A DNA stretch of 64,000 nucleotides from a virus. This document shows, one piece after another, positions 1-64,000 of the stretch (its first letter is position 1; each line of letters opens with the position of its first letter). Under the pieces are notes generated by a model. It had not been told where the DNA came from, did no database searches, and saw only the letters and a list, made by a program, of their open reading frames with translations. The DNA is taken from the IMG/VR virus record IMGVR_UViG_3300021520_000002, positions 1 to 64,000 of that record. One strand, written 5' to 3'. Both the position numbers and the translations under genes were made by a program.

Positions 1-525
1 GGAACCGCTGGAAGTTCTGGAACAAGTGGTAGTAGTGGAACGTCAGGAGCAGCTGGAGCGCCAGGTACATCTGGAACTTCAGGTTCTGATGGAACAAGTG
101 GAACTTCAGGTTCTGATGGAACCTCTGGAAGTTCTGGAACAAGTGGTAGTAGTGGAACGTCAGGAGCAGCTGGAGCGCCAGGTACAAGTGGAAGTTCAGG
201 AACTTCTGGAAGTTCTGGAACAAGTGGAACTGCAGGTACTTCAGGATCTTCAGGTACATCAGGAAGTTCTGGAACATCTGGTAGTAGTGGAACATCAGGA
301 ACAAGTGGGTCGAGTGGTACATCAGGAAGTTCAGGAACATCAGGAAGTTCAGGTACGAGTGGAGCAGCAGGTACTTCAGGGTCTTCAGGAACATCTGGAA
401 GTTCTGGAACAAGTGGAGCAGCAGGTACTTCAGGGTCTTCAGGAACATCTGGAAGTTCAGGTACGAGTGGAGCAGCAGGTACTTCAGGGTCTTCAGGAAC
501 GAGTGGATCTAGTGGAACATCAGCT
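1..525 (+). repeat. GTSG-coding tandem repeat tract
   Basis: Degenerate 9-18 base units of the kind GGA-ACA-TCT-GGA-AGT-TCT encode Gly-Thr-Ser-Gly-Ser-Ser. Similar tracts recur in five other genes of the window, giving much substrate for recombination between fibre genes. Confidence 0.9.
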
Positions 526-1080
526 CTTAATGGATTACCTTCTGGTGGAACTGATGCACAAGTATTAGCTAAAATAGATGGAACAAATTATAATGTACAA
601 TGGGTAGATCAAACAGGTGGTACTGGAGGAACTGGAACATCTGGTACAAGTGGAACATCTTCTACTGTTGGTGCATATTTACACACTCAGGGTACAGCTG
701 GCACTAGTTGGACTGCATCTCATAATCTTGGTACTAAATATTTGAATATTATGGCTTTTGATAGTACTGATTATGTTGTTATACCAAATTCTGTAATAGG
801 TACAGATGTTAATACAATGGTACTTGATTTTGGTACATCATCAATTTCTGGAAAAGCTTATTTTTCAATTGGTGGAGGAACAAGTGGTAGTTCAGGTTCT
901 TCTGGAACATCTGGAAGTTCAGGTAGTAGTGGAACAAGTGGTTTAGATGGTACTGGTGGAGTTCCTGCTGGTGGTAATACATTTGATATATTAATGAAAA
1001 ATTCAACTAGTGCTTATGATGTTGCATGGAAAGAAGGTGTAACAAAAAGCCAAGCTATAGCGTATGCTATAGTGTTTTAG
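1..1080 (+). CDS. Gly-Thr-Ser-Gly repeat fibre protein, 3' end only
   Basis: The frame is open from base 1, so the gene starts upstream of the window; 359 residues are visible. The first 175 or so residues are collagen-like GTSGSSG repeats. A short linker with GLPSGGTDAQVLAKIDG follows, a segment seen between modules of many phage fibres. After it come a compact domain (about residues 220-295), a second short GTSG run and a C-terminal tip ending at TAG. The role is inferred to be a virion fibre or adhesin. The repeat is read in the frame that gives Gly at every third position; other open frames over it are shadows. A hairpin terminator follows directly. Confidence 0.85.
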   Translation, partial: GTAGSSGTSGSSGTSGAAGAPGTSGTSGSDGTSGTSGSDGTSGSSGTSGSSGTSGAAGAPGTSGSSGTSGSSGTSGTAGTSGSSGTSGSSGTSGSSGTSGTSGSSGTSGSSGTSGSSGTSGAAGTSGSSGTSGSSGTSGAAGTSGSSGTSGSSGTSGAAGTSGSSGTSGSSGTSALNGLPSGGTDAQVLAKIDGTNYNVQWVDQTGGTGGTGTSGTSGTSSTVGAYLHTQGTAGTSWTASHNLGTKYLNIMAFDSTDYVVIPNSVIGTDVNTMVLDFGTSSISGKAYFSIGGGTSGSSGSSGTSGSSGSSGTSGLDGTGGVPAGGNTFDILMKNSTSAYDVAWKEGVTKSQAIAYAIVF

Positions 1081-1088
1081 AAAATATT

Positions 1089-1126
1089 ATATCGGCAAGA
1101 TCTTGTAATATAGATCTTGCCGATAT
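1089..1126 (+). terminator. Hairpin terminator built from ATCGGCAAGATCT arms
   Basis: A perfect 15-bp inverted repeat (1089-1103 against 1112-1126) with an 8-base loop follows the fibre stop codon. The arms contain ATCGGCAA and its complement TTGCCGAT, the same octamer that forms four further hairpins in the window. Confidence 0.85.
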
Positions 1127-1154
1127 TAAAAAGTTATAGTTTTTGGGGAGTGAT

Positions 1155-1544
1155 ATGAAAAGGATAATAACTGATTATAATTTTGTAGCATCAACAAAGA
1201 AAATAACATTTCCATTAGAAACAGGTTTTACTATAGATGGTCTTCTTTTAATTACAAATGTTACAGACAATATTATTATTTATAATTTTGCAGATCCTTT
1301 AACTGGGGCATCTGTAGATATAAGTGGTCTTATTATTACTCTTACATATAATACAACATCAATGAGTGATACTGATCATCTTTTAATTTATCATGATGAT
1401 GGATTACCTGCTGTTAATCAAATAACTGGTGAGAAAGGACGAGAAGCAAGTGAAGTAACTAGTAAAGAACAAATGGATATGTTTACTGATATATTAGAAG
1501 AATTGAGAGAGATTAAACTTATTTTAGCATCTAGTTTTGGATAA
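1155..1544 (+). CDS. Putative virion structural protein
   Basis: This 129-residue protein is largely predicted beta structure. It has a segment IIIYNFADPLTGASVDISG and then LTYNTTSMSDTDHLLIYHDDG; similar stretches occur in unannotated structural proteins next to fibres in many phages (recalled family resemblance, not searched). The last 40 residues are charged and helical. I chose the ATG at 1155, preceded by GGGGAG, over a TTG four codons upstream. It opens a run of virion genes after the terminator. Confidence 0.6.
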   Translation: MKRIITDYNFVASTKKITFPLETGFTIDGLLLITNVTDNIIIYNFADPLTGASVDISGLIITLTYNTTSMSDTDHLLIYHDDGLPAVNQITGEKGREASEVTSKEQMDMFTDILEELREIKLILASSFG

Positions 1545-1562
1545 AAAGGAGGAAATGAGAAT

Positions 1563-2234
1563 ATGTTAGTTAAAATAGCTGGAAGGGTAAGAGGATTATT
1601 TGCCGGTAATTATCCCGACAATAGAGAAGATGAACAATTTCATTTAAATAATAGAGGTGATTGGCTTGTTGCACAAGCTTTACCTGAAAGAACTGAAATA
1701 GTTCGAATGGGAGATACTTGGCAAGTTGCAACAGCAAGTAATGCACCAACAGCTACACTTACTGCGTGGCCAACAACTGTAGCTGGACTTGGTATATGGA
1801 ATGGTGAACCACAAGGTGGTAAATGTTATATTATAGATTCTATAGCGGCAACAGAAATTATTGTTGATCAAACACAATCAAACTGTACTGCTTTATTTGT
1901 ATTAAATAATAAAACTCCAGTAGCCACACCAACACAAATTGGTGCTCAAACTATTAGATCAATGAGTGGAAGAACTTATGGTGGTAGATGTGTTATAGCT
2001 TTAACTGCAAACAATGTAACTGATGATGGTTGGTTTCCTGCTGGTAACTCTGTTGCTCCAGCTCCAGCTGTTGCTGGAAGTGGATGGAAACAAACTGATA
2101 TTCCAATAAATGGACTATATATCGTTCCTCCAGGTGGAATGTTTAGTGTTCAAGGAGTAAAAATTGCAAATCTTGCAGCCCAAATGATATACACAATTCG
2201 TTGGCATGAAGTCCAACTTATTTTAAAATCATAA
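1563..2234 (+). CDS. Tandem paralogue 1 of a 220-residue virion protein family
   Basis: This is the first of five adjacent genes coding for related proteins of 219-224 residues. Shared landmarks are an N-terminal GRVRGLFAGNYPxNREDE, an LPExTEIVRxGDxWQV stretch, a central Gly-rich YxIDS segment, and near the C terminus YIVPPGGMFSV and RWHEVQLILKS. I recognise no catalytic motif. Position among fibre genes suggests a virion adornment or fibre-base protein. The start has a strong AAAGGAGG. Confidence 0.7.
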   Translation: MLVKIAGRVRGLFAGNYPDNREDEQFHLNNRGDWLVAQALPERTEIVRMGDTWQVATASNAPTATLTAWPTTVAGLGIWNGEPQGGKCYIIDSIAATEIIVDQTQSNCTALFVLNNKTPVATPTQIGAQTIRSMSGRTYGGRCVIALTANNVTDDGWFPAGNSVAPAPAVAGSGWKQTDIPINGLYIVPPGGMFSVQGVKIANLAAQMIYTIRWHEVQLILKS

Positions 2235-2251
2235 AGATGAGGTAGGAAACT

Positions 2252-2911
2252 ATGTTAATTAAAATAGCTGGAAGGGTAAGAGGATTTTTTGCCGGTAATT
2301 ATCCTGAAAATAAAGAAGATGAAGAATTTCATTTAAATACTAGAGGTGATATGCTTGTTGCACAAGGATTACCTGAAAGAGCTGAACTTACTAGATTAGG
2401 AGATTCTTGGACAGCTTCAAATACAACAGGGATTGCTGCTTTAACTGGTTGGCCAACAACAACAGCAGGATTTGGTATATGGAATGGTGAACCTTCTAAT
2501 GGTAAATGTTATGTTATAGATTCAGTTTCTTGTACAGATATTGTTGTTGATGCAACACAAGGTGATTGTACTGCTTTATTTGTTATGCTTAATAAACCAC
2601 CTGTTGCTCTACCTGCTGGTGGACAACTTATCCGTGGATTAAGTGGAAGAACTTATGGTGGTAGAGCATTAACAGTTTTAACAGCTGTTGCTAGAGTAGA
2701 TGAAGGTTGGTTTCCAGCAGGATCTTCAGCAACTGTTGGAGCAACTGTTGCTGGTTGTAACTTTAAACAACAATATGCTCCATTAAATGGAATGTATATT
2801 GTGCCTCCAGGTGGAATGTTCAGTGTTGCTGCTGCAAAAGTAGCTGCTGCTGCTGCACAAGTTGTATATACAATTTGTTGGCATGAAGTCCAACTTATTC
2901 TAAAATCATAA
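2252..2911 (+). CDS. Tandem paralogue 2 of a 220-residue virion protein family
   Basis: This copy is very close to paralogue 1, including the first 40 residues and the C-terminal WHEVQLILKS. It differs most in the middle (residues 60-75 and 120-180), where Ala-rich loops replace polar ones. The 17-base leader GATGAGGTAGGAAACT is repeated before paralogue 3, so the duplication unit seems to include the ribosome binding site. Function unknown; a virion surface role is inferred from context. Confidence 0.7.
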   Translation: MLIKIAGRVRGFFAGNYPENKEDEEFHLNTRGDMLVAQGLPERAELTRLGDSWTASNTTGIAALTGWPTTTAGFGIWNGEPSNGKCYVIDSVSCTDIVVDATQGDCTALFVMLNKPPVALPAGGQLIRGLSGRTYGGRALTVLTAVARVDEGWFPAGSSATVGATVAGCNFKQQYAPLNGMYIVPPGGMFSVAAAKVAAAAAQVVYTICWHEVQLILKS

Positions 2912-2928
2912 AGATGAGGTAGGAAACT

Positions 2929-3603
2929 ATGTTAATTAAAATAGCTGGAAGAGTAAGAGGATTATTTACCGGTAATTATCCTGAAAATAGAGAAGATGAA
3001 GAGTCACATATAAATAGTAGAGGAGATAATTTATTAATTCAAGGATTACCGGAAAAAACTGAATTAGTTAGACATGGTGATTCATGGCAAGTTAGAAACA
3101 CTACTGCAGTTGCAGCTAGAACAGCACTCCCAACGACTAACCCAGGACTTGGAATTTATAATGGTGAACCAACTGGTGGTAAAAGTTATATTATAGATTC
3201 TGTAGCTTGTACAGAAATTGTTGTTGACGCAACACAATCAGATTGTACTGCTTTAATGGTTTGTATGAATAAACTTCCATTAGCAGTTATACCTTTAGCA
3301 AATTATGATGTTTTAGTTCCAAAATCATTAAGTGGAGGAGGAGCATATCCTGGTAAAGCAATATTTCAATTAATAGCTAGAACTTGTGTTAATGATGGTT
3401 GGTATGCTTGTGGAGATTCTGTACCGGTTGCTACAGCAGTTGCCGGTAGCGGATGGAAACAAACTGATGTCGATGTTAGAGGAATGTATATTGTGCCTCC
3501 AGGTGGCCAATTTAATGTTAATGCTGTTAAAGTAGCTGCAGCTGCCAGTCAATGTTCATATACAATTCGTTGGCATGAAGTTCTTATTTTATATAAAACA
3601 TAA
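2929..3603 (+). CDS. Tandem paralogue 3 of a 220-residue virion protein family
   Basis: This is the third member of the first subgroup (MLxKIAGRVRG start). It carries a short insertion near residues 125-140 and ends WHEVLILYKT rather than the usual WHEVQLILKS. The central YIIDS and VVDATQSDCTAL segments match its neighbours. Divergence in surface-like loops with conserved ends would fit tail or head decoration, but no domain is recognised. Confidence 0.7.
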   Translation: MLIKIAGRVRGLFTGNYPENREDEESHINSRGDNLLIQGLPEKTELVRHGDSWQVRNTTAVAARTALPTTNPGLGIYNGEPTGGKSYIIDSVACTEIVVDATQSDCTALMVCMNKLPLAVIPLANYDVLVPKSLSGGGAYPGKAIFQLIARTCVNDGWYACGDSVPVATAVAGSGWKQTDVDVRGMYIVPPGGQFNVNAVKVAAAASQCSYTIRWHEVLILYKT

Positions 3604-3618
3604 GTGAGGTATAAAAAC

Positions 3619-4281
3619 ATGTCTGAAATAGCAAGAATGTTAGGAAGGGTAAGAGGATTATTTGCCGGTAAATATCCTGAAAATAGAGAAGATGAACAAT
3701 TTCATCTGGACAATATGGGAAATAATATAGTTACTCAAGCACTTCCACCACTTACAGAAATAGTAAGACTTGGTGATTCATGGCAAGTTATGAGTGCAGC
3801 TTTTGCTGGAATAACAACTGTCGGTTCAACAGCAGGAATGTTTACTATGTGGAATGGTGAGGGTGGTAATGGAAAAATATATATTATAGATTCTATAGCT
3901 CTAACTAAAGTAGTTATTGATACTACACAATTAGAAGGTGGATTTTCTCTTCTTGTTCAGATTATTAGATCTATGGCAGCTCCAACTCATGTTGAATATA
4001 CACCATCTGGTTTAAGTGGTAAAAGATATGGTGGTCGTTGTCGAACTCTTGCGTCTTCAACTACAGTGGCTGCTAGTTGGGATATGGTTGGTTCCTCAGG
4101 AAATCCAGCGAGAGCTACTAATGGGTCTGGTTGGCAACAAGTTGATATAAATTTATTTGGAAAATATATACTTCGTCCTGGTGATGCTCTTACACTTCAA
4201 ATATCTGAAGTGACAGCCACAGCTGCAAAATTCAGATCAACAGTAAGATGGCATGAAGTTCAGATACCGTATGTAACATAA
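3619..4281 (+). CDS. Tandem paralogue 4 of a 220-residue virion protein family
   Basis: With the next gene this forms a second subgroup, starting M-S-E-I-A-R-M-L-GRVRG and ending WHEVQIPYVT. The ATG at 3619 follows GTGAGGTATAAAAAC; the GTG at 3604 is less likely because it overlaps the ribosome binding site. About 220 residues, with KYILRPGD in place of the YIVPPGG of paralogues 1-3. Confidence 0.7.
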   Translation: MSEIARMLGRVRGLFAGKYPENREDEQFHLDNMGNNIVTQALPPLTEIVRLGDSWQVMSAAFAGITTVGSTAGMFTMWNGEGGNGKIYIIDSIALTKVVIDTTQLEGGFSLLVQIIRSMAAPTHVEYTPSGLSGKRYGGRCRTLASSTTVAASWDMVGSSGNPARATNGSGWQQVDINLFGKYILRPGDALTLQISEVTATAAKFRSTVRWHEVQIPYVT

Positions 4282-4294
4282 GTGAGGAAAGAAC

Positions 4295-4957
4295 ATGGCT
4301 CAATTTGGAAAAATGTTAGGAAGAGTAAGAGGATTATTTACCGGTAATTATCCTGAAAATAGAGAAGATGAACAATTTCATGTAGACAATATGGGAAATA
4401 ATATAGTTACTCAAGCACTTCCACCACTTACTGAAATAGTAAGACTTGGTGATTCATGGCAGGTTATGGGAGTTGCATATGCAGCATTAACAGGTGTTGG
4501 TTCAACAGCAGGAAGATTAACTATATGGAATGGTGAACCCTCTAATGGAAAAATATATATTATAGATTCTATAGCTTATACTAAAATTATTATAGATACT
4601 ACACAATTAGAAGGTGGATTTTCTTGTTTGGTTCAAATTATTAAACAAATGACAATACCAACTGATGCTGCTTATGTACCAGCTGGTTTAAGTGGTAAAA
4701 GATATGGTGGTAGAATGAGAACTGTTGCTACTTCAACTACATTAGCTGCTAACTGGGATATGGTTGGTTCTTCAGGAAATCCAGCTGCTGTTATTGCTGG
4801 ATCAGCTTGGCAACAAGTTGATATAAATTTATTTGGAAAATATATACTTCGTCCTGGTGATGCTTTTGCAATTAATATATCAGAAGTAACAAATACAGCC
4901 TCAAAATTTAGAACAACAATAAGATGGCATGAAGTTCAGATACCGTATGTATTTTAG
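4295..4957 (+). CDS. Tandem paralogue 5 of a 220-residue virion protein family
   Basis: This is the closest relative of paralogue 4: near-identical through residue 55, with a shared GLSGKRYGGRxRT segment and a shared C terminus WHEVQIPYV. It is the last copy of the array. The pair 4/5 appears to be a more recent duplication than the split from copies 1-3, judged from residue identity alone. Confidence 0.7.
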   Translation: MAQFGKMLGRVRGLFTGNYPENREDEQFHVDNMGNNIVTQALPPLTEIVRLGDSWQVMGVAYAALTGVGSTAGRLTIWNGEPSNGKIYIIDSIAYTKIIIDTTQLEGGFSCLVQIIKQMTIPTDAAYVPAGLSGKRYGGRMRTVATSTTLAANWDMVGSSGNPAAVIAGSAWQQVDINLFGKYILRPGDAFAINISEVTNTASKFRTTIRWHEVQIPYVF

Positions 4958-4966
4958 GAGTTTATT

Positions 4967-5167
4967 ATGAAACTATATGGTGTTGAAGGAGAAGGAAATT
5001 TTGTTCCAGAAATAGTCGCTTCAGTTCCAAGTTACACAGCTGCAGATGAAGGAAGATTAATTTATGTTACAGCGGATAAAAAATATTATTATGCGACAGA
5101 TGCTGCATGGATAGCTGTAGGTTCTGGAGCTGGAGCTGGAATATTAGAATCTCAAGTGTTTGGTTAA
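4967..5167 (+). CDS. Small virion-associated protein
   Basis: This 66-residue protein contains VPSYTAADEGRLIYVTADKK and then YYYATDAAWIAVGS, a pattern common in short phage structural proteins and fibre linkers (recalled, not searched). The Gly/Ala-rich end has no recognised domain. It sits ten bases after the tandem array. Confidence 0.55.
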   Translation: MKLYGVEGEGNFVPEIVASVPSYTAADEGRLIYVTADKKYYYATDAAWIAVGSGAGAGILESQVFG

Positions 5168-5176
5168 GGAGGTTAA

Positions 5177-5548
5177 ATGGCTGCTACTACATATACAAAA
5201 AATCATTTATCTAATTCAACAGATGGTAAAGGTATAAAAGTTGCTGGAACATCATCTGGGGGAGCAACAGATATTCATACTGCAAGTACTGCAAGTACTA
5301 CAACTGATTTTGATGAAGTATGGATATGGTGTGTTAATACATCTGCAAGCGCAATAAAACTTACAATAATGTGGGGTGGTACTGGTGATCCAGATGATTT
5401 TATTGAATATACAGTAGCTCCTGAAGATGGGTTAAAATGTATCATACCAGGATTAGTACTACAACATAGTTTAGCTATAAAAGCGTTTGCCGGTACAACT
5501 AATTTACTTGTTATACATGGTTTTGTTAATAGTATGGTTACAGCATAA
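5177..5548 (+). CDS. Putative virion structural protein
   Basis: This 123-residue all-beta protein has FDEVWIWCVNTSASAIKLTI in the middle and LVIHGFVNSM near the end. Proteins with this layout are widespread, unannotated, in phage structural blocks. It has a strong AAGGAGG eight bases before the ATG. Probably a small decoration or fibre-associated protein. Confidence 0.6.
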   Translation: MAATTYTKNHLSNSTDGKGIKVAGTSSGGATDIHTASTASTTTDFDEVWIWCVNTSASAIKLTIMWGGTGDPDDFIEYTVAPEDGLKCIIPGLVLQHSLAIKAFAGTTNLLVIHGFVNSMVTA

Positions 5549-5559
5549 GGATTAATATT

Positions 5560-6645
5560 ATGAGAACTGATTTTTTTAGAAATAGATTATTTATGGGTGA
5601 TATAAAACAGATGCAATCAGAGTTTTTAGTTCCAGAAATTTCTAGTTTAATTGGTTGGTATATTGGTGATGATCTATCGGCAAATTTTGCCGATGAAGAT
5701 GCTATCTTTGCTTGGAAAGATCATTATTCTGGAAATACAGCATATCAAGAAGATGATACTATTACTCAAAGACCTGTTTATAAAGCAAATATAATTAATG
5801 ATCATGGTGTTGCTAGATTTGATAATGCTACATATTCACAAAATTTAATACTTACTAATCCAAAACCATCAACAAAAACTGCTTTTATTGTTGCTAAGAA
5901 AACAGCCACAAGTAATAGTTGTTCAGTTCTTTATCAAACAAATACTAATGTTTTTAATTTCCCAACACCAACCAGTGGAAATGGACAATTATCAATCTCT
6001 GAAGGAACAGTTACTGTTTATACTCATATGGTGGATGCAACTGGATTACACATATTAACAGCAAGAAGAGTATATTCAGATACAGCTTGTGTTGCTAGAG
6101 TAGATGGTGTTGAAGGTTTTCCAGCTAATACAGCAAATTATTGGAATATATCACGTATAGGTTATAATGGTACACGAACTTCATGTTTTGATGGGGATAT
6201 TGCAGAAGTAATATTATTTTCAGATATATTATCTGATGCGAGTGTTATAACTATAGAATGTTATTTATCAAATAAATATGGAATTACTTTTACTGGAGAA
6301 ATGACTGAATCTGTATTAGTATCTGCTGACTGGACATTTGAAAATGCTGCTTGGTCAATAACCGCTGGTGTTTTAAGCTGTACAGGTTCAGGAAATTGTT
6401 ATCCTAATTATGCTGCTCAATCTCCTCCAAAAGTTGGATTAGGTTATGATATTGTTATAACAGTAACAGCTTGTTCTGGAACAATATATTTTTCTTATGC
6501 TGGTAATGCAACAACATTTGAGTTTTCATCAACTGGTACAAAAACATATACAAATATAATAACTTCTGATGCAACAACAATGTATTTAATGAGTATTGGT
6601 GGTACATGTTCTATATCAGCTATAAGTTGTAAAGAACATGTATAA
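5560..6645 (+). CDS. LamG-like adhesin with C-terminal beta domain
   Basis: The protein has 361 residues. Residues about 25-245 look like a LamG/concanavalin-A type sandwich: W-Y near the start, then an ARFD strand, a central FIVAKK, and a closing DGDIAEVILFS followed by YLSNKYGI. Residues about 250-361 form a separate module (W-S-I-T-A-G-V-L-S-C, GTIYFSYAG, CSISAISCK) that recurs as a free-standing protein at 34025-34435. Glycan binding at the virion surface is inferred. An interrupted palindrome lies within the gene at 5676-5694. Confidence 0.7.
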   Translation: MRTDFFRNRLFMGDIKQMQSEFLVPEISSLIGWYIGDDLSANFADEDAIFAWKDHYSGNTAYQEDDTITQRPVYKANIINDHGVARFDNATYSQNLILTNPKPSTKTAFIVAKKTATSNSCSVLYQTNTNVFNFPTPTSGNGQLSISEGTVTVYTHMVDATGLHILTARRVYSDTACVARVDGVEGFPANTANYWNISRIGYNGTRTSCFDGDIAEVILFSDILSDASVITIECYLSNKYGITFTGEMTESVLVSADWTFENAAWSITAGVLSCTGSGNCYPNYAAQSPPKVGLGYDIVITVTACSGTIYFSYAGNATTFEFSSTGTKTYTNIITSDATTMYLMSIGGTCSISAISCKEHV

Positions 6646-6658
6646 TGGAGGTTCATAA

Positions 6659-7381
6659 ATGTATCAAAGAAATAGATATGAATCAGGACCTACACAATTA
6701 GGTAGACCATGGTTGCCAATAGATGTTCCTAATTGTAAATTATGGGTACCGGCACATTCATATATTGGTGCTGATAATGATGCTGTTGGTACTTGGCCAG
6801 ATTTAAGTGGAAATAATAATCATCCAACTCAAGGAACTACTACTAGAAAAGCAATATATAAAACAAATATTCTTAATGGTTATCCAATAATGAGAGCTGA
6901 TGGAACTACACGAATGTCATTCACAGAAATAACAGATATTCGAGCTTGTTATGCTGTTGTTAAAAAAGATGATGTTTCCAATTCAAGTACTTATATAACG
7001 ACAGATCAATCTAATACTGGATATATTCAGTGTTCTGATGAAAATCCTGGAAACACATCTCATCGTGGTAGAATAAGTGGACAAGATATTGAAGCTGGAC
7101 CAGTATTTACAGTCGCAAATACTTGGCATATTTCTGCGATGATATCATATGGTACATATAGAATAATGCGAGTTGATGGAGTAACAGTTACTTGGGCAGC
7201 GATAACTGGTGATCATCAGGTATATCAGGATCTTCTTTATGATTATGACGCTGGTTATTCTTATGATGGTGATATGGCAGAATGTATTATTTATACAACT
7301 GCTGATTTAACATTAAGAAACATGTATTTAATTGAAAGATATTTAGCTATTAAATATGGTTTAACTACTGGTTTGAAATAA
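6659..7381 (+). CDS. LamG-like virion adhesin
   Basis: This 240-residue protein has the same sandwich pattern as the first domain of the preceding gene: CKLWVPA, WPDLSGNNNHPTQ, PIMRADG, then GDMAECIIY and ERYLAIKYGL at the end. It lacks the extra C-terminal module. The Trp-Asp-Leu-Ser-Gly-Asn-Asn signature is typical of LamG-type phage proteins. A role in binding surface sugar is inferred. Confidence 0.7.
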   Translation: MYQRNRYESGPTQLGRPWLPIDVPNCKLWVPAHSYIGADNDAVGTWPDLSGNNNHPTQGTTTRKAIYKTNILNGYPIMRADGTTRMSFTEITDIRACYAVVKKDDVSNSSTYITTDQSNTGYIQCSDENPGNTSHRGRISGQDIEAGPVFTVANTWHISAMISYGTYRIMRVDGVTVTWAAITGDHQVYQDLLYDYDAGYSYDGDMAECIIYTTADLTLRNMYLIERYLAIKYGLTTGLK

Positions 7382-7412
7382 TTTTTAATTTAAGTTTATA
7401 GAGGTAATTACA

Positions 7413-7796
7413 ATGGCTGAAGATTATACAAAAATACTTCTAGAGTTAACAGATCGTCAGTTTAGAAGATATGATGAAACGATTGATGATGTTGCTCGAC
7501 TAGAAATTAAAACTCAAGATTTAGAAGTATCAATCAATAGATTTGATGTGGATTTAGATAATGAGAAAAAAGAACGTGTAAAAATAGAATTGTCAATTAA
7601 AGAGAATATAGACAATTTACATAAAGTTGATAAATCTTTATCAAATTTATCTGGAAGAGTTTGGGTGATAATTGGTTTTTTTATGGCTATTATTGGTTCA
7701 GCAACAGGAGTTCTTATTCATGTTTTTTCTAAAATTGGAGATATTTCTGGTAAAATTGGATGGTTAGAAGGATCACTTTCAAAAATTATTAAATAG
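7413..7796 (+). CDS. Coiled-coil membrane protein
   Basis: This 127-residue protein has a charged helical region (about 15-80) with heptad spacing followed by one hydrophobic segment at about 83-105 (VWVIIGFFMAIIGSATGVLI) and a short amphipathic tail. It lies at the boundary between virion genes and the lysis region. It could be a lysis accessory or tail-membrane protein. I recognise no family. Confidence 0.55.
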   Translation: MAEDYTKILLELTDRQFRRYDETIDDVARLEIKTQDLEVSINRFDVDLDNEKKERVKIELSIKENIDNLHKVDKSLSNLSGRVWVIIGFFMAIIGSATGVLIHVFSKIGDISGKIGWLEGSLSKIIK

Positions 7797-7805
7797 AGGG
7801 TTAGA

Positions 7806-10565
7806 ATGTTAACTGAAGACATAAAAAATAAATATCAAATTCAAAGAGAAAAAGCGGCAGCAGATCTTGCCGAAATAAAAAATATAATAACTTTAATAGA
7901 AAAGAAAGACAGTCAAATAAAAGAGAAATGTGATTTTTTACAAACTCTAGTTGATAGTTTACCAACTCCAATTTATGTTAAAGATCTTAATTTAAGATAT
8001 AAAGTTTGTAATGATGCTTTAGCCATTTTAATGGGAGTTAATAGAGAAAGTATTATCGGCAAAACTCTAACAGAGATCTATTCAGATAATGATGAAAGTA
8101 GATTTATGTATGAAAAAGATATGGAACTTCTTGAAAATGGTGGAACACAAACTTTCGATTATGAAATTGCTGGGATAGGTAAACATCCACAAATTTTAAA
8201 TTTTAACAGATCTATATTTAGAGATGAAAATAGACAGATTGCTGGTATTATTGGTTCTTGTTTTGATATAACTGATAGAGTTAAAAAAGAAAAAGAACTT
8301 AGGGTAGAAAGAGAAAAATTTTATAATGCTTTTGATCAGAGTCCTATACCTAAAGTAATAATACAATATGGAACAGGATTAATTTTAGAGATCAACGAAA
8401 CAGCATTAGAAATGTTTGGTTTTACTCGAGAAGAAATTAAAGACAAAACTGTATATGATTTAAGAACGAATAGTGGAAAATCATTAATTAAAGATTATCA
8501 AGATTTTACTCAAGAATTTTTCTTAAGTCAATTAGATGAAAATAATGGTAGAATTAAAAGTATTGATATTATTATATATACTAAAAATGATGAAGAAAAA
8601 GTTATAGCACTTTCAGCTTCAAAGTATCGAGTTAATGGTGGATTTTGTGTTTTATCTATTTTAAAAGATATTACATATCGAGTATTAGCTGAAAATAAGG
8701 TAAAACAAATTCAACGTAATTATGAAATATTTTTTAACACAATTAATGAATTTCTTTTTGTTCTTGATGAAAATGGAAATATCATTCATATGAATTCGAC
8801 AGTTATTGATCGTCTTGGATATACTAAAGAAGAACTTAAATGTATGAATATTATTTCTCTTCATCCAATTGAACGTCAGGATGATACTAAAAAAATTATT
8901 AGAGATATGCTTGATAAAATTATATCAATATGTCCAATTCCAATCATTACAAAACAAGGCATTCAAATACCAGTTGAAACAAAAATTGCACATGGAGTTT
9001 GGAATGATAAACCTGTAATTTTTGGTGTTTCAAAAGATATTTCAGATCTTAAACTATCAGAAGAAAAATTTTCAAAATTATTTTATATTAATCCGACTGT
9101 TTGTGGTTTAAGTGAATTTGATTCTCATCGATATATTGATGTTAATGAAGCTTTTTATACTTTGCTTGGTTTTGAAAAAGACGAAGTTATTGGTAAAACA
9201 GTACATGAATTAAATATTATAACTCATGATCAAATGAATAAAATATTATTAAATGCTGATATTAATGGAAATATAAAGAATATTGAATCTGATATAAGAT
9301 CTAAAAATGGTAATATAAAACATGTTATATTTTCTTCAGAGAGTTTTTTTGTTCAAGATAAAAAATATCGGTTTGTAGTAGTTCAGGATATTACTGAAAG
9401 AAAAAGAATGGAACAAGAAAATATTAAAATAAAAGAAGAATGGGAAGAAACTTTTAATGTTGTTCCTGAGCTTATTGCTATTTTAGATAATGATCATACT
9501 ATAATTAGAGTTAACAAATCTTTTACCGATAGATTTAATAATTCAATGGATTATTTTATCGGCAAGAAATGTTATGAAATTGTTCATAATAATGATAATG
9601 TACCAGAAGAATGTCCACATGCTCAATTATTATTAGATGGAAAACAACATGTTCAGGAAGGATATGATAATCTTCTTAAAGGTTATTTTATAGTAACTTG
9701 TTCTCCAATATTTAATGATAATAAAGAATTGATTGGAAGTGTACATTCAATGATTGATATTACTAAGAGGAAAGAAACAGAAGATAAACTTAAAGAAATT
9801 AGTGAACAATACCAAACTGCTATAGAATTATCAAATGATGCTGTAGCTATTGTTCAAGATGGTAAACATGTTTTTGTTAATAAAAGATTTTTAGAAATTT
9901 TTGGAATTGATTCTTTTGAAGATATTATTGGTAAAGAATATATTAATGTTTATCATAATGATATTGAATTTGTTAGAGATATAAATAGAAGAAGAACTGA
10001 AGGATTAAGAGTACCAAGTAAATATGAATTTAGAGGTTTAAAACTTGGTGATAGAAGAAGTATGTGTATTGAAGTTTCAGCGGCAAAAATTACTTATAAA
10101 GGTAGAGTGGCTACTTTATCATATCTAAGAGATGTTACTGAAAGAAAGAGATATGAGCAATTTCAAAATTTGCCGATATCAACTTTAGATACTATTCCAG
10201 AAATGGTTTGTAGACACGATTCTAATTTTAAATTTACATACGCTAATGAAACATATTGTAAGTTTATTGGTAAGACAAGAGAAAAACTTGAAACTATGAC
10301 TTTATTTGATTTTATGCCATCAGAAGAAGTTGAAAGAGTAAAAGATTATTTAGCTTCTTTTTCAGTTAATAAAACATCTAGTAGTATAGTTAATAAAGTA
10401 ATATTATATAGTGGAGAAATTGTTTACATATATTGGATGAATAGAGCATTTTTCGATTCTGATAATCAATTAATTGAATTACAATCGATAGGTAGAGTTA
10501 GTGATGTATTCGAAATAGAAGATAAGTCAAATAGAAGATTGGATAAGAAAAATTTGGAGAGATAA
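7806..10565 (+). CDS. Seven-PAS-domain protein without an output domain
   Basis: The protein has 919 residues. A short helical start leads into seven successive PAS/PAC units at about 45-160, 165-290, 300-415, 420-535, 540-655, 660-780 and 785-905. Each has an N-x-A/S-x-x-x-x-x-G helix, an IGK-type loop, and most end in D-I-T-(E/D)-R before a helical linker. Unit 5 carries C-Y-E-I and EECPHAQ as in some PAS_4 domains. The C terminus stops after the last PAS: no histidine kinase, GGDEF, EAL or DNA-binding region is visible, and there is no membrane segment. PAS domains bind small ligands or mediate dimerisation; here an interaction hub or a host-signalling decoy is inferred. Confidence 0.8.
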   Translation: MLTEDIKNKYQIQREKAAADLAEIKNIITLIEKKDSQIKEKCDFLQTLVDSLPTPIYVKDLNLRYKVCNDALAILMGVNRESIIGKTLTEIYSDNDESRFMYEKDMELLENGGTQTFDYEIAGIGKHPQILNFNRSIFRDENRQIAGIIGSCFDITDRVKKEKELRVEREKFYNAFDQSPIPKVIIQYGTGLILEINETALEMFGFTREEIKDKTVYDLRTNSGKSLIKDYQDFTQEFFLSQLDENNGRIKSIDIIIYTKNDEEKVIALSASKYRVNGGFCVLSILKDITYRVLAENKVKQIQRNYEIFFNTINEFLFVLDENGNIIHMNSTVIDRLGYTKEELKCMNIISLHPIERQDDTKKIIRDMLDKIISICPIPIITKQGIQIPVETKIAHGVWNDKPVIFGVSKDISDLKLSEEKFSKLFYINPTVCGLSEFDSHRYIDVNEAFYTLLGFEKDEVIGKTVHELNIITHDQMNKILLNADINGNIKNIESDIRSKNGNIKHVIFSSESFFVQDKKYRFVVVQDITERKRMEQENIKIKEEWEETFNVVPELIAILDNDHTIIRVNKSFTDRFNNSMDYFIGKKCYEIVHNNDNVPEECPHAQLLLDGKQHVQEGYDNLLKGYFIVTCSPIFNDNKELIGSVHSMIDITKRKETEDKLKEISEQYQTAIELSNDAVAIVQDGKHVFVNKRFLEIFGIDSFEDIIGKEYINVYHNDIEFVRDINRRRTEGLRVPSKYEFRGLKLGDRRSMCIEVSAAKITYKGRVATLSYLRDVTERKRYEQFQNLPISTLDTIPEMVCRHDSNFKFTYANETYCKFIGKTREKLETMTLFDFMPSEEVERVKDYLASFSVNKTSSSIVNKVILYSGEIVYIYWMNRAFFDSDNQLIELQSIGRVSDVFEIEDKSNRRLDKKNLER

Positions 10566-10570
10566 AGAAA

Positions 10571-10960
10571 ATGACAACAACTAAATGGATTTTAGTTTTA
10601 TTAGGTATTGTTGCTATATTTGGTTTAGCTTGGGGTGTTGATAATCATTTTAGAACTGCTAGTGAACAGAAACGTATTGATGCAGAAATTAAAAAGAAAA
10701 CGGATGAAATTACAAAAACATACACTGATCAAAAAACAGTTCTTGAAGGTCAAGTTACTAACAAGCAAAATGAGATAGCTAATAAAAACATTTTACTGAA
10801 AGAGAAGGATAAGAAACTTAAAGAGTCTGAAACAAAGGTAGCAGCACTTCAAGTTGATAAAGTTAGGTTAGAAAAACTGTTAGCGTCAGTTCTTCTTCCT
10901 ACAAATATTGAAGAGACAAAGAAAAGGTTACAAGATTTAGGAGTTGTATTATGCAAATAA
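10571..10960 (+). CDS. Putative inner-membrane spanin (i-spanin-like)
   Basis: The 129 residues include one N-terminal membrane anchor (about 5-24, ILVLLGIVAIFGLAWGV) followed by a long coiled coil to about residue 115. That is the layout of Rz-type i-spanins, which link the inner membrane to an outer-membrane partner during lysis of Gram-negative cells. The gene overlaps the next secreted coiled-coil gene by ten bases, as spanin pairs often do. Assignment rests on layout and context. Confidence 0.5.
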   Translation: MTTTKWILVLLGIVAIFGLAWGVDNHFRTASEQKRIDAEIKKKTDEITKTYTDQKTVLEGQVTNKQNEIANKNILLKEKDKKLKESETKVAALQVDKVRLEKLLASVLLPTNIEETKKRLQDLGVVLCK

Positions 10961-11439
10961 AACCATTATATAAGTATTTAGTTTTTGCCTTTAGTATTTT
11001 AATGTTCATTTTTCTTTTATTAGCATCCACAGCATTTTCTCAAGAAATTAAAACAATACCAATTCAAACTTGTGTTCCGATAAATTCTGATTCTGCAGCT
11101 AAGATGGTTGTTGAATTAGAACAGTGTCGAATTAGAACACAGGAACTGGATAACATCAATTTACAAGCAGGTGAATTGGTAAAACAAGTAGTTACTTATA
11201 AAGAGCGTGAAGAAATATTTCTTCAGAAAGAGGAACTATATAAACAAATAATTGAATTACAGAAACAACAGATAGTTGCAGCTGAGACTGCTATGACCCA
11301 ATATAAAGAACATATTAAGTTTGTTCAGACAAGTTATCAACAATTATTAAAAGATGCTAAACCAAATCCTTTTGTAGATTTTTTAAAATCTCTTTTATTT
11401 ATGGGAGCTGGTGTAGCAGCAGGAGTTGCTATTCATTAG
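10951..11439 (+). CDS. Secreted coiled-coil protein, possible spanin partner
   Basis: This 162-residue protein has a signal-like start (LVFAFSILMFIFLLLASTAF then SQE), a Cys at about 31, a coiled coil from 40 to 130 and a hydrophobic Gly/Ala segment at the end (SLLFMGAGVAAGVAI). It has no obvious lipobox, so it is not a classical o-spanin lipoprotein; a unimolecular spanin-like or envelope-spanning role is possible. The ATG lies inside the upstream gene. Confidence 0.45.
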   Translation: MQIKPLYKYLVFAFSILMFIFLLLASTAFSQEIKTIPIQTCVPINSDSAAKMVVELEQCRIRTQELDNINLQAGELVKQVVTYKEREEIFLQKEELYKQIIELQKQQIVAAETAMTQYKEHIKFVQTSYQQLLKDAKPNPFVDFLKSLLFMGAGVAAGVAIH

Positions 11440-11454
11440 AAATGGAGGTTAATT

Positions 11455-11781
11455 ATGTTAGAGAGATTTAGAGCAGTATTTAAAGATAGTTGGAATTGGA
11501 CAATGATAGAACTTGAGCGTATGTGGTTTGTATTAATACTTTCAATATTGATAATTGTTCCAAGTGATAATCGTAGTATTGTTATTTTTGCATTGGGTAT
11601 TGTTACATTAACTACAATTGTTATGCATTTAACAAGAAAAACAATTTGGAGTTATATTGATCTTAAAAAATTAGTCGAGAAAGCGGCAGAATCGTCTACA
11701 GGTGCTGCAGTTGTTGTAGCTGCTGTTATATATTTAATGGCAGTAACAATTCAGTCTGTAATGATATTTTTAAAACCATAG
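11455..11781 (+). CDS. Putative holin
   Basis: The 108 residues have three hydrophobic segments at about 22-37, 41-58 and 84-106, a Lys/Asp-rich turn, and a short tail. Size and topology fit class I holins, which make the inner-membrane lesions that start lysis. It sits between the spanin-like genes and further envelope genes. No sequence-level family match is claimed. Confidence 0.5.
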   Translation: MLERFRAVFKDSWNWTMIELERMWFVLILSILIIVPSDNRSIVIFALGIVTLTTIVMHLTRKTIWSYIDLKKLVEKAAESSTGAAVVVAAVIYLMAVTIQSVMIFLKP

Positions 11782-11794
11782 AAAGGGGGTGTGG

Positions 11795-12178
11795 TTGATC
11801 AAACGTTATATTGCTTATTTGGTTCGGTGGCAATTGTCGACACCTATTCTTGCACCTATAGTTGCTTACTTCAAACATTCACCAGGATTATTTGGTACTT
11901 TTGAAGATTGGATTGGTTCAGCAGTTGCTAATTTAGTTGGTGGATTAATCTTTTTCTGGATTGATAGATTTATATTTTATCATAAACTTAATTTTCCAAT
12001 ATGGCAGATAGAACAAGAAATAATATGTCATGATTGTGGTAAATTAGGAAGAGGTTATCGTTTAGTAAAAGATGATAATCTTAAATATGATAGAACTAAA
12101 GATTTACAACCAGAATTTAGATGTGAATATTGTTCCAAAATAAAACACAATACAATTTGTGTATCAGAATTAAATTAA
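11795..12178 (+). CDS. Two-segment membrane protein with C-terminal zinc ribbon
   Basis: The TTG start at 11795 (MIKRYIAYLVRWQLSTP) is preferred because GAAAGGGG lies at a normal distance; the GTG at 11789 would overlap it. Residues 5-25 and about 38-60 are hydrophobic. The cytosolic-type tail has two CxxC pairs (Cys 78/81 and 110/113), a likely zinc ribbon. It lies within the lysis block. The combination is unusual and its job is unknown. Confidence 0.55.
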   Translation: MIKRYIAYLVRWQLSTPILAPIVAYFKHSPGLFGTFEDWIGSAVANLVGGLIFFWIDRFIFYHKLNFPIWQIEQEIICHDCGKLGRGYRLVKDDNLKYDRTKDLQPEFRCEYCSKIKHNTICVSELN

Positions 12179-12196
12179 ATAAGGAGAAACAGAGAA

Positions 12197-12367
12197 ATGT
12201 CAGATGATAAGATAGTTTGTAAAGAATGTAACGAAGAATTTGAATTTACGGAAGGTGAACAGAAGTTTTTTGCCGATAAAGGATTTCCCGCACCTATAAG
12301 ATGTCCTGAATGTCGTAAGTCTAAAAAATCTAATGGCAATAAAAGTCAAGATGGTAACAAAAAATAA
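12197..12367 (+). CDS. Small zinc-ribbon protein
   Basis: This 56-residue protein has C-K-E-C near residue 8, FTEGEQKFFADKGFP in the middle and C-P-E-C at 36-39, the pattern of small zinc-ribbon (zf-trcl type) proteins. The ATG follows AAGGAGAAACAGAGAA. Its 3' end overlaps the nuclease gene that follows, so the two are probably translationally coupled. It may bind nucleic acid or partner with the nuclease (inference). Confidence 0.75.
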   Translation: MSDDKIVCKECNEEFEFTEGEQKFFADKGFPAPIRCPECRKSKKSNGNKSQDGNKK

Positions 12368-12749
12368 AAGAAGAAAGAGATATCAATATAAAGGTAAAAG
12401 AATATCGAAGGGTGAAAAACGAGTTGCCCAGTTCTTAGACACGTATAATATAAACTACATAAGAGAATATAAATTCCTTGATTGTCTTAGTGAACTGGGT
12501 AACCCTCTTCGTTTTGATTTTTATTTACCAACATTTAATTTATTAATTGAATATGACGGAATGCAACATTTTAAGCCGATAAATAAATATCCAAAGGCAA
12601 AAAAATCTCATATACTAACAGTAGTTCATGATTATATTAAAAAGGTATATGTTGAGAAAAATAATATTTATTTTTTTAGAATTTCATATAAAGATTATGA
12701 AAATATTGAAACATTATTAAAACAGTTTTTAAACATAGGAGAGAACTAG
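12333..12749 (+). CDS. PD-(D/E)xK-type endonuclease
   Basis: The central block RFDFYLPTFNLLIEYDGMQHF matches the D-x(n)-E-x-D-G-x-Q-H core seen in Vsr-like and homing PD-(D/E)xK nucleases; the acidic residues would bind metal. The first 25 residues are very basic. An alternative ATG at 12351 would shorten it by six residues; neither start has a good ribosome binding site, consistent with coupling to the overlapping zinc-ribbon gene. It could be a free-standing homing nuclease. Confidence 0.65.
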   Translation: MAIKVKMVTKNKRRKRYQYKGKRISKGEKRVAQFLDTYNINYIREYKFLDCLSELGNPLRFDFYLPTFNLLIEYDGMQHFKPINKYPKAKKSHILTVVHDYIKKVYVEKNNIYFFRISYKDYENIETLLKQFLNIGEN

Positions 12750-12752
12750 AAA

Positions 12753-13337
12753 ATGATAAGAGAAATAAAAATAGATGTAAATAATCATCCATTTAAATTA
12801 GAAGAAGTATTATATGGTAATGAATTTGTACAATTATCGGAAAGAGTTTTATTATGTCATTTAGCGGCAGAATGTACTGGAAATATTTTAGAAATTGGTT
12901 GTAATAAAGGAATAACAACACGTATGCTTGCTTTAAATAATCCATATAAAATTATTTATGGAGTTGATTATGTTGAAGAGAATACAGGTGATCTTCAACA
13001 AGCTGCAGAAAAACCACCAGAAATAGCTATGTATGCTAGGGATCTTAAAAATGTAGTATTACTTGACTTGGATTCAAGGAAACTTAACTATGATTTATTA
13101 TTTCAGAATGTTGAATTAATATTTCTTGATGGAAATCACACATATGATTTTGTTAAAATTGATAGTGAAAAAGCTCTTAGTTATATGAAGAAAAGAGGTA
13201 GTGGAACAATTATATGGCACGATTATTGGAAGCCACAACCATGGATAGGTGTAATGGATTATGTAGATCAATTCATAGCACCAAATTATGAAATGATTAA
13301 AATTGGGGGAATGGTCGCTTGCCGATTTAAATTCTAA
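12753..13337 (+). CDS. Class I SAM-dependent methyltransferase
   Basis: This 194-residue protein has motif I LEIGCNKG at about 46-53, an acidic end of beta-2 (IYGVDYVEEN), and IFLDGNHTYDFVKID with IIWHDYW later, as in Methyltransf_24-type enzymes that often modify sugars. The first eight residues, MIREIKID, are identical to the start of the heptosyltransferase fusion at 14148. Together with that gene it probably belongs to a glycan-modification set. Substrate unknown. Confidence 0.75.
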   Translation: MIREIKIDVNNHPFKLEEVLYGNEFVQLSERVLLCHLAAECTGNILEIGCNKGITTRMLALNNPYKIIYGVDYVEENTGDLQQAAEKPPEIAMYARDLKNVVLLDLDSRKLNYDLLFQNVELIFLDGNHTYDFVKIDSEKALSYMKKRGSGTIIWHDYWKPQPWIGVMDYVDQFIAPNYEMIKIGGMVACRFKF

Positions 13338-13347
13338 GGTGGTAATT

Positions 13348-14130
13348 ATGAAGATTATTAGAATAATTTTAATGATAGTTATGGCTGGAGTAATTTTATG
13401 TTTTATTATTGGTGATTTATTTCCACAGGATAAAATTCCACCAAATTCAGTTCAATATCTTCCAGTACTTAAACAATTACTTGAAAGAGATTGGCCGCAA
13501 GGAACTCCTAAATCTTTAATGGCTGGTCAAGTTGAACAAGAGACTTGTATATCTTTAACTCATAAAAAATGTTGGTCACCAACAGCTGAATTAAAGACAA
13601 GTAGAGAATATGGCTTTGGATTAGGTCAAATAACTATTGCGTATGATGCTTCAGGTAAAGAACGTTTTAATAATTTTTTAGATGTTAAAAAAATAGATAA
13701 AAGATTAGAGAAGTGGGAATGGACTGATAGATATAATCCAAATTATCAACTACAAGCTTTAGTTATGAAAGATAGATATAATTATAATCTTATGAAAGGT
13801 TGGGCTGCTGATCACGAGAATAAGATGAATTTTACAATGAATGCTTATAATGGTGGTCTTGGTGGATTAATAAAAGATAGACAATTATGTCAAACTAAAG
13901 CTAATTGTAATCCAAATATTTGGTTTGGTAATGTTGCATTATATTCTTATAAAGCTAAAAATAAAGTTGCTGGCTATGGTAAATCGTTTTTTGAGATTAA
14001 TAGAGAATATGTTGATAATATTAGAAATAAGAGAAGTGCTAAATATACTAGTTATTTAGAACCATTACCGGCAAAAAAAGAAATCTTGCCGGTTAAAAAA
14101 GATTGTTGGATAACTTTAATATTTAAATAA
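13348..14130 (+). CDS. Membrane-anchored lytic transglycosylase (endolysin-like)
   Basis: The protein has 260 residues. A hydrophobic N-terminal segment (about 3-22) acts as signal anchor. The SLT-like core has AGQVEQET (Glu 63 is the likely catalytic acid), REYGFGLGQIT, and NAYNGG, matching the E...GxxQ...AYN order of soluble lytic transglycosylase domains that cut peptidoglycan. The start at 13348 follows AAGGTGGTAATT; the reading frame is open 15 codons further upstream, inside the preceding gene. Lysis or peptidoglycan penetration are both possible. ACCGGCAA and TTGCCGGT lie as an inverted pair at 14067-14093. Confidence 0.75.
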   Translation: MKIIRIILMIVMAGVILCFIIGDLFPQDKIPPNSVQYLPVLKQLLERDWPQGTPKSLMAGQVEQETCISLTHKKCWSPTAELKTSREYGFGLGQITIAYDASGKERFNNFLDVKKIDKRLEKWEWTDRYNPNYQLQALVMKDRYNYNLMKGWAADHENKMNFTMNAYNGGLGGLIKDRQLCQTKANCNPNIWFGNVALYSYKAKNKVAGYGKSFFEINREYVDNIRNKRSAKYTSYLEPLPAKKEILPVKKDCWITLIFK

Positions 14131-14147
14131 AAATAGGAAAAATAAAA

Positions 14148-15839
14148 ATGATAAGAGAAATAAAAATAGATTTTTTAGAAAGAGTGAGAGTTGAAATTCT
14201 TGGAGAACCAGATGGTAATAAATATTTGGTAGAATTTATTAATCAAGATACTAGAATATTAGAATATTCAAGAGAGATGTATATTAATAATTGGGCAGTT
14301 TATATTAAATCATATTTTGTTAATTGGTTAATAAGAGTTACTGGACCAAATTATAAATATGAATATAAATATGATTGTACTGATAAAAAAGTAGTTGTTT
14401 ATTTTTCAGGTACAGGATTAGGTGATGCAATTGCTTGGTTACCAGCTTGTGTGGAATTTGTTAAGAAACATAATTGTAATTTATATGTTATGACAAATTG
14501 GGCAAAATTATTTAGTAAAGTTTATCCTGAAATCAACTTTGTAAATTTTGCCGATACAACAAATGAATATGCTCGATATAGAATTAATCTTTATCATAAT
14601 GATAAGAATAGAAATCACCAACCAAATGATTGGAGAACAATTCCTTTACAACAAATATCATCTGATATTCTTGGAATAGAATATAAAGAATCTGCTCCTA
14701 AAATAGATGTTAGTAATATAAAAACTTCTATGGTAAAAAGACCAAAAAAATATGTTTGTATATCTGAACATACTGCTTTAGGTTATTGTAAGTTATGGCA
14801 TTATCCAGGAGGATGGCAAGAAGTTGTTGATTATTTAATATCTAAAGATTATGAGGTTGTTGTTATAAGTACAGAACCAACTAAATTAGTTAATGTAATT
14901 GATATGACAAACAATTCTATTGAAGTTACTATGGGATTGTTAATGAATTGTGAGTTTTATATTGGAGTAGCATCTGGTTTAGCTTGGTTATCATGGACTT
15001 TAGGTAAGAGAGTTATTATGTTTTCTGGATTCAGTTTACCGTGGTGTGAGTTTCAAACAAACAACTATAGAATTTCTGGTGTAGGAAATTGTGTAGGTTG
15101 TTTACATGATGTATTTATCGACACATCCAGGTGGAACTCAAACTGTCCCAGAAACCAAGATAACACTTGTACTAAACAAATAACACCAAAGATGGTAACT
15201 AATATGATTGATAGATTGGTTCCATCAATAAACATTCCAATAAGTTCATTTCAAGGAGATTATGTGTTTGAAACTACAAAGGCAAATAAAAGAAGACAAA
15301 AGATAGAATTATTTCATAGAATTTTTAAAGGAAAAGGAATTGATATTGGTGCTGGTCAAGATAATGTAAATAAAGATAATATTTTTAAAGATGTTGAGTA
15401 TTGTGAGAGTTTTGATGTTGGACATGGAGATGCTCAATATATAAATTCTTATAAGCCAGAAAATTTTTATGATTTTGTACATAGTTCACATTGTTTAGAA
15501 CATATGGTTGATCCTTTTGAAGCTATTAAAAATTGGTTTTCTTTAGTTAAACCAGGTGGTTATTTAGTAGTTACAGTTCCAGATGAAGATTTATATGAAC
15601 AAGGATATTGGCCATCAAAGTTTTCAACATGTCACAATTGGACTATGACAATTAATAAAGAAAAATCATGGAGTCCAAAATCAGTTAATGTTTTAGGACT
15701 AATTCAATCTCTTGAAAAATATGAAATTATTAAAATTGAATTAGTTGATGTGAATTATAATTATTCTTTAAAGAATTTCGATCAATGTTTAAATGAAGCA
15801 GAATGTTGTGTTGAATTTATAATTCGTAAAAAAGAATAA
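14148..15839 (+). CDS. O-heptosyltransferase-like protein fused to a methyltransferase
   Basis: The protein has 563 residues. Residues 1-355 follow the layout of autotransporter strand-loop-strand O-heptosyltransferases (TibC/BAHT, GT-B fold): an N-terminal small domain, SGTGLGDAIAWLPACVEF, WRTIPLQQISSDILGIEYKE, YIGVASGLAWLSWTLGK, and an iron-finger-like set Cys 315, 318, 333, 341. Such enzymes add heptose to Ser on repeat proteins. Residues about 380-563 form a methyltransferase: GIDIGAG, then SSHCLEH and VKPGGYLVVTVP. It lies near the Ser/Thr-rich fibres, which are plausible substrates (inference). Confidence 0.75.
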   Translation: MIREIKIDFLERVRVEILGEPDGNKYLVEFINQDTRILEYSREMYINNWAVYIKSYFVNWLIRVTGPNYKYEYKYDCTDKKVVVYFSGTGLGDAIAWLPACVEFVKKHNCNLYVMTNWAKLFSKVYPEINFVNFADTTNEYARYRINLYHNDKNRNHQPNDWRTIPLQQISSDILGIEYKESAPKIDVSNIKTSMVKRPKKYVCISEHTALGYCKLWHYPGGWQEVVDYLISKDYEVVVISTEPTKLVNVIDMTNNSIEVTMGLLMNCEFYIGVASGLAWLSWTLGKRVIMFSGFSLPWCEFQTNNYRISGVGNCVGCLHDVFIDTSRWNSNCPRNQDNTCTKQITPKMVTNMIDRLVPSINIPISSFQGDYVFETTKANKRRQKIELFHRIFKGKGIDIGAGQDNVNKDNIFKDVEYCESFDVGHGDAQYINSYKPENFYDFVHSSHCLEHMVDPFEAIKNWFSLVKPGGYLVVTVPDEDLYEQGYWPSKFSTCHNWTMTINKEKSWSPKSVNVLGLIQSLEKYEIIKIELVDVNYNYSLKNFDQCLNEAECCVEFIIRKKE

Positions 15840-15855
15840 ATTTTAAGAGGATGAT

Positions 15856-16551
15856 ATGATGTCTGTAATGTACTTATTTGAAGGTAAACCAGATAATCCA
15901 AACAGTGTAATTCTGTTGAATGAATACTATCCTAAAGGATTAACTCAACAACAAATCTATGATTATTACATGAATAATAAGAATAAGGTTCTCAATCAAG
16001 TTAAGAATAGAGAAGTGATGTTCTTTTTTGCAGTATCAAAGAATCAATTTATTGTTCGAAGAAAAGCTGCTGATGAATATTATAAACTTACTCCTGAGAA
16101 CTATGAAGACATGATTAATGGAAGAGTTGTATCAATTCATTCAACAATGAGTTCAAATGAAGAGTTTGGTATTATTGATATTGATTTTCATATTTTTGAT
16201 CAATGTAAGAAAGCTGCCGCTGAAATATATGATTATTTATTTAAGTTTTATAATAAGAATCTACAAATAAGATATACAGGTAAACAATCATTTCATATTG
16301 TTTATAATTTTAATAGATCATATAGAATTGAAACTGTTAAAGATTATTTGAAAGATGCTTTACATGGGCTTAATAAACAATATATTATTGGCGGCAAAAG
16401 ATCTGAAGAAAAAATAAATCTTGATCTTTCAAGTAATAAATATCGTGGTGGTTTTATTACTTTAAATTCATTATCAATAAATGGACTAAGATGTATGGAA
16501 ATAAAAAGAGAAGACTTAGACAAGTTTGTACAGAATCAGGCAAGAATCTAA
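15856..16551 (+). CDS. Capsid-targeted LigD-type primase-polymerase (AEP)
   Basis: The 231 residues start MMSVMYLFE|G, aligned residue for residue with the MISISxLFE leaders of its neighbours; Leu-Phe-Glu at 7-9 fits a prohead-protease site. The rest matches the archaeo-eukaryotic primase / LigD-polymerase fold: EYYPKGLTQQQIYDYY, metal-binding Asp108-x-Asp110 in IIDID, Ser145-x-His147 in KQSFHIVY, a third Asp190 (INLD), and an ending NSLSINGLRCMEIKREDL like the SLR-type end of LigD Pol. Bacterial LigD Pol fills and extends broken DNA ends in NHEJ. No Ku or ligase gene is seen here. The start at 15856 keeps the leader register. Confidence 0.8.
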   Translation: MMSVMYLFEGKPDNPNSVILLNEYYPKGLTQQQIYDYYMNNKNKVLNQVKNREVMFFFAVSKNQFIVRRKAADEYYKLTPENYEDMINGRVVSIHSTMSSNEEFGIIDIDFHIFDQCKKAAAEIYDYLFKFYNKNLQIRYTGKQSFHIVYNFNRSYRIETVKDYLKDALHGLNKQYIIGGKRSEEKINLDLSSNKYRGGFITLNSLSINGLRCMEIKREDLDKFVQNQARI

Positions 16552-16563
16552 GTTGGGGGTTTT

Positions 16564-16797
16564 ATGGTGTCTATATCTAATTTATTCGAAATCAATTTAA
16601 AATATGTGCCGATAGAAAAACAGAAAATGGGTGTAAGTGATAATTTTAAACATTATCTTGAAAGACTTAAATCAGATAGAGAAAAGATATTAGGTAAATC
16701 AGAAAGTGAAAATATTAATCCATTAAGACAATTTGGAAAAACAGAAACTGTAAATAGCAATCCAAATCCAATGAAACAGTTTGGGGTAGAAATATGA
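16564..16797 (+). CDS. Predicted internal head protein, LFE leader (register 9)
   Basis: The leader is MVSISNLFE|I. The mature part is 68 residues, Lys-rich, and holds two copies of NP-L/M-R/K-QFG near the end (about 56-62 and 68-74). No domain is recognised. The stop codon overlaps the next start (ATGA), so the genes are co-translated. Confidence 0.65.
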   Translation: MVSISNLFEINLKYVPIEKQKMGVSDNFKHYLERLKSDREKILGKSESENINPLRQFGKTETVNSNPNPMKQFGVEI

Positions 16798-17051
16798 TTA
16801 GTATAATTAATTTATTTGAAGAAATGAATATGGAAGTTCCTGGGAATTTTTCTGGAAGTGGAATAACCAGAGTAGTATCAAATAATAGTGGTGATGCACG
16901 AGAGGCAGAATTAGCAGCTTTCATGAAACGCCAAAGAGCAGCATTAAAAGAACAATCTGAATTACCACCAGGAGCAGAAAAAAGTCAAAAAAGACTTATG
17001 TTTAATCGTGGAGAAGAAATTAATGAGTTAGTAAGTAAATCAAAGAGGTAA
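16794..17051 (+). CDS. Predicted internal head protein, LFE leader (register 9)
   Basis: The leader MISIINLFE|E precedes 76 charged, mostly helical residues with a basic stretch (FMKRQRAALKEQ) and a Lys/Arg end (LVSKSKR). It overlaps the previous gene by four bases. Function unknown; packaging in the head is inferred from the leader. Confidence 0.65.
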   Translation: MISIINLFEEMNMEVPGNFSGSGITRVVSNNSGDAREAELAAFMKRQRAALKEQSELPPGAEKSQKRLMFNRGEEINELVSKSKR

Positions 17052-17055
17052 TATT

Positions 17056-17247
17056 ATGATTAGTATTATATTTGAATTTAATTTTGATGATTTAAGTTTT
17101 GGTGGTGTCACTAGTAATGCTAAAAAATTAATAGCGGCAAAAACCGAACAAGATCAAAAACCAGGTTTACTTTCTAATATGTTAAAAAATAAAATTAAAG
17201 CAGGTATAGAAAATAAAATTAATACTTTAACTACAAAACCAATGTAA
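17056..17247 (+). CDS. Predicted internal head protein, IFE leader (register 7)
   Basis: The leader is MISIIFE|F, the shorter form in which Glu is at residue 7. The 63-residue protein ends in a basic helix-rich part with LLSNMLKNKIKAGIENKI. The same leader and a similar size occur at 40756-40929, so the two may be distant paralogues. Confidence 0.65.
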   Translation: MISIIFEFNFDDLSFGGVTSNAKKLIAAKTEQDQKPGLLSNMLKNKIKAGIENKINTLTTKPM

Positions 17248-17257
17248 GGGGTAAACT

Positions 17258-17464
17258 ATGATTAGTATTGTTGAAATGTTTAATACATCACCACAAGCTC
17301 TTTCCGATAAATGGAAATATTATAATAATGAAGCACAGAAATCTGGTAATATTGATTTACAAAATAAAGCTCAGAAAGCAGCAGCTCTTTCTAATGCCTC
17401 TTTATATCCTACTGGTTCAATATCATGGAAAAAATATATGGATAGAGCTAAAGGAGTTAATTGA
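17258..17464 (+). CDS. Predicted internal head protein, IVE leader (register 6)
   Basis: The 68 residues start MISIVE|MF. Ile-Val-Glu at 4-6 provides the I-x-E motif, while the later LFE position reads M-F-N. The body is polar and basic (KYYNNEAQKSG, SWKKYMDRAKG). The stop overlaps the next ATG by one base. A second open frame over the same bases is a shadow. Confidence 0.65.
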   Translation: MISIVEMFNTSPQALSDKWKYYNNEAQKSGNIDLQNKAQKAAALSNASLYPTGSISWKKYMDRAKGVN

Positions 17465-17583
17465 TGTTATCTATTATTGATTTATTTGAAACTAAACAAG
17501 ATAAAAAGAAAGAAAAAGAATCTGATAAATCAAAAACTAAAAAATATGATGAAGAACATGAAGGAGATGAAGACGATGATTAG
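17464..17583 (+). CDS. 39-residue highly charged internal head protein candidate
   Basis: The gene begins in the stop of the previous one (TGATG) and ends inside the start of the next (ATGATTAG), giving 39 residues: leader MLSIIDLFE|T and then almost only Lys, Glu, Asp and Ser, closing with a run of acidic residues. Its position, leader and coupling support it as a real gene despite its length. Confidence 0.65.
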   Translation: MLSIIDLFETKQDKKKEKESDKSKTKKYDEEHEGDEDDD

Positions 17584-18013
17584 TTTAACTAATTTGTTTG
17601 AAATATCTCCAGAACATGTTGTGACTCCAGATTCAGATATTAATGGAAAATTTCTTGTCCATTTTCATCAAGCTAGAAAAGCTGGGGATCATTTTGATAT
17701 CAGATTAGGAAAAGATGGAGCTTTAGTTTCTTGGGCAACTAAAAAACTTCCAGAATTAATTGATGAAGAATCTAAGAAAATTATGTTGTTCAAACAACCA
17801 GATCATGATGCTGCTTGGTTCAATTTCAAAGGTGAAATTACTGATGGATATGGAGCTGGAAATGTCAATATCTGGGATAAGGGAAAATATAAGGTTTTGA
17901 AATGGGAAAAGAATATTATAACTGTTGATTTTAAAGGAACTAAAATAAAAGGAGTTTATACATTTCTTTTCTATGGTGAAGATAAATGGTTATTATTTAA
18001 ATCTAAGGGGTGA
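17576..18013 (+). CDS. Capsid-targeted LigD-type 3'-phosphoesterase
   Basis: The ATG at 17576, overlapping the upstream stop, gives 145 residues with leader MISLTNLFE|I. The body matches the phosphoesterase (PE) domain of bacterial DNA ligase D: FLVHFHQARK then HFDIRL (His31, His39, Asp41, Arg43 as the metal and phosphate ligands), LVSWATKKLP, KQPDHDAAWFNFKGEI and DGYGAGNVNIWDKGKY. LigD PE trims 3' phosphates and ribonucleotides to leave a clean 3'-OH. Here it is free-standing, five genes downstream of the LigD-Pol-like gene, with the same leader. Confidence 0.85.
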   Translation: MISLTNLFEISPEHVVTPDSDINGKFLVHFHQARKAGDHFDIRLGKDGALVSWATKKLPELIDEESKKIMLFKQPDHDAAWFNFKGEITDGYGAGNVNIWDKGKYKVLKWEKNIITVDFKGTKIKGVYTFLFYGEDKWLLFKSKG

Positions 18014-18017
18014 TAGT

Positions 18018-18596
18018 ATGAAGAATATGATATTAATTGTGGAAGCATTTACAGAAGCTGAAAAAAGAAGAATTAAACGGGAATTAGATAGAGTAGAAGA
18101 ATTTAAAGCGAGAAATGAAGCAGGAACAAACACAGAAACTCCAAATCAAGCTGGAACTAAATTATATGATGAACATGTTATTAGAACTCATAGAGATGTA
18201 AATAATTCTCTTAACGCACATTTAGCTGCTAATAAATATGCACCAGATAAAGATAAAAGTTTATTTAATAAATTTATGGCTAATTATACTAAAGGTATAG
18301 CTGATATACATGCTGGGCGAGTAGATAGAGCTACTAAAATAATGAATGAAAGATTAAAGAATAATAATTTTAATCGTCCAGTTACTTGGAATGAAAAAAC
18401 AGAAGATATAATCAAAAATAAAGTTATTCCAACTGTAAGAGATAAAGTTATTCCAGCGGCAAAAAATATTGGAAATGCAGCTTTAACTAACGCTCAAAAA
18501 ATTGGAGTGGCTGTAGCAACTCGAGCTAAAACTGCAGCTAGTAATATTAGGAATTATACACAAACAAAATTTCAAAATTTTAAATCTAAACCATAA
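18018..18596 (+). CDS. Basic helical protein with an IVE|A leader
   Basis: The ATG at 18018 gives 192 residues starting MKNMILIVE|AF: a different leader that still ends in I-V-E before Ala, a preferred small residue after the T4-type cut. The body is strongly basic and helical, with a repeated VIPxxRDKVIP element and an Ala-rich amphipathic end. DNA or membrane binding inside the head is possible. No known domain. Confidence 0.6.
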   Translation: MKNMILIVEAFTEAEKRRIKRELDRVEEFKARNEAGTNTETPNQAGTKLYDEHVIRTHRDVNNSLNAHLAANKYAPDKDKSLFNKFMANYTKGIADIHAGRVDRATKIMNERLKNNNFNRPVTWNEKTEDIIKNKVIPTVRDKVIPAAKNIGNAALTNAQKIGVAVATRAKTAASNIRNYTQTKFQNFKSKP

Positions 18597-18699
18597 AAAA
18601 TAAACTTCACTTTTTATACAGAAATATTACATTTAAAAATGATCAACTGGAGGTTTTATGCCTTAGCTTTTTTAATTAATTTTTAGGGAGGTAGTCAAA
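18597..18699 (+). promoter_or_regulatory. Leader region with a Met-Pro-stop minigene
   Basis: This is a 103-base non-coding gap. It holds a good ribosome binding site (CTGGAGGTTTT) followed by ATG-CCT-TAG at 18658-18666, a two-codon open frame, and then AGGGAGG for the decarboxylase start. No terminator is seen. It may be a leader that controls the next gene, or a remnant of a deleted gene start. Confidence 0.3.
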
Positions 18700-19170
18700 G
18701 TGATTATTAAAACACCTAACATTTTTTTCCTTACATGTGGAAATTCAGAGGGATTTTCTTTATTGAATGCTTTTGATGGAGCACTTTTAAATTCAGGTAT
18801 TGGAGATATGAATTTAGTTAGACTAAGTTCAATATTACCACCATATTGTCAAGAAGTAGAAAAAATTAATATTCCTTACGGTTCTCTTGTACCAACAGCA
18901 TATGCTTCAATTACAAGTGATATTCCTGGAGATATTATTTCTTCTGCTGTAGCAGTTGGTGTTTCCGAAGATCCCAATCTTGCTAGTCTTATAATGGAAT
19001 ATTCAGCTCGTGCCGATAAAGAAACCGTTGAAATACAAGTTAGAAAAATGGCAGAAGAGGGAATGAAATTTAGGAATAGAAATATTAAAGAAATAAAATC
19101 AATATCAGCAACTCATAAAGTTATATCTTATGGTGCGACTTTTGCTGCAGTTATTTTGTGGTCAAATTAA
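18700..19170 (+). CDS. Pyruvoyl-dependent arginine decarboxylase
   Basis: This 156-residue protein closely follows the PvlArgDC family. NIFFLTCGNSEGFSLLNAFD opens the fold; RLSSILPP holds the self-cleavage pair Ser43-Ser44 that makes the pyruvoyl group; SLVPTAYASIT, ISSAVAVGV and IMEYSA (Glu100 as catalytic acid) follow, and it ends FAAVILW. The enzyme converts arginine to agmatine, the entry to polyamines. The start is GTG with AGGGAGG upstream. Family length is usual (150-165), so it looks intact. Phage polyamines could help neutralise packaged DNA or alter host acid response (inference). Confidence 0.85.
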   Translation: MIIKTPNIFFLTCGNSEGFSLLNAFDGALLNSGIGDMNLVRLSSILPPYCQEVEKINIPYGSLVPTAYASITSDIPGDIISSAVAVGVSEDPNLASLIMEYSARADKETVEIQVRKMAEEGMKFRNRNIKEIKSISATHKVISYGATFAAVILWSN

Positions 19171-19187
19171 AATGGAGAAAATAAATA

Positions 19188-19745
19188 ATGGAAAGAAAAA
19201 GAAATGATCCTAATGAAATCATTGTTGAAGATGATATTTGTCGAATGAAATTATATAATAATAAATGTGAAGAAGTTGCAGAAACTATTTTTGATCTTAA
19301 ATATAAATCTGAAATTGAAAAATATAAGTGGCATTTACAAAAAGGTTATGTAGCAACTGATTGGTTTGATGAAAATGATAAACATGTACAAATGTGTTTA
19401 CATCAAGCAATCATTCAAATATCTGGACAAGAAGTACCAGAAGGATATGAAATAGATCACAAAGATACAATTAAATTAAATAATTTAGAAGAAAATTTAA
19501 GAGTTTGTACAAGATATCAAAATCAACATAATAGAACAAAACAAAGAAATAACACAAGTGGTTATAAAGGTATTACTTGGCAAGAACAATCTAAAAAATG
19601 GAGAGCTCAAATTCGTGTTAATAATAAAAAGATATTTTTAGGATTATTTGAAAAAGATTTAGATGCAGCACAAGCTTATAATAATGCCGCTCTTCAATAT
19701 CATGGAGAGTTTGCTCAAATAAATCCAATTTCAACAGGAGTATAA
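19188..19745 (+). CDS. HNH homing endonuclease with AP2 DNA-binding domain
   Basis: Of 185 residues, about 70-130 carry an HNH core (LHQAII, EIDHKDTIKLNNLEENLRV, then NQHNR). Residues about 130-180 are an AP2-like domain (SGYKGITWQEQSKKWRAQI, then LDAAQAYNNAALQYHGEFA). This HNH plus AP2 layout is typical of free-standing homing nucleases in phages. It sits between the decarboxylase and a capsid-targeted gene, presumably as an insertion. Confidence 0.85.
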   Translation: MERKRNDPNEIIVEDDICRMKLYNNKCEEVAETIFDLKYKSEIEKYKWHLQKGYVATDWFDENDKHVQMCLHQAIIQISGQEVPEGYEIDHKDTIKLNNLEENLRVCTRYQNQHNRTKQRNNTSGYKGITWQEQSKKWRAQIRVNNKKIFLGLFEKDLDAAQAYNNAALQYHGEFAQINPISTGV

Positions 19746-19747
19746 TC

Positions 19748-19981
19748 ATGATATCAATTTCTAATTTATTTGAACAGGACGAAACCTGGATACAAGACGC
19801 GAAGCCAAAGAAAGGTTTACTTCATAGAAAATTAGGAGTTCCACAAGATGAAAAGATACCACAGGAGAAGTTACAAAGTATAAAAGATAGATTACACAAT
19901 AAAGCTGAAAAAGGAAAATTATCTCCTTCTGAACTTAAAACTTCAAGAAGAGTTAATTTTGCAATAAACGCACAAGGATAA
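19748..19981 (+). CDS. Predicted internal head protein, LFE leader (register 9)
   Basis: The leader MISISNLFE|Q precedes a 68-residue basic body (KPKKGLLHRKLG, then KLQSIKDRLHNKAEKGK). No domain recognised. It follows the homing nuclease by two bases, separated by the nuclease and decarboxylase from the main first cluster. Confidence 0.65.
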   Translation: MISISNLFEQDETWIQDAKPKKGLLHRKLGVPQDEKIPQEKLQSIKDRLHNKAEKGKLSPSELKTSRRVNFAINAQG

Positions 19982-19984
19982 AAA

Positions 19985-20959
19985 ATGAAAGATTTGATTT
20001 GGATTATTGATGCTTATATCAATACCGAAGAAAAAGAACAGATGACAATTGATTTGATTAAAAATTTAAGAACTAGAGATGGTGATATTGCTATAGTTTC
20101 ACATTTGCCGATATCTAAAACAATTCAAGAGATGGTTGATTATACAATTTATGATAAAAATAATTTATTCATTAATTGGGGACATGAAGTATTTTATATG
20201 TTTGATGATTTAAAAATATGTTTTAAAAAAAGAGATATTTATCATGGTCTAGCCATATATATGAATCGGAAAAATGCATGTGATTTATTTGCCGATAGAT
20301 ATAAACTTGGAAATTTTATTGAATATGATTTCAATATAAAATCTTTAACTGAATATATTGAAAAGACTAAAGACTTTCTTTTTAAATATGATGTGATTAG
20401 TAGACCATTTTATAGTGATCCGTCTGGAAAAACATCTGGAATTTTAACTGATCTTTATACTGTTAATTTATCTTGGGCTAATAAAATTTTACCTTATGTA
20501 GATACAGCAGAAGATTATATGAATTTACATTATGGTTATATGATTGAAAATTTACTTTATAATTTATTTTTAAAAGGTCAAGGAGAAATAAAATTTATAG
20601 AAATGGAAAGAATTATTAATAGTTGTTCTTCAGATAATGATAATAATCTTATTGTACTTTTGTGTGATACAATAGAAAGTAATATTATTGCTGCATTTAT
20701 TTTTAACCAATCAAATGAAGTAAAAGAATATTTTATAAACGATCAAAAACACATATTAGGTTCACAACAGTGGCATTGGTCTAGATTATCTCGAGAAAAT
20801 TTAAAAATAATAACAGATAATAAAGAATATATAATTGAACAAGATATAAAGTACAACAATTGTAGATTTATTTTTAGTAAAAGTAATATGATGGTTTGTC
20901 CTTATTGGACAGAAAGTGATAGTATATTTTTTGGATTAACAACTAAAATGGAGGCGTAA
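19985..20959 (+). CDS. Paralogue of the third domain of the 1271-residue glycosyltransferase
   Basis: This 324-residue protein aligns with about residues 550-890 of the product of 21461-25276: I-D-A-Y versus V-D-C-Y at the start, VDYTIYDKNN versus VDYVVYDKRN, HGLAIYMNRKNA versus HSLTVHMNLKNA, FIEYDFN versus FIEYDVN, and SGILTDLYTVNLSW versus SGIVTNLLSFNVDW. The pattern suggests a GT-A-like sugar transferase, but I see no certain catalytic motif. It probably arose by duplication of one module of its neighbour, or fed that fusion. Confidence 0.6.
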   Translation: MKDLIWIIDAYINTEEKEQMTIDLIKNLRTRDGDIAIVSHLPISKTIQEMVDYTIYDKNNLFINWGHEVFYMFDDLKICFKKRDIYHGLAIYMNRKNACDLFADRYKLGNFIEYDFNIKSLTEYIEKTKDFLFKYDVISRPFYSDPSGKTSGILTDLYTVNLSWANKILPYVDTAEDYMNLHYGYMIENLLYNLFLKGQGEIKFIEMERIINSCSSDNDNNLIVLLCDTIESNIIAAFIFNQSNEVKEYFINDQKHILGSQQWHWSRLSRENLKIITDNKEYIIEQDIKYNNCRFIFSKSNMMVCPYWTESDSIFFGLTTKMEA

Positions 20960-21468
20960 TGGAAAATGTAGTAGAAAAAGAAAAGAAGTCAGTAGATTTT
21001 ATTTCAAGACAACAGAGACGTCAACAAGAAAGAGATCAAGAAAAGTATAATGAAGCAATGAGAAAACAGATGGCAGCAAATGCAACAAAAGGTGATTTGA
21101 TGATGTTGGTCCAATCATTTCAGAAACTGAGAGATAGATTGTTTCAGATGGATATTATTAATTCAGCTTTAGAAAAAATTATAATTAGTAAAGGACTTGC
21201 AACAAGAGATGAAATTAAAGAAGCTGTTGGTCAAGAAGCTAATAGAGCAGTAAAAATGAAAGAAGTATCTGAAGAAAAAGGAAATTATGAAAAGAGACTT
21301 GAAACATGTAAAGAATGGGATATAGTAGCTGATATGACTAATATTCCAATTCAAATTTTACAGGATAATTCTTTGACTGAAGTTCAGAAAAGAGAACTTG
21401 CTGAAAAATATGAATTACAAAGTGTTTTAGATAAATTAGACGGAAAAGAGGAAAATAAAAATGTTTGA
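20959..21468 (+). CDS. Hypothetical helical protein
   Basis: This 169-residue protein is nearly all helix and strongly charged, with a glutamine- and arginine-rich start (SRQQRRQQERDQEK) and a coiled-coil-like centre. It begins within the stop of the upstream gene and overlaps the big glycosyltransferase by eight bases, so it belongs to the same transcription unit. Function not recognised. Confidence 0.55.
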   Translation: MENVVEKEKKSVDFISRQQRRQQERDQEKYNEAMRKQMAANATKGDLMMLVQSFQKLRDRLFQMDIINSALEKIIISKGLATRDEIKEAVGQEANRAVKMKEVSEEKGNYEKRLETCKEWDIVADMTNIPIQILQDNSLTEVQKRELAEKYELQSVLDKLDGKEENKNV

Positions 21469-24400
21469 TTTAGTATTAGGAAATAGTAGCTATTTAGGAC
21501 ACACAGGCTACGCTCATCACTCAAGAGAATTTTTTACAAGATTAAGTAGAAGAGTTCCTGTTAGAATCAGAAATTTCGCATATGTTGAAAGTCTTGATTA
21601 TTTAACACAAGAACAAAAAGATTTAGTCATTCATCAGACTTGGAATCAACCACCTTATGAAGTTGGTAAACCATTTGAAAGAAATCCAAAAGATAAAATT
21701 GTGAATATTGTTCTTAATGAAACAAACCATTTTTATTTTTATGATAAGTATGAAGGTCCTAAAATAGCTTATAATGTTTGGGAAAGCACCATACAACCTT
21801 TCGGGTTTTTTAATAAGTTATTAGAATATGATCAATTGTGGGTACCTACAAAATGGCAAAGAGATTGTTCCATTGGACAAGGATTTCCAGCGGCAAGAGT
21901 TAAAATTGTTCCAGAAGGAATAGATGGAACAAAGTTCTGTCCTGGTGATAGTGATATATCTTTAACACAACTTAGAAAAGATGAATTTAATTTTACGTTA
22001 ATTGGTCGTTGGGATAATCGTAAATCAACAACTGAAATTATTAGAGCTTTTTTAAATGAATTTAAAGAAGATGAGCCAGTTAATTTATATCTTCATGTTG
22101 ATAATCCTTGGGGCGAGAAAATAGATGGTTTTAAAACAACTGAAGAACGTATGAAACATTATGGATTTGATCCAGAATATAAAAGATTTGTTCTTATTAG
22201 AGGTCTTGAACGAGTTGAGAATGATGATCTTTATATTAATTATCTTCGTAATGCTAATTGTTTTATAAGTTGTGCCAAAGCTGAAGGATGGAATATTCCT
22301 TTAATTCAAGCAATATGTTGTGGAACACCAACTATATCTTCTAATTATGGAGCACAATTAGATTTTGCCGATCAAGTATCCCATCTTGTAAATATAAAAA
22401 GATATGTAAAACCATATAAAGTTTTTATGCAAGATGATAATACTCCTGGAGTTGTTGCTGAACCAGATTATGAACATCTTCAACAAGTAATGAGAGACGT
22501 TTATAATAATTATAAAGAGTATAAGGAAATTGCATTAAATGATTCTATAACTATTAGAGAAAAATTTGATTGGGAAAAAGCTGTAGATAAAGCAATGCCA
22601 GCTTTGGAAGAACTTTATCAAAGATATTACCCACCAAGAGTAAGACTCAATCTTGGTTCTGGTAATTTTATAAAAGATGGATATATTAATATTGATGAAT
22701 TTGTTGAATCAGAAGATATTAGAAAAATGAGTATGCTCAGTTTAGATTTTGCCGATAATAGTGTTGATGAAGTATATACTTCCCATTCTTTGGAACATTT
22801 TGGTAAAGATGGAGTAAATCAAGTTCTTAAAGAATGTAATCGGGTATTAAAACCAAATGGAATTATTGTAATTGAAGTTCCTAATCTTGAAAGTGTTTTA
22901 CAACATTGGTTGAATACAAAAGAAGAAGATAGATGGGGATTTCCTTTAGATACTATTTTTGGTATGCAAACTACTCCTGGTGAATATCATAAAACAGGAT
23001 TTACAAAACAACGTTTATCTGAAGTGGTTAAACAAGCTGGATTTGAAGTTGATGAAATTAAAGACATAGATAGTCATGCTCAAGAATGTATTTTATTAAC
23101 TGCTCATAAAATTAATATTAGAGAAAACAGTGTAGTTATTGTTGATTGCTATCCAGATAATGAATTGAAACAAAATTTATTAATTAAACAAATTCAATAT
23201 CTTAAACAATTCGGTATGCCAATTTTATTAACTACTCACTATTCAGGATTATCAAAAGAAATTATTGAATTAGTTGATTATGTTGTTTATGATAAAAGAA
23301 ATATTATGAGTGAAGATAGTTTAGGATATTTCTTTGTTCAAGAAAAATTTATTAAAGTTAAAAGTGTAATTTCGAAAAAATACCATTCTTTAACTGTTCA
23401 TATGAATCTTAAGAATGCTTTAACGTTTTGTAGAAACAAATTTAAATATGCACATTTTATAGAATATGATGTTAATGTAGATTTTTCGAGACATTTAGAA
23501 GTTGTTGAAAAGTCTTTATTAGAATCTAAATTTTGTGCATACTCATATGATGAAGAAATGGAAAATCTTAAAAAAGTATCTCAAAATAAAGATATTAGTG
23601 GAATAGTTACTAATCTTTTATCTTTTAATGTTGATTGGTTAGATGATAATTTTATTAATATTGATAATTGGAATTCATATAAACAAATAGCTTATGCATC
23701 ATCGATAAAAAATCATAAATTTGCAGATCTGATTTATGAAAATTGGTTATATGATTATTTTAAAGCAGGAGATTTATTTAAAAATATTAAGCTTTTTGAT
23801 AGAGATTTGAAAAATGAAATAATAAAAGAAAGAAGTGTAGTATCTTCTGAAATGTTTGATAACAAAATTGTTTTTCTCACATCAGAAACAGATCAACACG
23901 AAGTTATTCTATTTGTAATAAATCATTTTTCAGATCATGAAGTTGATTATAAATTTATTTGTAATGATCATACTAGTGAAGGTAAAATACCTACAAACGG
24001 TTTAGCATATTATGTTGCTAATAAAATTGATAAAGTTAGAGTTATAATTGATGGAAGAGTTGAAGATCTATCTTTTGATTTTGCAAAATTATATGCTGAA
24101 ACTAGATTTAAATTTGGTGATGATAGATTTAAATGTTTTGTGTGGACAGATGATGATGATGATGGTTTTACTCCTGGAAGGGAAAAGAAAGTTGCCGATG
24201 TTAGATTCCATTATGTTGATGGGGCTTTTGTTGAATTACTTGGAAAAAGTTCTGATGAAAAATTATTTGAGGTTGAGTTTTCTGATCAAGATGAAAATAA
24301 AAAATTATACTCAACTAGATTATCACCGAACATGTGGTCAAAATCTGACTATAAATACTTTATAAATTGGAAAACCCTTGTAAAATATAAGAATGATGTT

Positions 24401-25276
24401 ATCTTTGAACATTTATATAATGCAAAAGGTAAAAGAGTTCTGATAACGGTTGATAGTAAAGCTATGGGTGATACTGTGGCTTGGGTACCTTATCTTGAAG
24501 AATTTAGAAAGAAACATGAATGTCAACTTATTGTAACAACTTTTTGGAATAAACTTTATAAAGACATGTATCCAGAAATCGAATTTCACGAACCTGGTGA
24601 AGGATTAAGAGATTTATATGCTCAGTATGTTGTTGGTGTTTTTGATGATGATTATAATCGTAATAAGATTCATTGGAGATCTATACCGTTACAAAAAGTA
24701 GCATCAGATTTACTTGGTTTAGAGTATAAAGAAATTAAACCAAGAATTTTAATTAAACCAGAAGAGAAAAGAGAAATTAAACAAAAATATGTTGTATTAT
24801 CTCAGCATAGTACTTTTCAATGTAAGTTTTGGTTATATCCAAATGGTTGGCAACGTATAGTTGATTATTTAAGTGGTTTAGGATATAAAGTTGCAATAGT
24901 TTCTTTACAAAAACCATTAGAAGTTAAAAATGTAATTGATTGTACTGGTAGAGATATATTTGATAGTATTAATATTATTAAAAATGCTGAATTTTTTATA
25001 GGTATTAGTTCTGGTCCAACTTGGTTAGCTTGGGCATTAGATATTCCAACTATTTTAATTTCAGGATATAGTTCTGAATGGGCAGAAATGCAAGAAACAG
25101 ATACAGCTATTAGAGTTATAAATAAAAATGTTTGTAATAGTTGTTGGCAAGATTCAAGTCAACCAATTGATAGAGGAAAATGGGATTGGTGTCCTAGAGA
25201 TAAGAGAATGGAGTGTACAACACAAATAACTCCGAAAATGGTAATTGATGCAATAGAAAAAATTAGAATCAAGTAA
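21461..25276 (+). CDS. Four-module glycosyltransferase / methyltransferase / O-heptosyltransferase
   Basis: The protein has 1271 residues. Residues 1-390 form a GT4-type GT-B glycosyltransferase (GYAHHSREFF, FTLIGRWDNRKST, SCAKAEGWNIPLIQAICCGTP). Residues about 392-550 are a methyltransferase (LNLGSGNFIKDGYINIDE, TSHSLEHFG, LKPNGIIVIEVP). Residues about 550-900 are related to the product of 19985-20959. Residues about 915-1271 are an O-heptosyltransferase module (SKAMGDTVAWVPYLEEFRKK, WRSIPLQKVASDLLGLEYKE, FIGISSGPTWLAWALDIP) with Cys 1225, 1228, 1244, 1252 in the spacing of TibC-type iron fingers. It is a single-chain assembly for building or capping a glycan; fibre Ser/Thr are candidate acceptors (inference). 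Confidence 0.8.
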   Translation: MFDLVLGNSSYLGHTGYAHHSREFFTRLSRRVPVRIRNFAYVESLDYLTQEQKDLVIHQTWNQPPYEVGKPFERNPKDKIVNIVLNETNHFYFYDKYEGPKIAYNVWESTIQPFGFFNKLLEYDQLWVPTKWQRDCSIGQGFPAARVKIVPEGIDGTKFCPGDSDISLTQLRKDEFNFTLIGRWDNRKSTTEIIRAFLNEFKEDEPVNLYLHVDNPWGEKIDGFKTTEERMKHYGFDPEYKRFVLIRGLERVENDDLYINYLRNANCFISCAKAEGWNIPLIQAICCGTPTISSNYGAQLDFADQVSHLVNIKRYVKPYKVFMQDDNTPGVVAEPDYEHLQQVMRDVYNNYKEYKEIALNDSITIREKFDWEKAVDKAMPALEELYQRYYPPRVRLNLGSGNFIKDGYINIDEFVESEDIRKMSMLSLDFADNSVDEVYTSHSLEHFGKDGVNQVLKECNRVLKPNGIIVIEVPNLESVLQHWLNTKEEDRWGFPLDTIFGMQTTPGEYHKTGFTKQRLSEVVKQAGFEVDEIKDIDSHAQECILLTAHKINIRENSVVIVDCYPDNELKQNLLIKQIQYLKQFGMPILLTTHYSGLSKEIIELVDYVVYDKRNIMSEDSLGYFFVQEKFIKVKSVISKKYHSLTVHMNLKNALTFCRNKFKYAHFIEYDVNVDFSRHLEVVEKSLLESKFCAYSYDEEMENLKKVSQNKDISGIVTNLLSFNVDWLDDNFINIDNWNSYKQIAYASSIKNHKFADLIYENWLYDYFKAGDLFKNIKLFDRDLKNEIIKERSVVSSEMFDNKIVFLTSETDQHEVILFVINHFSDHEVDYKFICNDHTSEGKIPTNGLAYYVANKIDKVRVIIDGRVEDLSFDFAKLYAETRFKFGDDRFKCFVWTDDDDDGFTPGREKKVADVRFHYVDGAFVELLGKSSDEKLFEVEFSDQDENKKLYSTRLSPNMWSKSDYKYFINWKTLVKYKNDVIFEHLYNAKGKRVLITVDSKAMGDTVAWVPYLEEFRKKHECQLIVTTFWNKLYKDMYPEIEFHEPGEGLRDLYAQYVVGVFDDDYNRNKIHWRSIPLQKVASDLLGLEYKEIKPRILIKPEEKREIKQKYVVLSQHSTFQCKFWLYPNGWQRIVDYLSGLGYKVAIVSLQKPLEVKNVIDCTGRDIFDSINIIKNAEFFIGISSGPTWLAWALDIPTILISGYSSEWAEMQETDTAIRVINKNVCNSCWQDSSQPIDRGKWDWCPRDKRMECTTQITPKMVIDAIEKIRIK

Positions 25277-25284
25277 AGTATTTA

Positions 25285-25329
25285 AAAAAGAATCAATATC
25301 TTCTAAATAAGAGGATATTGATTCTTTTT
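25285..25329 (+). terminator. Intrinsic terminator after the glycosyltransferase
   Basis: A perfect 16-bp inverted repeat (25285-25300 against 25314-25329), extended inward by further pairs, leaves a 7-base loop and ends in a T run. It isolates the fibre island from the glycosylation genes. Confidence 0.85.
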
Positions 25330-25351
25330 AATTTTAAAGAGAGGTTAAATT

Positions 25352-27970
25352 ATGCCTATTACTTTTGAATATGAACCTTCTATAAATATGATGAGATTTT
25401 CAGCGGGTCTTACAAGTGATGTAACAGTTCATGATAATGAAGACAATACAATAACTGTTAGTGAAGTTACTGCAAGACTATTTACAACCACAGATTATAC
25501 TGGTGAATTTATTGATTGTATTGTTGCTGGTGGAATTTTTTCTGTACCAATAAATACTACACGTTATATAGTTGTTAACTATAATAACGGAGTACCAGTA
25601 ATGCAATGCATAACAGATTCAGCTAATATAAATGAGTCTAATGTTATTCCAGTAACATCTGTATTTAATGATAATGCTGAAATACACTACAGAACATTTG
25701 ATTATTGGGCAATTGGAGCATTAAATAAACACAATCAACGATTAGTATATACTCGTAAATATCTGAGACAATCAGGATTATCTATTTCTGAATCTGGAAC
25801 AAGATATCTTACAGTAAGTGCTGGAAAATTGTGGTATGGTATCAAACAGTATGTGACAGGAATAGTTACAACAGCTGTTCATGAAAAATTTTATCAGTGG
25901 TATCATGATCCAAGTGCTCCTAGTAGTTGGACAAATGTAAAAATTTCTCAGTCATATAATAATACTCATTTCGATGATATATTATTAGGTTATAAAGAAA
26001 TGACTGGTGGTAAATATGGTGTAAATTGGATTTATTTAATGGTTACTGATGATGAAAATGAATTAATGTACACCATGAGTAGATATGAATATAATTCAGT
26101 TGGAGAAGCACAAGCGGCAACTATTCCAACAGCACCAACAACTATAGATAGTCATTGTCTTCTTGTTGGTAGAGTTATATTTTTAAAGGGAGCGGCAACA
26201 GGACTTATTGAATCTGCATTTGATACAACTTTTACTGGTTCTCAAATAAGTGAACATAATTCATTAACAAATCTTCAAGGTGGACAAGCTGATGAATATT
26301 ATCACTTAGAAAAAACTGAACATGATACATTAACAGATGGTTCTGATGCTGACGCTTTACATATACATGATAGTAAAGCAGACAAAGTATCATCACCTAC
26401 AAATGGAAATTTTGCTGGATTGGATGCATCAGGAAATCTTACAGATTCTGGAAAGAAAGATGCTGATTATTCAACTGCTGGGCATACACATGATAGTAGA
26501 TACTATACAGAATCTGAAATGGATATTTCTTTAGCTGGAAAGTCTGGAACAAGTCACACTCATGATGATAGATATTTTACTGAAACTGAACTTGATAATG
26601 GTCAGTTAGATAATCTATATTATGGGACTTCAGCAGTAGATACTCTTCTACTTGGAAAGTCTGGAACAGCTCACAATCACAATGATTTATATTATGGAAC
26701 ATCAGCTGTAGACACTTTGCTACTTGGAAAATCAGGAACAAGTCACACCCATGATGGTAGATATTATACTGAAACAGCACTTGATAATGGTCAGTTAGAT
26801 AATAGATATTATACAGAAACTGAACTTGATAATGGTCAGTTGGATAATCTATACTATGGAACTTCAGCTGTAGATACTTTACTTGATGGAAAATCAGGAA
26901 CTGCACATAATCATAACGATTTATACTATGGAACATCAGCTGTAGATACCTTACTTGATGGAAAATCAGGAACATCTCATACTCATGATGATAGATATTA
27001 TACTGAAACTGAACTGAATAATGGTCAGTTAGATAATCTATATTATGGCACATCAGCTGTAGATACATTGTTACTTGGAAAGTCTGGAACATCTCACACC
27101 CATGATGATAGATACTTTACTGAAACTGAACTGAACAATGGTCAGTTAGATAATTTATATTATGGAACTTCAGCAGTAGATACTCTACTGCTTGGAAAAT
27201 CTGGAACGGGTCATAATCACAACGATTTATATTATGGAACATCAGCTGTAGATACTCTTCTACTTGGAAAGTCTGGAACATCTCACACTCATGATGATAG
27301 ATACTTTACTGAAACTGAATTAAACAATGGACAGTTAGATAATCTATATTATGGAACATCAGCTGTAGATACTCTTCTACTTGGAAAGTCTGGAACAGCA
27401 CATAATCATAACGATTTGTATTATGGAACATCAGCTGTAGATACTCTACTGCTTGGAAAATCTAGTACATCACATAATCATAATACATTATATTATGGAA
27501 CATCAGCTGTAGATACTTTATTGCTTGGAAAATCTAGTACGTCTCATACTCATTTAAAAGCGGCTGTAACAGATTTTGTCGAAGCAAATTATGTACATGT
27601 GACTGGAAATGAATCTATTGCAGGAGATAAAACATTTACTGGACAACTTATTAGACCTTGGGGTGGTTTAACTTTATCAACAACTAATAATAATGTTGTT
27701 ATTGGAGATTATAAAAATTTTAGAATAACTGGTCCAACTGGAAATTTTACAATTTCTGGTTTACAAGGTGGAGTTGATGGAAGAGATATAGTATTATATA
27801 ATACAGTTGGATATAGAATGACTTTAACTAATGAAGGTGCAAATTCTTCAGCGGCAAATAGAATTACTACATTGTCTGGTGGTGATTTTCAAACAACAAC
27901 TCAAGGTGTTGTTAATTTAGTTTATGATGGTGCTGCATCAAGGTGGATTATTACAGGAACAGTAACATAG
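25352..27970 (+). CDS. Long tail fibre with HxHDxRY-type repeats
   Basis: The protein has 872 residues. Residues 1-310 form an N-terminal attachment region (SPVVNIT-like phage fibre pattern is not obvious; it has LYTRKYLRQSGLSIS and a beta-rich body). Residues about 320-735 are repeats of SHTHDDRY-F/Y-TETELDNGQ and NLYYGTSAVDTLLLGKSG, a familiar His-rich tail-fibre repeat that can bind metal along a trimer axis. Residues 736-872 form the distal domain, ending VNLVYDGAASRWIITGTV. It opens the fibre island. Confidence 0.85.
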   Translation: MPITFEYEPSINMMRFSAGLTSDVTVHDNEDNTITVSEVTARLFTTTDYTGEFIDCIVAGGIFSVPINTTRYIVVNYNNGVPVMQCITDSANINESNVIPVTSVFNDNAEIHYRTFDYWAIGALNKHNQRLVYTRKYLRQSGLSISESGTRYLTVSAGKLWYGIKQYVTGIVTTAVHEKFYQWYHDPSAPSSWTNVKISQSYNNTHFDDILLGYKEMTGGKYGVNWIYLMVTDDENELMYTMSRYEYNSVGEAQAATIPTAPTTIDSHCLLVGRVIFLKGAATGLIESAFDTTFTGSQISEHNSLTNLQGGQADEYYHLEKTEHDTLTDGSDADALHIHDSKADKVSSPTNGNFAGLDASGNLTDSGKKDADYSTAGHTHDSRYYTESEMDISLAGKSGTSHTHDDRYFTETELDNGQLDNLYYGTSAVDTLLLGKSGTAHNHNDLYYGTSAVDTLLLGKSGTSHTHDGRYYTETALDNGQLDNRYYTETELDNGQLDNLYYGTSAVDTLLDGKSGTAHNHNDLYYGTSAVDTLLDGKSGTSHTHDDRYYTETELNNGQLDNLYYGTSAVDTLLLGKSGTSHTHDDRYFTETELNNGQLDNLYYGTSAVDTLLLGKSGTGHNHNDLYYGTSAVDTLLLGKSGTSHTHDDRYFTETELNNGQLDNLYYGTSAVDTLLLGKSGTAHNHNDLYYGTSAVDTLLLGKSSTSHNHNTLYYGTSAVDTLLLGKSSTSHTHLKAAVTDFVEANYVHVTGNESIAGDKTFTGQLIRPWGGLTLSTTNNNVVIGDYKNFRITGPTGNFTISGLQGGVDGRDIVLYNTVGYRMTLTNEGANSSAANRITTLSGGDFQTTTQGVVNLVYDGAASRWIITGTVT
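26540..27555 (+). repeat. Tail-fibre tandem repeats (TSHTHDDRY / YYGTSAVDTLL units)
   Basis: More than ten units alternate between two short types, one with the HTHDDRY-x-TETEL core and one with YYGTSAVDTLL. DNA identity between units is high, so slippage or recombination could change fibre length. Confidence 0.85.
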
Positions 27971-27992
27971 TAATTAAAGGAGAGGTTAAATT

Positions 27993-29087
27993 ATGCCTAA
28001 ATATTTAAATGAAGCAAGCTATCCAATTTTTTATGGTAATAGTGTTTTTTATTTTGGAAATCCTATTGAAACACTAGATGTCATAGACAATCAAGCTTTT
28101 ATGTTTGGAACTGTTGGTGAAACCTATAATATTGTTGGTGGAGTAAATGATACTCTTATTTATAGATTCAATGAAGAAGATACATGGCTTACTGTAAAAC
28201 TTACAGCTGGTGCTGCTCAGACAGCAACAGATATAGCTAATGATATTAATGCTGCATATGGATATACTGTTGCTTTTGATGAAGGTGGAAGACTTAAAAT
28301 AGTTGCACCAAAAAGAAGTAGTGATTTATATGATATTTGGCTTGCTGTTACTGGTGGAACAGCAAATGCTACTTTAGGTTTAATTGGTCATGATCGTAAT
28401 CCATCGGCACTTTGTGCAAAACAGGTCTTTTTAAATTCAACAAATTTATCAACATATAATATCACAACAGCTAATAATACTTTTATTTTTAAATTTAATG
28501 GTGAAGCTTGGACAACAGTAATTTTAACTGTTGGAGCGGCAAGAACTGCACAAGAGATTGCTGATGAAATTAATACAGCATATCGTGTAGCTACTGGAAA
28601 ATTTGAAACAGTAGCTGATTCTGTAGAACTTATTACTGGAAGTGGTGATATTCAACTTCAATTAATTTCACCAGTTGTTGATAATTATAAATCATCAATT
28701 TATATTAAAACGTTGGGAAACACAGCTTTAACAGTTCTTGGATTTGATAGTGATGATAAATTACCTTTAGTTATTAATGGTTATCCTCAACTAACTCAAC
28801 AAGAGATTTTGCCGTTATTCAATCCTTTAGTTTCCAGCACTTTATTAACATTCCCAGGAGTTGGATGGACAACATTCTATACAAATGCTGGAGTTACTGC
28901 TTTTGAATTTATCAGAGTAACTGGTTCTGCTGTAAATATTTATATTGAAGATGTACATAATATTCCAGCTATAAATTTAGCAGTTGGTGAGAAGATAACT
29001 GTTAACCATAAGATAGCAAGAATTAACAAGTTTATAATTCAAGCACTTGGTGCTGGGACTATGACAATTTTAGAATTGAATGATTAA
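27993..29087 (+). CDS. Virion protein with two tandem hook-IN-like domains
   Basis: The protein has 364 residues. Two copies of one domain are visible: NDTLIYRFNEEDTWLTVKLT with ATDIANDINAAYG (about 50-145), and NNTFIFKFNGEAWTTVILT with AQEIADEINTAYR (about 160-250). The strand, then I-A-x-x-I-N helix, resembles the flagellin hook-IN motif of FlgK/FliD. A beta-rich C-terminal part follows. Likely a fibre-associated or tail protein; the leader GGAGAGGTTAAATT equals that of the preceding fibre. Confidence 0.6.
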   Translation: MPKYLNEASYPIFYGNSVFYFGNPIETLDVIDNQAFMFGTVGETYNIVGGVNDTLIYRFNEEDTWLTVKLTAGAAQTATDIANDINAAYGYTVAFDEGGRLKIVAPKRSSDLYDIWLAVTGGTANATLGLIGHDRNPSALCAKQVFLNSTNLSTYNITTANNTFIFKFNGEAWTTVILTVGAARTAQEIADEINTAYRVATGKFETVADSVELITGSGDIQLQLISPVVDNYKSSIYIKTLGNTALTVLGFDSDDKLPLVINGYPQLTQQEILPLFNPLVSSTLLTFPGVGWTTFYTNAGVTAFEFIRVTGSAVNIYIEDVHNIPAINLAVGEKITVNHKIARINKFIIQALGAGTMTILELND

Positions 29088-29124
29088 TTAAATGGTTTTT
29101 AATTTTTAAGGAGGTTTAATAATT

Positions 29125-30006
29125 ATGGATGACGAAAGAATTTATATTGGACGAGGAATGGGTACAAGTGGAACATCAGGAATAGGTGTAAGTGGTTCTA
29201 GTGGAACATCTGGAACAACACCCCCTGGATTAACTTCAGGTACAGATGGAACAAGTGGTTCGAGTGGAACAACAGGAAGTTCAGGTACAAGTGGTTCAAG
29301 TGGAACGTCTGGGTCTGGCACTTCGGGTAGTTCTGGAACATCTGGTGTAGCTGGAACATCTGGAACAACCCCTCCTGGATTAACTTCAGGAACAGATGGA
29401 ACAAGTGGTTCTAATGGCACATCAGGTTCTTCTGGAACAAGTGGAGCAGCTGGTACTGCTGGATCAAGTGGAACAAGTGGTGTAAATGGAACATCTGGAA
29501 CAACCCCTCCTGGATTAACTTCAGGTACAGATGGTACTTCTGGAACTTCTGGTGTAGATGGAACAAGTGGAACTTCTGGTGTATCTGGTTCAAGTGGAAC
29601 TTCTGGTGTATCTGGTTCAAGTGGAACATCAGGAAGTTCAGGAACAACTGGTTCATCTGGAACATCTGGAACATCAGGTTCTGGAACAAGTGGAACATCT
29701 GTAGCTTTTAGTTTAAATTATTTTGATTATAATCAAACAGTTACTGATGACGGTTCATTTGATCTTCCAGCAATTACTAATATTGGTAATGGTTGGATTG
29801 TGGCTGGTCAGAATCAGGAAAGAAGTTGGTTTATAGTTGGACCTGTTGGAACAGTTACTTTGATAAATAATACAACTAATGTTGTTGCTGGTGAAGATAC
29901 TAATAATAAATTATGTATTGGAACTGCAGTAGTTCAAGAACCCGTAACTATTAAAAATCGTTTAGGTTCATCAATGAATGTAATGTTACAGATGTGGTAT
30001 GATTAA
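29125..30006 (+). CDS. GTSG-repeat fibre with C-terminal tip
   Basis: A 12-residue start (MDDERIYIGRGM) leads straight into about 180 residues of collagen-like GTSG repeats. Within them TTPPGLTSGTDGTSG occurs three times as a longer-period element. Residues about 193-293 are a beta-rich tip (FSLNYFDYNQTVTDDGSFDL and later VTIKNRLGSSMNVMLQMWY). Unlike the next genes it lacks the PPYGD base domain. The role is presumed adhesin or spacer fibre. Confidence 0.8.
   Translation: MDDERIYIGRGMGTSGTSGIGVSGSSGTSGTTPPGLTSGTDGTSGSSGTTGSSGTSGSSGTSGSGTSGSSGTSGVAGTSGTTPPGLTSGTDGTSGSNGTSGSSGTSGAAGTAGSSGTSGVNGTSGTTPPGLTSGTDGTSGTSGVDGTSGTSGVSGSSGTSGVSGSSGTSGSSGTTGSSGTSGTSGSGTSGTSVAFSLNYFDYNQTVTDDGSFDLPAITNIGNGWIVAGQNQERSWFIVGPVGTVTLINNTTNVVAGEDTNNKLCIGTAVVQEPVTIKNRLGSSMNVMLQMWYD
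29161..29703 (+). repeat. GTSG-coding tandem repeat tract
   Basis: About 180 codons of Gly-Thr-Ser-Gly type units with an embedded higher-order element containing CCCCCTGGATTAACTTCAGG-like DNA three times. Reverse-strand open frames over it (Pro/Glu/Val-rich) are shadows. Confidence 0.9.
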
Positions 30007-30041
30007 GAGATAAGTAACTTAATTTTTAGGAGGTTTTATTT

Positions 30042-31286
30042 ATGAATTTACCACCTTATGGAGATGATAGTAAGAGAAATTTTGCTCATTTTGGTACTCT
30101 TAAAGTAAGCTCACAAGACATACCAAATATGACTATAAAAATATCACCTGGTGGGTTCTGGTATTATACAAGTACTGGACCAATTTATGTTGAATTTGCT
30201 GGTGGTAATTCACCAACAATAACTAAACCGGGTACTAATGCTAAATGGGTAATAATAGCACTAAATTCTAGTGCTCAAATTGTTTTAATTGATGGTTCGA
30301 TTAGTGCACATCCTCAGGTACCAACAATTCCTAGAGGAAGAGTAATTCTTGCCGCTGTTTATGTTCAATCATCAACAACAGAAATTACTAATGATATGAT
30401 TTTTGATACAAGAGCATTGTTTGCTCAGTTTCCAACAGATCATAGAGATTTAGCTGGAACAACTGAAACTGGTTCACATCCAGTTTCATCGATTTCTGGA
30501 TTACAAACTATTTTAGATGATTTAGTTACAGAAGAAGACTTAACTACAGGTTTAGCAACAAAAGCAAATCAAACTGGTACTAATGAGTCTTCTTTTATTT
30601 TAAATGAAGATTTTCTTGGTACTCCTGCTTCTGATGTTAGTTTAATGGTTGAAAGAGGTAGTGAGAGTAATGTTGGTATAAAGTGGAATGAAACTTTAGA
30701 TCAATGGCAAGTAACTTCAGATGGTAGTATATGGAATACATTTGGTTCTGTTTCTACTAGTGGTGTGTCTGGTAGTTCAGGTACATCTGGCACAAGTGGA
30801 AGTGGCACAAGTGGAACTTCAGGTTCTGGAACAAGTGGTTCAAGTGGAACCTCTGGAATAGCTGGTTCTTCAGGAACTTCTGGAGCAGATGGAACTTCAG
30901 GTTCTTCAGGAACATCTGGAATAAATGGTTCTTCAGGCACTTCTGGTGTATCAGGTAGTAGTGGAACTTCTGGAAGTTCAGGTTTATCAGGTTCTGATGG
31001 AACAAGTGGGTCGAGTGGGTCGAATGGAACTTCAGGTTCTTCAGGTACATCAGGAGTAGATGGAACATCAGGTTCTTCAGGAACTTCTGGAGCAGATGGA
31101 ACAGCTGGTAGTTCTGGAACAAGTGGAGCAGATGGAACTTCAGGTTCTTCAGGAACGAGTGGAACATCTGGAACTGGTTGGAGTGGAACATGTTATGTTG
31201 GTAATACTTCAGGCACTTCAGCAGAACTTAATTATTATTTAACAATTAGTAATGGGATAGTTACTAATTTTGTTGGACCAGTGTAA
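30042..31286 (+). CDS. PPYGD-base fibre, 414 residues
   Basis: Residues 1-140 are the base domain shared by five fibres in this island: MNLPPYGDD, MTIKISPGGFWYYTSTGP, VEFAGGNSP, KWVIIAL, PRGRVILAAVYV, DDMIFDTR-like strand and the LFAQFPTDHRDL closing motif. Residues 145-240 add SISGLQTILDDLV and an ERGSESNVGIKW module. A GTSG arm of about 140 residues follows and a short tip of about 30 residues. The base probably anchors all five fibres at the same virion site (inference). Confidence 0.85.
   Translation: MNLPPYGDDSKRNFAHFGTLKVSSQDIPNMTIKISPGGFWYYTSTGPIYVEFAGGNSPTITKPGTNAKWVIIALNSSAQIVLIDGSISAHPQVPTIPRGRVILAAVYVQSSTTEITNDMIFDTRALFAQFPTDHRDLAGTTETGSHPVSSISGLQTILDDLVTEEDLTTGLATKANQTGTNESSFILNEDFLGTPASDVSLMVERGSESNVGIKWNETLDQWQVTSDGSIWNTFGSVSTSGVSGSSGTSGTSGSGTSGTSGSGTSGSSGTSGIAGSSGTSGADGTSGSSGTSGINGSSGTSGVSGSSGTSGSSGLSGSDGTSGSSGSNGTSGSSGTSGVDGTSGSSGTSGADGTAGSSGTSGADGTSGSSGTSGTSGTGWSGTCYVGNTSGTSAELNYYLTISNGIVTNFVGPV
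30757..31188 (+). repeat. GTSG-coding tandem repeat tract
   Basis: About 144 codons of Gly/Ser/Thr units with occasional Asp (GSDGTSG, GADGTSG), inside the PPYGD fibre at 30042. Confidence 0.9.
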
Positions 31287-31302
31287 TTTTTTAGAAACTC
31301 AA

Positions 31303-31331
31303 AAAGAGGGAGATGATATTTCTCCCTCTTT
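31303..31331 (+). terminator. Intrinsic terminator after PPYGD fibre
   Basis: An 11-bp perfect inverted repeat (31303-31313 against 31321-31331) of A/G-rich and C/T-rich arms has a 7-base loop. The right arm ends CTCTTT. Unlike the other fibre terminators it does not contain the TTGCCGAT octamer. Confidence 0.8.
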
Positions 31332-31360
31332 AATTAAAATTTAGTTTCGGAGGGCTTTAT

Positions 31361-34021
31361 ATGAATGTGCCGCCCTATGGAAATGATTTAAAAAATGCAT
31401 TTGCTCATTTTGGTGTTCTTAGAGTGACTGCTCAAGATCCACCAAATATGACCGTGAAAATTTCACCAGGTGGATTTTGGTATTATGTAAGTACTGGACC
31501 TGTTTATGTTGAATTTGCCGGTGGAGATTCACCAATAATAACAACATCTATGGATAATTCATATTGGGTTTTAATTACAATAAGTCCAGAAGGTTTAATA
31601 ATTTTAGTTGAAGGAGAACATGCGGTAGAACCTGTGTTGCCTTATGTTCCTCGAGGAAGAGTAATTCTTGCCGCTATTTATGTTCAATTTGATATACATA
31701 CAATTACTGATGATATGATTTTTGATACGAGAACACTGTTCACTCAATATCCAACGGATCATAGAGATTTAACCGGAACATCTGAAATTAATATACATTC
31801 AATTTCATCAATTTCTGGATTACAAACAGCTCTTAATGATAAAGTAGATGTTGATGATTTAAGTGTTTTATTATTAACTAAAGCTGATATATTTGGTACT
31901 CCTAATATTGTTTTTAAATTTAATCAAGATTTTACCGGCACACCAACTGATAATATTATATTAGAAGTTGAAAGAGGAACGGAATCAAATGCTGCTATAA
32001 GATGGAATGAAACATCAAAAATGTGGGAACATTCAAAAGATAGTATTATTTGGCAAGGTATTGGAACATCTGGTGTTTCTGGAACATCAGGAACAAGCGG
32101 TACATCAGCAAGTTCTGGAACATCTGGAACAACTGGAACCTCGGGTTCTAGTGGAACATCAGCAACTGGTGGATCTTCTGGAACAAGTGGAACTTCATTT
32201 TATGGAGTAACATCTGGAACCTCTGGAAGTGCAGGAACATCAGGTAGTTCAAGTACATCTGGAACATCTGGAAGTGCAGGAACATCTGGAAGTTCTGGAA
32301 CATCTGGAAGTTCTGGAACATCAGGTTCATCTGGTAGTTCTGGTTCATCAGGAAGTTCAGGTAGTAGTGGAACATCACCTCCTGGATTCACTTCTGGAAC
32401 ATCAGGAAGTTCTGGAACATCAGGAAGTTCTGGAACAAGTGGATCGGGTGGTACTTCTGGTAGTTCTAGTACAAGTGGTTCATCAGGAACATCTGGAAGT
32501 TCTGGTTCAAGTGGAAGTTCTGGAATATCTGGGAGTTCTGGATCATCAGGAAGATCTGGAACAAGTGGGTCGAGTGGTACAGCTGGTAGTTCTGGTACAA
32601 GTGGAAGTGCAGGAACTTCAGGTTCTGATGGTACTTCTGGAAGTTCTGGTACAAGTGGGTCGAGTGGAACATCAGGAAGTTCTGGTTCAAGTGGTTCTGA
32701 TGGAACATCTGGTAGTTCTGGTTTTGATGGTACCTCAGGATCTTCTGGAACAAGTGGGTCGAGTGGAAGTTCAGGTTCAAGTGGAAGTTCTGGTTCTTCT
32801 GGAACATCTGGAAGCTCTGGTACAAGTGGTAGTAGTGGAACATCAGGGAGCTCTGGAAGTTCAGGTTCTTCAGGCACAAGTGGTGATGGTTTTTATTGGG
32901 TTGGTGCTTGGACACTTACTGATCATTATGATATAGATGATATAGTTGAAAATGATGGTAATTCATATGTTTGTAAATTAGCAAATACTGCAGATGCAAA
33001 TAATGAACCAGGTGTTGGTGGAAGTTGGGCAACATATTGGGATTTATTTACACAAGGTGGTACAGGAACATCTGGTACTTCAGGTAGTTCTGGAACAAGT
33101 GGGTCAAGTGGAACAACAGGTAGTTCTGGAACAAGTGGGTCGAGTGGAACAACAGGTAGTTCTGGAACAAGTGGAAGTAGTGGTACATCTGGAAGTTCAA
33201 GTACAAGTGGTAGTAGTGGAACATCTGGAACTTCAGGTTCTGATGGTACCTCTGGAAGTTCTGGTACAAGTGGATCGAGTGGAACATCTGGGTCTTCAGG
33301 TACTGCTGGAAGTTCTGGTACATCCCCTCCTGGTTTAACATCAGGTACAGATGGAACATCAGGAAGTTCTGGTACAAGTGGAAGTAGTGGAACATCAGGA
33401 AGTTCTGGTACAAGTGGTATAGATGGTACATCTGGAAGTTCTGGAACAAGTGGATCGAGTGGCACATCTGGAAGTTCTGGAACAAGTGGATCATCTGGTA
33501 GTTCTGGTTCTTCTGGAACAAGTGGTATAAATGGAACGTCTGGGTCTTCAGGTACTGCTGGTAGTTCTGGAACATCCCCTCCTGGTTTAACATCAGGTAC
33601 TGATGGCACATCAGGTAGTTCTGGTACAAGCGGAAGTAGTGGTACATCAGGAAGTTCTGGAACTTCAGGTTCTGGAACAAGTGGGTCTTCAGGTGATGGA
33701 ACATTATCAGTATATACAAAAGGAACAAGTGGTACATTATCAGCTGATGAAGTTAAAGGAACGCTTATAAAAATAACAGCAGCTATAACTTTAACATTAC
33801 CTGCTGGTTCTTCAGGATATAATTCAATTTTTTATAGTAGTACCTCTGCTGCTGTATCAGTAGATCCAAACAGTAGTGAAGTTATGGTTTTAAATGGGGT
33901 ACCTTTAACTGGTGGATATAAAGTTACAAGTCCTGGAACAAGAGGAGATACATTAACTGTTGCTCATGATGGAACTAACTGGCTTTGTTTAGGTGCAAGT
34001 AACTGGACTAGTGGAGGATAA
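31361..34021 (+). CDS. PPYGD-base fibre with embedded carbohydrate-binding-like module, 886 residues
   Basis: The base domain (1-140) and the SISGLQ/ERGTES region (145-230) match the fibre at 30042. A first GTSG arm runs to about residue 506. Residues about 507-565 are a non-repeat island, YWVGAWTLTDHYDIDDIV with GNSYVC and WATYWDL, whose W...Y..GD-like V...G..Y.C...W layout resembles CBM5/12 carbohydrate-binding modules. A second GTSG arm (about 566-780) and a beta-rich tip (780-886) follow. TSPPGLTSGTDGTSG occurs twice in the second arm. The longest fibre in the island. Confidence 0.8.
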   Translation: MNVPPYGNDLKNAFAHFGVLRVTAQDPPNMTVKISPGGFWYYVSTGPVYVEFAGGDSPIITTSMDNSYWVLITISPEGLIILVEGEHAVEPVLPYVPRGRVILAAIYVQFDIHTITDDMIFDTRTLFTQYPTDHRDLTGTSEINIHSISSISGLQTALNDKVDVDDLSVLLLTKADIFGTPNIVFKFNQDFTGTPTDNIILEVERGTESNAAIRWNETSKMWEHSKDSIIWQGIGTSGVSGTSGTSGTSASSGTSGTTGTSGSSGTSATGGSSGTSGTSFYGVTSGTSGSAGTSGSSSTSGTSGSAGTSGSSGTSGSSGTSGSSGSSGSSGSSGSSGTSPPGFTSGTSGSSGTSGSSGTSGSGGTSGSSSTSGSSGTSGSSGSSGSSGISGSSGSSGRSGTSGSSGTAGSSGTSGSAGTSGSDGTSGSSGTSGSSGTSGSSGSSGSDGTSGSSGFDGTSGSSGTSGSSGSSGSSGSSGSSGTSGSSGTSGSSGTSGSSGSSGSSGTSGDGFYWVGAWTLTDHYDIDDIVENDGNSYVCKLANTADANNEPGVGGSWATYWDLFTQGGTGTSGTSGSSGTSGSSGTTGSSGTSGSSGTTGSSGTSGSSGTSGSSSTSGSSGTSGTSGSDGTSGSSGTSGSSGTSGSSGTAGSSGTSPPGLTSGTDGTSGSSGTSGSSGTSGSSGTSGIDGTSGSSGTSGSSGTSGSSGTSGSSGSSGSSGTSGINGTSGSSGTAGSSGTSPPGLTSGTDGTSGSSGTSGSSGTSGSSGTSGSGTSGSSGDGTLSVYTKGTSGTLSADEVKGTLIKITAAITLTLPAGSSGYNSIFYSSTSAAVSVDPNSSEVMVLNGVPLTGGYKVTSPGTRGDTLTVAHDGTNWLCLGASNWTSGG
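32061..32886 (+). repeat. GTSG-coding tandem repeat tract (first arm)
   Basis: About 275 codons of Gly-Thr-Ser-Gly / Gly-Ser-Ser-Gly units encode the proximal arm of the fibre at 31361. Confidence 0.9.
33058..33702 (+). repeat. GTSG-coding tandem repeat tract (second arm)
   Basis: About 215 codons of the same unit encode the distal arm; it includes two long near-identical segments around the PPGLTSGTDG elements, a likely recent internal duplication. Confidence 0.9.
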
Positions 34022-34024
34022 AAT

Positions 34025-34435
34025 ATGATAAGAGGTTCTGCATTTTTGGGAGCAATTAGACCATATATTCCTTCAACAGGTAATCCAGAAATGATGGTAC
34101 TTCCAATGGTTACTAGTGGTTGGTCTTTAAATGCTAATTGGACAATTTCAAGTGGTATTTTGTCATGTGGTGGAGGTGGAGGTTGGGATGATTGTTTTCC
34201 TAATTATACTACAGGTATGGTTCAACCAACAGCTGGAGTAAGTTATGATCTTATTTTTTCTGTTTCAGCCAATAGTGGCACAATATATTTTAATTTTTCA
34301 GCTGCTGGAATACAATCATTTTCAGGAACTGGTGATAAGAGTTTTACTTTAACATCGGTTGATGGAACATCAATATATATAGTAAGTATGGGTGCTTCAT
34401 GTTCTATAACAAAGATAAGTTGTAAAGTACATTAG
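34025..34435 (+). CDS. Small beta-domain virion protein (homologue of a LamG-protein C terminus)
   Basis: The 136 residues align with about 250-361 of the product of 5560-6645: W-x-I-S-S-G-I-L-S-C, CFPNYTTG versus CYPNYAAQ, YDLIFSV versus YDIVITV, GTIYFNF versus GTIYFSY, and CSITKISCK versus CSISAISCK. The same module is thus used fused to LamG and free-standing. A sugar-binding or fibre-tip role is inferred. Confidence 0.6.
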   Translation: MIRGSAFLGAIRPYIPSTGNPEMMVLPMVTSGWSLNANWTISSGILSCGGGGGWDDCFPNYTTGMVQPTAGVSYDLIFSVSANSGTIYFNFSAAGIQSFSGTGDKSFTLTSVDGTSIYIVSMGASCSITKISCKVH

Positions 34436-34444
34436 AAATGTTTG

Positions 34445-34476
34445 ATCGGCAAGATTTAGAAATAGATCTTGCCGAT
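34445..34476 (+). terminator. Hairpin terminator with ATCGGCAAGAT arms
   Basis: An 11-bp perfect inverted repeat (34445-34455 against 34466-34476) with a 10-base loop. The loop and arms are nearly identical to the hairpin at 36847, showing a common origin. Confidence 0.8.
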
Positions 34477-34508
34477 AATTAATTGGTATTTAATAGGAGG
34501 TAATTTTA

Positions 34509-36839
34509 ATGAATGTACCACCTTATGGAAATAATTATAAAAAAATGGGTGCATATTTTTCAAACTTACAGGTAACATCTAGATCTACACCTGATATGAC
34601 AGTAAAAGTTTTACCAGGTGGTTTTTGGAGACATACGGTCAATGGACCAGTTTATGTTGAATGTGTTGGAGGTTATTCAACAACAATCACAGCACCTGTT
34701 AGTTATTCAAAATGGGTAATGATTACTCTTAATGAAAGTGGACAAATTGTTCTTTTAGATGGGGCATCTGCTAGCAATCCAGATTTACCAACTGTTCCAC
34801 GTGGTAGGATGACTTTAGCTGTTATTCGTATAAATTCAACAACAACTGAAATCAATGATGATATGATTTATGATCTTAGACCTTTGTTTGCACAGTATCC
34901 AACAGATTATCGGGATTTAACTGCTCCTGATGAGTCTACTTATAATCCAACTTCAGGATCGTCAGGAAGTTCTGGAACATCAGGTAGATCAGGAACGAGT
35001 GGATATTCTGGATTAAGTGGCACATCTGGTAGTTCTGGTTCTTCTGGAACATCTGGAAGCTCTGGTACAAGTGGGTCGAGTGGAACATCAGGTTCTTCAG
35101 GAACATCAGGTTCTTCTGGAACAAGTGGTTCAAGTGGTTCTTCAGGAAGTTCAGGTACATCTGGAAGTTCAAGTACATCAGGTTCTTCAGGAACATCAGG
35201 TTCTTCTGGAACAAGCGGAAGTTCTGGTTCAAGTGGTTCTGATGGTACTTCAGGAAGTTCAGGAACATCAGGTTCTTCAAGTACATCAGGAAGTTCTGGA
35301 ACAAGTGGAACATCAGGTTCTTCAGGTTCTTCAGGTTCTGATGGAACAAGTGGTTCTTCTGGAACGAGTGGGTCGAGTGGTACATCTGGAAGTTCTGGAA
35401 CAAGTGGAAGTAGTGGAACTTCAGGTTCTGATGGTACTTCAGGTAGTTCTGGAACAAGTGGAAGTAGTGGAACTTCAGGAACAGATGGAACAAGTGGTTC
35501 TAGTGGAACATCAGGTTCTTCAGGAACAAGTGGTATAGATGGTTCTTCAGGAACAAGTGGAAGTTCAAGCACATCTGGAAGTTCTGGAACAAGTGGAACA
35601 GATGGAACAAGTGGTACAGATGGAACAAGCGGTTCTAGTGGAACATCAGGAAGTTCTGGAACAAGTGGTTCATCAGGCACTTCAGGGTCAAGTGGACTTG
35701 CTGGTGGAACTTCTGGATATTTAGCTGTTTGGTCTGGAGATGATTCGATAGAGAATTCGGGAATATTTAGAAGTGTTGAAAAATATTTTATAGGTACTAG
35801 TGGTATTAATACAAAATTAACTATTGGTTTAACTATTAATCAAGATAATAGTGATGATGAAATAATTTCTTTAAAATCATCTGATGTTTCTCATGCAATG
35901 ACTGGTGTTACTGAAACTGATACATATGGATGTTTTGGTAAAAGTGTTCATGATAAAGGAGGTTTATCAGTTCAAGGTTTTACTGAAAGTATTATTGGAC
36001 TTACTCTTTATGGATATGCAGCTACATCTGCAACAAATGCATCTCAAGCACCAATAGTACTTAATGCTTATGAAACTGGTACTAGAGGATGGTTTAATGC
36101 AACAGATAATCTTATTTTATTTATAAATGGTGGTAGTGCAGCTAGTAGAATTATGGGAGATGGTAGTTATTTTATCAATGAAAGCATCAATACAAAACAA
36201 AATATGGGTATTACAATTAATCAATATACTTATGATACTGAATATATTTCTCTTAAACAAAATTTTACTCATGGAATGTCAAATATTACAGAAACTGATA
36301 CATATGGAATTATGAGAGAAGTTTTGATAGACCATGGTGGATTAGATATTAAAGGTTTATCAGATCAAATTAAAGGTGTTCAAATTAATGGATATGCTGG
36401 CACATCTGGCACATCTACTGCAACAACATCCGAATCTACTATTTATGTTAATGCTTATTTAAAAAATAGTACTACTTCAGGTTCTCATGGAACTGATGCT
36501 AATTTATTTGCTGTTGCAAATAATAGTGATGTTCAATTTATAGTTAAAGGAAATGGTGATATATTTTATAATGGTACATCTGGAACACCATTTGATGATT
36601 ATCAAGATGCTTTAGCGTGTCAAGATCTTTCTTATAACTTAAGTAGTGAATATGGTAAAATACTCATGTATAATAAAGAACAATTTGTTCAAATGGGTGT
36701 TATGACTGAAGATGGATTTGTTAGTAGAAAGAATATGGATATGTTACAGCTTGGTGCTGTAGGTGAATTATATCGAGTGTGTTTGACGTTATGTGATGAA
36801 CTTGGTATATCATTTGATGATGCTAAAAAAATGAATTAA
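34509..36839 (+). CDS. PPYGD-base fibre with duplicated distal domain, 776 residues
   Basis: The base domain (1-140, MNVPPYGNN to DLRPLFAQYPTDYRDL) passes directly to a GTSG arm of about 250 residues, without the SISGLQ module. The distal part (about 400-776) holds two related repeats: KLTIGLTINQDNSDDEIISLK with ETDTYGCF, and KQNMGITINQYTYDTEYISLK with ETDTYGIM. Helices at the very end (NMDMLQLGAVGELYRVCLTL) may act in trimerisation or as a chaperone region (inference). Confidence 0.85.
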   Translation: MNVPPYGNNYKKMGAYFSNLQVTSRSTPDMTVKVLPGGFWRHTVNGPVYVECVGGYSTTITAPVSYSKWVMITLNESGQIVLLDGASASNPDLPTVPRGRMTLAVIRINSTTTEINDDMIYDLRPLFAQYPTDYRDLTAPDESTYNPTSGSSGSSGTSGRSGTSGYSGLSGTSGSSGSSGTSGSSGTSGSSGTSGSSGTSGSSGTSGSSGSSGSSGTSGSSSTSGSSGTSGSSGTSGSSGSSGSDGTSGSSGTSGSSSTSGSSGTSGTSGSSGSSGSDGTSGSSGTSGSSGTSGSSGTSGSSGTSGSDGTSGSSGTSGSSGTSGTDGTSGSSGTSGSSGTSGIDGSSGTSGSSSTSGSSGTSGTDGTSGTDGTSGSSGTSGSSGTSGSSGTSGSSGLAGGTSGYLAVWSGDDSIENSGIFRSVEKYFIGTSGINTKLTIGLTINQDNSDDEIISLKSSDVSHAMTGVTETDTYGCFGKSVHDKGGLSVQGFTESIIGLTLYGYAATSATNASQAPIVLNAYETGTRGWFNATDNLILFINGGSAASRIMGDGSYFINESINTKQNMGITINQYTYDTEYISLKQNFTHGMSNITETDTYGIMREVLIDHGGLDIKGLSDQIKGVQINGYAGTSGTSTATTSESTIYVNAYLKNSTTSGSHGTDANLFAVANNSDVQFIVKGNGDIFYNGTSGTPFDDYQDALACQDLSYNLSSEYGKILMYNKEQFVQMGVMTEDGFVSRKNMDMLQLGAVGELYRVCLTLCDELGISFDDAKKMN
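34950..35709 (+). repeat. GTSG-coding tandem repeat tract
   Basis: About 253 codons of Gly/Ser/Thr units with scattered GSDGTSG and GTDGTSG variants. Confidence 0.9.
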
Positions 36840-36846
36840 AAAGAAG

Positions 36847-36879
36847 ATCGGCAAGATTTAGAAATTAGATCTTGCCGAT
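36847..36879 (+). terminator. Hairpin terminator with ATCGGCAAGAT arms
   Basis: An 11-bp perfect inverted repeat (36847-36857 against 36869-36879), nearly the same sequence as the hairpin before the previous fibre, so gene plus terminator may have been copied as a cassette. Confidence 0.8.
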
Positions 36880-36900
36880 AATTTAGTTGGAGGTAATTTA

Positions 36901-38553
36901 ATGAAGGTACCACCTTATGGAGATGATAACAAACGAATAGGTGCCTACTTTTCTAATTTACAAGTTAAGGCTCAAATTATACCAGATATGACCGTGTATA
37001 TCTCTTCTGGTGGATTCTGGTACTATACTAGTACTAGTCCAATTTATGTTGAATATGTTGGTGGTAGTTCACCTGAAATTAGTTGCCCTTTTGCTAATTC
37101 AAAATTTGTAGTAATAACAATTAGTGAAATGGGAGAAATTGTACTTATAGATGGGGATTCAAATGCTACACCAGTATTACCATCAATTCCACGTGGTAGA
37201 ATGATATTGGCAGTTGTTGAAATCAATTCGTCAACAATTAAAATAACAGATGATATGATTTTTGATACAAGAACTTTATTTGCTCAATTTCCAACTGATT
37301 ATAGAGATATATCTTCAGCGTTTTATGGTACTAATGGAACTTCTGGTACTTCTGGTTCATCAGGAAGTTCAGGTACTGGTGGAACTTCTGGTTCTTCAGG
37401 TAGAGCTGGATTTAGTGGTAGTAGTGGAACTAGTGGAACTTCTAGTACAAGTGGAAGTTCTGGAACATCTGGAACATCTGGAACATCTGGAACATCTGGA
37501 AGTAGTGGAACATCTGGATCATCTGGAACAAGTGGATTTGGAATAACTGGTACTGGTGGAACTTCAGGAAGTAGTGGAACATCAGGAACATCAGGTATTT
37601 CTTTTTATGGAGTAACATCTGGATCATCTGGAAGTTCTGGAACAAGTGGTAGTTCTAGTACTAGTGGAACTTCAGGAACTAGTGGAACTTCAGGAACTAG
37701 TGGAACTTCAGGAACATCTGGAACTTCAGGAACATCTGGAAGTAGCGGTTCTTCAGGAACATCAGCAACTAGTGTAACATCAGGTTCATCTGGAATAAGT
37801 GGTACAGCTGGTTCATCGGGAAGTTCTGGTTCAAGTGGATCGAGTGGAACAACAGGAAGTTCAGGTTCTAGTGGAACTTCAGCAACTTCTATAACTTCTG
37901 GAAGTAGTGGAACTTCGGGTAGTTCTGGTTCGAGTGGAAGTAGTGGAACATCTGGAAGTTCTGGAACAGGTGGATCTTCAGGTTCATCTGGAAGTTCAGG
38001 AACAGGTGGTTCATCTGGAAGTTCAGGAACAGGTGGTTCATCTGGAAGTTCAGGAACAGGTGGTTCATCTGGAAGTTCAGGAACAGGTGGTTCATCTGGA
38101 AGTTCTGGTTCTGATGGTAGTTCTGGATCAAGTGGTTCTTCTGGAAGTTCTGGATCTGGTGGGACATCTGGTTCATCTGGAACATCAGGTTCTAGTGGAC
38201 CTGCTGGAACAAGTGGATCGAGTGGAACATCTGCAACTTTAGGAACAAGTGGTGTTTTTGGAGCTTGGTCAACAGCTGGAGAATATGGAGCAGGAACTAG
38301 TTATCAAGCATCTGTTGATGGATTTGTACTTGTTCATCTTGCTGGGGGTGCTGGGGTATCATCTATTGGTTATACAGATTCTGCTGATCCACCAACAGTT
38401 ATAAGAGCAAGTGCTGGATGTGATGTTGTAAATGGAGGAGATTATAGTGTACATGTATATTATAATTCTTTTACCATGCCTGTTAAAAAAGGAGATTATT
38501 GGAAAGTTAGTGCTGCAACTCAATTATATTGGCTACCACTAATGAGTATTTAA
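36901..38553 (+). CDS. PPYGD-base fibre, 550 residues
   Basis: The base domain is MKVPPYGDDNKR to FAQFPTDYRDI. A GTSG arm of about 310 residues follows, including a run of GTGGSSGSS units (about 365-400) and SFYGVTSGSSG, a segment shared with the fibre at 31361. The tip (about 455-550: GAWSTAGEYGAGTSYQ, FVLVHLAGGAG, MPVKKGDYWKVS) looks like a compact beta domain. It ends ten-odd bases before a further octamer-type hairpin. Confidence 0.85.
   Translation: MKVPPYGDDNKRIGAYFSNLQVKAQIIPDMTVYISSGGFWYYTSTSPIYVEYVGGSSPEISCPFANSKFVVITISEMGEIVLIDGDSNATPVLPSIPRGRMILAVVEINSSTIKITDDMIFDTRTLFAQFPTDYRDISSAFYGTNGTSGTSGSSGSSGTGGTSGSSGRAGFSGSSGTSGTSSTSGSSGTSGTSGTSGTSGSSGTSGSSGTSGFGITGTGGTSGSSGTSGTSGISFYGVTSGSSGSSGTSGSSSTSGTSGTSGTSGTSGTSGTSGTSGTSGSSGSSGTSATSVTSGSSGISGTAGSSGSSGSSGSSGTTGSSGSSGTSATSITSGSSGTSGSSGSSGSSGTSGSSGTGGSSGSSGSSGTGGSSGSSGTGGSSGSSGTGGSSGSSGTGGSSGSSGSDGSSGSSGSSGSSGSGGTSGSSGTSGSSGPAGTSGSSGTSATLGTSGVFGAWSTAGEYGAGTSYQASVDGFVLVHLAGGAGVSSIGYTDSADPPTVIRASAGCDVVNGGDYSVHVYYNSFTMPVKKGDYWKVSAATQLYWLPLMSI
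37330..38268 (+). repeat. GTSG-coding tandem repeat tract
   Basis: About 310 codons; the part at 37960-38100 has at least four near-identical 33-base units coding for Gly-rich GGSSGSSGT, a clear recent expansion. Confidence 0.9.
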
Positions 38554-38569
38554 TTATTTAGAAAAGAAG

Positions 38570-38603
38570 ATCAGCAAGATTTATATTTCAAGATCTTGCC
38601 GAT
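38570..38603 (+). terminator. Imperfect hairpin terminator of the ATCGGCAAGAT family
   Basis: The left arm (38570-38580) reads ATCAGCAAGAT and the right arm (38593-38603) ATCTTGCCGAT: 10 of 11 pairs, with one A-C mismatch from a single base change in the left arm. Confidence 0.7.
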
Positions 38604-38625
38604 AAATTTATAGGAGGTAATTTTA

Positions 38626-39513
38626 ATGAATGTACCACCTTATGGCGATGGTTATAAACGTGTAGGTGCTTATTTTTCAAATTTACAAGTAACAGCCCAA
38701 ACAGTACCAGGTATGACAGTAAAAATATCTGCTGGTGGATTTTGGTACTATTCTAATACAGGAGCTTCATATGTTGAATATGTTGGTGGTAATTCACCAG
38801 CTATGACTGCTCCAGTAGGTAATGCAAAATGGGTTATAATTACAATTGGACAGAGTGGTATAATTTCTATTGTTGATGGTTCACCTGGAGCACATCCAGT
38901 TTTACCAGCTGTTCCTGGAAAAGGGAGAATACCTTTAGCAGCAATTTATATTAATGCTGGAACAACTTCAATTACTAATGATATTATTTTTGATATTCGT
39001 CCATTATTTCCAATGGAAGTAAGAGATCATAGTGACTTAGAAGGTACTGGTGCAACAGGTTTACACCCAATAACATCAATTTCTGGTCTTGTTGATTCTC
39101 TTGCACAGTTAGTTTCAATGACTGCATTAGCTGCATATTTAGCTGATAAAGCAGATAAAACAGGTACAGTTGAAACAAATTTTATTTTAAATAAAGATTA
39201 CACAGGTACACCTGGATCAGATTGTTTATTTGAAATTGAAAGAGGTAGTGAAAGTAATACAGCTTTAAAATGGGATGAATATATAAATAAGTGGAGATTT
39301 ACTGATGATGGATCTGCTTGGATAACTTTTAGTGATTTTTATTTGAATGATGGAACACAAGAATTAAAAATATTAAGTTATACACAAGCAACAGAGCCAG
39401 ATCTTGCCGCTGATTCAAATATGGCTATATGGGTAGATTCTTCAGTTTCAAATCGTGTATATTTGGTTTATCGTAGGGGAACCGCAGATCAGGTTAAAAT
39501 AGAGTTAACATAA
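38626..39513 (+). CDS. PPYGD-base fibre without a repeat arm, 295 residues
   Basis: The base domain (MNVPPYGDGYKR to LFPMEVRDHSDL), the SISGLVDSLAQLV helix and the ERGSESNTALKWDE module are present as in the fibre at 30042. There is no GTSG arm at all; a short tip (YLNDGTQELKILSYTQATEP to VYRRGTADQVKIEL) follows at once. It may be the ancestral or an arm-deleted form, or a short fibre. Confidence 0.8.
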   Translation: MNVPPYGDGYKRVGAYFSNLQVTAQTVPGMTVKISAGGFWYYSNTGASYVEYVGGNSPAMTAPVGNAKWVIITIGQSGIISIVDGSPGAHPVLPAVPGKGRIPLAAIYINAGTTSITNDIIFDIRPLFPMEVRDHSDLEGTGATGLHPITSISGLVDSLAQLVSMTALAAYLADKADKTGTVETNFILNKDYTGTPGSDCLFEIERGSESNTALKWDEYINKWRFTDDGSAWITFSDFYLNDGTQELKILSYTQATEPDLAADSNMAIWVDSSVSNRVYLVYRRGTADQVKIELT

Positions 39514-39525
39514 TAGTATAGATCT

Positions 39526-39568
39526 ATGTGGTTGGTGGGAGTTCTTTTAATGTTCTTACCGACCACAT
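39526..39568 (+). terminator. Hairpin closing the fibre island
   Basis: An 11-bp inverted repeat with one T-G pair (39526-39536 against 39558-39568), and a 21-base loop that can pair further. No T run follows, so the assignment as terminator is moderate. Confidence 0.5.
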
Positions 39569-39619
39569 GCTAATTTTGTGAACCCTTTACATTTTTTATG
39601 TCATGCTTAGACAGCTAAC

Positions 39620-39625
39620 TATAAT
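39620..39625 (+). promoter_or_regulatory. Possible -10 element TATAAT
   Basis: A perfect TATAAT lies 15 bases before the ATG at 39641, after a hairpin. No good -35 is seen at 17 bases, and the transcript would have a very short leader, so this is only a candidate. Confidence 0.25.
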
Positions 39626-39640
39626 AATAGAGAGGTAATT

Positions 39641-39982
39641 ATGGCAAATCAATTCAAGATTCAAGAAGCTGTGACTTTCGCGCAGCAGACACCACCGGAA
39701 ACATTTAGACTTATGGATATTACCATTCAGGTCGTTCCTGTAGCTTATGAACATGGAATGATTATAGCTGAGAGTGAAGTTGTTGATCTTAAAGTCTCTG
39801 AAGAAGTTAATATTTTTATTTTAAATTGTGCTAGCGGCGTGAGCTTAAAAGTAGGTAGCACAACAAACCCAGCAATGACCAATGTTACACATTATTCTTA
39901 TCAAGGTGCGAAAACATCTTTCTGGGTCTCTAATAGTGGAACAGAAGATATTACTATTAGTTTCGCAACCGCAAGTATCTAA
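39641..39982 (+). CDS. Small beta-rich protein of unknown function
   Basis: This 113-residue protein is mostly strand, with TFRLMDITIQVVPVAYEHG, LKVSEEVNIFILNCASG and KTSFWVSNSGTEDITISFAT. Base use is less AT-rich than in its neighbours (GCGCAGCAGACACCACCGG near the start), which may reflect high expression or transfer. Probably virion-associated; no family recognised. Confidence 0.5.
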   Translation: MANQFKIQEAVTFAQQTPPETFRLMDITIQVVPVAYEHGMIIAESEVVDLKVSEEVNIFILNCASGVSLKVGSTTNPAMTNVTHYSYQGAKTSFWVSNSGTEDITISFATASI

Positions 39983-39996
39983 AAAGAGGTGTAGAA

Positions 39997-40149
39997 ATGG
40001 CAGATGAAATGGTTGAAATACAGAAAAAAATTAGTGAAGCGTTACAGAAACAAAATGAAATTATAAAAAAGAATCAACGTGAAATGCTTGAGAAAATGAA
40101 AAAGATGGGTGAAATTAAAATAGAGAAACCAGCTAAACCAACATTATAA
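39997..40149 (+). CDS. 50-residue charged helical protein
   Basis: The ATG after AAAGAGGTGTAGAA gives a 50-residue protein that is one continuous Lys/Glu/Gln-rich helix with a PAKP end. No leader of the LFE type. It is in phase with the operon (14 bases after one stop, 10 before the next start). Function unknown. Confidence 0.6.
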   Translation: MADEMVEIQKKISEALQKQNEIIKKNQREMLEKMKKMGEIKIEKPAKPTL

Positions 40150-40159
40150 CGGAGTATAT

Positions 40160-40363
40160 ATGATTTCAATTTCTAGTTTATTTGAAGCTCCAAATGTGCC
40201 TTCTGAACAAGCAAATGGATTAACTGTGCCGTTTGGAAATTATAATCCAGCAAAAAGAAATAATGAAGTTTTAGGTAATCTTCAAGGTTTAAACAAGTTA
40301 CCACTCGAAGATCAGGTTAAGAAGTTACGTGATAGTGGAGTTGATATTGGTACTTTTATATAA
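40160..40363 (+). CDS. Predicted internal head protein, LFE leader (register 9)
   Basis: The leader is MISISSLFE|A, with Ala directly after the predicted cut, the residue favoured by T4 gp21. The 58-residue body is polar (GNYNPAKRNNEVLGNLQG). It opens the second and larger cluster of leader genes. Confidence 0.65.
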   Translation: MISISSLFEAPNVPSEQANGLTVPFGNYNPAKRNNEVLGNLQGLNKLPLEDQVKKLRDSGVDIGTFI

Positions 40364-40374
40364 TAGGAGTATTT

Positions 40375-40560
40375 ATGATTTCAGTAAGTATATTATTTGA
40401 AGATGACAGTTCAATACAAAAAAATTTTATTCCAAAATTAGATCAAAAAGAAAATCAACAAACTATTCTTGGACTTATTAAAAAACCAATCAAAAAAATA
40501 CAAAATATTTTTATAGGAAATCCAGATTTTTCAGGAACAATTGCTGGATCACGTGGATAA
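40375..40560 (+). CDS. Predicted internal head protein, LFE leader, tandem copy 1
   Basis: Leader MISVSILFE|D. The 61-residue protein has a basic centre (LIKKPIKKIQN) and ends FSGTIAGSRG. The following gene has the same plan (KKAIKKIS, then SGPTAVTGIRG), so the two are tandem duplicates. Confidence 0.65.
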   Translation: MISVSILFEDDSSIQKNFIPKLDQKENQQTILGLIKKPIKKIQNIFIGNPDFSGTIAGSRG

Positions 40561-40569
40561 GGAGTACTT

Positions 40570-40743
40570 ATGATTTCTGTAAGTAGATTATTTGAAGATG
40601 GTAATTTAGTACAAAATACAAATCAAGAGAATAAAAATATTATTCAAGAAATTGTTAAAAAAGCAATTAAAAAAATATCTGTAGCTGTTGAAGGTAAAGT
40701 GGATGTTAGTGGACCTACAGCTGTTACTGGTATACGTGGATAA
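40570..40743 (+). CDS. Predicted internal head protein, LFE leader, tandem copy 2
   Basis: The ATG after GGAGTACTT gives 57 residues with leader MISVSRLFE|D, a Lys-rich centre and the -IRG end that parallels the -SRG end of copy 1. No domain recognised. Confidence 0.65.
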   Translation: MISVSRLFEDGNLVQNTNQENKNIIQEIVKKAIKKISVAVEGKVDVSGPTAVTGIRG

Positions 40744-40755
40744 GAGAGGAAGATT

Positions 40756-40929
40756 ATGATATCAATTATATTTGAATTTGATTTAGAAAAAACTAGACAA
40801 GGATTTTTTAATAAACAAGTTAAAGAATTAGAAAATAAAAAAGAAATTCCTGGTACGATAGCTGAGAAATTACATCAAAAAAATATTGACAATATGAAAA
40901 TCGAAGCTAGTGGAAAGTATCCGAAATAA
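40756..40929 (+). CDS. Predicted internal head protein, IFE leader (register 7)
   Basis: A 57-residue protein with leader MISIIFE|F, the same first eight residues as the product of 17056-17247, 24 kb upstream. The body is basic and helical. RBS AGAGAGGAAGATT. Confidence 0.65.
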   Translation: MISIIFEFDLEKTRQGFFNKQVKELENKKEIPGTIAEKLHQKNIDNMKIEASGKYPK

Positions 40930-40945
40930 AATTGAGGGTTAACAG

Positions 40946-42574
40946 ATGTTAATTCATAACTTCTATGCAGATTTATTATTATCAACTAGAGTTTTATTTG
41001 ATAACTTTATTTTTCAAAATGAAAGATATATTAGAAGGTATGAATTTAATATCGGTAATAGATCTTTCCAAATGCCTAAAGATTTTACAACACAGTTTGA
41101 ATTTCCAAATATTATAGCTGTTATTAATGATGAAACACCAGCATGGGGACAAAGACCAGATGTGTCTCAATCTATTTCTGGTTATAATGTTGATCAAGTC
41201 CCAGTTTTATATGATTTAACAAATGAAAATGTTTTATATCTTCAAGAGGAAATGGTAACAGTTCCAATATCAATAATTATAAATTGTGAATCTCCATTAC
41301 AAGCAAAAGAAATTGCAAATGTTATAAGGAGATGGTTACCTTATAATAAATATATTCAATTTTTAGAATATACTTCATTTTTAGAAATGTCAAAACCATT
41401 TTTATCTAATAGTGGATTTGATATTAATAATGATAATATTGTGAATCTTTATACAAAATTAAATCATCGTGATGGTCAAATTTATAATTGTTTTGCAGTA
41501 CAATATAAACCATTTATTAGATTAGATGGTATTGGAACAACTATTCCAGATTCAACTCAAAGATCTTTTCAAGTGAGTGTTGATTTAACATATATGGTTC
41601 AATTTCCTTTACATCTTTTTAGTAGTTTAGTATCAGGATATATTGAAAGAATTGATATATCATTTAGTATGAATAGTTTTGAACCTATAGCTGATTATCC
41701 ATCAGCAAAAATGGTAAATCAATCTCTTGATAATGTTGATGAATTAAAAAAAGGGTATGTAAGAAGACAGTATTTAGTTTATGATAATAATTCAACAGAA
41801 AATCTTATTATGCTTGATGGTTTATTAATGCAACCAACAACAATAACAGCTAAATCAGATAGATTACAAGCAACAAGAACAGCTACAAATTTTATTTATA
41901 TAACTGTTGATAATGATGAAACTCGCCGATATAAAGCGAACATTTCAAATATACCAATTGATGGAATAACAATTCCAATAGATGTAGATTATTATTTGAT
42001 ACTTACAAGTGATGACTCTGGAAATATAAGTATTGGATACAGACAGAAAGGAAAAGATTTAGTAATACAATTTAATAAAGAAGATTTTATAATAAATCCA
42101 AGATACTCTTATAATCTAATTTGTGGAATTACAATTATAAAGAATTTTATAGATTATCAAATTGATGAAGATTTGAATTGTATCACATTTTCGATTATTG
42201 AAAGTATGTGGTTAAGTCTTACACCTTCATTAACAAGACCACTTATTATTCAATTTTATGATGATGAGTATAAATATCCACATAGTTATGGTGGAATAGC
42301 TCCAGAATTAGATAATATAAAAATAGCAGAGAAGAATTCAACATCAGTAATTATTACATGGACTTCTGGAATAGAAACAACAACATGTGTTGAATATGGT
42401 CCAACAGCTGAATATGGATTTTTTACTGAACTTAATAATAATTTTGTTCAAACTCATAAAGCTGTAATTTATTCTCTGCAACCTTTTACATTTTATCATT
42501 ATCGAGTTAATACACTTGATGTTGATGGAAATGAGATTATATCTGAAGATTTTACGTTTACAACTAGTCCTTAG
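40946..42574 (+). CDS. Virion structural protein with C-terminal fibronectin type III domain
   Basis: The protein has 542 residues. The N-terminal 240 residues have VPISIIINCESPLQAKEIAN and RRWLPYNKYIQFLEY, a mixed helix/strand layout that could belong to a tail or baseplate connector; I cannot name the family. Residues about 450-542 form an FNIII-like domain (APELDNIKIAEKNSTSVIIT W, TTCVEYG, LQPFTFYHYRVNTLD). It is the only large gene among the small leader genes here and has no leader itself. Confidence 0.6.
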   Translation: MLIHNFYADLLLSTRVLFDNFIFQNERYIRRYEFNIGNRSFQMPKDFTTQFEFPNIIAVINDETPAWGQRPDVSQSISGYNVDQVPVLYDLTNENVLYLQEEMVTVPISIIINCESPLQAKEIANVIRRWLPYNKYIQFLEYTSFLEMSKPFLSNSGFDINNDNIVNLYTKLNHRDGQIYNCFAVQYKPFIRLDGIGTTIPDSTQRSFQVSVDLTYMVQFPLHLFSSLVSGYIERIDISFSMNSFEPIADYPSAKMVNQSLDNVDELKKGYVRRQYLVYDNNSTENLIMLDGLLMQPTTITAKSDRLQATRTATNFIYITVDNDETRRYKANISNIPIDGITIPIDVDYYLILTSDDSGNISIGYRQKGKDLVIQFNKEDFIINPRYSYNLICGITIIKNFIDYQIDEDLNCITFSIIESMWLSLTPSLTRPLIIQFYDDEYKYPHSYGGIAPELDNIKIAEKNSTSVIITWTSGIETTTCVEYGPTAEYGFFTELNNNFVQTHKAVIYSLQPFTFYHYRVNTLDVDGNEIISEDFTFTTSP

Positions 42575-42586
42575 GGAGGAAAATTT

Positions 42587-42880
42587 ATGATTTCAATAGT
42601 AATGTTTATGGAAGCAATGTCTGATACTTTAGCAAATGCTGGAGAAGAAATGTTAAGTGGATTTAAAAAGACAGCTCAAGGTGCTGCTAGAGCTACTGGA
42701 GTTGGAGTTGATTCTGCTGGACATGGAATGAGTAAAGTTGCTGGTTGGGTTCAAAGTGGTGGAAAAGAATTGCAGAAAGATCCATTAGGAACTCCAGGAA
42801 TGATTCTTGGTGGTGTTGCTGGTCTTAGTGCTGCAGCTCTTTTAGCAAGAAGAAATAAACAGAAACAATATAGTGAATAA
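42587..42880 (+). CDS. Leader protein with Gly/Ala hydrophobic helix and basic tail
   Basis: The start is MISIVMFME|A (Phe-Met-Glu at 7-9, a variant site). Residues about 69-87 (GMILGGVAGLSAAALLA) form a membrane-like helix, followed by RRNKQKQ. This leader, then soluble part, then Ala/Gly helix, then basic-tail layout returns in several of the next genes. Confidence 0.65.
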   Translation: MISIVMFMEAMSDTLANAGEEMLSGFKKTAQGAARATGVGVDSAGHGMSKVAGWVQSGGKELQKDPLGTPGMILGGVAGLSAAALLARRNKQKQYSE

Positions 42881-42893
42881 TAGAGAGGTCAAT

Positions 42894-43322
42894 ATGATTT
42901 CTGTGATTAGTGAAGGTTGGTGGGCTGAAAAACAAAAAGAAAAAGCATTAAATCAAGAACAGTTTTCTCGTGATAATCTCAATAGTAAAATAAGAGAACG
43001 AGAAAAAGAAGAACAGTTTAAAATTTCAACTAAGAAAAAATTAGATGATAATTTAACAGATATGAGAGCTAAACTTAAAGCTGGAAAAATTGATCAGAAA
43101 GAATATAATGAATATGAAAAAGGTCATTTAAATACTAGATCTAAAGTTCTTGGAAATAAAGATCTTCCAGATGAACCTACTGTTAAACCATCTAGTGGAA
43201 AAATTATGGATTTAGTATCAGAACATCCATTAGCAGCAGCTGCAATTGGAGCTGTTGGTGTTGGTCTTGGTGCTCATGCTCTTCTTGGTGGTAGAAATAA
43301 ACAACAATCACCTAGTTATTAA
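42894..43322 (+). CDS. Leader protein with Gly/Ala hydrophobic helix and basic tail
   Basis: The ATG at 42894 (after TAGAGAGGTCAAT) gives 142 residues starting MISVISE|G. A charged coiled-coil-like region (about 12-95) precedes HPLAAAAIGAVGVGLGAHAL and GGRNKQQ. The upstream in-frame ATG at 42873 lies in the previous gene and is rejected. Confidence 0.65.
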   Translation: MISVISEGWWAEKQKEKALNQEQFSRDNLNSKIREREKEEQFKISTKKKLDDNLTDMRAKLKAGKIDQKEYNEYEKGHLNTRSKVLGNKDLPDEPTVKPSSGKIMDLVSEHPLAAAAIGAVGVGLGAHALLGGRNKQQSPSY

Positions 43323-43347
43323 AAATAATATTTTTGGAGGTTTTTTT

Positions 43348-43911
43348 ATGAGTTTAGATATTAATAGAGTTATTATGGAGGCAACAAGTAGTCTTTTAGA
43401 GACTCAGAATACTGTTGATGATAAAGGGGATAAACCACAAGTTTCTGCTGATAAGAACAGTCTTCATGTTCCTGCTGATAAACCATCATCTACATCAACT
43501 ACTGCTCCTGTGAAACCAGTAACTGAAACAGAAGCTGAAACAGAAGCTGTGAAACCAGTGACTGAAACAGAAACAGCTCCTGTAAAAACAGAAACAGTTT
43601 CTGTAAAACCAGTAACTGAAAGTGCAGTTACAGATGTTATTAAAAAGATAAAGGATAAAATTACAACAGCTAAAGCAGAAGGTAGCAAAGAAGGTTATCA
43701 AGCTGGTCCTCAGAGTGCTGAACCTGCTCTTTCTAAAGTAGAGGGAGATGCTTATACACCGAGTGGAGCAGATGTTGAAACTGATTACATGTCTGCAATG
43801 AAAAAACTTAAGAATTATGGTTTACCAACTGCAGCAATCGCAGCTGGTCTTGGTGCAGTAGCTTTAGCAAAGAAACTTAGAAAAGCAAAGAAAGCAGCTA
43901 AAAAAGCGTAA
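43348..43911 (+). CDS. IME|A-leader protein with Ala/Gly helix and Lys-rich tail
   Basis: The ATG at 43348 after GGAGG gives 187 residues. The leader is of another type, MSLDINRVIME|A, still with I-x-E before Ala. Residues about 45-95 are a Thr/Glu/Val/Pro repeat (PVTETEAETEAV). The C terminus, AAIAAGLGAVALAKKLRKAK, is nearly identical to that of the next gene, also at DNA level. A head-packaged membrane-active protein is inferred. Confidence 0.6.
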   Translation: MSLDINRVIMEATSSLLETQNTVDDKGDKPQVSADKNSLHVPADKPSSTSTTAPVKPVTETEAETEAVKPVTETETAPVKTETVSVKPVTESAVTDVIKKIKDKITTAKAEGSKEGYQAGPQSAEPALSKVEGDAYTPSGADVETDYMSAMKKLKNYGLPTAAIAAGLGAVALAKKLRKAKKAAKKA

Positions 43912-43941
43912 ATAAAAACAAAATTATGGAGGTAATATAAT

Positions 43942-44271
43942 ATGAATCTTACAAAAATTATCGATGAATCAGTACAGGCAGTTTTGACAGAAAAAAAAGA
44001 TGTTGGTGCATATGAACCAGGTCCTAATGTTGGTCCAGGAAAGTCTCCTTCAGAATATGTTCCTGCAGGTGGAGAACAGGAAAGTAACGCTACTAGGATA
44101 TTAAGAAAAGTAAAAGAAGGGGCTGAGGGAGTTGGTAAGAAAGTTGTTGGTGCAATTAAATCTGAACCAGTTGCAGCTTCAACTGCAGCTGCAATCGCAG
44201 CGGGTCTTGGCGCAGTAGCCTTAGCAAAGAAACTTAGAAAAGCAAAGAAATCTGCTAAAGCTAAAGCATAA
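43942..44271 (+). CDS. Leader protein with Ala/Gly helix and Lys-rich tail
   Basis: The 109 residues start MNLTKIIDESVQAVLTE|K (Leu-Thr-Glu at 15-17). The centre is Pro/Gly-rich. The last 30 residues repeat the AAIAAGLGAVALAKKLRKAKK end of the previous protein. The two proteins are otherwise unlike, so the 3' end was copied or exchanged as a unit. Confidence 0.6.
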   Translation: MNLTKIIDESVQAVLTEKKDVGAYEPGPNVGPGKSPSEYVPAGGEQESNATRILRKVKEGAEGVGKKVVGAIKSEPVAASTAAAIAAGLGAVALAKKLRKAKKSAKAKA

Positions 44272-44292
44272 CTTTTAAATAGGAGTTGACTT

Positions 44293-44673
44293 ATGAAATT
44301 TAACGTCAACAAGATTATAACCGAAACAGTTTCTGAAAAAATAGTTAATGAATTTGAGATGGCTGATATTGGTGGAGCGGCTGTTAAAGGTTATAAGAAG
44401 GCTGAAGATGTTCTTGGTGGAGCTCTTTATAAAGCTTCTGGTTTAGAAAAGCATGATAAAGATGTTAATGAAATGCAAGATAAAGCAGGATCAATGCTTG
44501 TAAATGCTATAAAGAAAAAGAAATCAGCTTTAGCATCACTTCCACCGGAAGAACCATATACACCACCACCATCACTACCAACACCAGAAACAGATGATTA
44601 TGGACCAGCAGCAGGACTAGCTCTTGTTGGAGGTCTTGGGGCTTATGCTCTATCAAAAAAATCAAAAAAATAA
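44293..44673 (+). CDS. Leader protein with Gly-rich helix and Lys tail
   Basis: The 126 residues start MKFNVNKIITE|T, with I-T-E at 9-11. A basic segment (AIKKKKSAL), a Pro-rich spacer (EEPYTPPPSLPTPET) and then GLALVGGLGAYALSKKSKK form the rest. It has the same overall plan as its two upstream neighbours. Confidence 0.6.
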   Translation: MKFNVNKIITETVSEKIVNEFEMADIGGAAVKGYKKAEDVLGGALYKASGLEKHDKDVNEMQDKAGSMLVNAIKKKKSALASLPPEEPYTPPPSLPTPETDDYGPAAGLALVGGLGAYALSKKSKK

Positions 44674-44696
44674 AACAACAATCGGAGGATAATAAT

Positions 44697-45005
44697 ATGT
44701 TAGACAGAATTAATACCCTTATGGAAAGTGAAGATACACAGAAACTTTTGACTGAAAATGAGCAGTTACTTACTGAAGCAGTAGGTGATACTGTACAGTT
44801 TTCAAACACGTTGAAAGCATTCGTCATCAAACATCCTGAAGAATTTCTTGGTGAGAATACCGAAGAGACTTATAAGAATGTTAGATTATTTACTGAAGTA
44901 GCTACTTCACAGTTTCTTACTGAAGTGACTCATGTTTACGGTTCACAGATTCCAGAACCGATTCAGGAAACTCAGCAGCAGGAAGGTCTTGATCAATATC
45001 TGTAA
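44697..45005 (+). CDS. Acidic protein with several LxE sites
   Basis: This 102-residue acidic protein has several L-x-E sites, including LME|S (8-10) and LLTE|A within the first 30 residues. It lacks the hydrophobic tail of its neighbours. Base composition is a little richer in G/C. It could be a scaffold-like or head protein processed at more than one site (inference). Confidence 0.5.
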   Translation: MLDRINTLMESEDTQKLLTENEQLLTEAVGDTVQFSNTLKAFVIKHPEEFLGENTEETYKNVRLFTEVATSQFLTEVTHVYGSQIPEPIQETQQQEGLDQYL

Positions 45006-45017
45006 AAAGAGGTTGTT

Positions 45018-45266
45018 ATGACAAACGATTCGATCAACGAAGCTATTGATCCAGTAACTGCAGTAATAGCTGCTGGTATAGCGGCTTATGCTGGTCATAA
45101 ACTTTATAAAAACTATAAACAAAAAAAGACTCTTGAAAAATTTGGTGTTAAAGAAGAACCAAAAAAAGATAGTACTTCAGATGATGAAGATTCTGCAAGA
45201 GATATAGCATACTATAATGCCGTTGATTTACCATCAAGTATAACTTATAATACACCAAAGAGGTAA
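45018..45266 (+). CDS. Small membrane-type protein with INE|A leader
   Basis: The 82 residues start MTNDSINE|A. Residues about 12-30 (VTAVIAAGIAAYAGHKLY) form a membrane-like helix followed by KNYKQKK, then a soluble charged tail. The order of helix and tail is inverted relative to the genes before it. Confidence 0.55.
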   Translation: MTNDSINEAIDPVTAVIAAGIAAYAGHKLYKNYKQKKTLEKFGVKEEPKKDSTSDDEDSARDIAYYNAVDLPSSITYNTPKR

Positions 45267-45271
45267 ATATT

Positions 45272-45493
45272 ATGGTATCAGTGGTTGAATATTTGAATGA
45301 AGGTAGAATTTGGAATTCATTAAAATCTAGTTTTGCTAATCTTTTTGGTGGACCGGCAAAAATTAAGAAATCAGATTTATCTTCAAATGATAAAATTGAT
45401 AACTCAGAAGCATCATATCGTCGTTTAACACCAAAACCATTAGCATCAACTAGAAATAAGCTTGGTTATAAACCTAAGAAAACTACAGTTTAA
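45272..45493 (+). CDS. Predicted internal head protein, LNE|G leader
   Basis: The 73 residues begin MVSVVEYLNE|G, with L-N-E at 8-10. The body is basic (RLTPKPLASTRNKLGYKPKK). It is the last gene of this plus-strand block and ends just before a bidirectional hairpin. Confidence 0.6.
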   Translation: MVSVVEYLNEGRIWNSLKSSFANLFGGPAKIKKSDLSSNDKIDNSEASYRRLTPKPLASTRNKLGYKPKKTTV

Positions 45494-45505
45494 CATAAAA
45501 AAGAA

Positions 45506-45542
45506 TTATCGGCAAGACCTTTAAAATAGGTCTTGCCGATAA
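45506..45542. terminator. Bidirectional hairpin between converging genes
   Basis: A perfect 15-bp inverted repeat (45506-45520 against 45528-45542) with a 7-base loop. Arms contain ATCGGCAAGACCT. A-rich and T-rich flanks lie on both sides, so it can end both the plus-strand block and the antisense pair. Confidence 0.85.
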
Positions 45543-45544
45543 AA

Positions 45545-46885
45545 TTAATTATTTATCATTATTTGTGAGATGTTTGTATAGCTTGGATCAAAAGTCATCA
45601 TCTTTCCACCTTTCACTATAATGAAAGTTAATGGAATATTATTTTTAATCCAGTTATATTTTGTATAGTTGTATTCAATATCTGAATGCATGTCTGTTAA
45701 ACTAATAACCATGCTTAAATCATCCTTATTCTTGTCCCAATATTCTTTTTCAACTAAGTCAAAAACACCTTTATGTGATGTTCCTCCACGACCTTTATAA
45801 CCTTCTTTTTTTAAGAAGTCATAAAAGGTATGAATATTTTCTAATGTGAATACTTTTTGTTGGTGGATAACTGAGTCATGTGTAATTAAATGTATTTCTT
45901 TGAAATGTCTCATACTATTTTCTGTTACACTTGAAAATTGTTTGAGATTTCGATCAGTGATAGATCCGGAAGTGTCAGTAAAAATTACTAATGTTCCTAC
46001 TCCTTCTACATCTTCTGTAAATGAATATCCTGGGAGTATTAGTCCATGAGGAATATAAATTTTATTTAATTGACGCCAACTTCTATCATCTGGTTTCATG
46101 ATGACATTTGTTTTAATTGATTTTTCAACTAAACGTTCCCAAGGTATTTCAACTTTTAGAAGTTCTTCTAAATATGTTGTTAAGTATCCTGGTAAGTCAC
46201 CTTTTGATTTAATTGTTTCAAAAACGGCTCTGGCTTCTGAAACTAATTGTTCAAGTTGATATGTGGCTTCTGGAGATTCAGTCATATCTTCTTTTTCAGA
46301 CTGACCTAGATCATCTGTCATTTCAAATAGTATATTATCATATTGATCTTTTACTATTATTGTATTCGGATCAGATCCAGAACCTATTATCATTTCAATA
46401 TGAATAAATTTTTCATTTTTCATTAACCAATCATATGCTTTTTCAACAGAACAATTTGGAAGAGCGTATTCTAATTTCTCAACAATATTGTATCTGTTTT
46501 GATATGGTTTTATAAGGTGTGATAAGTTTTTTCTTAGATATGTTTCAATAACATGATCTGCTGCAACACACCAAATTTCATGAATTCGATTATCTTTTCT
46601 TAGTCCATGTCTGTTTAAAATATGCATCAATTCATGACACAGAAGATAAACTAAATGAACAAATGAATAATCTGTTTTGCTCAAATAAAATTCATTTAAG
46701 TGAATCTTGCCGCTCTCAATGGATGATAAATCTTTTTCATTAAATCTTACAAATCCTTCTGCTGAAGGATGAAATTCATAAACCATCCAATCGAATTTAT
46801 GAAGCATCATTCCAAAAAAGATCAGTTCTTTTGTAAATAGTTTTATTTTGCTTAATCTAATTAAATCACCAATTCTGGGATTCAT
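45545..46885 (-). CDS. Metallopeptidase/VWA-like protein (DUF2201 type)
   Basis: The protein has 446 residues. An N-terminal zinc-peptidase-like part has CHELMHILNRHG (His84-Glu85...His88). The C-terminal part is VWA-like with a MIDAS Asp304-x-Ser306-x-Ser308 (FTDTSGS) and a Thr in GRGGTSHKG. This layout, paired with a MoxR ATPase, is a known module in bacteria and large phages, thought to act in chaperone-like assembly or metal loading. It lies four bases after the ATPase gene on the minus strand, the only antisense unit in the window. Confidence 0.75.
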   Translation of the reverse strand: MNPRIGDLIRLSKIKLFTKELIFFGMMLHKFDWMVYEFHPSAEGFVRFNEKDLSSIESGKIHLNEFYLSKTDYSFVHLVYLLCHELMHILNRHGLRKDNRIHEIWCVAADHVIETYLRKNLSHLIKPYQNRYNIVEKLEYALPNCSVEKAYDWLMKNEKFIHIEMIIGSGSDPNTIIVKDQYDNILFEMTDDLGQSEKEDMTESPEATYQLEQLVSEARAVFETIKSKGDLPGYLTTYLEELLKVEIPWERLVEKSIKTNVIMKPDDRSWRQLNKIYIPHGLILPGYSFTEDVEGVGTLVIFTDTSGSITDRNLKQFSSVTENSMRHFKEIHLITHDSVIHQQKVFTLENIHTFYDFLKKEGYKGRGGTSHKGVFDLVEKEYWDKNKDDLSMVISLTDMHSDIEYNYTKYNWIKNNIPLTFIIVKGGKMMTFDPSYTNISQIMINN

Positions 46886-46888
46886 TTT

Positions 46889-48130
46889 TTATACCTCGGA
46901 CATTGATTGACTAATTTCAATTACTGACTTTAAAACTTCTGAAGCTCTAGTTGGATCAATTTTTTGAATTTGTAAAATTATTTGATCGACAATATTCCTT
47001 TTCTTTAAAGTCTTTTCTAATTGTTTCATTTCTTTGAGCATCATAATAGAAAGCTCTGGAGCGTGTATCATAAATTGATCAATTAGATATGCTAAATTTT
47101 GTGTATATTTGGAACGATCAGATCTACCAATATAATTAGTTATTAATGCATAAGCTAAAGCATATCTTTTTACAGGGTCATCAGGAAGTTCATAACTTGA
47201 AGCACTCATTAAGATGCCATCAATATCGAATTCTGAATATACCTTGTAATAAATTACGAAATCACTTGCTCCTTCTTTTCCAACATATCCTGTTCCAAGA
47301 TATGAACAAATGTCTGAAGAAATTGTTTTTGTATACCATTCTTCACGTATTAAAATTTCTCTAGCGAATCTTGTCCATGATCTTGGAGAGCCCCAAGCTT
47401 GATCAACTTGTTCTTCTTCATGAAAATATTTTCTATATTGATTATGTCCAAGAAATGAAATAACGGCAGGATGGATTTTTACACCTTCTGTTAATGCATA
47501 ATTAGTTTTCCATCCATCAAAATCTGTATGGACTGGCATCATAACACATCTGTTTACGATAGCGCTAAATAAAGTTTTAGCACCTGATTTATTAGATGTA
47601 TTTCCAGCCATAACAATAGCAACATTCTGTGGAAGCTTATAGCTACGTAATGAACGTTCTGTTAAAAGTTCATACAAAAGAGCCATGTGGATTGGACTTA
47701 AAAGATGAGCATCGTCAAGCAACCAAATTACAAGTTTAGGTTTCTGTTCGATTATTTCTTTACCATCTTTATCTTTGGCTTTAACACTAATAGTTTCACT
47801 AGCTAATTCAAATAATGTTTTCATAATATCTGGAAAAGACCATATAGTTCCAATCATTGGTTTTCCATTAATTATGATGTTTTCAAATTGTGGAATACCT
47901 CCAGTTTCTTCTAATGGTTTAAGTGCCAAATGTGTTGATAAAATTCCAAAATTATATAAAGTACTTAAATAATGTAAACTGGCTGTTTTTCCACCACCAG
48001 GCGCACCACAAATAAAAGGTGTTCCTACATCGTAACCTTGAACTTGAAGATAACAATTTTCAATCACAAGATTAATAACTTCATGTAAAGCTTTTGATCC
48101 TTTTGTAAATTGTTCGTTGTCTGTAAGCAT
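46889..48130 (-). CDS. MoxR-like AAA+ ATPase
   Basis: The protein has 413 residues. Walker A GAPGGGKT is at 42-49, Walker B LVIWLLDDAH at about 133-142 and a sensor-1 Asn in VAIVMAGNTSN at about 172-182. MoxR-type AAA+ proteins work with VWA partners; that partner follows at once. The start has AAGGAGGTATA upstream. It shares a 91-base intergenic region with a diverging gene. Confidence 0.75.
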   Translation of the reverse strand: MLTDNEQFTKGSKALHEVINLVIENCYLQVQGYDVGTPFICGAPGGGKTASLHYLSTLYNFGILSTHLALKPLEETGGIPQFENIIINGKPMIGTIWSFPDIMKTLFELASETISVKAKDKDGKEIIEQKPKLVIWLLDDAHLLSPIHMALLYELLTERSLRSYKLPQNVAIVMAGNTSNKSGAKTLFSAIVNRCVMMPVHTDFDGWKTNYALTEGVKIHPAVISFLGHNQYRKYFHEEEQVDQAWGSPRSWTRFAREILIREEWYTKTISSDICSYLGTGYVGKEGASDFVIYYKVYSEFDIDGILMSASSYELPDDPVKRYALAYALITNYIGRSDRSKYTQNLAYLIDQFMIHAPELSIMMLKEMKQLEKTLKKRNIVDQIILQIQKIDPTRASEVLKSVIEISQSMSEV

Positions 48131-48147
48131 TATACCTCCTTAAAGTT

Positions 48148-48176
48148 TTGAAACAAAAATATTGTATCTTTATTAT
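48148..48176 (+). promoter_or_regulatory. Sigma70-like promoter in the divergent region
   Basis: TTGAAA (48148-48153), a 17-base spacer and TATTAT (48171-48176) lie 45 bases before the ATG at 48222. On the opposite strand TACAAT with a weak TTTTCA 17 bases away could serve the MoxR gene. The region 48131-48221 has no gene. Confidence 0.45.
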
Positions 48177-48221
48177 TTCTATATGAAAAATTTAAAAATT
48201 AAATTTAGAGGTAACTAATCT

Positions 48222-48431
48222 ATGAAGAATATTAATGAGATTAGATTTGGAGTTGTGTTAAGTAAAATACTTTCTGATGCAGATATGTATAATCCAGACA
48301 AATCGGTTACACCAAAGATGAATTCATATCTTGATAAACAAGCTGCTGCTGCTAAAGCACAAGTAGAAAAACTTATGGCAGTAAGAGAATCACAATCACA
48401 ACCAAAGCCAGGGATGCAAATGAGGTCTTAA
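48222..48431 (+). CDS. Small protein with NExxFGxxL start
   Basis: The 69 residues start MKNINEIRFGVVLSKIL. The NE-x-x-FG-x-x-L pattern returns at the start of the genes at 58663 and 59071 and, combined with an MISIVE leader, at 58449. Ala-rich helix and Lys/Gln-rich end. Possibly a second class of head-targeting or docking peptide (inference). Confidence 0.5.
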   Translation: MKNINEIRFGVVLSKILSDADMYNPDKSVTPKMNSYLDKQAAAAKAQVEKLMAVRESQSQPKPGMQMRS

Positions 48432-48803
48432 ATGGCAGAACAACAAGTATTAGTAGATCAATATTATAAATTTCAACCATATGATGTTAAAAATGTTTTT
48501 ACAGAATTTGCAAAACCAATTTTTGATAATGCTTTTTTTAACAATTTAGCAACATTGAGAATTAATGCTGATTTTATTAATTTCAATACTGAAAGATGGC
48601 AACAACGACCAACTGTTTTTTGTTTAGATTTATATGAAGAACCACAGTTATATCCTGTGATTATGTTGATTAATAATGTTAAAAGTTTTTTAGAGTTTGT
48701 TCCCGAATATTTTTCTAGAGTTCGTGAGCCACCATATCAAAGTTATGTTATTATTGCTCCTTATCGTTCTGAGATTAAAAGAGTTTTGAATTTTGTTTCA
48801 TAG
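48432..48803 (+). CDS. gp53-like baseplate wedge protein
   Basis: The 123 residues contain ERWQQRPTVFCLDLYEEPQL and then YPVIMLINNVKSFLEFVPEYF, recalling the RPEELAxxIYGNPQLYWVLLMxN signature of T4 gp53-type wedge proteins, which hold the baseplate together. The sequence is shorter than T4 gp53. It begins directly at the previous stop. The assignment is by motif recall only. Confidence 0.5.
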   Translation: MAEQQVLVDQYYKFQPYDVKNVFTEFAKPIFDNAFFNNLATLRINADFINFNTERWQQRPTVFCLDLYEEPQLYPVIMLINNVKSFLEFVPEYFSRVREPPYQSYVIIAPYRSEIKRVLNFVS

Positions 48804-48815
48804 GAGTTCCAATAT

Positions 48816-49793
48816 ATGTCGAATATAGATAAAAATTTCCAATCCAAATTCTTTTCTAATTCTGATGTGAATAATATTTTACTTGACAGCGAACAGAAAA
48901 TGTTAATAGTAGATAAAAATAAGGAATCAATTGAAGTTTATAAAACATTTAATGATGATCTTTCAACATATTTATCTAAACTATCTAACGGTTCTGTGAG
49001 ACAACAAGTGCAAAATTTACTGAATAAGGATTTAATATTTCTTGGTTTATCGAAAACCAAAATAGATAATATTTTTTCCAGATTGCTTATAACAACTGAT
49101 AATAAATTAGCAGGAGTAGTATTAGATACTCAACAATTAGCAATAGATCCATTGACTGGATCTTGTGAGTCTGCTGATGAATGTGTTTATGCTGTTTATT
49201 TTGGTTTAGTTCGCGCCGCTGTCTTACTTAATAAAGATGAAATTAGAAAAGATAAAGATTTACACAAATTAATGACAACATATTTGTATTTATTATTATT
49301 GAAAGCAGTTGGAGTTGATAAAGTATATTCAGAAAAATTTAAATCATTTATTCACATTTTATCTGTTTACATGTACTATAAATATTATTTAAAAGAGAAA
49401 CATAATTATATCATATCTATTATTGAAAGAGATTATGAACCATTTATTGGAAAGAAAAACATTGATGAATTTTTGCCGACAATTGAAAAATTTGAATCAT
49501 ATATGTCAATAAAAGACTTTCCAAAAATGTTGGTTGATGCTAAACTTTGGTCAGAGAATCCCAATAGTATTATAGTTTCATTGTTGAAAACTTTGAAACC
49601 AACTGGATTTTATTGTTTGCTTGGTCCATTAGATTATTTTGTAAGTCTAGCAGTTGTTTCAAAATATCCAGTTGAATTCTTTTCAAAGAAAAGTTTAGTA
49701 AATGAAAAAGTACAAGGAGCAATAGAAGATATTATAACAGGTTATATGAATAAAATAAAATATGATTTAAGCGCAATACCGAAAAAAGAATAA
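48816..49793 (+). CDS. Hypothetical structural-region protein
   Basis: This 325-residue, mostly helical protein has a Leu/Tyr-rich centre (LMTTYLYLLLLKAVGVDKVY, HILSVYMYYKYYLKEK) and ends in a Lys-rich tail. It lies between a gp53-like gene and an abundant-looking structural gene, so a baseplate role is plausible. No motif recognised. Confidence 0.5.
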   Translation: MSNIDKNFQSKFFSNSDVNNILLDSEQKMLIVDKNKESIEVYKTFNDDLSTYLSKLSNGSVRQQVQNLLNKDLIFLGLSKTKIDNIFSRLLITTDNKLAGVVLDTQQLAIDPLTGSCESADECVYAVYFGLVRAAVLLNKDEIRKDKDLHKLMTTYLYLLLLKAVGVDKVYSEKFKSFIHILSVYMYYKYYLKEKHNYIISIIERDYEPFIGKKNIDEFLPTIEKFESYMSIKDFPKMLVDAKLWSENPNSIIVSLLKTLKPTGFYCLLGPLDYFVSLAVVSKYPVEFFSKKSLVNEKVQGAIEDIITGYMNKIKYDLSAIPKKE

Positions 49794-49813
49794 AATTTAG
49801 GAGGATTTAAATT

Positions 49814-50995
49814 ATGTCATACGATTATATGTTACCAAGACAGGATGCAAATGATTTTTTCATGGAAGTAGCAAAAGGAACAGTTAATAATATGTCAGCT
49901 CTTCGTATGTTTGGTAGTAGAGTTGTTGCTGGTGCAGCTACTGATGTTTGGAAAGTTGTAGCAGCAGTGGATGGTGAACCTGTAGCAAAGACTCTTCCAT
50001 CAGTAGCAAAACTTCTTTCAATTTCTTCATCTGATGTTCTAGATATCACTCAGTATGTAACAGTAAATGGTTTGGATGCTAATTATCAGCCCATTTCAGT
50101 AACTAAGAAATTAGCTGGTAGAACTGAAACAGCACTTAGCACAACTGTTTATTTTCTTAGAGTAACATCAGTAACACTTGATGCTGCTTGTCTTGGAAAT
50201 GTTTTTGTTTATGATGCAGCAAGCGCAGTAACTAATGGAGTACCAAATTCAAAGAATAAGATTTTAGCAACAATTACTATTGCTGATCTTGAATCCTATG
50301 ATTGTTATGCTTGTACACCATATAACAAGAAAGGTTGGGTTTACAATATTAAATGGCATTCAAATAGTGCAGCAGTTGCAAAGGAAGTTCTTTTAACATT
50401 AGTTGTAAAAACTGATGCTGGCGTAACTACAACTTATAATATTGCAAGTTATACAGATCCAGGTTCTGGTCAATTACAGCTTGCTTATAAACCAATTGAA
50501 GTTGCTCCTAAATCAGATATTAAACTTATGGCAAGTCTTGTGGGTGGAAGTGCATTAGCTCTTGAGACTGAAGTTAATATCGTTCTTGAAGATGTAACAG
50601 CAGCTGGTGATATTGTAACTGTTTTAACAAAGTCACAGTTTGATGCTCAACTTGCTCCTCATACTCTTGCTTCAACAAAACTTTATCTTATTGGTCTTGC
50701 TGAAGTTCCTTCAGTATTTCCAACGACAGTTGATCTTAATGATACTCTTGCTATTATAACTGGTGAAGCTATTGCTGTTGGACATAATGGTTATCATGTT
50801 GCGGCAACTACTGAAGTTGCATTTAACATGGATGTTTTCAGAACTGGTATTTTAGTTCAGACTACACAGAAAGCAATTGCTTGTGTTTGGAGATGTGTTG
50901 ATAGTAATGGTGATGTATTGTATAATGCTGGATTAACTCCTCAGATAATCACTCTGGGTGGTAAAACTTTAAAGACAATATTCAGCGAAATTTAA
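49814..50995 (+). CDS. Virion structural protein (head or fibre-associated)
   Basis: The protein has 393 residues. The start, DFFMEVAKGTVNNMSALRMFG, and the ILATITI...YNIKWHS block in the second half match a common unannotated family of phage structural proteins with the plan FxEVARGxxxGxS...FGR (recalled). Beta-rich throughout, few rare codons, own strong ribosome binding site and a following terminator suggest an abundant product. Confidence 0.6.
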   Translation: MSYDYMLPRQDANDFFMEVAKGTVNNMSALRMFGSRVVAGAATDVWKVVAAVDGEPVAKTLPSVAKLLSISSSDVLDITQYVTVNGLDANYQPISVTKKLAGRTETALSTTVYFLRVTSVTLDAACLGNVFVYDAASAVTNGVPNSKNKILATITIADLESYDCYACTPYNKKGWVYNIKWHSNSAAVAKEVLLTLVVKTDAGVTTTYNIASYTDPGSGQLQLAYKPIEVAPKSDIKLMASLVGGSALALETEVNIVLEDVTAAGDIVTVLTKSQFDAQLAPHTLASTKLYLIGLAEVPSVFPTTVDLNDTLAIITGEAIAVGHNGYHVAATTEVAFNMDVFRTGILVQTTQKAIACVWRCVDSNGDVLYNAGLTPQIITLGGKTLKTIFSEI

Positions 50996-51010
50996 TTATG
51001 TAACTAAGTA

Positions 51011-51038
51011 GGGAGATCAGATTAACTTCTGATCTCCC
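51011..51038 (+). terminator. Hairpin after the structural gene
   Basis: An 11-bp perfect inverted repeat GGGAGATCAGA (51011-51021) against TCTGATCTCCC (51028-51038) with a 6-base loop. The remaining 89 bases before the next gene are AT-rich and show no gene. Confidence 0.75.
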
Positions 51039-51127
51039 ACTCTTTATCGTATAAGATATATAGAAATAAAAACATTAAAACTGTAAATAATAATCTTGAA
51101 ATAAGATTTTGAAATAAAGGAGAAGAA

Positions 51128-51331
51128 ATGATTTCAGTTTCTGATTTATTCGAAATATCTCCAATTAATATTGATAATTATAAAAATACAAATCGAGAAC
51201 CAGAAGCAAAAATAATAAATCATTTGATTAATATTAAAGGTAAAGATCCACAAGCATATAAAGCTGAAAGACCATATTTATTGAATCAGATAAAACAAAA
51301 TAAAGTTGCCGATAATAGGAGTTTATCATGA
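51128..51331 (+). CDS. Predicted internal head protein, LFE leader (register 9)
   Basis: The 67 residues start MISVSDLFE|I, with ISP following as in the phosphoesterase gene at 17576. The body is basic and polar. RBS AAAGGAGAAGAA. Its stop overlaps the next start. Confidence 0.65.
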   Translation: MISVSDLFEISPINIDNYKNTNREPEAKIINHLINIKGKDPQAYKAERPYLLNQIKQNKVADNRSLS

Positions 51332-51678
51332 TTAGTGTTAGTCAAATATTTGAGTCTGAATTAGATGGACCTTTAGATGATTATTCATATCTTTTACATC
51401 ATGTTGAAGTAGATGATAAAGGTAATGAGAATTTACATCATTGTTTTGTATATGATCATTTGGGTAATATGTTTACTCAAGATACAATTATTATTAAAGA
51501 TGGAAAATGTTATGATGGAAATAATAAATTATTAAAAGATGGAACTTATCATTCAATTTCAGGTTTAGAACCAGAACAAGAAGTTTGTTGGAGTGATTCA
51601 CAAGCAGAAGAAAATGGAATTAAACCAAAACGTATGGTTGCAGGAATGACATATAAACAGAAAGCTAAGGAGTGGTAA
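51328..51678 (+). CDS. Predicted internal head protein, IFE|S leader
   Basis: The 116 residues start MISVSQIFE|S. The body is a small mixed fold with LLHHVEVDDKGNENLHHCFV and two Trp near the end. It looks like a folded domain rather than a tail, so an enzyme or inhibitor is possible, but I recognise no family. Confidence 0.6.
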   Translation: MISVSQIFESELDGPLDDYSYLLHHVEVDDKGNENLHHCFVYDHLGNMFTQDTIIIKDGKCYDGNNKLLKDGTYHSISGLEPEQEVCWSDSQAEENGIKPKRMVAGMTYKQKAKEW

Positions 51679-52385
51679 TGATCATTAATCCTATTAATTG
51701 GAGAAGTATAGGAAAAGTTCCTACGATTGAACAAATAGAGGATTATATTTTTGAAGTTATTAATAATCTTGATTGTAGAAATTTAGCCTTATCTGGAGGA
51801 ATAGATAGTTCTTATATGTTATGGTGTATGGTGCAAAAATTTGGAAATGACATAAATTGTTTTACCATAGCTTTAAATCATAGTCATCCTGATTATATTT
51901 ATTCAAAACAGATAACAAAATTATTAGGAGTTAATTGGCATTGTTATATTCCTTCAGATAAAGAAGTTAAAGAATTACTTGAAGATAAAAATGGAGATTT
52001 AATAGTTGCAAAATTTTTTACTTGGTTAGAAGCTAAAGAAAGAATAACTGAAATAATTTGTTGTGATGGTATTGATGAATTTATGGGTGGTTATTATGAT
52101 CATCTTCATAATCCTACACATGAAACCTATTATGATTATATGATTAGATTACAAAAAGAACAATTTGAACCTCTTCATAAAAATTCTGGTAAAATAGATG
52201 TGTTGTTACCATATATGAATAGAAATCTTATTGAATTATATAATAGAATTCCTATGATTGATAGATTTGATGCTGTTGGTGGTAGAAAAAAGATAATGGT
52301 TGAATTAGCAAAAGATAAAATTCCAGAAGAAATAATTAATCGAAGAAAATATGGATTTATTGACGCTATGAAAATAAAGGAGTAA
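51678..52385 (+). CDS. Asparagine-synthetase-like PP-loop protein
   Basis: The ATG at 51678 overlaps the upstream stop with AAGGAG five bases before it. The 235 residues have the PP-loop SGGIDSS (39-45), FTIALNHSHPDY, and CDGIDEFMGGYYDH, the counterpart of the GDGADELFGGY element of asparagine synthetase B. The glutaminase half of AsnB is absent, so ammonia or another amine would be the donor. The substrate may be a peptide or nucleotide. It has no leader although both neighbours do. Confidence 0.75.
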   Translation: MIINPINWRSIGKVPTIEQIEDYIFEVINNLDCRNLALSGGIDSSYMLWCMVQKFGNDINCFTIALNHSHPDYIYSKQITKLLGVNWHCYIPSDKEVKELLEDKNGDLIVAKFFTWLEAKERITEIICCDGIDEFMGGYYDHLHNPTHETYYDYMIRLQKEQFEPLHKNSGKIDVLLPYMNRNLIELYNRIPMIDRFDAVGGRKKIMVELAKDKIPEEIINRRKYGFIDAMKIKE

Positions 52386-52388
52386 ATT

Positions 52389-52826
52389 ATGATTAGTGTA
52401 AATTATTTATTTGAAGGTGATGAACCTAAAGGGGTTATAACAGATGAAAATATTTTAAAGGATGTAAAAAAGACACAAGAAATTCAAGATGCTGTTATAA
52501 GACTTATTATAGACAAAAAACTAAGACCGGATGATGATGACATTCATAATCTTGCCGGTAAATTTAATATGGACCCACATGAGTTTGAAGAAGTTATTTA
52601 TGCTTTACTTGGTGATTTAATTACTAAAAGTGCTGGAAAACATAAGGATATTCCAATATCAAAATTTGATCCAAAACAAGTTAAGATAGGGATGAAAATA
52701 GAAAAAGAACATTCAGACAATCCAGCGATAAGAGCAGAAATAACTAAAGATCATTTAGCTGAATTTCCAAAAGATTATTATACAAGATTAGTTAAATTGG
52801 AAAAAGATGCTAAGAAAAATAAATAA
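52389..52826 (+). CDS. Capsid-leader protein with DUF5661-like domain
   Basis: Of 145 residues, the first nine are MISVNYLFE|G. The C-terminal half (KQVKIGMKIEKEHSDNP, then ITKDHLAEFPKDYYTRLVKLEK) matches the GMxxExEHTxDPxxAxxIAxDHLxEFPxYYTRLxKME pattern of DUF5661 proteins (recalled). Function of that family is unknown. It is one of the few leader proteins with a recognisable domain. Confidence 0.65.
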   Translation: MISVNYLFEGDEPKGVITDENILKDVKKTQEIQDAVIRLIIDKKLRPDDDDIHNLAGKFNMDPHEFEEVIYALLGDLITKSAGKHKDIPISKFDPKQVKIGMKIEKEHSDNPAIRAEITKDHLAEFPKDYYTRLVKLEKDAKKNK

Positions 52827-52836
52827 GGAGAACATT

Positions 52837-53244
52837 ATGCCAAAAGATAATGAAGCGTGGTATAAAAAACTTTCTGGTATATTAGGAATAGTAGTAGTTG
52901 TTATTGGTTTAATAACAACATTATTTGCTATTGATAGTAGATATGCAAAATGTCAAGATTTACAACAACAAAAAATTGATACTTCTAAAACTCTTCAACA
53001 AATCAGAATTGATATGAGACAAGATAGATATCTTGATAGATATGATAGATTAAAATCTAGAAAGAAAGATCTTGAATATCAAGTTAAGAGATATCCAAAT
53101 GATAGAGATTTAAAAAATGATCTCGAAGAAACAAAAGAAGAATTAGCTATAGCTAGACAACAAATAAATGAAATGGAAAAAATTCAAACTCGTCAACAAG
53201 GTAAGTTTGATGCTCCGTTAGCACCTGCACCGGCAAAAAAATAA
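52837..53244 (+). CDS. Membrane-anchored coiled-coil protein
   Basis: The ATG at 52837 after AAGGAGAACATT gives 135 residues: a membrane segment at about 12-32 (LSGILGIVVVVIGLITTLFA) followed by a long charged coiled coil and a Pro/Ala end. There is no I/L-x-E leader. The layout resembles an i-spanin, but it is far from the lysis genes. Confidence 0.55.
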   Translation: MPKDNEAWYKKLSGILGIVVVVIGLITTLFAIDSRYAKCQDLQQQKIDTSKTLQQIRIDMRQDRYLDRYDRLKSRKKDLEYQVKRYPNDRDLKNDLEETKEELAIARQQINEMEKIQTRQQGKFDAPLAPAPAKK

Positions 53245-53259
53245 ATTTGGAGATTAATT

Positions 53260-53454
53260 ATGATTAGCGTTATAGCTGAAATATACAACAATCAAAAATT
53301 TCAACCAAATACAGTTGAAATTCCTAATCAGAATCAGCCACTTCCCCCAACAAATCTTTCTAGAGAAATACCAGTTCCACAACCACAAAATAAAAGAGTT
53401 ACAACTGTGACTAATCCTATTTTTAAAAATTCACCAGTTCCAGTTGGAGGATGA
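53260..53454 (+). CDS. Predicted internal head protein, IAE leader (register 7)
   Basis: The 64 residues start MISVIAE|I. The rest is disordered-looking, rich in Asn, Gln and Pro (NQNQPLPPTNLSREIPVPQP). No domain. Confidence 0.6.
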   Translation: MISVIAEIYNNQKFQPNTVEIPNQNQPLPPTNLSREIPVPQPQNKRVTTVTNPIFKNSPVPVGG

Positions 53455-53455
53455 G

Positions 53456-53761
53456 ATGATAAGTATATGTGAATTTCAAGATGAAGTTCTCGCTAAATAT
53501 GAAGCCCAAAGAAAAGAGTTATATAATAGAGTACATCCAGATGAAGCTCATAGTGGTTTAGATAAGGCTAGTAAAGCATTAGAAAGTAAACCAGAAGTTA
53601 GAAATTATAGAGCTGTAGAACTACCAGTTAATAAAGAACCTTTTGATAAAAAAATATTAAAAAAAGTTGGTCAAGGTATAGATAATGCAGATGGTGGAGT
53701 AAGAAAAATATTTACTTCATTCAATCAAGCTGGTCAAAATATATATTCTGCAACTCATTAA
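53456..53761 (+). CDS. Predicted internal head protein, ICE leader (register 6)
   Basis: The ATG at 53456 gives 101 residues starting MISICE|F; the in-frame TTG upstream lies in the previous gene. The body is charged, then Lys-rich (KKILKKVGQGIDNADGG). No domain recognised. Confidence 0.6.
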   Translation: MISICEFQDEVLAKYEAQRKELYNRVHPDEAHSGLDKASKALESKPEVRNYRAVELPVNKEPFDKKILKKVGQGIDNADGGVRKIFTSFNQAGQNIYSATH

Positions 53762-53773
53762 TGAGAGGTAATT

Positions 53774-53965
53774 ATGATAAGTATGGTGGCTGAACAGATT
53801 ACAGATGAAGAGATAAATGAATTTATGGGTAATCTTGGTAAATCTTTAAAGAAAAATAAAGAAGAAAATCAATCTGAAGGTGAAAAACTAAAAGATAAAA
53901 TAGATCAAGAAAAACCATTTAAAAATTTTCCTTGGCAAGATAAAAATAAACAAACACAGGTGTAA
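53774..53965 (+). CDS. Predicted internal head protein, VAE leader (register 7)
   Basis: The 63 residues start MISMVAE|Q; Val replaces Ile/Leu, and I-N-E at 13-15 could be an alternative site. The remainder is a highly charged Lys/Glu region. Confidence 0.55.
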   Translation: MISMVAEQITDEEINEFMGNLGKSLKKNKEENQSEGEKLKDKIDQEKPFKNFPWQDKNKQTQV

Positions 53966-53967
53966 TT

Positions 53968-54294
53968 ATGATATCAATTTCTAGTTTATTTGAGGGAGAA
54001 AATATTATAGAAAAAGTTGTTGATGAAAAAAAATTTAGAAAAAAATTTGATCAAGGTTCTTTAAGATATAATATGATGTTGGGTTCATTAATAGCACCAG
54101 CTTCATTAGCGGCAAAAACTGCATTTGTTGATAAAGATATTTTAAATAAATTAAATCAGGATCATACATTGGCTGCTCCTGCTGCGTTAGCTGCAGCATC
54201 AGCTCTTGGTGCTGGAAGTGCAGCCGCTATACATGGGGTTGTTAAAAGTTATTTTAAAGTAAGAGATAAAATTAAAAGGAGAAAGAAACAATGA
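53968..54294 (+). CDS. LFE-leader protein with Ala-rich hydrophobic segments
   Basis: The 108 residues start MISISSLFE|G. Two Ala-rich hydrophobic stretches (about 47-58 and 68-88, TLAAPAALAAASALGAGSAA) precede a very basic end (KVRDKIKRRKKQ). It follows the hydrophobic-helix plus basic-tail plan of the 42.6-45.3 kb group. Confidence 0.65.
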   Translation: MISISSLFEGENIIEKVVDEKKFRKKFDQGSLRYNMMLGSLIAPASLAAKTAFVDKDILNKLNQDHTLAAPAALAAASALGAGSAAAIHGVVKSYFKVRDKIKRRKKQ

Positions 54295-54497
54295 TATCAA
54301 TTCTTTCCGATATTAATCAATTTGCTGGACTTATGAGAACTGATCCAAGATTACTAATACAAATAGCTGCTAAAAAAGCAGCATCAAAAGGAACAACATC
54401 AGATGAAATTAATCAACATGTTGATAACACTGCTAAAGAAGGTACAGGAAAAGTTACTAAAAAGACTATAAAAAATATTATAGATGCAGGAAGGTAA
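54291..54497 (+). CDS. MISI-start protein with degenerate cut site
   Basis: The 68 residues start MISILSDINQF; Asp stands where Glu is expected in register 7, so cleavage is doubtful. The body is Lys/Ala-rich (QIAAKKAASKG). The start overlaps the previous stop (ATGA). Confidence 0.55.
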   Translation: MISILSDINQFAGLMRTDPRLLIQIAAKKAASKGTTSDEINQHVDNTAKEGTGKVTKKTIKNIIDAGR

Positions 54498-54499
54498 TT

Positions 54500-55333
54500 A
54501 TGATATCTATTATGGAAATTTTTGATAGACCATCACCGGATACTAGATCATTTGCTCAAAAAGCTTTTGGTGCTAAAGCTCCTGAAAGAACCCCAAATCT
54601 TGCCGATAAATTAAAATCTTCATATCAAGACAAGATTAAAGAGACTAAAGATTTTCGTAGAGATATTATAAATAAGAATGTAGAAAATTTAAAATTAAAA
54701 ACATCCAATTGGATTAAGCCTAAGGATGAAAACAACACATCTAAATTTAGTAAATTTAGAACTGGTGTGTCTAATTTAATAAGACCTGAAAATGCTGAGA
54801 ATATTAAACCAAGAAATCTTGTTGATGATGCGCGTGATATGATTGGTTCTAGAAGGGTTGAAAAAGGTTTTGAACAAAAAATTGGTAGATTAAATCAATT
54901 ACAAAAGAATCAACAAGCTAAAAGAAATCTTAGTGATTTAACTAATGCTTCTGATAAATATAGAGAACAACATCCTATTAGAACGGCAATTTTCGGTGGT
55001 ACTCCACAAGAACGAACTGGATTTTTAGGAGTTAAAGGAATATCTGATTTAGAAAAAGCTCAAATAAGAGCAGATAATGTGAAATCAACTTCACCATTAA
55101 AAAATCAAAGTGGTGCTTATAAAAGTGCCGATAGATTTTTAGATACTGTTGAAAATAGGAATAGAAAAGGAATAGGTGTTGCACAACCAGCTTTAAATAC
55201 AACTAATCCAATTCCACAACCAGCTGCAACTAATCCAACAACTATAACTCAACCAATACAAAATGTTATTAATGGTCAAGCTGTAGCAAAAAGAAAAAAG
55301 AGATTAAATGATATGGGTGTATCAACTGCTTAA
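54500..55333 (+). CDS. Large basic protein with IME leader (register 6)
   Basis: The 277 residues start MISIME|IFD. The body is strongly basic, helical in the first two thirds (repeated K/R-rich blocks such as NLKLKTSNWIKPK) with a Thr/Pro/Asn-rich region near the end and a KRKKR motif. It is the largest protein of the leader set and may be a DNA-condensing head protein (inference). Confidence 0.6.
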   Translation: MISIMEIFDRPSPDTRSFAQKAFGAKAPERTPNLADKLKSSYQDKIKETKDFRRDIINKNVENLKLKTSNWIKPKDENNTSKFSKFRTGVSNLIRPENAENIKPRNLVDDARDMIGSRRVEKGFEQKIGRLNQLQKNQQAKRNLSDLTNASDKYREQHPIRTAIFGGTPQERTGFLGVKGISDLEKAQIRADNVKSTSPLKNQSGAYKSADRFLDTVENRNRKGIGVAQPALNTTNPIPQPAATNPTTITQPIQNVINGQAVAKRKKRLNDMGVSTA

Positions 55334-55359
55334 AATTTTATTTACGAGAGGATATAATT

Positions 55360-55737
55360 ATGTCGACCATGAAAGAAAAATTAAAATCATTTAAAGATTC
55401 CATATCTAGAAATAAAGGTAATATAGAAAAGGTAGCGGCAGGTTCAGCTGGAGCAGCTGGGGTTGTTGGTGGATTGGGAACAGCAAAAGGAGCACAAATA
55501 TATCATGATGCATATGATGAAACTTTTAAAAGTTATAAAGAAAGTCCACAATATAAAATTTTAAAAAATATAGATCCTATAGGTACAGCAAAAATGGAAG
55601 GTAATATTACATTTGAAAAGGGAATGGTAAAAGGAGTTAGAGATCTTGGTCTTGCAGGAGCTGGTATTGGTGGAGCAGTTTTAGCTGGAGTTATAGCTAA
55701 ACACTATCATGATAAGAAAAAGAAGAAATCCAAATAA
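55360..55737 (+). CDS. Gly/Ala-rich membrane-type protein with Lys tail
   Basis: The 125 residues have two Gly/Ala hydrophobic stretches (about 25-45, AAGSAGAAGVVGGLGTAKGA, and 92-112, LAGAGIGGAVLAGVIA) and end HYHDKKKKKSK. The start MSTMKEKLKSF has no I/L-x-E site. It shares the hydrophobic-helix/basic-tail plan without the leader. Confidence 0.55.
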   Translation: MSTMKEKLKSFKDSISRNKGNIEKVAAGSAGAAGVVGGLGTAKGAQIYHDAYDETFKSYKESPQYKILKNIDPIGTAKMEGNITFEKGMVKGVRDLGLAGAGIGGAVLAGVIAKHYHDKKKKKSK

Positions 55738-55745
55738 GGTGAAAA

Positions 55746-56825
55746 ATGAAACTCATAGATCAAGAGTGGCTTGGTGTTATATTAGAAGATGATGATAATA
55801 AACACCAAGGTCGTTATAAAGTTCATATACCACAACTTCAACCTCATATGAGCAAGGATACCGGTATATGGGCTAAAAACCATGTTACTAATTATAGAAT
55901 ATCTCCATCTGAAGATGGGGTGTATGGAAGTTATTTTCCTTTACATCCAAATACACAAGTAATTGTTAAATTTTTTACCAATCAGTTTGAATCTGCTTAT
56001 ATTGATAGAATCACATCAGATCATAATCCTGAATCTATGCCGTATGAAATTATTGATAGGGATGATTATTATCAAATTATAAGAACTCCAAAAAATAATC
56101 ATTTAATTGCCTTATGTGAAGAAACGGAAACCGGTGGAGCTGCCGATACTCCTAACTCAATACATATCTATTATAATGATAAAACAATAACTATTGTTAT
56201 GGATAGTACTGGTTTAAATATTAATGTCGCGAAAGTGGAACCTGAAGAAGGTGAAGAAGAAGATGATGAGAGTGGTAATATTAATTTAAAAACTGAAGCT
56301 AGTACATTTATTCAAGTTGATGAAGATTTACATATAAAAGTAACTGGGACTGTTTACATTCAATCTGAAACTGATATTAATATTTTAGCGTCAGAAAATA
56401 TTAATGTTGAATCTGAAAATGCTAATATTAATATTTTAGCGTCAGAAAATATTAATATTCAATCAGATTCAGATTTAAACATTAAAGCTTCAGGAAATGT
56501 TAATATTCAGTCAGAGTCAGATATGAATATTAATTCTGGAGGTCTTTGTAATATTGAAGCAGAATCAGATGTTAATATTTTAGCTACTGGTAATTGTAAT
56601 ATAGAATCTACTTCAACAACTAGTATTAGAGCTGCTGGACTTTGTAATATTGATGGTGCTATGGTTAATTTAAATTGTGGTGGAGCTCAAAGTGCTGAGG
56701 GTGCTGATGAAGCTGAAGATGCAGAACCAGCTGAACCAGCAGAAGATTATACAGAACCAAATTTAATAGATACAGATAGTGAGTTTGAATATTATGAAGG
56801 AAGTGATGGGACAGTTATTATTTAA
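55746..56825 (+). CDS. Tail spike / baseplate hub protein (gp5- or gpV-like)
   Basis: The protein has 359 residues. The N-terminal 110 residues have an OB-fold plan (WLGVILEDDDNKHQGRYKV, IPQLQPH, YFPLHPNTQVIVKFF). Residues about 178-315 consist of short I-N-I/V-N-I repeats (NINILASENINIQSDSDLNI) typical of the three-stranded beta-helix of T4 gp5, Mu gpV and VgrG spikes. A long acidic Ala/Glu/Pro tail follows. No lysozyme domain is present. It should form the membrane-piercing needle. Confidence 0.75.
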   Translation: MKLIDQEWLGVILEDDDNKHQGRYKVHIPQLQPHMSKDTGIWAKNHVTNYRISPSEDGVYGSYFPLHPNTQVIVKFFTNQFESAYIDRITSDHNPESMPYEIIDRDDYYQIIRTPKNNHLIALCEETETGGAADTPNSIHIYYNDKTITIVMDSTGLNINVAKVEPEEGEEEDDESGNINLKTEASTFIQVDEDLHIKVTGTVYIQSETDINILASENINVESENANINILASENINIQSDSDLNIKASGNVNIQSESDMNINSGGLCNIEAESDVNILATGNCNIESTSTTSIRAAGLCNIDGAMVNLNCGGAQSAEGADEAEDAEPAEPAEDYTEPNLIDTDSEFEYYEGSDGTVII

Positions 56826-56837
56826 GGAGTTATATTT

Positions 56838-57251
56838 ATGATATCGATTATAGCTGAAGTTAGTAAAAGTTTTAATATGAGAGATAAATTATATAAAGCT
56901 AGTAATGAATATAAAGATGCTGCTAAAAATTCTTCAATTTTTGCTCCGTTTAAAAAAGCACAATTATATGCAGCATCAGTAAGAGCTGATAAATTAGGAA
57001 AACTTATCAATTCAAAAATAAATGATGAACATTTAGTTTATGATAAAAGTGATATAAATTTGGCGAAAGTATTTCAACATCCAAAACGGGAATTAATTGA
57101 TAGAATTAATAATCAACCAGAAGTTAAAGAAATGATAAATAGAGCTGAAGGTGGTAAATCAAAAGTTCCTGAAAATTTAAAAAATTTATCATCAGCTTTA
57201 AAACAAACTGGAATGGGTATAAGAAATAAAATTTTTAAATCTTTTAAATAA
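56838..57251 (+). CDS. Predicted internal head protein, IAE leader (register 7)
   Basis: The 137 residues start MISIIAE|V. The body is basic and helical with no recognisable fold and ends KIFKSFK. It directly follows the spike gene. Confidence 0.6.
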   Translation: MISIIAEVSKSFNMRDKLYKASNEYKDAAKNSSIFAPFKKAQLYAASVRADKLGKLINSKINDEHLVYDKSDINLAKVFQHPKRELIDRINNQPEVKEMINRAEGGKSKVPENLKNLSSALKQTGMGIRNKIFKSFK

Positions 57252-57269
57252 TTTTTTAGCGAGTTAAAT

Positions 57270-57776
57270 ATGATATCAATAACAGAAGTTCAGAAAGGGT
57301 ATTCCGGATATAAAATGGAACATGTGGGATCTGGTGTTGGAAAAATAATTGGAGGAACAGTTCCTGGTCCAGCAGCTGTAATAACAATTCCACTTGGTCA
57401 TTATATAGGAAAAAATGTTCCTAAAGATCCAGAGAAAGATATTGATGAATCTAAGAGAACTCATAGAGTTGCAGCTATTGCTGATGAAAGACTTAGAGCC
57501 AAAAGAATGTTAAAACATGCAGCTGTAGGCGCATCTATTGGTGCTGCTGTAGGGGCAACAATAGGAAAGAAAAAAGGAGCAGTTATTGGTGGAGGAGTAG
57601 GATCAGTTCTTGGATTAATTTCTGCTGGTGCAGTAGGTGGTTGGAGAGGTGCTGAAAAGCTTGGTTATGGACCAATTGGTAAAACTTCTGCCGCTCTTCC
57701 TTTTCCAGGAGAATATACTGGATTGTTAGCTCCTTCAGGAATAAAAATAGATGCTGTTCCGGAGGAAAAGAAATAA
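57270..57776 (+). CDS. ITE-leader protein with glycine-zipper segment
   Basis: The 168 residues start MISITE|V. Residues about 90-130 (AAVGASIGAAVGATIGKKKG and GGGVGSVLGLISAGAVGG) form glycine-zipper hydrophobic helices, a pattern of membrane-inserting or pore-forming proteins. It is a good candidate for a protein that inserts in the host envelope on delivery. Confidence 0.6.
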   Translation: MISITEVQKGYSGYKMEHVGSGVGKIIGGTVPGPAAVITIPLGHYIGKNVPKDPEKDIDESKRTHRVAAIADERLRAKRMLKHAAVGASIGAAVGATIGKKKGAVIGGGVGSVLGLISAGAVGGWRGAEKLGYGPIGKTSAALPFPGEYTGLLAPSGIKIDAVPEEKK

Positions 57777-57796
57777 AATAAACAATAGAGGTAACA

Positions 57797-58447
57797 ATGT
57801 ACATCAACTACGACAGTACATGTAAGATAATAGCAGAAGGAGAATTGGATGAATTAATAAACAATTTTGATCGTCTTGATAGTACTGCTGATAGACCAGC
57901 AATACAAAATAAATTTACTATCAATATGAGACCGCAAGGAATTATTGTTTATGATTCTTATAATAACCCATTTTTTCCAATTAGACCTAGACCAAGAATA
58001 GATGATGCTAAAATGAATCTATTTGAAGTTTATAGGCGTACAAGAGAATTGTATGAAGCTTTTGCGCCGATAATTCTTCCTTGGCATTATATAATTGAAT
58101 TTATTAACGATCGTTATTTTGTTTTCGCGACAAGACCAATTGATATGAAATTTCCAGCTTCAAATCAAGATGTAACTGATGATAGACAAAAATTCTGGGA
58201 TGATGCAACAAAAGATTTTATGAAAGATAATTTATTTGATATTAGAGAATGTATTCATATTCTCATCCTTGGTGATTCTAATATTGATGTTTATACCAAG
58301 AAATTTTATGAGTTATTAGGACGTATTTGTGTTGTACCATTTGTAAGATATTTTAAATTGCCGGAAGGTATAGGTCAACGCATTTTTTATTTAAACATGG
58401 GGATTAAATTCCATGGTCAATTAATAATGAAGTTTATTAGGAGGTAG
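57797..58447 (+). CDS. Hypothetical baseplate-region protein
   Basis: The 216 residues have a mixed fold with FFPIRPRPRIDDAKMNLFEVYRR and LPWHYIIEFINDRYFVFATR. No leader and no known motif. It sits among tail genes and may be a baseplate component. Confidence 0.5.
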   Translation: MYINYDSTCKIIAEGELDELINNFDRLDSTADRPAIQNKFTINMRPQGIIVYDSYNNPFFPIRPRPRIDDAKMNLFEVYRRTRELYEAFAPIILPWHYIIEFINDRYFVFATRPIDMKFPASNQDVTDDRQKFWDDATKDFMKDNLFDIRECIHILILGDSNIDVYTKKFYELLGRICVVPFVRYFKLPEGIGQRIFYLNMGIKFHGQLIMKFIRR

Positions 58448-58448
58448 A

Positions 58449-58637
58449 ATGATTAGTATTGTTGAAACAAAATTTGGTGTAGGTTTATCAGAACAATTAA
58501 GAAGAATTAATCCATTAAATCTTCCAGGCATTACTAAACTTGAACCTATTGATTTAAGTAAAAGATTAAATTCTCAAAATAGAGATTTAAATAATTTAAA
58601 AATGACATTATCATTGTTTAAACAAAAATCTAAATAA
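58449..58637 (+). CDS. IVE-leader protein that also has the FGxxL motif
   Basis: The 62 residues start MISIVE|TKFGVGLSEQL: the register-6 leader is followed directly by the TKFGVGL element seen at 48222, 58663 and 59071. It links the two N-terminal motif classes. The rest is a short basic helix. Confidence 0.6.
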   Translation: MISIVETKFGVGLSEQLRRINPLNLPGITKLEPIDLSKRLNSQNRDLNNLKMTLSLFKQKSK

Positions 58638-58662
58638 TCAAAAAACTAAAGGAGATTTTACT

Positions 58663-58866
58663 ATGAAGACTAACGAAGTGAAGTTTGGCGTAGCAGTTGT
58701 AGCATCTATTTATGAAGTTGAAAATGCAATATCTACAGAAGGTGCATCTGATGTAACGACTCCAGCATGTATTGCAAAAGCTATTCAGAGTGTTCTTGGT
58801 GTTCAGGGTTCTGATTCAGTTCAGGAAGCAAAAGCAACTGGTGGAGATGTGACAGCTGATAGGTAA
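58663..58866 (+). CDS. Small protein with NExxFGxxL start
   Basis: The 67 residues start MKTNEVKFGVAVVASIYEVE. The body is Ala/Ser/Gly-rich. Base use is slightly richer in G/C than around it. Function unknown. Confidence 0.5.
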   Translation: MKTNEVKFGVAVVASIYEVENAISTEGASDVTTPACIAKAIQSVLGVQGSDSVQEAKATGGDVTADR

Positions 58867-58899
58867 TTTTTGCCGATAAAAATAGTAAATGGAGGTTTT

Positions 58900-59061
58900 A
58901 TGATTTCAATAATGGAATCATTTTTTTGGAATTATTCAAACTGGGGAGAGAAAACCCCAAAATCAGTTTATACACTTACAGATGAAGAAGCTAATAAAAA
59001 AGATACTGAGATCAATAAAGATAATTTAATAATTCGTGATGAAAACATTACAGTTACATAA
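58900..59061 (+). CDS. Predicted internal head protein, IME|S leader (register 6)
   Basis: The ATG at 58900 after TGGAGGTTTT gives 53 residues starting MISIME|S, then an aromatic patch (FFWNYSNWG) and a charged tail. An in-frame ATG ten codons upstream lies over a TTGCCGAT octamer and lacks a ribosome binding site. Confidence 0.6.
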   Translation: MISIMESFFWNYSNWGEKTPKSVYTLTDEEANKKDTEINKDNLIIRDENITVT

Positions 59062-59070
59062 GAGGTTATT

Positions 59071-59883
59071 ATGATAAACAATGAAACTGCATTTGGAGCA
59101 GAATTAGCTATTGAGCTTAAAATGTTAATTGAGATTGGTGGTCAAAAAGGTGCTCTTGAAGACGCCTTAACACATGTAAGAAAAGAGAAAGCAGCATTAA
59201 GTCAAGAAAAAGGTGGTATTGGTTTTTGGAAAGGTCATTTTACAAAAGAAGGAAAAGAACATAAAAGGAAACTTGATGATGCTTTAGATCTTGTAAAGAA
59301 AAAAGAACATGATTATAAATCAGTTAATCGTGAAGTTAAGATGCATGATCGACCTTTAGCAAAAGCTAATAGATGGTTGTCTGGTTTTCTTGGACGTAAA
59401 GATGCAGCGGCACAATATGATGCTAAAGATGCAGATTTACATAAAAGAATTCAGAATATAAAAACTGGACAAGAGTATACTGATAGAGCTAATCTTGTAC
59501 AAAAAAATTTAAAAGATTGGAAAGAAGAAGCTCCTGGAATTTCAAACAAGGCTAAAGATGCAGCTGAAAAACTTAAAAATACTAGAATTGAAAATGCTGG
59601 AATTAAACCTAATTATACACCACCAGTCGATACAACTCCTCCAAAATTTGAAAAGGAAGATACATCTTCACTTTTGAAAAATTTTGGAACAAAGATTGTT
59701 GATAAGTTTAAACCAGCTTCAGAAACTCCAAAATCTGCTCCTGTAGATGTTCCTAAACCAGCTGCTGCTCCTGTAGAAGCACCAAAAGTTGAGGCTCCAG
59801 CATCAACGACAAATCAAAATTATAAAGCACCATCTCGGATAATTACCAAACCAATGTTTAGTCATCTTAGAGCAAAAGGATAA
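59071..59883 (+). CDS. NExxFGxxL-start protein with long helix and Pro/Ala tail
   Basis: The 270 residues start MINNETAFGAELAIELKMLIE|I, with a possible I/L-x-E site at 19-21. A long Lys-rich coiled-coil region (about 30-180) is followed by a Pro/Ala/Val-rich tail (PVDVPKPAAAPVEAPKVEAP). Possibly a head protein; no domain recognised. Confidence 0.5.
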   Translation: MINNETAFGAELAIELKMLIEIGGQKGALEDALTHVRKEKAALSQEKGGIGFWKGHFTKEGKEHKRKLDDALDLVKKKEHDYKSVNREVKMHDRPLAKANRWLSGFLGRKDAAAQYDAKDADLHKRIQNIKTGQEYTDRANLVQKNLKDWKEEAPGISNKAKDAAEKLKNTRIENAGIKPNYTPPVDTTPPKFEKEDTSSLLKNFGTKIVDKFKPASETPKSAPVDVPKPAAAPVEAPKVEAPASTTNQNYKAPSRIITKPMFSHLRAKG

Positions 59884-59890
59884 ACGGAAG

Positions 59891-59910
59891 AGTAACATTT
59901 TAATGTTGCT
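59891..59910 (+). terminator. Weak hairpin in a 95-base gap
   Basis: AGTAACAT against ATGTTGCT (one T-G pair) with a 4-base loop follows the stop. The gap 59884-59978 is otherwise AT-rich with nothing else certain. Confidence 0.3.
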
Positions 59911-59978
59911 TCTAAAAATATATAGAAATTATACAATTTGAAAGCTTTTTAAAAAAAGAATAAATTGTGAGGATTAAA

Positions 59979-61256
59979 ATGTTTTTAGAGGCGTTTGGAG
60001 TGGATGCATCAAAAACTGATGTAAGTTTAGATATATCTTATAAGCTTTTATTTTATCATATTAATGATGAATTACTAAAAGCTTCGGGTGACAGTAATAT
60101 TATTATTGCCACTAAGTTAATTGAGAGGTATTGGAAAGATTTAGATAGTAATCTTGGTGATACAATTCAAGATAGACATCCTTTAGTTAAAGGATTATAT
60201 TTTTTGTATCAAACAGGTAATGCTCTAAATAGATTCAATGAAAACGATTTAAAAATATCTAAAATTAAATTTCGTTCTAAAGTTTTATTTCCGTATTTAA
60301 TTTATATTCTTCAACAATATTTACCTAAGGTTCGACAATTTTTACAATATATTGTTTGGTCATCTTATGAAGAGATGAAAAAGAAATCGGCAGGTGCTGT
60401 CAATTTCTATGTTAATTCATTATATCTTGATCAAGATGTAATTAAACATGAGGTATTATTAGAATTTTTAGGTAATGCAATGATTAAATTTAGTCCATTA
60501 GATGTAGGAAATGTTAATGCATTTTATAAGAAAATCTTCAGAAATATTTTTAATTTTTATTTTAAGTATAAACAAAGTAATCAACCAATTTGGTCTAATT
60601 TTTGGAGTATTGAAAATGCTATAACATCAGTTAATACATCGGCAAGATTATCTGTTTATCGGGATGTTTTATATGGTCTCGAAGTTGAAAAACTTTATAA
60701 AGATTCACCAATGTTATCTCAGTTAGGTTATAATTATAAAATTTTTAGAAATTTAATTATCAATAATGAAATTCAAGATATTTATATGTCATTAGATCCA
60801 TGTAGTGCTGTTGGTATTTCCAATAACGAATATAAATTGCTTAAAATTTATGATGATGATATTATGAATGAGCGTCTTATAGACAAAATTCGCAAACTAC
60901 CAACAGTATTTAAATTACTTAAATGTATTCATATTGTTAATCCAAAAGGTAAACCACATAATGAAATGGTTATCAAACCAGAATTATTAAAATTTGCCGT
61001 TAGAGATGAATTAGTACATCCATTTAGAAATTTCTTTAATGATAATTATTTATTACCTATTTTAGATAAGGTTGCTGAAAATTTTGTAAACTCTTTATTG
61101 ATGGGTGATTATATAAATTTAATAACGTTGGCACCCATAAGAATTAATCAAATTAGTTTTGTAGAACAGATACGAAAATTTGTACGCATCTGTTTAGATG
61201 AAATGTCCAACGTTGGAGGCGAAATAGAAGATGTTAGAATCAGAGCAATTCGATAA
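59979..61256 (+). CDS. Hypothetical large structural-region protein
   Basis: The ATG at 59979 (after GTGAGGATTAAA) gives 425 residues starting MFLEAFGVDASKTD. It is largely helical with many aromatic residues (IYILQQYLPKVRQFLQYIVW, FNFYFKYKQ). It overlaps the next coiled-coil gene by 26 bases. A portal-like or baseplate role is possible from size and place, but no motif supports either. Confidence 0.5.
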   Translation: MFLEAFGVDASKTDVSLDISYKLLFYHINDELLKASGDSNIIIATKLIERYWKDLDSNLGDTIQDRHPLVKGLYFLYQTGNALNRFNENDLKISKIKFRSKVLFPYLIYILQQYLPKVRQFLQYIVWSSYEEMKKKSAGAVNFYVNSLYLDQDVIKHEVLLEFLGNAMIKFSPLDVGNVNAFYKKIFRNIFNFYFKYKQSNQPIWSNFWSIENAITSVNTSARLSVYRDVLYGLEVEKLYKDSPMLSQLGYNYKIFRNLIINNEIQDIYMSLDPCSAVGISNNEYKLLKIYDDDIMNERLIDKIRKLPTVFKLLKCIHIVNPKGKPHNEMVIKPELLKFAVRDELVHPFRNFFNDNYLLPILDKVAENFVNSLLMGDYINLITLAPIRINQISFVEQIRKFVRICLDEMSNVGGEIEDVRIRAIR

Positions 61257-61713
61257 ACAAGAAATATCATCTAAATTTGAAGATCAAAGATCACAATTAG
61301 ATGCACAAATTACCCAACTTGGGAGTAGAATTTTATCTTTACAAAAACATATTATATCTTTAGAACATGCTAATAGTGTCCTTGATCAACTTGCAAAAAA
61401 TGAAAAAGATGGAACTAAAATAAAACAATATTATGGTGCAATGAAACAAAATATTGAATTATTAGCAAAACTTTATGAAGTTATTAAAGAATATGAAGGA
61501 ATAAAATTTAAATATTATAAAGAAATAGATGATATTATGATTAGTAAATATAGAATGATTTCAGTCGATATTAAGAAACTTGAAGAAAGACTTAATGGTG
61601 CTGATGATGTGTTTGGTTTCTTTGAAAGATTAACAGAAGCTTTAAAAAATTCTGGGTCTAAAAGGGAGCTAGTTAAAAGCGAATTACAAAGTGATCCAGA
61701 TTATAAGTTGTAG
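61231..61713 (+). CDS. Coiled-coil protein
   Basis: The 160 residues are nearly all helix with long heptad runs (QLDAQITQLGSRILSLQKHI, LAKLYEVIKEYEGIKFKYYK). The start lies inside the upstream gene, so the two are translationally coupled and probably act together. Confidence 0.6.
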   Translation: MLESEQFDKQEISSKFEDQRSQLDAQITQLGSRILSLQKHIISLEHANSVLDQLAKNEKDGTKIKQYYGAMKQNIELLAKLYEVIKEYEGIKFKYYKEIDDIMISKYRMISVDIKKLEERLNGADDVFGFFERLTEALKNSGSKRELVKSELQSDPDYKL

Positions 61714-61724
61714 GAGGAATTAAT

Positions 61725-62105
61725 ATGATATCTATTATAAGACCGGGGGCATTTTCTGGAGGGGAATTTCCTGATAATGATAGAGCTATTCCACTCGGTG
61801 GTAAAATAGTTAGAATAATAAGAATAAGAGCAATTCCGATAAAGTCTGATGAAGAAGAGGTAAAAGATATGGTAGATGAAAAATTAAATCAGATTCCAGA
61901 TGAAGAATTAAATCAGGAACCAGATGAGAATGAATTTGATGATGAAATAGAACAAATTTCGGATGATGAATTGGATGAAATTCCAGATGAAGATGAAGAA
62001 TTAGATGAACTTCCTGAATTTGATGTTGATGAATTAGATGAAGATGATGCTGAAGATTTTGAAGATGAAGAAGAAGATTTTGAAGGAATGGAAGACGATA
62101 TATGA
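61725..62105 (+). CDS. MISI-start protein with very acidic C terminus
   Basis: The 126 residues start MISIIRPGAF, so the leader lacks the Glu. A short basic section (IVRIIRIRAIPIK) leads into about 75 residues that are mostly Asp and Glu with a repeated NQIPDEELNQEPDE element. Acidic tails like this occur in scaffold proteins and DNA mimics. The stop overlaps the next start. Confidence 0.6.
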   Translation: MISIIRPGAFSGGEFPDNDRAIPLGGKIVRIIRIRAIPIKSDEEEVKDMVDEKLNQIPDEELNQEPDENEFDDEIEQISDDELDEIPDEDEELDELPEFDVDELDEDDAEDFEDEEEDFEGMEDDI

Positions 62106-62287
62106 TTAAGGAAGATCAGAAAATAGATTTAGATCAGTTAATTAATGAATTTGTACAAATGGTGGATGAAAACAGTCCTGAAGCAAGTACTGATCCAAAT
62201 GTTAAACGTGTAAAAGTAATTAGAGCACAGGGTGGTTGTGCTTGTGGAAATTGTTTTGATGAAGAAGACTTTGGTGAAACTCAATGA
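62102..62287 (+). CDS. Small acidic protein with CxCGNC motif
   Basis: The 61 residues start MIKEDQKIDLDQLINEF and carry Cys-Ala-Cys-Gly-Asn-Cys at about 49-54, a possible metal or thiol site. It overlaps both neighbours by four bases, so it is part of a coupled run leading to the recombinase. Confidence 0.55.
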   Translation: MIKEDQKIDLDQLINEFVQMVDENSPEASTDPNVKRVKVIRAQGGCACGNCFDEEDFGETQ

Positions 62288-62514
62288 AATTAACAAAATT
62301 TGATCAAGAAATAAGTCAAAGAATTTCTAGTTCTATAATTCATGAAAAATATGATATATATGAAATTGAACAAAAAATTAAAAATAGTATAAAAGATTTA
62401 GTTAATGGATGGTATAAATTTACAATTAATAAATTAATTGATAAATTTTCTATTGAATTTACTTATTGTCCTACTGAATTTAGTATGAAAACAATTTTAA
62501 TCATTATCAAATAG
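62284..62514 (+). CDS. Hypothetical small protein
   Basis: The 76 residues form a helical, Ile/Lys-rich protein (QKIKNSIKDLVNGWYKFTIN) with no known motif. Linked by ATGA overlap to the upstream gene. Confidence 0.5.
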   Translation: MKLTKFDQEISQRISSSIIHEKYDIYEIEQKIKNSIKDLVNGWYKFTINKLIDKFSIEFTYCPTEFSMKTILIIIK

Positions 62515-62544
62515 TTAAAATTTTTTGGAGGCGTAAAATAAATA

Positions 62545-63948
62545 ATGGCAAGAAAAAAAGAAGATACAAATAGAAGCGCAACTAATAGTTTTGATTCATC
62601 TTCATTTGAAGATGCATCAACAGAACAAGCTGAAAAGTTAGGAACAGCATTTGAAAGTATAATTACAAGTAAGTATGGTTTTGCAAGAGCACCGGAACCA
62701 TATCTAACTCCATTTGGTATTCAGCATCTTGATACATTAATTGGTGGAGGAATAACATCTTCTGCTCCAGTTATGTTAACATCAACACCTGAAACTGGAA
62801 AGAGTACTTTAGCATTTCAACTTTCATCTATATTTCAAATATTGTATCCTAATTCAATGGTTGTTTATTTAGATATTGAAACAGCTGCTAATAAATCAAA
62901 TAAGAATAATGCAATGTCAAGAGTTAATATATTTAAAATTGATGAGAAGAGATTTAGATATGAACCTTTGGTTATTAATATAAATCAGTTGTTTGAATTG
63001 ATTGAACAATTATGTGCTGTTAAACAGTTGTTTGAAGAGAAATCTCAGAAAGAGTTTAAAGTGTTAATTATTTGGGATAGTATAGCGGCAACTCCATCTT
63101 CTAAAGTTGAAGATGCAGAAGATCCGAATAAAATTATTGGTGTTAAAGCACGTCAGCTTACATTCGCTCTCGAGAAATATTTGCCGATGATGGCATTCAA
63201 TAGAATAACATTTCTAGCTATTGATCAGGTTCGTGCAAATCTTAATATTGATCCTTATGCTCAAAAAGAAAAATCTGTTGGAGTATTTAAAGACTATCGT
63301 GCCGCTACATCTATATCTGCATTAAATCATAGAGTTGCTCAATGGTTATTTTTATCCAGAAAAGCAGCTATTACACCAGATGATGGATTAGGCATTAATG
63401 GTTGGTATATGAGTATGTATGTTGAGAAGAATAAAATTGCTCCATCTCAGGAAGCTATTACTTGTGTTTTTGATAAGAGAAATGGTCTTCATAAATTTTG
63501 GAGTGAGTATACATTTCTTAGTGAGATGATGCCATCTGAAAAGAAGTATTATAAAACTGAAGATAAAATACCATTTCCATTATCTATTAAAAAATCTGGT
63601 CCTCAAGTATATCTTGAATTTATAGATCCAACATCAGGAAGTGTTGCATACACATCTGAAAAAATGTATAAGAAGAATATGAATAAAGCTTATATTGAAG
63701 ATAGTACTTTTAGACAAGCTTTTGATTATGTAACAAGTATGGCTGTTGAACTTAGAATTAGACAAGGACTTTTTAGGGAAAGTGAAACTGCTATTAATAT
63801 AAGTTCTGAAGTAATTGAAGAATTTGAAGCTGAAAGTCTTTCAGATGATAATTTTGATAAACCAAAAATTTCAGTTGCTGAACAAGTTGCCGCTACAATA
63901 CCTTCTATCGATGGAGAACAAGAAGCTACTTATGAATCAATATTTTAA
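62545..63948 (+). CDS. RecA/UvsX-like recombinase
   Basis: The protein has 467 residues. Walker A region TSTPETGKST lies at about 79-88, VVYLDIETAANKSN follows (the conserved acidic residue after beta-2), Walker B LIIWDSIAATPSS is at about 178-190, and loops FLAIDQVRANLN and HRVAQWLFLSRKA follow. This is the RecA-fold core of phage strand-exchange proteins. The Walker A lacks the first Gly of the standard form. A long acidic C terminus is usual for UvsX-type proteins. It would act in recombination-dependent replication and repair. Confidence 0.75.
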   Translation: MARKKEDTNRSATNSFDSSSFEDASTEQAEKLGTAFESIITSKYGFARAPEPYLTPFGIQHLDTLIGGGITSSAPVMLTSTPETGKSTLAFQLSSIFQILYPNSMVVYLDIETAANKSNKNNAMSRVNIFKIDEKRFRYEPLVININQLFELIEQLCAVKQLFEEKSQKEFKVLIIWDSIAATPSSKVEDAEDPNKIIGVKARQLTFALEKYLPMMAFNRITFLAIDQVRANLNIDPYAQKEKSVGVFKDYRAATSISALNHRVAQWLFLSRKAAITPDDGLGINGWYMSMYVEKNKIAPSQEAITCVFDKRNGLHKFWSEYTFLSEMMPSEKKYYKTEDKIPFPLSIKKSGPQVYLEFIDPTSGSVAYTSEKMYKKNMNKAYIEDSTFRQAFDYVTSMAVELRIRQGLFRESETAINISSEVIEEFEAESLSDDNFDKPKISVAEQVAATIPSIDGEQEATYESIF

Positions 63949-63962
63949 TATTGGAGACTATT

Positions 63963-64000
63963 ATGGATGTTAGATTTTTAAAAGAGATTAGTGAAGCGTA
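63963..64000 (+). CDS. Start of a further gene, cut by the window edge
   Basis: The ATG after TTGGAGACTATT opens MDVRFLKEISEA before the sequence ends. Ile-Ser-Glu before Ala resembles the I-x-E|A cut sites of the leader proteins, so it may also be a processed head protein. Confidence 0.45.
   Translation, partial: MDVRFLKEISEA

Follow-up and report, generated by a model that had tools for sequence, protein, structure and literature searches.

Gene content of the locus and affiliation of the virus

On the plus strand of the window, which covers positions 1 to 64,000 of a 285,572-bp IMG/VR virus record, the gene at 15856-16551 encodes a predicted 231-aa divergent primase-polymerase of the AEP type with LigD-Pol character, and the gene at 17576-18013 encodes a predicted 145-aa stand-alone 3'-phosphoesterase of the LigD type. 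Each protein begins with a nine-residue leader (MMSVMYLFE at 15856-15882 and MISLTNLFE at 17576-17602, both +), with a predicted cut after Glu9 and a predicted mature form starting at residue 10. The two genes flank four small genes of the same strand, two of them leader-bearing (MVSISNLFE, 77 aa, 16564-16797, between both enzymes; MISIINLFE, 85 aa, 16794-17051) and two carrying variant leaders (MISIIFEF, 63 aa, 17056-17247; MISIVEMFN, 68 aa, 17258-17464), and a further leader-bearing gene of the same cluster is located at 19748-19981 (MISISNLFE, 77 aa, +). The shortened or shifted form MISIIFEF is present on two small proteins of the window (17056 and 40756, +), and a run of four tiny proteins of 57-67 aa, each with the leader or a variant of it and two of them mutually similar, is encoded at 40160-40926 (+). 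Other genes nearby include a pyruvoyl-dependent arginine decarboxylase without the leader inside the cluster (18700-19170, +; PF01862, 4.6e-39), a gene immediately upstream of that of the polymerase whose product joins a glycosyltransferase-9-like part (weak, marginally under the cut-off) to a methyltransferase (14148-15839, +), and an asparagine-synthase-like protein adjoining leader-bearing genes (51672-52385, +; PF00733, 1.6e-17).

The window is low in GC and its genes lie almost entirely on a single strand; all findings rest on one uncultured genome. PHROGs profile searches of the record identified a terminase (phrog_2, 2e-35), a T4 gp21-type head protease (phrog_207, 3e-15; phrog_3014, 3e-14), a major head (capsid) protein (phrog_20655, 9e-7), a gp5-like baseplate hub (phrog_430) and a UvsX-like recombinase (phrog_97, 2.5e-30). 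Judged by these matches, the virus is a distant T4-like phage, with a terminase that is only about 25% identical to those of named phages and 85% identical to that of a sister contig. The record also encodes a DnaB-type helicase, whose gene looks interrupted by endonuclease-like ORFs, and the portal and capsid genes of relatives likewise appear split by such ORFs, which suggests introns or inteins (helicase, portal and capsid genes at locus L003 4191-7226, locus L006 6634-11880 and locus L007 6692-12523); at the Rfam gathering score, no known intron was detected in the window, L003 or L007.

The polymerase gene encodes a divergent AEP with LigD-Pol likeness

The 15856 protein gave no convincing match in Pfam, PHROGs, NCBIfam or PDB, and direct searches of viral contigs, phage records and PDB returned no relatives. 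We used family profiles, one built from 20 LigD polymerases (mostly from a genome scan, two from plasmids) and one from seven archaeal PriS, each searched against a target set made up of the protein, 5,000 of its shuffles and 2,770 ORFs that came from the window and from fetched loci. With the LigD-Pol profile, the protein reached a modest 15.4 bits (E = 0.0035 among 7,772 targets) and ranked right behind the genuine LigD polymerases, above the remaining decoy ORFs; none of the 5,000 shuffles matched its score (best shuffle 7.9 bits). With the PriS profile it scored 10.4 bits, just behind the true members (best shuffle 8.3); PriS was rejected as the closest family on this weaker score (10.4 vs 15.4 bits), with the D...N...SL signature favouring LigD Pol.

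The three AEP motifs (hDhD, sxH, hD) occur in order and aligned without manual adjustment: Asp108-Ile-Asp110 (16177-16185, +), TGKQSFH at residues 141-147 with S145-x-H147 (16276-16296, +), and Asp190-x-x-x-Asn194, a LigD-Pol-type D..QN signature (16423-16437, +). A MAFFT alignment with LigD Pol was collinear along the entire protein and placed the N-terminal signature YP.GLT..I.YY....L....R.V, Phe65, T141-G-K-Q-S-F-H147, D190-x-x-x-N194 and the S-L pair on their LigD-Pol counterparts, with His95 on the ribose-contacting (2'-OH) His. In the same alignment, several parts specific to end joining are missing from the phage protein. The LigD-Pol 5'-phosphate pocket consists of Asn13, Lys16 and Lys26, and loops 1 and 2 have been described alongside it (PMC8656161); in the phage protein the Lys26 position is Gln, there is no clear Lys16 equivalent, and both loop regions, which LigD uses for synapsis of broken ends, are shortened. 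About 18 residues are absent after Phe65, the segment between motifs II and III is shorter, and neither an Arg244 equivalent nor the Arg after SL is present.

AlphaFold run on the lone sequence gave a pLDDT of 35 and no structural match, and hhalign with the single query gave no useful probability. When the LigD-Pol alignment was supplied, pLDDT rose to 55, with residues 101-190 at about 70, and the first structural matches were LigD polymerases and Prim-PolC (2fao, 6sa0, 5dmu), a result that leans on the alignment, which biases the model, and which we do not take as independent evidence. By its profile ranking and motifs, the 15856 protein is a divergent AEP with LigD-Pol likeness, minus the NHEJ-specific parts.

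The phosphoesterase gene encodes a predicted 3'-ribonuclease

The longest ORF at the phosphoesterase locus begins at a TTG at 17477, while the ATG at 17576 is preceded by GGAG and yields the leader. The LigD_N domain (17660-17965, +) matches PF13298 over nearly the whole profile (E = 2.1e-19, 70.1 bits vs a cut-off of 31.1), and NCBIfam TIGR02777 matches at 2.8e-22, below its equivalog cut-off. The best PDB match is 3p43 (E = 4e-22), and identity over aligned stretches is 43% to this archaeal enzyme and 41% to 3p4h. The Mn-site residues His31, His39 and Asp41, plus Arg43 and His77, are kept and are invariant across all 72 relatives, so that five of the six catalytic residues (H42, H48, D50, R52, H84, Y88) are identical; the sixth, Tyr88 in Pseudomonas, is Tyr in 71 of the 72 relatives and Trp in one, from Thermofilum, and is Trp81 here. 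These results, with those above, bear out two readings of an earlier note on this DNA, namely the DxD, SxH and third Asp of a LigD-type polymerase at 15856 (D108xD110, S145xH147 and D190, with the LigD-Pol profile ranking) and the His/Asp/Arg set of a LigD phosphoesterase at 17576.

Eight archaeal stand-alone enzymes share with the phage protein a two-residue AG insert (R-[KR]-A-G-x-H), His29 in the place of Gln40 and the loss of a single residue ahead of YGAG, and most of them also share its Q-P-D-H. In the tree, the phage protein sits on a very long branch of unsure placement and was not grouped with the AG-insert archaea, and the common indels are for that reason a lead and not proof. Phage records contained no significant relatives of the phosphoesterase, LigD-type matches among viral contigs were confined to two contigs, and neither the polymerase nor the phosphoesterase gene was seen in related contigs of the virus group, which are fragments.

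With respect to activity, Glu82 and the N-terminal Arg residues have been tied to the phosphatase and not to the ribonuclease function of this family (PMC4797286, PMC8656161). The Glu82 equivalent is Pro75, and no Arg lies upstream of the domain where equivalents of Arg14/Arg15 would stand, which makes a 3'-phosphatase activity doubtful. The enzyme is predicted to be a 3'-ribonuclease whose phosphatase activity is weak or absent.

A recurrent leader points to packaging in the phage head

The earlier note had described the leaders of both enzymes as the same nine residues; they do belong to one family (consensus M-[IMV]-S-[IVL]-x-x-L-F-E) but are not literally identical, agreeing at five of nine positions. 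A DNA pattern for M-I/M-S/T-x-x-x-L-F-E occurred 16 times in the record, 11 of them in the window, against 0 for the reversed pattern, with a chance expectation of roughly 0.001 if 450 starts are assumed. The sister contig gave 7 against 0 for the reversed control; a more distant contig lacked the pattern and contained the related start MLPVSFLFE. Comparison of 18 leaders of the record showed M, S, F and E without exception at positions 1, 3, 8 and 9, and L at position 7 in 17 of them. Most of this uniformity is imposed by the search pattern, so that the genuine test lies in the counts relative to the reversed control.

The preference of the T4 head protease is I/L-x-E. The capsid protein of the present virus contains a putative site EYLLTE|SANVPGS, which in a relative reads MLLTE|AANVPGS (conserved L-T-E|S/A), and a core-like protein encoded before the protease gene starts MLLVEVLFE|Q. 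T4 IPII and IPIII begin MKTYQEFIAE|A, and the L-F-E end of our leader resembles their I-A-E end. Proteases of the T4 type cleave after Glu (PMC5694885), and T4 Ip1-3 are injected anti-restriction proteins, with Ip genes having been discovered via such a leader (PMC12373910). Taken together, the leader, the gp21-type protease, the capsid-protein site and the T4 leader strongly support a T4-like capsid-targeting propeptide, which is how the nine residues are best read. An alternative is that they form some other short conserved N-terminal element on ordinary cytoplasmic phage proteins. We consider this improbable, since the leader is confined to the N-termini of small proteins that are otherwise unrelated and of a few enzymes, its L-x-E end resembles the capsid-protein site, and a gp21-type protease is encoded in the same genome, an architecture shared with T4. 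By analogy with T4, we infer head packaging, leader cleavage and ejection, and regard injection of both enzymes as a good inference; their joint action, suggested by the common cluster and leader, and their substrate are proposed.

Besides the small proteins, the leader is carried by proteins with an HD domain (PF01966, 4e-9), a weak SLOG/LSDAT match (0.02, below cut-off), DUF5662 and DUF5661, encoded respectively at L004 8565-9251 (-; record 189251, -), L002 2632-3084, L002 3411-4007 and window 52389-52826. Their leaders make them candidates for further injected cargo.

The pair is unlikely to be a split end-joining system

The earlier note regarded the two genes as a LigD ligase that had been split, and named help in circularising the genome among its possible roles. 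That the domains lie in separate genes holds, yet the split itself is nothing unusual, since in archaeal NHEJ Pol and PE are normally encoded apart (PMC4797286) and stand-alone archaeal enzymes have the same AG insert, His29, QPDH and G-YGAG deletion as the phage phosphoesterase. The circularisation proposal is weakened. Searches of the 285-kb record, which may be incomplete, gave no match for Ku (PF02735) and none at E ≤ 0.001 for an ATP-dependent ligase (PF01068); both negatives are strong hints, not proof, because Pfam PF03420 missed the head protease that PHROGs detected. With no Ku or PF01068 ligase detected in the record, a polymerase devoid of the 5'-phosphate pocket and NHEJ loops, and a phosphoesterase devoid of 3'-phosphatase determinants, the pair is, as far as its sequences tell, not a split NHEJ module, and the virus has no recognisable NHEJ system.

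A true NHEJ-like module that circularises the injected genome using host Ku or ligase would agree with the family membership of both enzymes, and phage-assisted NHEJ circularisation has a precedent (Pitcher 2006, as cited in PMC4351075). Besides the negative searches, the missing pocket lysines and the shortened loops, such a module is countered by the UvsX-like recombinase and T4-type terminase, which suggest terminally redundant ends and make recombination the expected route for joining them; we consider it improbable. The record further encodes an NAD-dependent ligase without the leader at 217.7 kb (phrog_3869, E = 5e-124) and a DnaG-type primase near 163 kb (phrog_47, 4e-12), and with its own ligase, primase and UvsX a circularisation or priming role for the pair is unlikely. 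Many phages do use AEPs as primases (PMC5862659), and the 15856 protein could in principle be a primase or polymerase of phage replication, with the leader incidental or of dual use. However, a virus with a DnaG-type primase and a DnaB-type helicase needs no AEP for priming, and the gene sits among small leader-bearing proteins, away from the replication genes; we consider this reading improbable.

A proposed role at genome entry

Our preferred and most economical reading, to which we give an even chance, makes both gene products internal head proteins of a T4-like jumbo phage that are injected to mend the incoming genome. The more specific proposal, that the phage packages an end-joining-type polymerase and a 3'-phosphoesterase in its head and injects both as a repair kit acting on DNA before gene expression, is put forward tentatively, at slightly less than even. 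In this scheme, the leader would target both proteins to the prohead core, the gp21-type protease would remove it after L-F-E, and the mature AEP polymerase (~222 aa) and phosphoesterase (~136 aa) would be ejected along with the genome. Inside the newly infected cell and ahead of phage gene expression, both enzymes would process breaks, gaps and nicks of the incoming DNA, possibly those inflicted by host nucleases, by packaging or during storage. The polymerase would add nucleotides and fill gaps, probably taking ribonucleotides readily because it retains, as His95, the His that contacts the 2'-OH, and the phosphoesterase would trim 3'-terminal ribonucleotides, with sealing by the host ligase first and the phage NAD-dependent ligase later. 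The pair would then be comparable in function to the end-processing half of archaeo-prokaryotic NHEJ, in which the Pol/PE partnership is established (PMC4797286), without being an NHEJ system.

The repair reading has a close rival in anti-defence use, in which the pair would belong to a broad injected cargo directed against a specific host nuclease or another defence that damages nucleic acids (DNA or RNA), and would not serve general end repair. Each of the T4 proteins Ip1-3 blocks Type IV restriction enzymes (PMC12373910), HD enzymes have been proposed as counter-defence phosphodiesterases in jumbo phages (PMC7824862), and the HD-domain, SLOG/LSDAT-like, DUF5662 and DUF5661 proteins are among the other leader-bearing products. 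Against this, those relatives of Pol and PE that have been characterised work in DNA repair; we regard anti-defence use as possible but the less probable account.

The T4 internal proteins of known function are nuclease inhibitors. If NHEJ-type enzymes do occur in the virion, some phages would actively repair their own genome at entry, and the role of injected head proteins could be put to the test on two small proteins, since assays are established for their relatives. More generally, a phage's own leader sequence can be read to reveal its injected cargo.

Comparison with known systems

Taken singly, Pol and PE genes that lie apart, AEPs in phages and proteins injected from the head are all known. 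In the open-licence literature searched, we found neither the combination of NHEJ-type end-processing enzymes with a head leader nor a description of a repair function for T4-type internal proteins. The polymerase resembles Mycobacterium LigD PolDom and Methanocella Pol (5dmu) in its collinear motifs I-III, N-terminal, D...N and SL signatures and ribose-contacting His, and differs from both in the ~18 residues missing after Phe65, the shorter II-III segment and the lack of K16/K26 and Arg244 equivalents. The phosphoesterase is a compact single domain like the stand-alone archaeal enzymes (3p43, 3p4h, and the AG-insert group of Aigarchaeota, Wolframiiraptor and Thermofilum), with which it has in common the Mn-site His/His/Asp, Arg and His, the AG insert, His29, QPDH and the G-YGAG deletion, but it is set apart by the head leader, a Trp for the catalytic Tyr (otherwise only in Thermofilum) and its very long branch. 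Mycobacteriophage Corndog offers a likeness in that a phage draws on NHEJ components when its genome enters the cell; Corndog encodes Ku and relies on NHEJ, whereas the present virus has Pol and PE types and no detectable Ku. A parallel in architecture is offered by the gp21-processed IPI, IPII and IPIII of T4, which likewise combine a short N-terminal leader on otherwise unrelated small proteins with a cognate gp21-type protease, the leader of IPII and IPIII ending in hydrophobic-x-Glu as here. The leaders themselves differ (MKTYQEFIAE in T4, MISIxxLFE here), and the one described here is present on at least 16 genes and extends to enzymes of DNA-repair families.
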